DNA of 13,503 nucleotides from Desulfovibrio sp. (GTDB lineage: Bacteria; Desulfobacterota; Desulfovibrionia; Desulfovibrionales; Desulfovibrionaceae): assembly GCA_028708195.1 (NCBI GenBank), contig JAQVZK010000020.1, positions 1 through 13,503 of the forward strand, read 5' to 3'. Both the position numbers and the translations under genes were made by a program. The notes under the pieces are model-generated. The model saw only the letters and a program-made list of their open reading frames with translations. It was not told the DNA's origin and searched no databases. Of this stretch, positions 1 through 13,503 are shown piece by piece; position 1 is the first letter of the stretch, and each line of letters begins with the position of its first letter.

Positions 1-989
1 CCACCGCCACCCGCCAGGGTCAGGGTAAAATCCAGACCTCGGTCTTGCAGCAGGCCGCAGGCGCGCAGCAACACGTCAAACCCCTTGGTTACGTCAAAGC
101 GCCCCAGAGCCAGCAGGCGCACAGGCCGCCGCAGGGGCACAGGTGAGGCCGAGGTGGGCACGTCAGCCAGATGCGGAAAAGAAGGGATGTCTCCACTGGA
201 GCAGTGGCAGCCCGGTGTGTCGGGCGCTGAGGCCATGCCAGAAACGACGGCAGAAACTTCGGCAGGCGCTGCCACAGAAGACGCATCGGACGCGGCAGAT
301 TCGTCAGCCAGTGGCGGCAGGGTCAGCCCGTTGTACACCAGTTCAACCTTGCCCTTGGCCTGGCCGCAGTCAAAATTTTCTATACGGGCCTTGTCCGCGC
401 CGTTGTTGGCGCGCACCAGAAAGGCCGCGTCGAGCTTTGCGCCAAGGTCAGGGTCCGCCGGTTCAAGATTGTCGCCTCGGGCGCACGTGGCAAAGGGAAG
501 CCCGGCAATGCTGCCCGCAACCCAGGCGGCGGTTGCCGTACCGCGCGGCCAGGGCGCGTAGATCATGTCAATGCCCCCCTCCTTGAAGCACCGGGCCAGG
601 TACACCCCTGCGCAAAAGGCCCAGAGGTTTTCGCCCATTGTTTCAATACAGCGCCAGCGGCGAAACATGGTGCGCCTGAAAAGGCTCCCCAGACGTAGGG
701 GGTGCGTGCATATCTGGCGCAAAAGCTCGGCCAGAATGGCAAAAATCGCCCTCGTTCCCAGGGTATGGGTTTGCCTGGCCGCCGTGCGCATTTCAGTGGA
801 GCAGTGGCGCAAGTTGGGCCCGTAGAGGCTAAAGACCGAGACCGGCAGCCTTTTTCTGAGGCCCTGTACGTCGCGAAAAATAAAGGGCTGCGTAAACAGG
901 GGGTACCACAGCAACACGCAGGCCACGTGGGGCAGTCCTGGTGCTGAGGGCTGCGGGGTGACTGGCTCGCTTGTCTTGCTTTCTGTCAT
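1..989 (-). CDS. GT4-like glycosyltransferase, partial (C-terminus beyond window edge)
   Basis: An open frame runs from an ATG at 989 off the left edge, giving 329 complete residues with no stop. An AGGAG box at 996-1000, six bases before the ATG, supports the start. The N-terminal half closely resembles the neighbouring glycosyltransferase at 2110-3456: both have VLLW(F/Y)PL near the start, then FIFR, a GEN(L/I)W block, a TATAAWVA-like block, and V-x(2)-(I/V)YN-x-LT before the second Rossmann domain. The second domain opens with LLALGRF-x(2)-TKGF, typical of the donor-binding half of GT-B enzymes. The catalytic EX7E region would lie outside the window. It probably transfers a sugar from a nucleotide-sugar donor to a lipid-linked or cell-surface acceptor in the cytoplasm; donor and acceptor cannot be told. 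The linker between the two domains is about 52 residues longer than in the paralogue and is rich in Ala, Ser and Pro. Confidence 0.85.
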   Translation of the reverse strand, partial: MTESKTSEPVTPQPSAPGLPHVACVLLWYPLFTQPFIFRDVQGLRKRLPVSVFSLYGPNLRHCSTEMRTAARQTHTLGTRAIFAILAELLRQICTHPLRLGSLFRRTMFRRWRCIETMGENLWAFCAGVYLARCFKEGGIDMIYAPWPRGTATAAWVAGSIAGLPFATCARGDNLEPADPDLGAKLDAAFLVRANNGADKARIENFDCGQAKGKVELVYNGLTLPPLADESAASDASSVAAPAEVSAVVSGMASAPDTPGCHCSSGDIPSFPHLADVPTSASPVPLRRPVRLLALGRFDVTKGFDVLLRACGLLQDRGLDFTLTLAGGG

Positions 990-1072
990 TCCTCACTCCT
1001 GAGCGTCTGCAGGGGAGCAAACTCACATTATAAACTAGGAGTAGACCTATACCTGATCGTAAGCGGCACCAG
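990..1072 (-). promoter_or_regulatory. Intergenic gap with a possible -10 box for the partial glycosyltransferase
   Basis: This 83-bp gap follows the deacetylase stop. On the minus strand it holds a perfect TATAAT at 1032-1027, about 40 bases before the downstream ATG. No convincing -35 hexamer lies 16-18 bases upstream (for example CAGGTA at the 17-base position), so a promoter here would need an activator. No terminator-like hairpin was seen. The left glycosyltransferase may be read through from the operon, from this site, or both. Confidence 0.3.
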
Positions 1073-2113
1073 TTACGGAGCTTCTTGAGGCGTATAAGCC
1101 CAGTCTCCGCATTCCGCGTTGCGGGTTGGCCGCAACAGTTCTGTGCTGTCTGGAGCCTGCGGCCCCAGAGTTTCGCGCAACTGGTCCATAGTCAGGCTGC
1201 GCACGTCCCAACGGGACGAAAGCCAGTCTGTCCAAACCAGAATTTTCTGCATAAGCTTGTCCACCGCACTGGCGTCAGGCAGGTGGGGCGCACCGCCGGG
1301 CATCATCTCCGAGGAGTGCCAGGTCAGCGACAGCACCCGCCCTCCCCTGGCCACAAAAAGCCTGGTCACGGCCTGCATGGCCCACAGGGGATGATAGACA
1401 GGCAAAAGGCTCAATGCCCCCCAGTTCTTGAAACCCGAACGCAAACCCGGAGCCACCCTGCCCACCAGACGCGGCAAAGACTGCACAAGGGGCGTCACAC
1501 TGAGGGGAACTTCAAATATACGTTTTTTTTCTACGGCTATCCAATAAGGATTGCAAGGAGCGTCAAAGTGGTCGGGGCCAGCCTTGGGCGTGGCCCCACA
1601 ATGCAGCGGACGCACCGAGGCGTCGACCTTGATTCCGGCCTGGGCCAGTAACGGCCAGAGATTTCTGTGCATATCCCACCGGCCCATGCGGAAGGATGTC
1701 AGGGGCGCGGACTGAAAGTCCCTGCCTGCGGCCATGAGGCTTTCAAGCTTGGCGGCCATGAGCGCTTCGGGCACGGCCGCCGCAGGCACGCTGGACGCGT
1801 TGTCGGCAAGGGCGGCGTCTGCCCCGGGGCCGTCAAGGGTCAGAGGGGGGGTATTCCAGTGGTGCAAATGCGCGCCTATTTCAGCGCCGTACCTGTCGCG
1901 CAGGCCCGCCAGCACATGGCAGGAAGGGGCGTCGGCCAACACGCTGTGCGCACAAAAAAGCGTGGGGCGCACGCCGCGTTCACACAAAGGATCAAGCCGC
2001 CCAAGGCTTGCGGTATTGGATGTCGAGTATCCCCTGCGGGCATACTGGCCGCCAAACAGCCCTTCTTCTTCCACGTCCAGGCTGACGGCAAGGTAGAGCG
2101 TTGGGCGACTCAT
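1073..2113 (-). CDS. Divergent polysaccharide deacetylase (NodB-fold, WalW-like)
   Basis: The 346-residue protein is probably a carbohydrate esterase that removes N-acetyl (or O-acetyl) groups from a polysaccharide or glycolipid sugar. Visible motifs are SLDVEEEG at 11-18 (D13 and E15 where NodB enzymes have their catalytic Asp/metal-ligand Asp), IGAHLHHWNTPP at 79-90 (metal-binding His cluster), FRMGRW at 141-146 (the usual Arg motif) and LTWHSSEMMPGG at 263-274 (late His motif seen in WalW-type members). The start at 2113 is preferred over a longer ATG at 2188: it makes a four-base ATGA overlap with the upstream glycosyltransferase stop and has a GAGG box at 2118-2121. No signal peptide is obvious, so it may act in the cytoplasm on a precursor. 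The family call is good; the substrate is unknown. Confidence 0.75.
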   Translation of the reverse strand: MSRPTLYLAVSLDVEEEGLFGGQYARRGYSTSNTASLGRLDPLCERGVRPTLFCAHSVLADAPSCHVLAGLRDRYGAEIGAHLHHWNTPPLTLDGPGADAALADNASSVPAAAVPEALMAAKLESLMAAGRDFQSAPLTSFRMGRWDMHRNLWPLLAQAGIKVDASVRPLHCGATPKAGPDHFDAPCNPYWIAVEKKRIFEVPLSVTPLVQSLPRLVGRVAPGLRSGFKNWGALSLLPVYHPLWAMQAVTRLFVARGGRVLSLTWHSSEMMPGGAPHLPDASAVDKLMQKILVWTDWLSSRWDVRSLTMDQLRETLGPQAPDSTELLRPTRNAECGDWAYTPQEAP

Positions 2114-3456
2114 GCTTCCTCTTTTATGGTGCAATCCTGGTCGAAACAGGCTGTCTGCTCCGGCTGATTGAGGGCGGCTCTGGCGCATTCATTCACGTAC
2201 AGATCATAGACCGCCGTAATGTTGCGCGTGGGATCAAAAAGTTTTTCAACATGGGCGCGCCCCGCCTCGGCCATAGCCAGGGCCGCGTTACGGTCAGACA
2301 CCATGCGGCGCACGGCGTCCGCCAGAGCGCGAGGATCGCGCTGGGGCACAAGCAGGCCGGTTTCACCGTCGATAATCACTTCGGCAATGCCGCACACGTC
2401 GGTGGCAATAACCGGCATGCGGTGCGAAAGCGCCTCCATGATCACATTGGGTATGCCGTCGCGGTCGCCGTTGGAGTGCACCACGCTGGGCATGATGAGC
2501 ATGTCATAGTCCAGCATGAAACTGCATATTTTGTCATGGGGGATAAAGCCGGGCATATCGACAACCTGGGCAAGCCCCAGGTCGTCCCGCATTTTGACGA
2601 GCTTATGGTGCCAGTTGCCATCGCCAACCAGGGTCAGGGTCACGGGCACCTGTTCACGCCGCAGGCGTGCCATAGCCGTGAGCAATTCGGGAAACCCCTT
2701 GGTACGCGCAAAACGCCCCACCGCAAGCAGCCTGTAGGGTGCCTGCATGGGCATGGCGCACTGCCCACAAGGCCGAAAGGTAAGGCTGTTGTAGATGGCG
2801 TGCACTTTACCCGTGGCGTCGGGAGGGCAAAATTTGCGCAGCCACTGAACATTGGTGCGATTGTTGGTGCGGATGAACAACGCGTCGCGCGATTTTTCGC
2901 GCAGCAGGCCGTCTTCAGGATAAATGTCTCCGGCGCGGCCGGTGAAGGCAAAGGGAATGCCCGTCACCCGTGAGGCCACCCAGGCGGCTGTTGCCGGGCC
3001 ATTGGCCCAGGCCGCGTGGATAAGCTGCACACCGTCTTCACGGCACTGCTCGGCCAGCAGAAAGCCCGCCAAAAAGCACCAGATATTTTCCCCCAGGGCT
3101 TCAACATTGCGCATGCGGCGAAAAAACCCTTCACGCATGAGCCGCCAAACGGCCCGGGGTTTCTGCCGCAGGGCACGCCCAAAGGCCGCCAGAACGCAGC
3201 AGGTTGCCTTGATGCCCATACGGCGCACAGGGCCGTCAAAGGCCAGCATTTCTTCGCTGCAACCCTTGAGATTTTCGCCATACATGCTGTAGGCAAACAC
3301 CGGCAAGCCCCGCTGCCTGAGCTGTACGACCTCACGAAAAATAAATGTCTCGGAAGACAATGGAAACCAGAGAAGCACATAGGCGATGACCGGCGGAACG
3401 CTCTGCCGACCGCTTTGTTCGCCCGCTTCTGTGGCAAGGCCACTGGTTAAAGGCAT
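2110..3456 (-). CDS. GT4-like glycosyltransferase
   Basis: A complete 448-residue GT-B glycosyltransferase. The N-terminal acceptor domain covers about residues 20-235. The donor domain begins at YRLLAVGRFARTKGF (241-255), followed by LTLVGDG (274-280), MPGFIPHDKI (301-310) and the signature DGIPNVIMEAL around D333 and E341. The spacing matches the GT4 EX7E motif with Asp in the first position. GETGLLVP (364-371) is also typical of GT4. It should use a nucleotide-sugar donor with retention of configuration. The start at 3456 is chosen because GGAG (3463-3466) lies six bases upstream. A longer frame from 3489 would start inside the loop of a perfect hairpin (3478-3501) and has no ribosome site. 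It follows the oxoamine synthase by 57 bases, overlaps the deacetylase by ATGA, and is a paralogue of the partial gene at the left edge. Confidence 0.9.
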   Translation of the reverse strand: MPLTSGLATEAGEQSGRQSVPPVIAYVLLWFPLSSETFIFREVVQLRQRGLPVFAYSMYGENLKGCSEEMLAFDGPVRRMGIKATCCVLAAFGRALRQKPRAVWRLMREGFFRRMRNVEALGENIWCFLAGFLLAEQCREDGVQLIHAAWANGPATAAWVASRVTGIPFAFTGRAGDIYPEDGLLREKSRDALFIRTNNRTNVQWLRKFCPPDATGKVHAIYNSLTFRPCGQCAMPMQAPYRLLAVGRFARTKGFPELLTAMARLRREQVPVTLTLVGDGNWHHKLVKMRDDLGLAQVVDMPGFIPHDKICSFMLDYDMLIMPSVVHSNGDRDGIPNVIMEALSHRMPVIATDVCGIAEVIIDGETGLLVPQRDPRALADAVRRMVSDRNAALAMAEAGRAHVEKLFDPTRNITAVYDLYVNECARAALNQPEQTACFDQDCTIKEEA

Positions 3457-3477
3457 ATAGGTCTCCGCAGCAAACGA

Positions 3478-3501
3478 GAACCGGGCCATCAGGCCCGGTT
3501 C
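3478..3501 (-). terminator. Perfect 10-bp hairpin after the oxoamine synthase: terminator or attenuator
   Basis: GAACCGGGCC at 3478-3487 pairs with GGCCCGGTTC at 3492-3501 across a four-base loop. It lies 12 bases past the oxoamine synthase stop on the minus strand. The RNA after the stem reads TCGTTTGCTG, a poor U tract, so partial termination or 3'-end protection is more likely than a full stop. This could set a higher transcript level for the first gene than for the three after it. Confidence 0.6.
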
Positions 3502-3513
3502 GGAATGCTGTTC

Positions 3514-4833
3514 TTATTCGCCCAGGTATTCTTCGGCGTGTTCGCTCTTGTATTTTTCTACAATGGCCTGTGCCTTGGGAATTTCTTCTTTCACGGCGTC
3601 CAGTGCCTTGCGGATATGCTCTTCCGTATGGGCGGCCGAAAGGAAGAAGCGCAGCCTGTCGGTGCCTTCCTTCACTGCCGGGAAGGTAATGGGCATCACA
3701 TAGATGCCGCGCTTGAACAACGCGTTGGACAAGAAGCCCGCAACCATAGGATCGCCCACCATGACAGGCACGATGGCGTAGCCCTGGGCCGAACCCGTGT
3801 CGAGGCCGATACTTGCGGCGTATTCCACAAAAAACCGGGATATGCCCTGCAGCTTCTGCACCCGCTCCGGTTCGCGCAGCATGATGTCCAGCGCCTTGCG
3901 GCAGGCCACTGCGATAACAGGGGGCATACCCACACTGAAAACAAAGCCAGGGGAGCCGTACTTCAGAAATTCCACAAGCTCATGCTTGCCAGCGATAAAG
4001 CCGCCGCAACCGCACATGGATTTGGAGAGCGTGCTCATCCACATATCCACGTCATTGGGGTCAATACCAAAATATTCGTGCGCGCCACGCCCGGTCTTGC
4101 CAAGCACGCCCAACGAGTGGGCTTCGTCCACCAGCAGCATGCAGTCATACTGCTTTTTCAACTGGATGATGCGGGGCAGATCGGGGATGTTACCGTCCAT
4201 GCTGAACAGGCCCTCAGTGACGATAATGGCCCGCTTGTGCTCGGCACGCTTGGCCTTGAGCATTTCTTCAAGGGCGTCGCAGTCGTTGTGATTGTAGGAG
4301 TAGCGCGCGGCGTGCGACAGGCGCGCGCCCTGCACCAGGGAGTTGTGCGCCAGGCCGTCATGAAAGATGGCGTCGCGGTGCCCAAGCAAAAAGCCCAAGG
4401 TGGACACGTTGGTGGCGTGCCCGCTCACATAGACGATGCAGTCCTCCACGCCATAAAGGTCGGCGAAAGCACGCTCAAGTTCACGGTGCGGCGGGCGCTC
4501 GCCGCCCATAAGGCGGCTGGCTCCGGCAGACGTGCCGTAAATGGTGGCGGCGCGGGTAACGGCCTCGGTTATTTCCGGATGGGCGTTAATGTCCAGATAG
4601 TCGTAGGTGGAAAAGTTCAGATATTCCCTGCCGCCAATGAGTGTGGTGGCCTTGGCCGCACGCTCGTGGCAAAGAAAAAGAGGATTTTCCATCCCCATCT
4701 TGGCTCCCATCTCCACAAGCCGGTCAAAGGCGAGCTTGGAACGCATGCGACTAAAGCCGCCCGCGGAGCTTTCTGTGGTGGCAGTTTTTGATGCCACCTC
4801 TTGGCCAGCCTGACAGGAATGGTCGTTCTTCAT
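3514..4833 (-). CDS. Alpha-oxoamine synthase (PLP-dependent; serine palmitoyltransferase/BioF/KBL family)
   Basis: This 439-residue fold-type I PLP enzyme should condense an amino acid with an acyl thioester, releasing CO2 and giving an amino-ketone. Motifs in order: YLNFSTYDYLDI (71-82), SGHATN (137-142), DGLAHNSLVQGARLS (159-173), TEGLFSMDGNIPDLP (206-220), VDEAHSLGVLGKTGRG (235-250, with D236 and H239 near the PLP ring) and STLSKSMCGCGG (267-278), where K271 should form the Schiff base. The DPNDVDMWMSTLSKS stretch and the RLS/HND spacing look more like serine palmitoyltransferases than BioF, from memory of those families. Length is normal apart from a 30-residue polar N-terminal extension. 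GAGGA at 4840-4844, six bases from the ATG, supports the start. It leads the left block and is divergent from the polyketide-like gene. No biotin genes are present, so a BioF role is unlikely. Amino acid and acyl substrate are unknown. Confidence 0.88.
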   Translation of the reverse strand: MKNDHSCQAGQEVASKTATTESSAGGFSRMRSKLAFDRLVEMGAKMGMENPLFLCHERAAKATTLIGGREYLNFSTYDYLDINAHPEITEAVTRAATIYGTSAGASRLMGGERPPHRELERAFADLYGVEDCIVYVSGHATNVSTLGFLLGHRDAIFHDGLAHNSLVQGARLSHAARYSYNHNDCDALEEMLKAKRAEHKRAIIVTEGLFSMDGNIPDLPRIIQLKKQYDCMLLVDEAHSLGVLGKTGRGAHEYFGIDPNDVDMWMSTLSKSMCGCGGFIAGKHELVEFLKYGSPGFVFSVGMPPVIAVACRKALDIMLREPERVQKLQGISRFFVEYAASIGLDTGSAQGYAIVPVMVGDPMVAGFLSNALFKRGIYVMPITFPAVKEGTDRLRFFLSAAHTEEHIRKALDAVKEEIPKAQAIVEKYKSEHAEEYLGE

Positions 4834-4923
4834 GCCTAATCCTCTTAAATTTGTCCAAAAAATGCACCGGCCCGCAGCCCTGCAGCAAGCAACAGGGCAG
4901 AGGGCGCAACTTTGTAAGGATTC

Positions 4924-4952
4924 AGTATAGCCAAACCTTCAACCTATGGCAA
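4924..4952 (-). promoter_or_regulatory. Sigma70-type promoter for the left (minus-strand) block
   Basis: On the minus strand, TTGCCA (4952-4947) and TATACT (4929-4924) are separated by exactly 17 bases; each matches the consensus at five of six positions. Transcription would start near 4917, leaving a leader of about 85 bases before the oxoamine synthase ATG at 4833. The leader contains a six-base-pair inverted repeat, GCCCTG (4877-4882) and CAGGGC (4893-4898), whose function is unknown. Confidence 0.6.
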
Positions 4953-4984
4953 GTGCGGAATGTCAAATACTCACCCGCCCGCCA

Positions 4985-5001
4985 TAGTGGCCGCCACACT
5001 A
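4985..5001. promoter_or_regulatory. Dyad in the divergent promoter region, possible operator
   Basis: TAGTG (4985-4989) and CACTA (4997-5001) form a perfect inverted repeat with a seven-base spacer, centred at 4993. A nested inverted repeat GTGGC-C-GCCAC occupies 4988-4998 or so. It lies between the two divergent promoters, where a shared regulator could bind. No regulator gene is in the window, and short dyads occur by chance in GC-rich DNA. Apart from this and the two promoters, nothing else was recognised in the 349-bp gap 4834-5182. Confidence 0.3.
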
Positions 5002-5086
5002 CATTTCACGCCGTTTCTGACAGCATTTCAGCGCAAATACCCGCTGCGACGCCCCGCTGCACTGGCTTGTTTTCTGCCTCCGCGTC

Positions 5087-5115
5087 TGGACAAGGGAAGC
5101 GATATATTCTATAAT
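5087..5115 (+). promoter_or_regulatory. Sigma70-type promoter for the right (plus-strand) block
   Basis: TGGACA (5087-5092) and a perfect TATAAT (5110-5115) are separated by 17 bases, an almost ideal sigma70 arrangement. The start would be near 5122, giving a leader of about 60 bases before the ATG at 5183. The first part of the leader can fold: GCCGA (5126-5130) is complementary to TCGGC (5142-5146). The site also limits how far upstream the polyketide-like gene can begin. Confidence 0.7.
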
Positions 5116-5182
5116 TCCGGCCTTAGCCGACACATTCCTCTTCGGCCCAATCGATCAACCGCGCGCCACAGGCCCGAGTTTT

Positions 5183-8100
5183 ATGCAGCAAGACCCCGTC
5201 CAAACACACGGCACTTCGCACGGCAAGCCTCGCGCCACTGACAGCGCCGTCCTTCAGGACGGGCTGCTTGTTGTCTCGCCCCCGTGTGCCGAGTTTGCCT
5301 GCTCTGTCTCTGAAAATCCGGTTCTGGCCGAATCCCGCGTCCCTTCAGGCCAGCTTTGCGCTCAGGCGCTGGTTCGCCAATGCCTTGACTGGCTCAGGCT
5401 GGTAGAAAATCCGGGGCCTGTCATGCTCTGGCTCTGCTGGAACGAGTCCGGCACGCCAGCCCATCTGGCCCAGGCCCTGAGCCTTTCCGTGGAGGGTTTG
5501 CAGAATCTCTGGCGCATGGGCCCTGTGCGCCTGCAGTTCGAGTCTTTTCGGCCTGGCCAGTTGCACGAGAGCGAAAAGGTGTTGCGCACGGGCCTTGATC
5601 AGGGCGCGGATGCGGCAAAAAACATTTACCCCTGCCTGGCCAGCACGGCGGGCCGCACCGATACTATGGGTGTGAGCATGCCGCAGTGCCCCAATTATTA
5701 TAATTCCGACGCGGACAGGGCGCTGGGCGACGAAGAACCCATGTGCCCGCAAGCCGGACGCGTACCCACCATTCTTTTACTGGACTTTATGGCGAATAAC
5801 ACGCCAAACCTGCAGTGCCAGCCTCTTTTGCTGAGCCTGCCGGCCCCGACGCCACCGTGCTGCGATACGCTGCGGTGCCGCAAGAGTCCACAGCAGGAGG
5901 CAGCGGAACCCCGGGCTGAAGCCGCGCCGCCCCTTTGGCAACCCTGCGACCCAGAACCCGGGGCAAAACATATTCAGGTCACTGCTCCTGACACCACAAA
6001 AATGGCCGACTACCAAAATATGCCTGAAGAGCTCATTCTTGATGGCGTGCGCTACGCAACCCTGCCTCAGGATGGCCTCATGTGGCGCATGGGCACCACC
6101 AACCCCCTGTGGCGGCAAGACCTTTTTTCTCTGCCGCACAATCCTGACGCTGCAGCCCTGGCCACTCTTGCCGGGCGCGGCCTCTGGATCGCCCCCGAGA
6201 CAGACGCTCCGCCCCTGGCGGTCATGTGCTGCGGCATGGGTTCGGTCTGGCCGGGCATGGGCCGCGAACTCTATGACAATTTCCCCGTGGCGCGCGCCGC
6301 TATGGACCGCATCGCCGCCGTGGCCGACTGGGACGTGCTCGGCCTGATGGATGAAAAAAATGTGGAAAAAGTCAGCCCCACGCGCTGGCAGTCCCCCTAT
6401 GTTTTCATGCTTGAGTTCGCGCAGTGGAGCGTGCTTTCTTCACTGGGGCTCAAGCCTTCGCTGTTCTGCGGGCACAGCCTGGGCGAGATGATCGCCTTGT
6501 GTTTCTGCGGCATCTACACGCCGGAGGTGGCCTGGCATATTCTGGACACCCGCGCTGTCCACATGGCCGAACTGGAAGCTGCCGCCACCCGTGAAATGGG
6601 CATGATGGCCGTGCACGCCAGCGCCGAGATCATTGAAGAAGCGCGCGCCACCTGGCCCGCCCTCTACGTCTCCAACTACAATACGCCGCAGCAGTTTATT
6701 TTGAGCGGGCCGCGCGAAGTGCTGATGGAGGCCCGCAAGAGCCTGCGCAAGCGGCGCATACCGGCCATCGTGCTCAACCTGAACCTGGCTTTCCACCATC
6801 CGAGCATGCGCGTACTCCGCGACCTTTCGCTGCGCCGCCTCAATGCGCTTGAAATGCACGCCCCCCGTCACCCCATGCTGGGCTGCACCACCACGGAATT
6901 TTATCCTGACGACCAGCCCTCCATCTGCCAGCATATCACCGACCTGGATGAAAACTCCGTACGCTGGACAGAATGCGTGCACACCGCCTGGCGCAGAGAC
7001 GGCATCCGCCATTTTCTGGAACTGGGCCCACAGGACACCCTCTGCAGCCTTGTCAATGACAACGAGCCGAAAGCTCTCTGCCTGACCGCAGGGCGCAAGG
7101 GCAAGGAAGTGGAAGGCATGCGCCAGACATGCGCCCGCCTCTACTCCCTCGGGCATTTGCGCAAAAGCGCCATCCGGGCGCGCATCGCCGATGTGCGCGG
7201 CGGCAAAGACGCTGCCGAGGCCGCGCGCACGCCGTTGCCGCATTGTGGCCTTGTGCCGGTGGATTCGCCGGACTGCAACATGGGCTGCGCCACGGCAACA
7301 CCAGAAACCGCACCGGCAAAAACCGACGCCCCGGCTTCTGTCACAGCTTCTGCCACCGCCACAGCTTCTGGCCCGGACGCAGCCTCCGCCGCAGCAAAAA
7401 CCCTTGGTTCCATAACGCCCGCAGCCGCTCTGAGCGTTGTGCTCGACGTGCTGGCCCGCGCCTGCGGCCGCCCGGTGGAAGAACTGCGACCAGACCTGGA
7501 CCTGCGCTACGACCTGGCCCTGCGCTCCAGCCGTTTTCCCCTGATTATTCAGGAAGTGGAAAAGGCGCTGGATATCACCGTCAATTTTGAAGATCTGCTC
7601 CAGGTATCCACGGTGGGCGACCTTGCCCGCGTTTTGGGCGCTGCAAACCCTGGCGAAACGGCTGATGCCGATACTTCCGAAGCAACACGTCAGGTGGCGG
7701 TTCGTCAGACTGCCCTTGTTCAGGCGTGCGCGCCCTTGTGCCGCTTCAGCCCCGTGCGGGAACACGCGAAAGGCGAAAACAATGCCGGGGCCGACACTGC
7801 CGGGCAGGAAGTTCCCCCAGTTCCGCTGCCGCCCCTGCCGCTGCCGCTGGACCCCTGCGGTCAGGGCCTTGCCATCCGCCAGGGAGATATTCTGGCCCTG
7901 TTGTTCTTTGATCCTGACCTGCTGCCCTCTCTCATGAACGGCCTTGCACCGCTTGGCTGCGTGCTGGCCGTGCCGCGCGGTCAGGTTGAGGCCTGCGCGC
8001 CGCTGGCCCGTGCGGGATCACGCATTGTGCCTTTTGACCTTGACATGCGCGTCCCCCAAAATATCGACGGGGCACGCTCGCTGGCCCAGGAAACCAGCGC

Positions 8101-9580
8101 CGCGCTGGACGCTCTGGCAAAGAAAGAAGGCCGGGTTGGCGGCCTCATATTTGCGCCTGCCGCCAGCGATGCAAACGGTGAAAAAGAAACCGGCCCGGCA
8201 GCGTCGGCCACCGCCTTTGTCTCTGCTGGCATGCCCGACCTGCTGGCTGCGGCCATGCGGAGCCTTTCGCCCCACGGGCTGCGCTATGCCTGCCTGTGCA
8301 GTCTGCTGCAGCCCACGGCTGAAAACCTGCGCGGCGACGGCCCGCTGGAAAAAAAGCTTGAAGAACTGGGCGGGCAGGCTCGCGTTGCCACCAGGGGCAT
8401 ACGCCTGCTGGAAAAAACCCTGCGCGCCGGACTCAATGATTGGGGCGACATGCTGGCCCGTGAACTTCTGCACGGTACCGCTTCGCAAGTGATATGGGTG
8501 CGCCCCACTGTTCTGCCCGTGGTCGCGGCTTCTGCCGCCCGCGAAGGTGGCGCAGACTCCCATACGCCCGCCGCCAGGAACAGAAAGGGGCACGGGCTCA
8601 TCATTCTGGAGAAACCCCGCGACTATCCCTTGGTTTTCCCCGACCCGCAGCCGCCTTACCGGGCCACTTCCACGCTTTTTCAGGGCTGCTGCCATTACTC
8701 GCGGTTTGCCGACCCCGATCTGACCCTTCACGGCGGTCAGCCCGGCAATGCCCTTGACGACATGCCCTGGCTGCCGCCAAGCCGCGCCCTGGCTGCCCTT
8801 CTTGAAGCCTCAAGCCTCTGGCTGCCCTGGTTGACAGCCACCGGCTTTTCAGACCTTCGGTTTTATGATCTCCCCTCACTGCCGCCCGGCATCACCCGCG
8901 AATGCCGGGTTGCCGTGGAGGCGGAGCCGTGGATCATGCAGGACGGCGTCATGACGCGCCAGTGCCGCAGCACTCTGGATGTGCAGGAACTTTCAGCCAA
9001 CGGCAGACACCTTGAACGCTACGCCCCCGTGGCCGAAGGCATGACCATTCTGGCCGCCGCCAATGGGCAGGTGCCCCCCCTGTGGCCGCATGACGATGAG
9101 AGTCTTCACGCAAAGCAGGCGCAGCAGACCCTGAATACGGGTGCTGTTTATGATTCCGTGGGGTTTGGCGCGCCCTGGCGCATGCTTGAAAACTTCACTA
9201 TTCTGCCTAACCACAGATATACCGCACTATTGGACCATACGCATGCAAGCATTGCCCCCGAAGGCAATAAAGGCTATAAAGACGTCCTGTATGTTGTAGA
9301 GGGGATGGCACAAGCCGCGTGGATGGCTATAACCCAGGAAGCCGGAGAGGCAGAGGCCATTGCCACTGTCATACGGAACTGGCGCTTACACGCTGCGGGA
9401 TTCATCCGTTTTGGGGGCGAAAGAGGCAAAGGGCCGTGGCGCATAATGATGCGGCGTTCCTGGTCTGCCCCAAATCTGTTGCGCTATGACGGTCAGGCCA
9501 TTGACGAGAGCGGCCGGGTTTTCCTTACGCTCCACCATCTTGAATTTAACCGGCGGGACACCGGGGCCGCCGCGCTTTAG
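5183..9580 (+). CDS. Polyketide-synthase-like multidomain protein: AT-ACP-degenerate KR-DH, no ketosynthase
   Basis: The 1465-residue protein has five regions. Residues 1 to about 335 are unrecognised, with a Cys/Pro-rich stretch at 160-270. An acyltransferase spans about 345-650: GHSLGE with nucleophile S432, R457 exactly 25 residues later as in FabD (S92/R117), and LAFHH with H538 as catalytic His; the FHx form suggests malonyl use. An Ala/Thr-rich linker runs to about 745. An acyl carrier domain (about 746-815) has DLALRSSRF, S782 being the likely phosphopantetheine site in place of the usual DSL. A ketoreductase-like region (about 890-1110) has neither a clear GxGxxG nor YxxxK, so is probably inactive. 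A double-hotdog dehydratase-like region (about 1140-1460) includes LLDHTH (H1352) and VVEGMAQ (E1373), resembling the FabZ active site. The ATG at 5183 has only a weak ribosome site but is the first start after the promoter. No ketosynthase is present, so one must act in trans. Probably cytoplasmic. Confidence 0.85.
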   Translation: MQQDPVQTHGTSHGKPRATDSAVLQDGLLVVSPPCAEFACSVSENPVLAESRVPSGQLCAQALVRQCLDWLRLVENPGPVMLWLCWNESGTPAHLAQALSLSVEGLQNLWRMGPVRLQFESFRPGQLHESEKVLRTGLDQGADAAKNIYPCLASTAGRTDTMGVSMPQCPNYYNSDADRALGDEEPMCPQAGRVPTILLLDFMANNTPNLQCQPLLLSLPAPTPPCCDTLRCRKSPQQEAAEPRAEAAPPLWQPCDPEPGAKHIQVTAPDTTKMADYQNMPEELILDGVRYATLPQDGLMWRMGTTNPLWRQDLFSLPHNPDAAALATLAGRGLWIAPETDAPPLAVMCCGMGSVWPGMGRELYDNFPVARAAMDRIAAVADWDVLGLMDEKNVEKVSPTRWQSPYVFMLEFAQWSVLSSLGLKPSLFCGHSLGEMIALCFCGIYTPEVAWHILDTRAVHMAELEAAATREMGMMAVHASAEIIEEARATWPALYVSNYNTPQQFILSGPREVLMEARKSLRKRRIPAIVLNLNLAFHHPSMRVLRDLSLRRLNALEMHAPRHPMLGCTTTEFYPDDQPSICQHITDLDENSVRWTECVHTAWRRDGIRHFLELGPQDTLCSLVNDNEPKALCLTAGRKGKEVEGMRQTCARLYSLGHLRKSAIRARIADVRGGKDAAEAARTPLPHCGLVPVDSPDCNMGCATATPETAPAKTDAPASVTASATATASGPDAASAAAKTLGSITPAAALSVVLDVLARACGRPVEELRPDLDLRYDLALRSSRFPLIIQEVEKALDITVNFEDLLQVSTVGDLARVLGAANPGETADADTSEATRQVAVRQTALVQACAPLCRFSPVREHAKGENNAGADTAGQEVPPVPLPPLPLPLDPCGQGLAIRQGDILALLFFDPDLLPSLMNGLAPLGCVLAVPRGQVEACAPLARAGSRIVPFDLDMRVPQNIDGARSLAQETSAALDALAKKEGRVGGLIFAPAASDANGEKETGPAASATAFVSAGMPDLLAAAMRSLSPHGLRYACLCSLLQPTAENLRGDGPLEKKLEELGGQARVATRGIRLLEKTLRAGLNDWGDMLARELLHGTASQVIWVRPTVLPVVAASAAREGGADSHTPAARNRKGHGLIILEKPRDYPLVFPDPQPPYRATSTLFQGCCHYSRFADPDLTLHGGQPGNALDDMPWLPPSRALAALLEASSLWLPWLTATGFSDLRFYDLPSLPPGITRECRVAVEAEPWIMQDGVMTRQCRSTLDVQELSANGRHLERYAPVAEGMTILAAANGQVPPLWPHDDESLHAKQAQQTLNTGAVYDSVGFGAPWRMLENFTILPNHRYTALLDHTHASIAPEGNKGYKDVLYVVEGMAQAAWMAITQEAGEAEAIATVIRNWRLHAAGFIRFGGERGKGPWRIMMRRSWSAPNLLRYDGQAIDESGRVFLTLHHLEFNRRDTGAAAL

Positions 9581-9584
9581 CGCG
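9571..9584 (+). repeat. Short perfect palindrome over the stop codon of the polyketide-like gene
   Basis: CGCGCT (9571-9576) and AGCGCG (9579-9584) form an inverted repeat with a two-base spacer, including the TAG stop. No U tract follows, so a standard intrinsic terminator is not supported. It may protect the upstream mRNA or be chance in GC-rich sequence. Confidence 0.35.
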
Positions 9585-9614
9585 TCTCCGCCACAGTGAC
9601 AGTGATTATACCAA

Positions 9615-9629
9615 CGCGCTAACTGCGCG
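9615..9629 (+). repeat. Hairpin in the leader of the outer membrane factor gene
   Basis: CGCGC (9615-9619) and GCGCG (9625-9629) pair across a five-base loop, ending seven bases before the AAAGGG ribosome site (9637-9642) of the next gene. Its arms are also complementary to parts of the palindrome at 9571-9584, so the two could form alternative structures. No promoter was recognised in the 68-bp gap, so the downstream genes are probably co-transcribed from 5087-5115. Confidence 0.35.
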
Positions 9630-9648
9630 AGATCGTAAAGGGTGCCTG

Positions 9649-11115
9649 ATGCCGCATAACACACGTCCTCTCTTTTCGGCGCGGTCATATCTGCCGTTGC
9701 TGCTCGTTATGACCCTATTTTTCTCCGCATGCGCCTCTAACAAGGCGGGGTTGAAATCTCCGGAACTTCCGGCCAGGCACTGGCTGGAGGAGGCTCCGGG
9801 TGTCCCCGTGGAAAACAAGGACAAACTCGCTGCGGCCGTGCCCAATCTGTACGATCCCGGCAAAGTTTTTACCTATGAAGACTGCGTCTTTTTGACCATC
9901 CAGCAGTCGCCCCTTCTGGTCAACAGCGCGGTTGACCTGGAAATCAAACGCGTGGCCCTTACAGACGCCGTATGGAAGTACCTGCCAGAACCCCGCATGA
10001 CCATGCAGGTCACCAACAACCTTACGCGCTACAACATGGACCACAAGGACACCCCCGGCGACTACGGTCGCACCAAGTTCACCGTGGGTTTTTACGCGTC
10101 CTTTCCCAACCCTGTGGCCTCCTATTTTGAGCATCAGGTGCAGAAGGCCATGGTCAACCTGGCCATATCCACGCACCGCAAGGCCGTGGGCGAAGCCATC
10201 TACAAGATCGCCCAGGCATACCTGCAGTTGCAGGCGCAAAAAAAGATCGTCAAGGTACAAAGAGAGCTGCTGCCCATCGGCAAGGAGCTGATTTCCTACT
10301 GGCAGCAGGTGGAAGCAGTGGACGGCCGTCAGGGCGTTTCCCTCAATCTGGCCATGCAGCACCAGCGCGAGCTTGAGCTGATGGTGGAACAGACCAAGAT
10401 GAAGGAAACCATGCAGCTTACCCAGCTGAAAATCCTCGCCGGTGTGGACCCGCAGCAGAAGATGGATGTGGACACTGCCAGTGCGGATGAAATCCTGAAA
10501 GGCTTCAATGGCCGCAGCCTCAAATGGGACGACCGCTGGGGCACCACTGAGGACGACCTGCTTTTGCGTGGTCAGATCAAACTGGGCGACTATAATATCA
10601 TGGTTGCCTGGGCCCAGTATATTCCCGACATGAGCATTGCCGTCAACAACAGCCCGCCCTCGGGCCAGTATCAGCCTTCCAGCGGCAGTGAAGACACCTT
10701 TTTGCACCTGAACTTCAGCTTTCCCCTGCTGGACTGGGGCCGCCGTTACCGTGGCGTACAGACAGCCCGCATGATGAAGGCCCAGGCTTTTCACGAGATG
10801 GCCCGCAAACGTACCGACTACTCCAACAAATGGCTGCAGGCGGAACAGAATGTGGCCCTGTCTGAAACCGAACTCAAGATCGCGCGTACGCGTTTTGACA
10901 CCTCGGCCATGCAGTACAAAGAAGCCCACATTTCCTTCAATGAAGGCATTGCAGAGCTGCCCAGCGTCGCCGACAAGCAAGAAGCTATGGTGCAGGCCCA
11001 GATCGCCCTTATTCGGGCTGAACTGACCTGCGAGCTGGCCCATCTTGAATGGATGTACATTTCTACCTCGCTTCAGGAGCGTTTCCTCGGCCTGCCGGCC
11101 AGGGAGGTACTGTAA
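9649..11115 (+). CDS. TolC-family outer membrane factor lipoprotein
   Basis: The 488-residue protein should form the trimeric outer membrane and periplasmic channel of an export system. It starts with a basic then hydrophobic signal and a lipobox-like FSAC, with C28 the predicted lipidated residue. The -3 position is Phe rather than the usual Leu, so this is a slightly weak match. The rest has the two-fold TolC layout: long helical segments with many Gln, Lys, Glu and Ala (about 160-270 and 370-470), alternating with strand-like parts such as GRTKFTVGFYASFPNP and the LHLNFSFPLLDWGRRYRGVQ stretch. LLDWGRR resembles the LFDWGR motif common in this family. AAAGGG six bases upstream supports the start. 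The stop overlaps the adaptor start by one base (TAATG), so the two are translationally coupled. The substrate is unknown; context suggests a glycolipid, polyketide or polysaccharide. Confidence 0.85.
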   Translation: MPHNTRPLFSARSYLPLLLVMTLFFSACASNKAGLKSPELPARHWLEEAPGVPVENKDKLAAAVPNLYDPGKVFTYEDCVFLTIQQSPLLVNSAVDLEIKRVALTDAVWKYLPEPRMTMQVTNNLTRYNMDHKDTPGDYGRTKFTVGFYASFPNPVASYFEHQVQKAMVNLAISTHRKAVGEAIYKIAQAYLQLQAQKKIVKVQRELLPIGKELISYWQQVEAVDGRQGVSLNLAMQHQRELELMVEQTKMKETMQLTQLKILAGVDPQQKMDVDTASADEILKGFNGRSLKWDDRWGTTEDDLLLRGQIKLGDYNIMVAWAQYIPDMSIAVNNSPPSGQYQPSSGSEDTFLHLNFSFPLLDWGRRYRGVQTARMMKAQAFHEMARKRTDYSNKWLQAEQNVALSETELKIARTRFDTSAMQYKEAHISFNEGIAELPSVADKQEAMVQAQIALIRAELTCELAHLEWMYISTSLQERFLGLPAREVL

Positions 11116-12062
11116 TGGCGCGTTATCCCCGCACCGTATTTTCGGCCTGCAAGGGGGCACTGGGGTTTGCTCTGGCTCTGTTGGTCAGTCTGGCCTTCAC
11201 GGGTTCCGCCTTTGCCGCAGATGGCGGCAAGACCGGGGTGACCATCCTTACAGGCAAAGTCGTAACGACAGTCACCCGGGCCGTACCCATGCCCTTCAGC
11301 GGCGTGGTGGACACCGTGCTGGTCAAGCCCGGCGAAGCCGTTGAAGAAGGCGCGCCTCTTATGCGCTATCACCTGTATGAAGATGCAGAACGCACCCTGC
11401 AGCGCGAAGTCATGCAGGGCCCCAGCACAGAAAATCTCAAAAAAGAAGTGCTGGACCTTGAACGTAAACTTGCTGAAACCATTGCCCAGCGCAACAAGGC
11501 TCGCCAGCTTGCGGCCTCCGGCCTTGGCTCGCGCCAGGCTTCAGGCCGACTTGAAGAAGACGTGAGCTCTTTGCAACGCCGCATTGAACTGACCCGCACC
11601 ACCATACAAAAAGCCGAAAACAGCTTTGCCATCCGCCTTAAAGAGCTGAGCAGCTATTTCGGCCAGGAGATCAAGGAAGGGGAGATTCTACCAGAAACCC
11701 TCACCCTGACCTCGCCCCTCACAGGCTACGTGCTGTCGCTGGATACCACACTCAACCCCGACACTCTGCTGGCTGCTGGCAGCGTGCCCATCAGGGTGGG
11801 CCAGCTTGACCCCGTGCTTATTCAGGTGCCTGTTTATGAAGCAGAAGTCAGCGGCATCAGCGCGGGCGACAAGGTAGAGGTGGAGATTCCATCCCTCAAC
11901 AACAAGGTTTTTCCGGGCAAAGTTACAGAAATATCATGGGTTTCCAACGACATGAGCGTGGCCAACCCTTCCTACTACACCGTTGAAGTCACCGTGCCCA
12001 ACCCGAATCTGGAGCTCAAGCCCGGCTTCAAGGCTGTGGTACGGTTCGGGGGCGGCAGGTAA
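11115..12062 (+). CDS. HlyD/RND-type periplasmic adaptor (membrane fusion protein)
   Basis: The 315-residue protein is an exported periplasmic adaptor that should link an inner-membrane transporter to the TolC-like channel. Residues 1-34 form a signal peptide ending in AFA before ADGG. A split biotinyl-lipoyl-like domain follows: the first half is about 45-90 (PMPFSGVVDTVLVKPGEAVEEG) and the second about 195-228 (LTSPLTGYVLSLD). Between them is a predicted coiled-coil hairpin (about 103-182). The beta-barrel region is about 230-310, ending in LELKPGFKAVVRF. The start at 11115 is chosen over an in-frame ATG at 11049 because it has AGGGAGGT six bases upstream, overlaps the preceding stop by one base and begins a clean signal peptide. 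There is no N-terminal anchor apart from the cleavable signal. No ABC ATPase, permease or RND pump lies next to it, which is unusual. Confidence 0.85.
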   Translation: MARYPRTVFSACKGALGFALALLVSLAFTGSAFAADGGKTGVTILTGKVVTTVTRAVPMPFSGVVDTVLVKPGEAVEEGAPLMRYHLYEDAERTLQREVMQGPSTENLKKEVLDLERKLAETIAQRNKARQLAASGLGSRQASGRLEEDVSSLQRRIELTRTTIQKAENSFAIRLKELSSYFGQEIKEGEILPETLTLTSPLTGYVLSLDTTLNPDTLLAAGSVPIRVGQLDPVLIQVPVYEAEVSGISAGDKVEVEIPSLNNKVFPGKVTEISWVSNDMSVANPSYYTVEVTVPNPNLELKPGFKAVVRFGGGR

Positions 12063-12072
12063 AGCCCCCCGC

Positions 12073-13488
12073 ATGAAGCTCAAGAGCATCCCCCGCAGGC
12101 TCGGCTACATTCTGGGCGCGCAGTGGACGCGCGACCTGGCATGGGCAGCCTTTACCATTCTGCTGGCCCGCCGCAGCCCGGATATTATGGGGCAGGTGGT
12201 GCTGGCCCTCACCTTTGGTTACCTGGTTAAAACCATAGCCGATGTGGGGCTTAATGATTTTCTGCTGTCTACCTTTGCCCGGCGTGAGGGCCGCCCCCGC
12301 GCCCTGCTTGGCGAGGTTACCTGGCTCAAGCTTGTCGTGCTGGTGCTGGCGCTGGCCGTCACGTGGTTTGTAACAGGCTGGCAGGGGTACAGCCCCGAAC
12401 TACGCCTTATCGTGCTGTGCATCGCCGCCGGGCTTGGCCTCGACGGTGTGAGCGACTCTTTTTTTGCCCTCTGTCAGGCACGCGGCCGCCAGGATGTGGA
12501 AATGCGCATCCGGGTGCCCTCGGCCCTTATTGGCATAGGTTTCGGCATCACCTGTGTCATGATGGGCGCACCGCCCATCATCATCGCACTCTACAAGCCC
12601 ATTGAATCCATACTGTGCATCATTTTTGCCCTCACCGCCCTTGGTCGCAACCCTCTTTCCGGGGTGGGCCGGGCAGGCATGCTCGATCTGGCGCGGCAGA
12701 TGAAACATGGCCTTATCTTTACCTGCATGGCCGCCTGCGCCATGTTCTATAACAAGATCAATGTCATTTTTCTCAAGCAGTACGGCGGCAATGCGGACGT
12801 GGGCGGATACGGCGTGGCCTGGGAAACCGTGGAGGGCCTCTCTGTTCTTGTATCAAGCGCACTTCTTGGCAAGGTGATCTTTCCGCTGCTGGCCAAACTC
12901 TGGCAGCAGGATAAAAACGCCTTTCGCCAGCTTGCTGGGCAGACGGCCCGATCGTTGTGGGCGGCATCCTTGCCCATCATCTTTCTCATTTGTGTGGAAA
13001 GTGACCGGTTTCTGCCTTTTATCTACGGCCCAAGCTATGAAAGCGCCGTGCGTGCGCAACAGTTGCTTACTCCCTGTCTGGCCACGGCCTTTCTGCATAA
13101 CCTCGCCGCCTATGCGATGATAGGCATGCGCCGCCACCGCCTTTTGCTCGTCTTTTACATCAGCGGACTTGTTCTCAACATTATCTGCTGCATGACGCTT
13201 ATACCGGCCATGCCTCTGGAAGGCGCGGCGCTCTCTCTTACCATCACCAAGGTTTGGGTTGCCATACTCACCGTGGGCTTTTTTCAGTGGACGACCCGCC
13301 CAATGAGCGCGGCGCAATGGCTGCTTATGCTGGCAACCGCCGGAGTGAGCATCGCCTTGTGGTGGGGGACAGGTAAAATTGCCCCCCGTGAAGTCGCTGA
13401 AGCCGTAGGGCTTCTCCCCCTGCTGGCCCTGTTCTGGAGGTGGCGACCGCCCGCGCCCTTTGAAAAAAAGAGCACCCAGGCCCAGTAG
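12073..13488 (+). CDS. Polysaccharide/lipid flippase, Wzx/MATE-like integral membrane protein
   Basis: The 471-residue hydrophobic protein has roughly 12 predicted transmembrane segments, including ones near residues 15-30, 40-60, 80-100, 110-125, 150-175, 180-200, 215-235, 260-285, 300-320, 350-370, 375-400 and 410-430. It ends in a charged cytoplasmic tail. Features such as ESDRFLPFIYGPSYESAV (about 315-332) and an early ADVGL motif are typical of Wzx-type O-unit or exopolysaccharide flippases of the MOP superfamily. It should turn a lipid-linked saccharide, or the lipid product of the locus, across the inner membrane. The start at 12073 lies 10 bases after the adaptor stop and has no clean ribosome site, so translation may be coupled. 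A longer in-frame ATG at 11983 lies inside the adaptor gene and adds a non-hydrophobic extension. No terminator is visible in the 15 bases after it. Confidence 0.8.
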   Translation: MKLKSIPRRLGYILGAQWTRDLAWAAFTILLARRSPDIMGQVVLALTFGYLVKTIADVGLNDFLLSTFARREGRPRALLGEVTWLKLVVLVLALAVTWFVTGWQGYSPELRLIVLCIAAGLGLDGVSDSFFALCQARGRQDVEMRIRVPSALIGIGFGITCVMMGAPPIIIALYKPIESILCIIFALTALGRNPLSGVGRAGMLDLARQMKHGLIFTCMAACAMFYNKINVIFLKQYGGNADVGGYGVAWETVEGLSVLVSSALLGKVIFPLLAKLWQQDKNAFRQLAGQTARSLWAASLPIIFLICVESDRFLPFIYGPSYESAVRAQQLLTPCLATAFLHNLAAYAMIGMRRHRLLLVFYISGLVLNIICCMTLIPAMPLEGAALSLTITKVWVAILTVGFFQWTTRPMSAAQWLLMLATAGVSIALWWGTGKIAPREVAEAVGLLPLLALFWRWRPPAPFEKKSTQAQ

Positions 13489-13503
13489 CAATTTTGCATG
13501 TTA

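Follow-up and report, generated by a model that had tools for sequence, protein, structure and literature searches.

The window analyzed here, a 13,503-nucleotide stretch forming one whole MAG contig of the Desulfovibrio group (own genome 78% complete), carries eight genes arranged as two divergent operons, AOS-GT2-deacetylase-GT1 and PKS-OMF-MFP-flippase (Table 1). In our preferred reading, which we hold with about even confidence, these operons form the center of a genus-core pathway, split over several loci, whose product is a glycosylated amino-ketone (ceramide-like) lipid of the envelope. Gene content, linkage and co-retention are established at the level of sequence, and the gene set noticed in an earlier first-pass annotation of this DNA, two blocks sharing one divergent control region, is confirmed. 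Open reading frames came from a heuristic caller other than a standard gene finder, and genes named below "by eye" were recognized by reading, without a family search. No RNA family reached its gathering threshold.

Table 1 Features of the window, with strand and supporting details
Feature	Position	Strand	Details
GT1, GT4-type glycosyltransferase	3..989	-	C-terminus lost at contig end
DAC, probable divergent NodB/WalW-like polysaccharide deacetylase	1073..2188	-	likely start near 2113
GT2, GT4 glycosyltransferase	2110..3489	-	PF00534 1.2e-34; NCBIfam EpsE-like below cut-off
AOS, PLP-dependent alpha-oxoamine synthase, PKS-linked RkpG-like clade	3514..4833	-	tree; motifs HNS and RLRFF
Shared divergent control region	4834..5182	.	
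Promoter-like site, AOS operon	4924..4952	-	TTGCCA-17-TATACT; conserved in 6 aligned sequences
Promoter-like site, PKS operon	5087..5115	+	TGGACA-17-TATAAT; 6 aligned sequences, -35 box conserved, -10 partly
PKS-like protein, 1465 aa	5183..9580	+	N-terminus (~1-270) lineage-specific, then KS-AT linker and AT, ACP, KR-like remnant, DH fold
AT domain	6227..7054	+	Ser432 of GHSLGE, Arg457 and His538 invariant in 49 sequences
ACP domain	7436..7633	+	Ser782 and Ser783 invariant in 49 sequences
KR-like alpha/beta remnant, probably inactive	7862..8554	+	
DH domain	8606..9574	+	candidate dyad His1183/Glu1373, by motif
OMF, TolC-family outer membrane factor	9649..11115	+	PF02321; lipobox-like signal
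MFP, HlyD/MacA-like periplasmic adaptor	11115..12062	+	PF16576
WZX, MOP-family lipid/oligosaccharide flippase	12073..13488	+	PF13440; co-occurs with bCerS-family gene

A polyketide synthase-like protein without a ketosynthase

The PKS-like protein had initially been taken for an AT-ACP-KR-DH enzyme; AT, ACP and the DH fold stood, whereas the KR-like part is probably a decayed, inactive remnant. The DH pair of His plus Glu/Asp occurs in 36 of 49 sequences and is hence not invariant. A domain search of positions 5183-9580 found neither a ketosynthase (KS) nor an ER, and structural matches to residues 275-1465 start at the KS-AT linker. The KS that the first-pass annotation had proposed to look for nearby is not in the window, and the two KS genes of the whole genome (78% complete) both lie on other contigs. 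Because it lacks a KS, the protein cannot build a chain alone. It resembles PfaA-type (polyunsaturated fatty acid) synthases in that its AT, ACP and part of its DH align with KS-containing synthases of 2400-2600 aa from sister genera (AT identity 33-38%, vs. 27% to the RkpA-like protein), but it has lost the KS and the NMO-type ER, carries a single ACP and has an apparently decayed KR. In the sister-genus genome G164, a 2477-aa KS-containing PKS lies upstream of AOS. In a sister genus, a phosphopantetheinyl transferase, which the first-pass annotation had also proposed to look for, adjoins the full PKS (locus L071); reading by eye of the flanks in four same-genus relatives turned up none.

In the opposite operon, DAC had no match in a Pfam search, and its motifs D, HxH, R and WH are conserved across 50 aligned sequences. 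Relatives carry an AsnB-like amidotransferase and then HtpX downstream of GT1, both recognized by eye.

Affiliation of the oxoamine synthase and retention of both operons

Phylogenetic analysis placed AOS in the RkpG-type clade, with a support of 100 for the split and the clade motifs present, and apart from BioF, Kbl and SPT; it is thus not a member of the SPT group as represented by the one SPT reference, from E. coli. A plain BioF/Kbl role was rejected, as the NCBIfam bioF match (348 bits) fell short of the cut-off of 426 and the tree places AOS elsewhere. The AOS of genomes G167 and G214 both fall with SPT and were dropped as orthologues, so that G164, not G167, is the key comparison. Against solved structures, AOS scored ~99 bits to CAI-1 synthases vs. 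245 to the best BioF/Kbl-type structure, which argues against a secreted small amino-ketone, i.e., a CqsA- or prodiginine-like signal or pigment exported by the tripartite system. The combination of AOS and ACP presumably follows a logic like that of prodiginine PigH/RedN and counts in favor of such a product, but glycosyltransferases, a deacetylase and a MOP flippase would be unexpected beside it, and we consider it very improbable.

Relatives of AOS matched 690 plasmid records, and in five of the seven regions read the gene is fused to a type I PKS, adjoins it or is separated from it by a single gene. Capsule-type loci account for four of the five, with AOS identities of 45% (S. meliloti), 48% (Pseudomonas TMW), 47% (Paraburkholderia) and 49% (Caballeronia); the genes of the S. 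meliloti record we take, by gene order, to be rkpA/G/H. Such linkage favors an alternative modeled on rkp-1 of Sinorhizobium (RkpA PKS/FAS, RkpG, RkpH SDR), in which the AOS product would be a lipid anchor or carrier holding a surface polysaccharide, with the glycan on undecaprenyl phosphate and flipped by WZX. The window shares with rkp-1 the AOS clade and its motifs, the pairing of AOS with a PKS-type AT-ACP protein and the envelope glycan setting. In addition, a Bac_transf sugar transferase occurs in the G164 and G157 loci; being a sugar-phosphate transferase, the one in G164 could mean that the glycan is assembled on undecaprenyl phosphate. Unlike rkp-1, however, the window PKS has no KS, ER or working KR (the S. 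meliloti protein has KS and ER), no complete RkpA-type KS-AT-DH-ER-KR-ACP synthase is adjacent in the window, and a MOP flippase and MFP/OMF are present but no capsule ABC exporter. Capsule polysaccharide export genes, OPX, PCP, a Kps-type transporter, and the Wzy polymerase and initiating sugar transferase of a Wzx/Wzy pathway are all absent from the window proteins, and visual inspection of the flanking genes in four relatives revealed none either. We regard the rkp-1-like alternative as possible but doubtful.

Comparison of gene neighborhoods, as proposed in the first-pass annotation, showed that the two blocks are associated. In 53 of 79 loci, 51 of them from the same genus and two from a nearby genus, AOS and PKS form a divergent pair whose 5' ends lie no more than 3.5 kb apart; they are not neighbors in 14 and could not be resolved at contig ends in 12. 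AOS is still present elsewhere in 13 of the 14 genomes with the pair apart, and the single-contig, 1.4-Mb genome G113 retains it though PKS is not its neighbor. In 72 of 79 loci, the 12 kb downstream of PKS contain OMF, MFP and WZX, each in the orientation of PKS, the seven loci without the full order being contig ends. PKS is not always needed, since G070 keeps OMF, MFP, WZX and AOS, together with a deacetylase and a GT, and has no PKS; PKS was also not found in G077 (89% complete) and G111 (63% complete). Neither AOS nor the N-acyltransferase gene discussed below was found in G086 (80% complete), which keeps PKS and WZX. According to record titles, some relatives are animal-associated.

In G164, a cluster of ~34 kb unites PKS-AOS, MacB-ATPase-OMF-MFP, a flippase, GTs, a deacetylase and an amidotransferase with an N-acyltransferase of the YghO/bCerS family and a CerR-like reductase. 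This arrangement is likely the ancestral one; in the window's genus the N-acyltransferase, the reductase and MacB-ATPase are found at other loci, where they are equally core. The 14 loci with AOS and PKS apart, and the left block standing as its own unit in five such genomes read, would suit two unrelated neighbors, namely a left-hand glycosyltransferase operon for exopolysaccharide and right-hand genes that make and export a PKS-derived product. Yet both blocks are retained when apart, with a single exception, a single cluster covers both functions in sister genera, and G065 carries a second divergent AOS-PKS pair, all of which makes unrelated neighbors quite unlikely.

Candidate ceramide-type genes, flippase and exporter

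The N-acyltransferase (GNAT) is present in 78 of 79 same-genus genomes and adjoins the reductase (SDR) in all eight loci inspected; AOS and GNAT-SDR are not neighbors in the same-genus loci read. Likeness to E. coli proteins is at the family level only, with GNATs 28-31% identical to YghO over nearly the full length and SDRs 26-27% identical to the epimerase of the same cluster. An excerpt of PMC9386255 lists yghO and the BL21 epimerase as aca and epi of dihydroceramide synthesis; the matching of the SDR-like E. coli epimerase to that epi is our own, by the same gene order. No solved structure of a bCerS-like protein was found at E up to 1. The bacterial ceramide pathway of Caulobacter and E. 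coli BL21 (spt, acpR, aasR, cerR/epi, bcerS/aca) is similar in pairing AOS with a non-housekeeping ACP, in the co-occurrence of a YghO/bCerS-family acyltransferase with a CerR-like reductase in one genome and, for the E. coli cluster, in a nearby "lipopolysaccharide biosynthesis protein" and LptFG-like permeases. It differs in that the window AOS lies outside the SPT clade, the PKS-like protein carries the ACP as one of its domains and the genes occupy separate loci; reading by eye also revealed no acyl-ACP synthetase.

Among 209 genomes outside the genus, WZX and GNAT occur together in 42, WZX only in nine, GNAT only in two and neither in 156, counts that include non-independent relatives and score a weak WZX match in G029 as absent; by genus the corresponding numbers are 14, two, zero and 27. 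RkpG-like AOS, called at an identity of at least 49%, coincides loosely with GNAT outside the genus (both 13, AOS only 12, GNAT only 31, neither 153). BLASTP (1e-3) gave no match between WZX and the flippase-like protein encoded in the sphingolipid cluster of E. coli.

The trans-envelope exit route once ascribed to the locus itself is not self-contained: MacB permease and ATPase are absent from the window, and a homologous MacB lies elsewhere in the genome, with a strong match in 76 of 79 genomes. Judged by sequence, MFP, OMF and MacB match one sister-genus exporter. In six of six sister genomes, the sole OMF match and the genome-wide best MFP match sit in the homologous cluster, and the own-genome MacB finds its best match inside homologous MacB-bearing clusters; this assigns MFP and OMF to a MacB-linked subfamily, at an identity of only 21-30%. 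MacB permease, ATPase, MFP and OMF are contiguous in G164, G167 and G214. The components correspond to those of MacAB-TolC exporters (MacB-like permease, ATPase, MacA/HlyD-like MFP, TolC-like OMF) but are split over two loci in the window's genus. In the own genome and G093, the ATPase shares one ORF of ~650 aa with a GT4 domain. The MacB locus may serve another substrate, as it also holds its own GT, a deacetylase paralogue and an HldE-like neighbor.

Proposed pathway and implications

In the pathway we favor, the AT would load an acyl unit onto the ACP, probably malonyl given the conserved Arg and the AFHHP motif, and any chain extension would rely on a housekeeping KS in trans. Following the chemistry of its family, the RkpG-like AOS may join an amino acid to the acyl chain carried by the ACP and release a 2-amino-3-ketone, which GNAT and the CerR-like SDR, encoded side by side at another locus, could convert into a ceramide-like core. 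GT1, GT2, the amidotransferase and the deacetylase would build and trim a short glycan, the Wzx-type WZX would flip the product, and MFP and OMF may join the MacB-type permease and ATPase of a third locus for delivery to the outer membrane. The original proposal that these genes make, glycosylate, deacetylate and export one envelope molecule persists as the best reading because the blocks go together and the sister genus keeps the functions in one cluster; it needed revision in that the PKS has no KS and that N-acyltransferase, reductase and MacB/ATPase are encoded elsewhere. More speculatively, and with rather low confidence, the KS-less AT-ACP protein with an RkpG-type AOS as its C-C bond-forming partner could yield amino-ketone lipids of a new class, glycosylated and N-acylated, as a core trait of Desulfovibrio. 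With a MOP flippase dedicated to them and an exporter of the MacAB type, spread over three loci, the route of a sphingolipid-like molecule would then be complete from synthesis to the surface.

In the open-access literature, we found no description of a Desulfovibrio cluster of PKS and 8-amino-7-oxononanoate synthase, nor of a bacterial ceramide synthase with SPT in Desulfovibrio, and no title among the matches listed for Desulfovibrio sphingolipids or lipidomes concerned the window locus. According to an excerpt of PMC11087976 (2024), its authors had not yet identified a flippase or transporter for bacterial sphingolipids. The distribution of the MOP flippase approximates that of the bCerS-family enzyme across a bacterial family and names testable transport candidates; the MacAB-like exporter, clustered with the flippase and the bCerS-family gene in G164, is a further one. 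For Black Sea 1-deoxyceramides, an excerpt of PMC11334938 proposes Desulfobacterota and/or Bacteroidota as makers. Because the window AOS belongs to another clade, a Desulfovibrio lipid of the proposed type could escape SPT-based surveys, and in animal-associated relatives such lipids could be host-active.

Conservation and linkage of the two operons

The eight genes of the window lie in two divergent operons, and the system that the first-pass annotation saw in them is real and strongly conserved. PKS-like gene loci were compared in 79 genomes (75 of the same genus and four from two nearby genera, leaving out the window's own genome, G070, G077 and G111). The oxoamine synthase (AOS) and PKS-like genes are divergent, with 5' ends no more than 3.5 kb apart, at 53 of these loci; they are not neighbours at 14, each with at least 4.5 kb read upstream, and a contig end cuts off the adjacency at 12. 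Genes for the outer membrane factor (OMF), adaptor (MFP) and flippase (WZX) all follow the PKS-like gene at 72/79 loci, the other seven being contig ends. At the 53 divergent loci we found the deacetylase DAC in 45, an amidotransferase in 49, and the glycosyltransferases GT1 and GT2 in at most 50 and 49, upper bounds because the two queries cross-match. Named relatives of the PKS-like gene (seven loci) are Desulfovibrio spp.

Whole-genome searches of 79 same-genus genomes, the window's included, recovered the PKS-like protein in 75 (E < 1e-120), AOS in 76 (at least 67% identity), WZX in 79 (three via short end pieces), the N-acyltransferase GNAT in 78 and MacB in 76 (E < 1e-45). The neighbourhood comparison proposed earlier finds the blocks mostly together and, where they lie apart, AOS kept in 13/14 genomes. 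In the five of these that were read (G113, G072, G097, G049, G091), AOS, GT2, DAC, GT1 and amidotransferase genes are grouped elsewhere, in G091 without a DAC match. Genome G065 carries a second divergent AOS-PKS pair. Two genomes count against the set being kept: G070 has a stretch of about 1 kb without a long ORF at the expected PKS place, and neither AOS nor GNAT was found in G086.

The window is the entire contig C50 of a 2.3-Mb genome (344 contigs, 78% complete). Beyond the contig end, the left operon of relatives runs on into genes for an AsnB-like amidotransferase and, after it, HtpX, both identified by eye and mapped. Another contig of this genome, C332 (locus L183), terminates in the 62 C-terminal residues of WZX, which is encoded at the window's right end, so the two contigs overlap; its remaining ORFs look unrelated. 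A ferredoxin-like gene 3' of the flippase in many relatives is probably unrelated to the system.

Coordinates of individual features
Feature	Location	Observation
PKS-like protein, residues 1-270	window, 5183-5992	alignable in five relatives only
G070 locus	L164:14060-15110	both operons mostly retained; PKS-like gene missing between OMF and AOS
Second oxoamine synthase	e.g. G053:C1:970209-971318	50-56% identical; in 17 same-genus genomes
RkpG-like oxoamine synthase, Planktothrix plasmid	L190:3581-11179	closes a complete type I PKS as C-terminal domain
ABC ATPase by MacB-like permease, with GT4 glycosyltransferase domain	L171:10724-12694; L173:3332-5296	one ORF, ~650 aa; G113 counterpart 482 aa
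DAC paralogue (43-49%) near MacB	L171:4934-5944; L177; L179; L181	HldE-like kinase also present, by eye

Family of the oxoamine synthase

Among solved structures, the AOS is closest to BioF/Kbl-type enzymes (245 bits) and SPT (up to 214.5 bits). A 21-sequence tree (IQ-TREE, LG+G4, ultrafast bootstrap) separates, with support 100, a group made up of E. coli SPT, BioF, Kbl and the enzymes of genomes G167 and G214 from the window's AOS and the RkpG-like enzymes. Two motifs mark all RkpG-like and window-type sequences compared: HNS, at a position that reads HAS in the others, and R(L/V)RFF close to the C-terminus. Tree and motifs place the enzyme in the clade found in capsule-lipid loci and outside SPT.

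In a plasmid collection, 690 records match AOS, the best among the matches listed being PLP enzymes 45-52% identical; seven regions were read. Capsule-type loci of S. meliloti, Pseudomonas, Paraburkholderia and Caballeronia have AOS either adjoining a type I PKS or one gene away from it, and the Planktothrix AOS forms the C-terminal domain of a PKS. In Acidisoma it accompanies an SDR, a glycosyltransferase and capsule genes, with no PKS within the stretch read; the matching Methylobacterium record is without annotation. We read the S. meliloti gene as rkpG from its position (PKS, AOS, SDR, capsule genes), in a record without that name.

Predicted acylation, reduction and export

The logic proposed for the window genes, to make, glycosylate, deacetylate and export one envelope molecule, was a good guess, with some changes: the PKS-like protein is unable to elongate alone, and the predicted key steps of N-acylation, reduction and ABC energising of export are encoded at other loci. 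The alignment of GNAT with E. coli YghO is nearly full-length (28-31%), and the adjoining SDR matches the epimerase of the yghO-bearing E. coli cluster (26-27%). One account (PMC9386255) gives yghO and a BL21 epimerase as aca and epi of dihydroceramide synthesis, and reports SPTs using a specialised ACP; we equated the E. coli record's genes with those of BL21 via gene order.

Among 209 genomes outside the genus, WZX and GNAT are distributed nearly alike (both 42, WZX only 9, GNAT only 2, neither 156; Fisher 1e-32, the genomes being related), with WZX in 14/14 GNAT-bearing genera. RkpG-type AOS coincides with GNAT less well (both 13, AOS only 12, GNAT only 31, neither 153). WZX gave no BLASTP match to the flippase-like protein of the E. 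coli cluster. In the smallest genomes (G113, G084, G049, G090), window-type AOS is the sole oxoamine synthase found with the AOS query (E ≤ 1e-3), and is therefore the likely supplier of amino-ketone to GNAT-SDR, if these require one.

Genome G164, of another genus in the family, holds a ~34-kb cluster with a 2477-aa PKS (the part scanned reads KS-AT-DH-ER-KR), AOS (50.5% identity), WZX (37%), DAC (37%), GT2 (42%), amidotransferase (57%) and GNAT (46.5%), besides MacB, ATPase, OMF, MFP, GT, sugar-phosphate transferase, SDR, radical-SAM-like and other glycan-type genes. PKS, GNAT, SDR, amidotransferase, GT2, DAC and WZX also occur together in G225 and G252. Such a single cluster is likely the ancestral arrangement. 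In six of six sister genomes, the best matches of the window's MFP and its own genome's MacB, and the sole match of its OMF, fall inside the same MacB-bearing cluster. Same-genus loci read have MacB and ATPase without OMF/MFP, and the window locus OMF/MFP without MacB and ATPase, making them complementary halves; the MacB region, with its deacetylase paralogue and HldE-like kinase, is possibly a second glycoconjugate locus. Set beside known systems, the predicted pathway would be a new combination, uniting head chemistry of the rkp kind, tailoring as for ceramides and an exit by MOP flippase and MacAB-type exporter, its chemistry and product putative.
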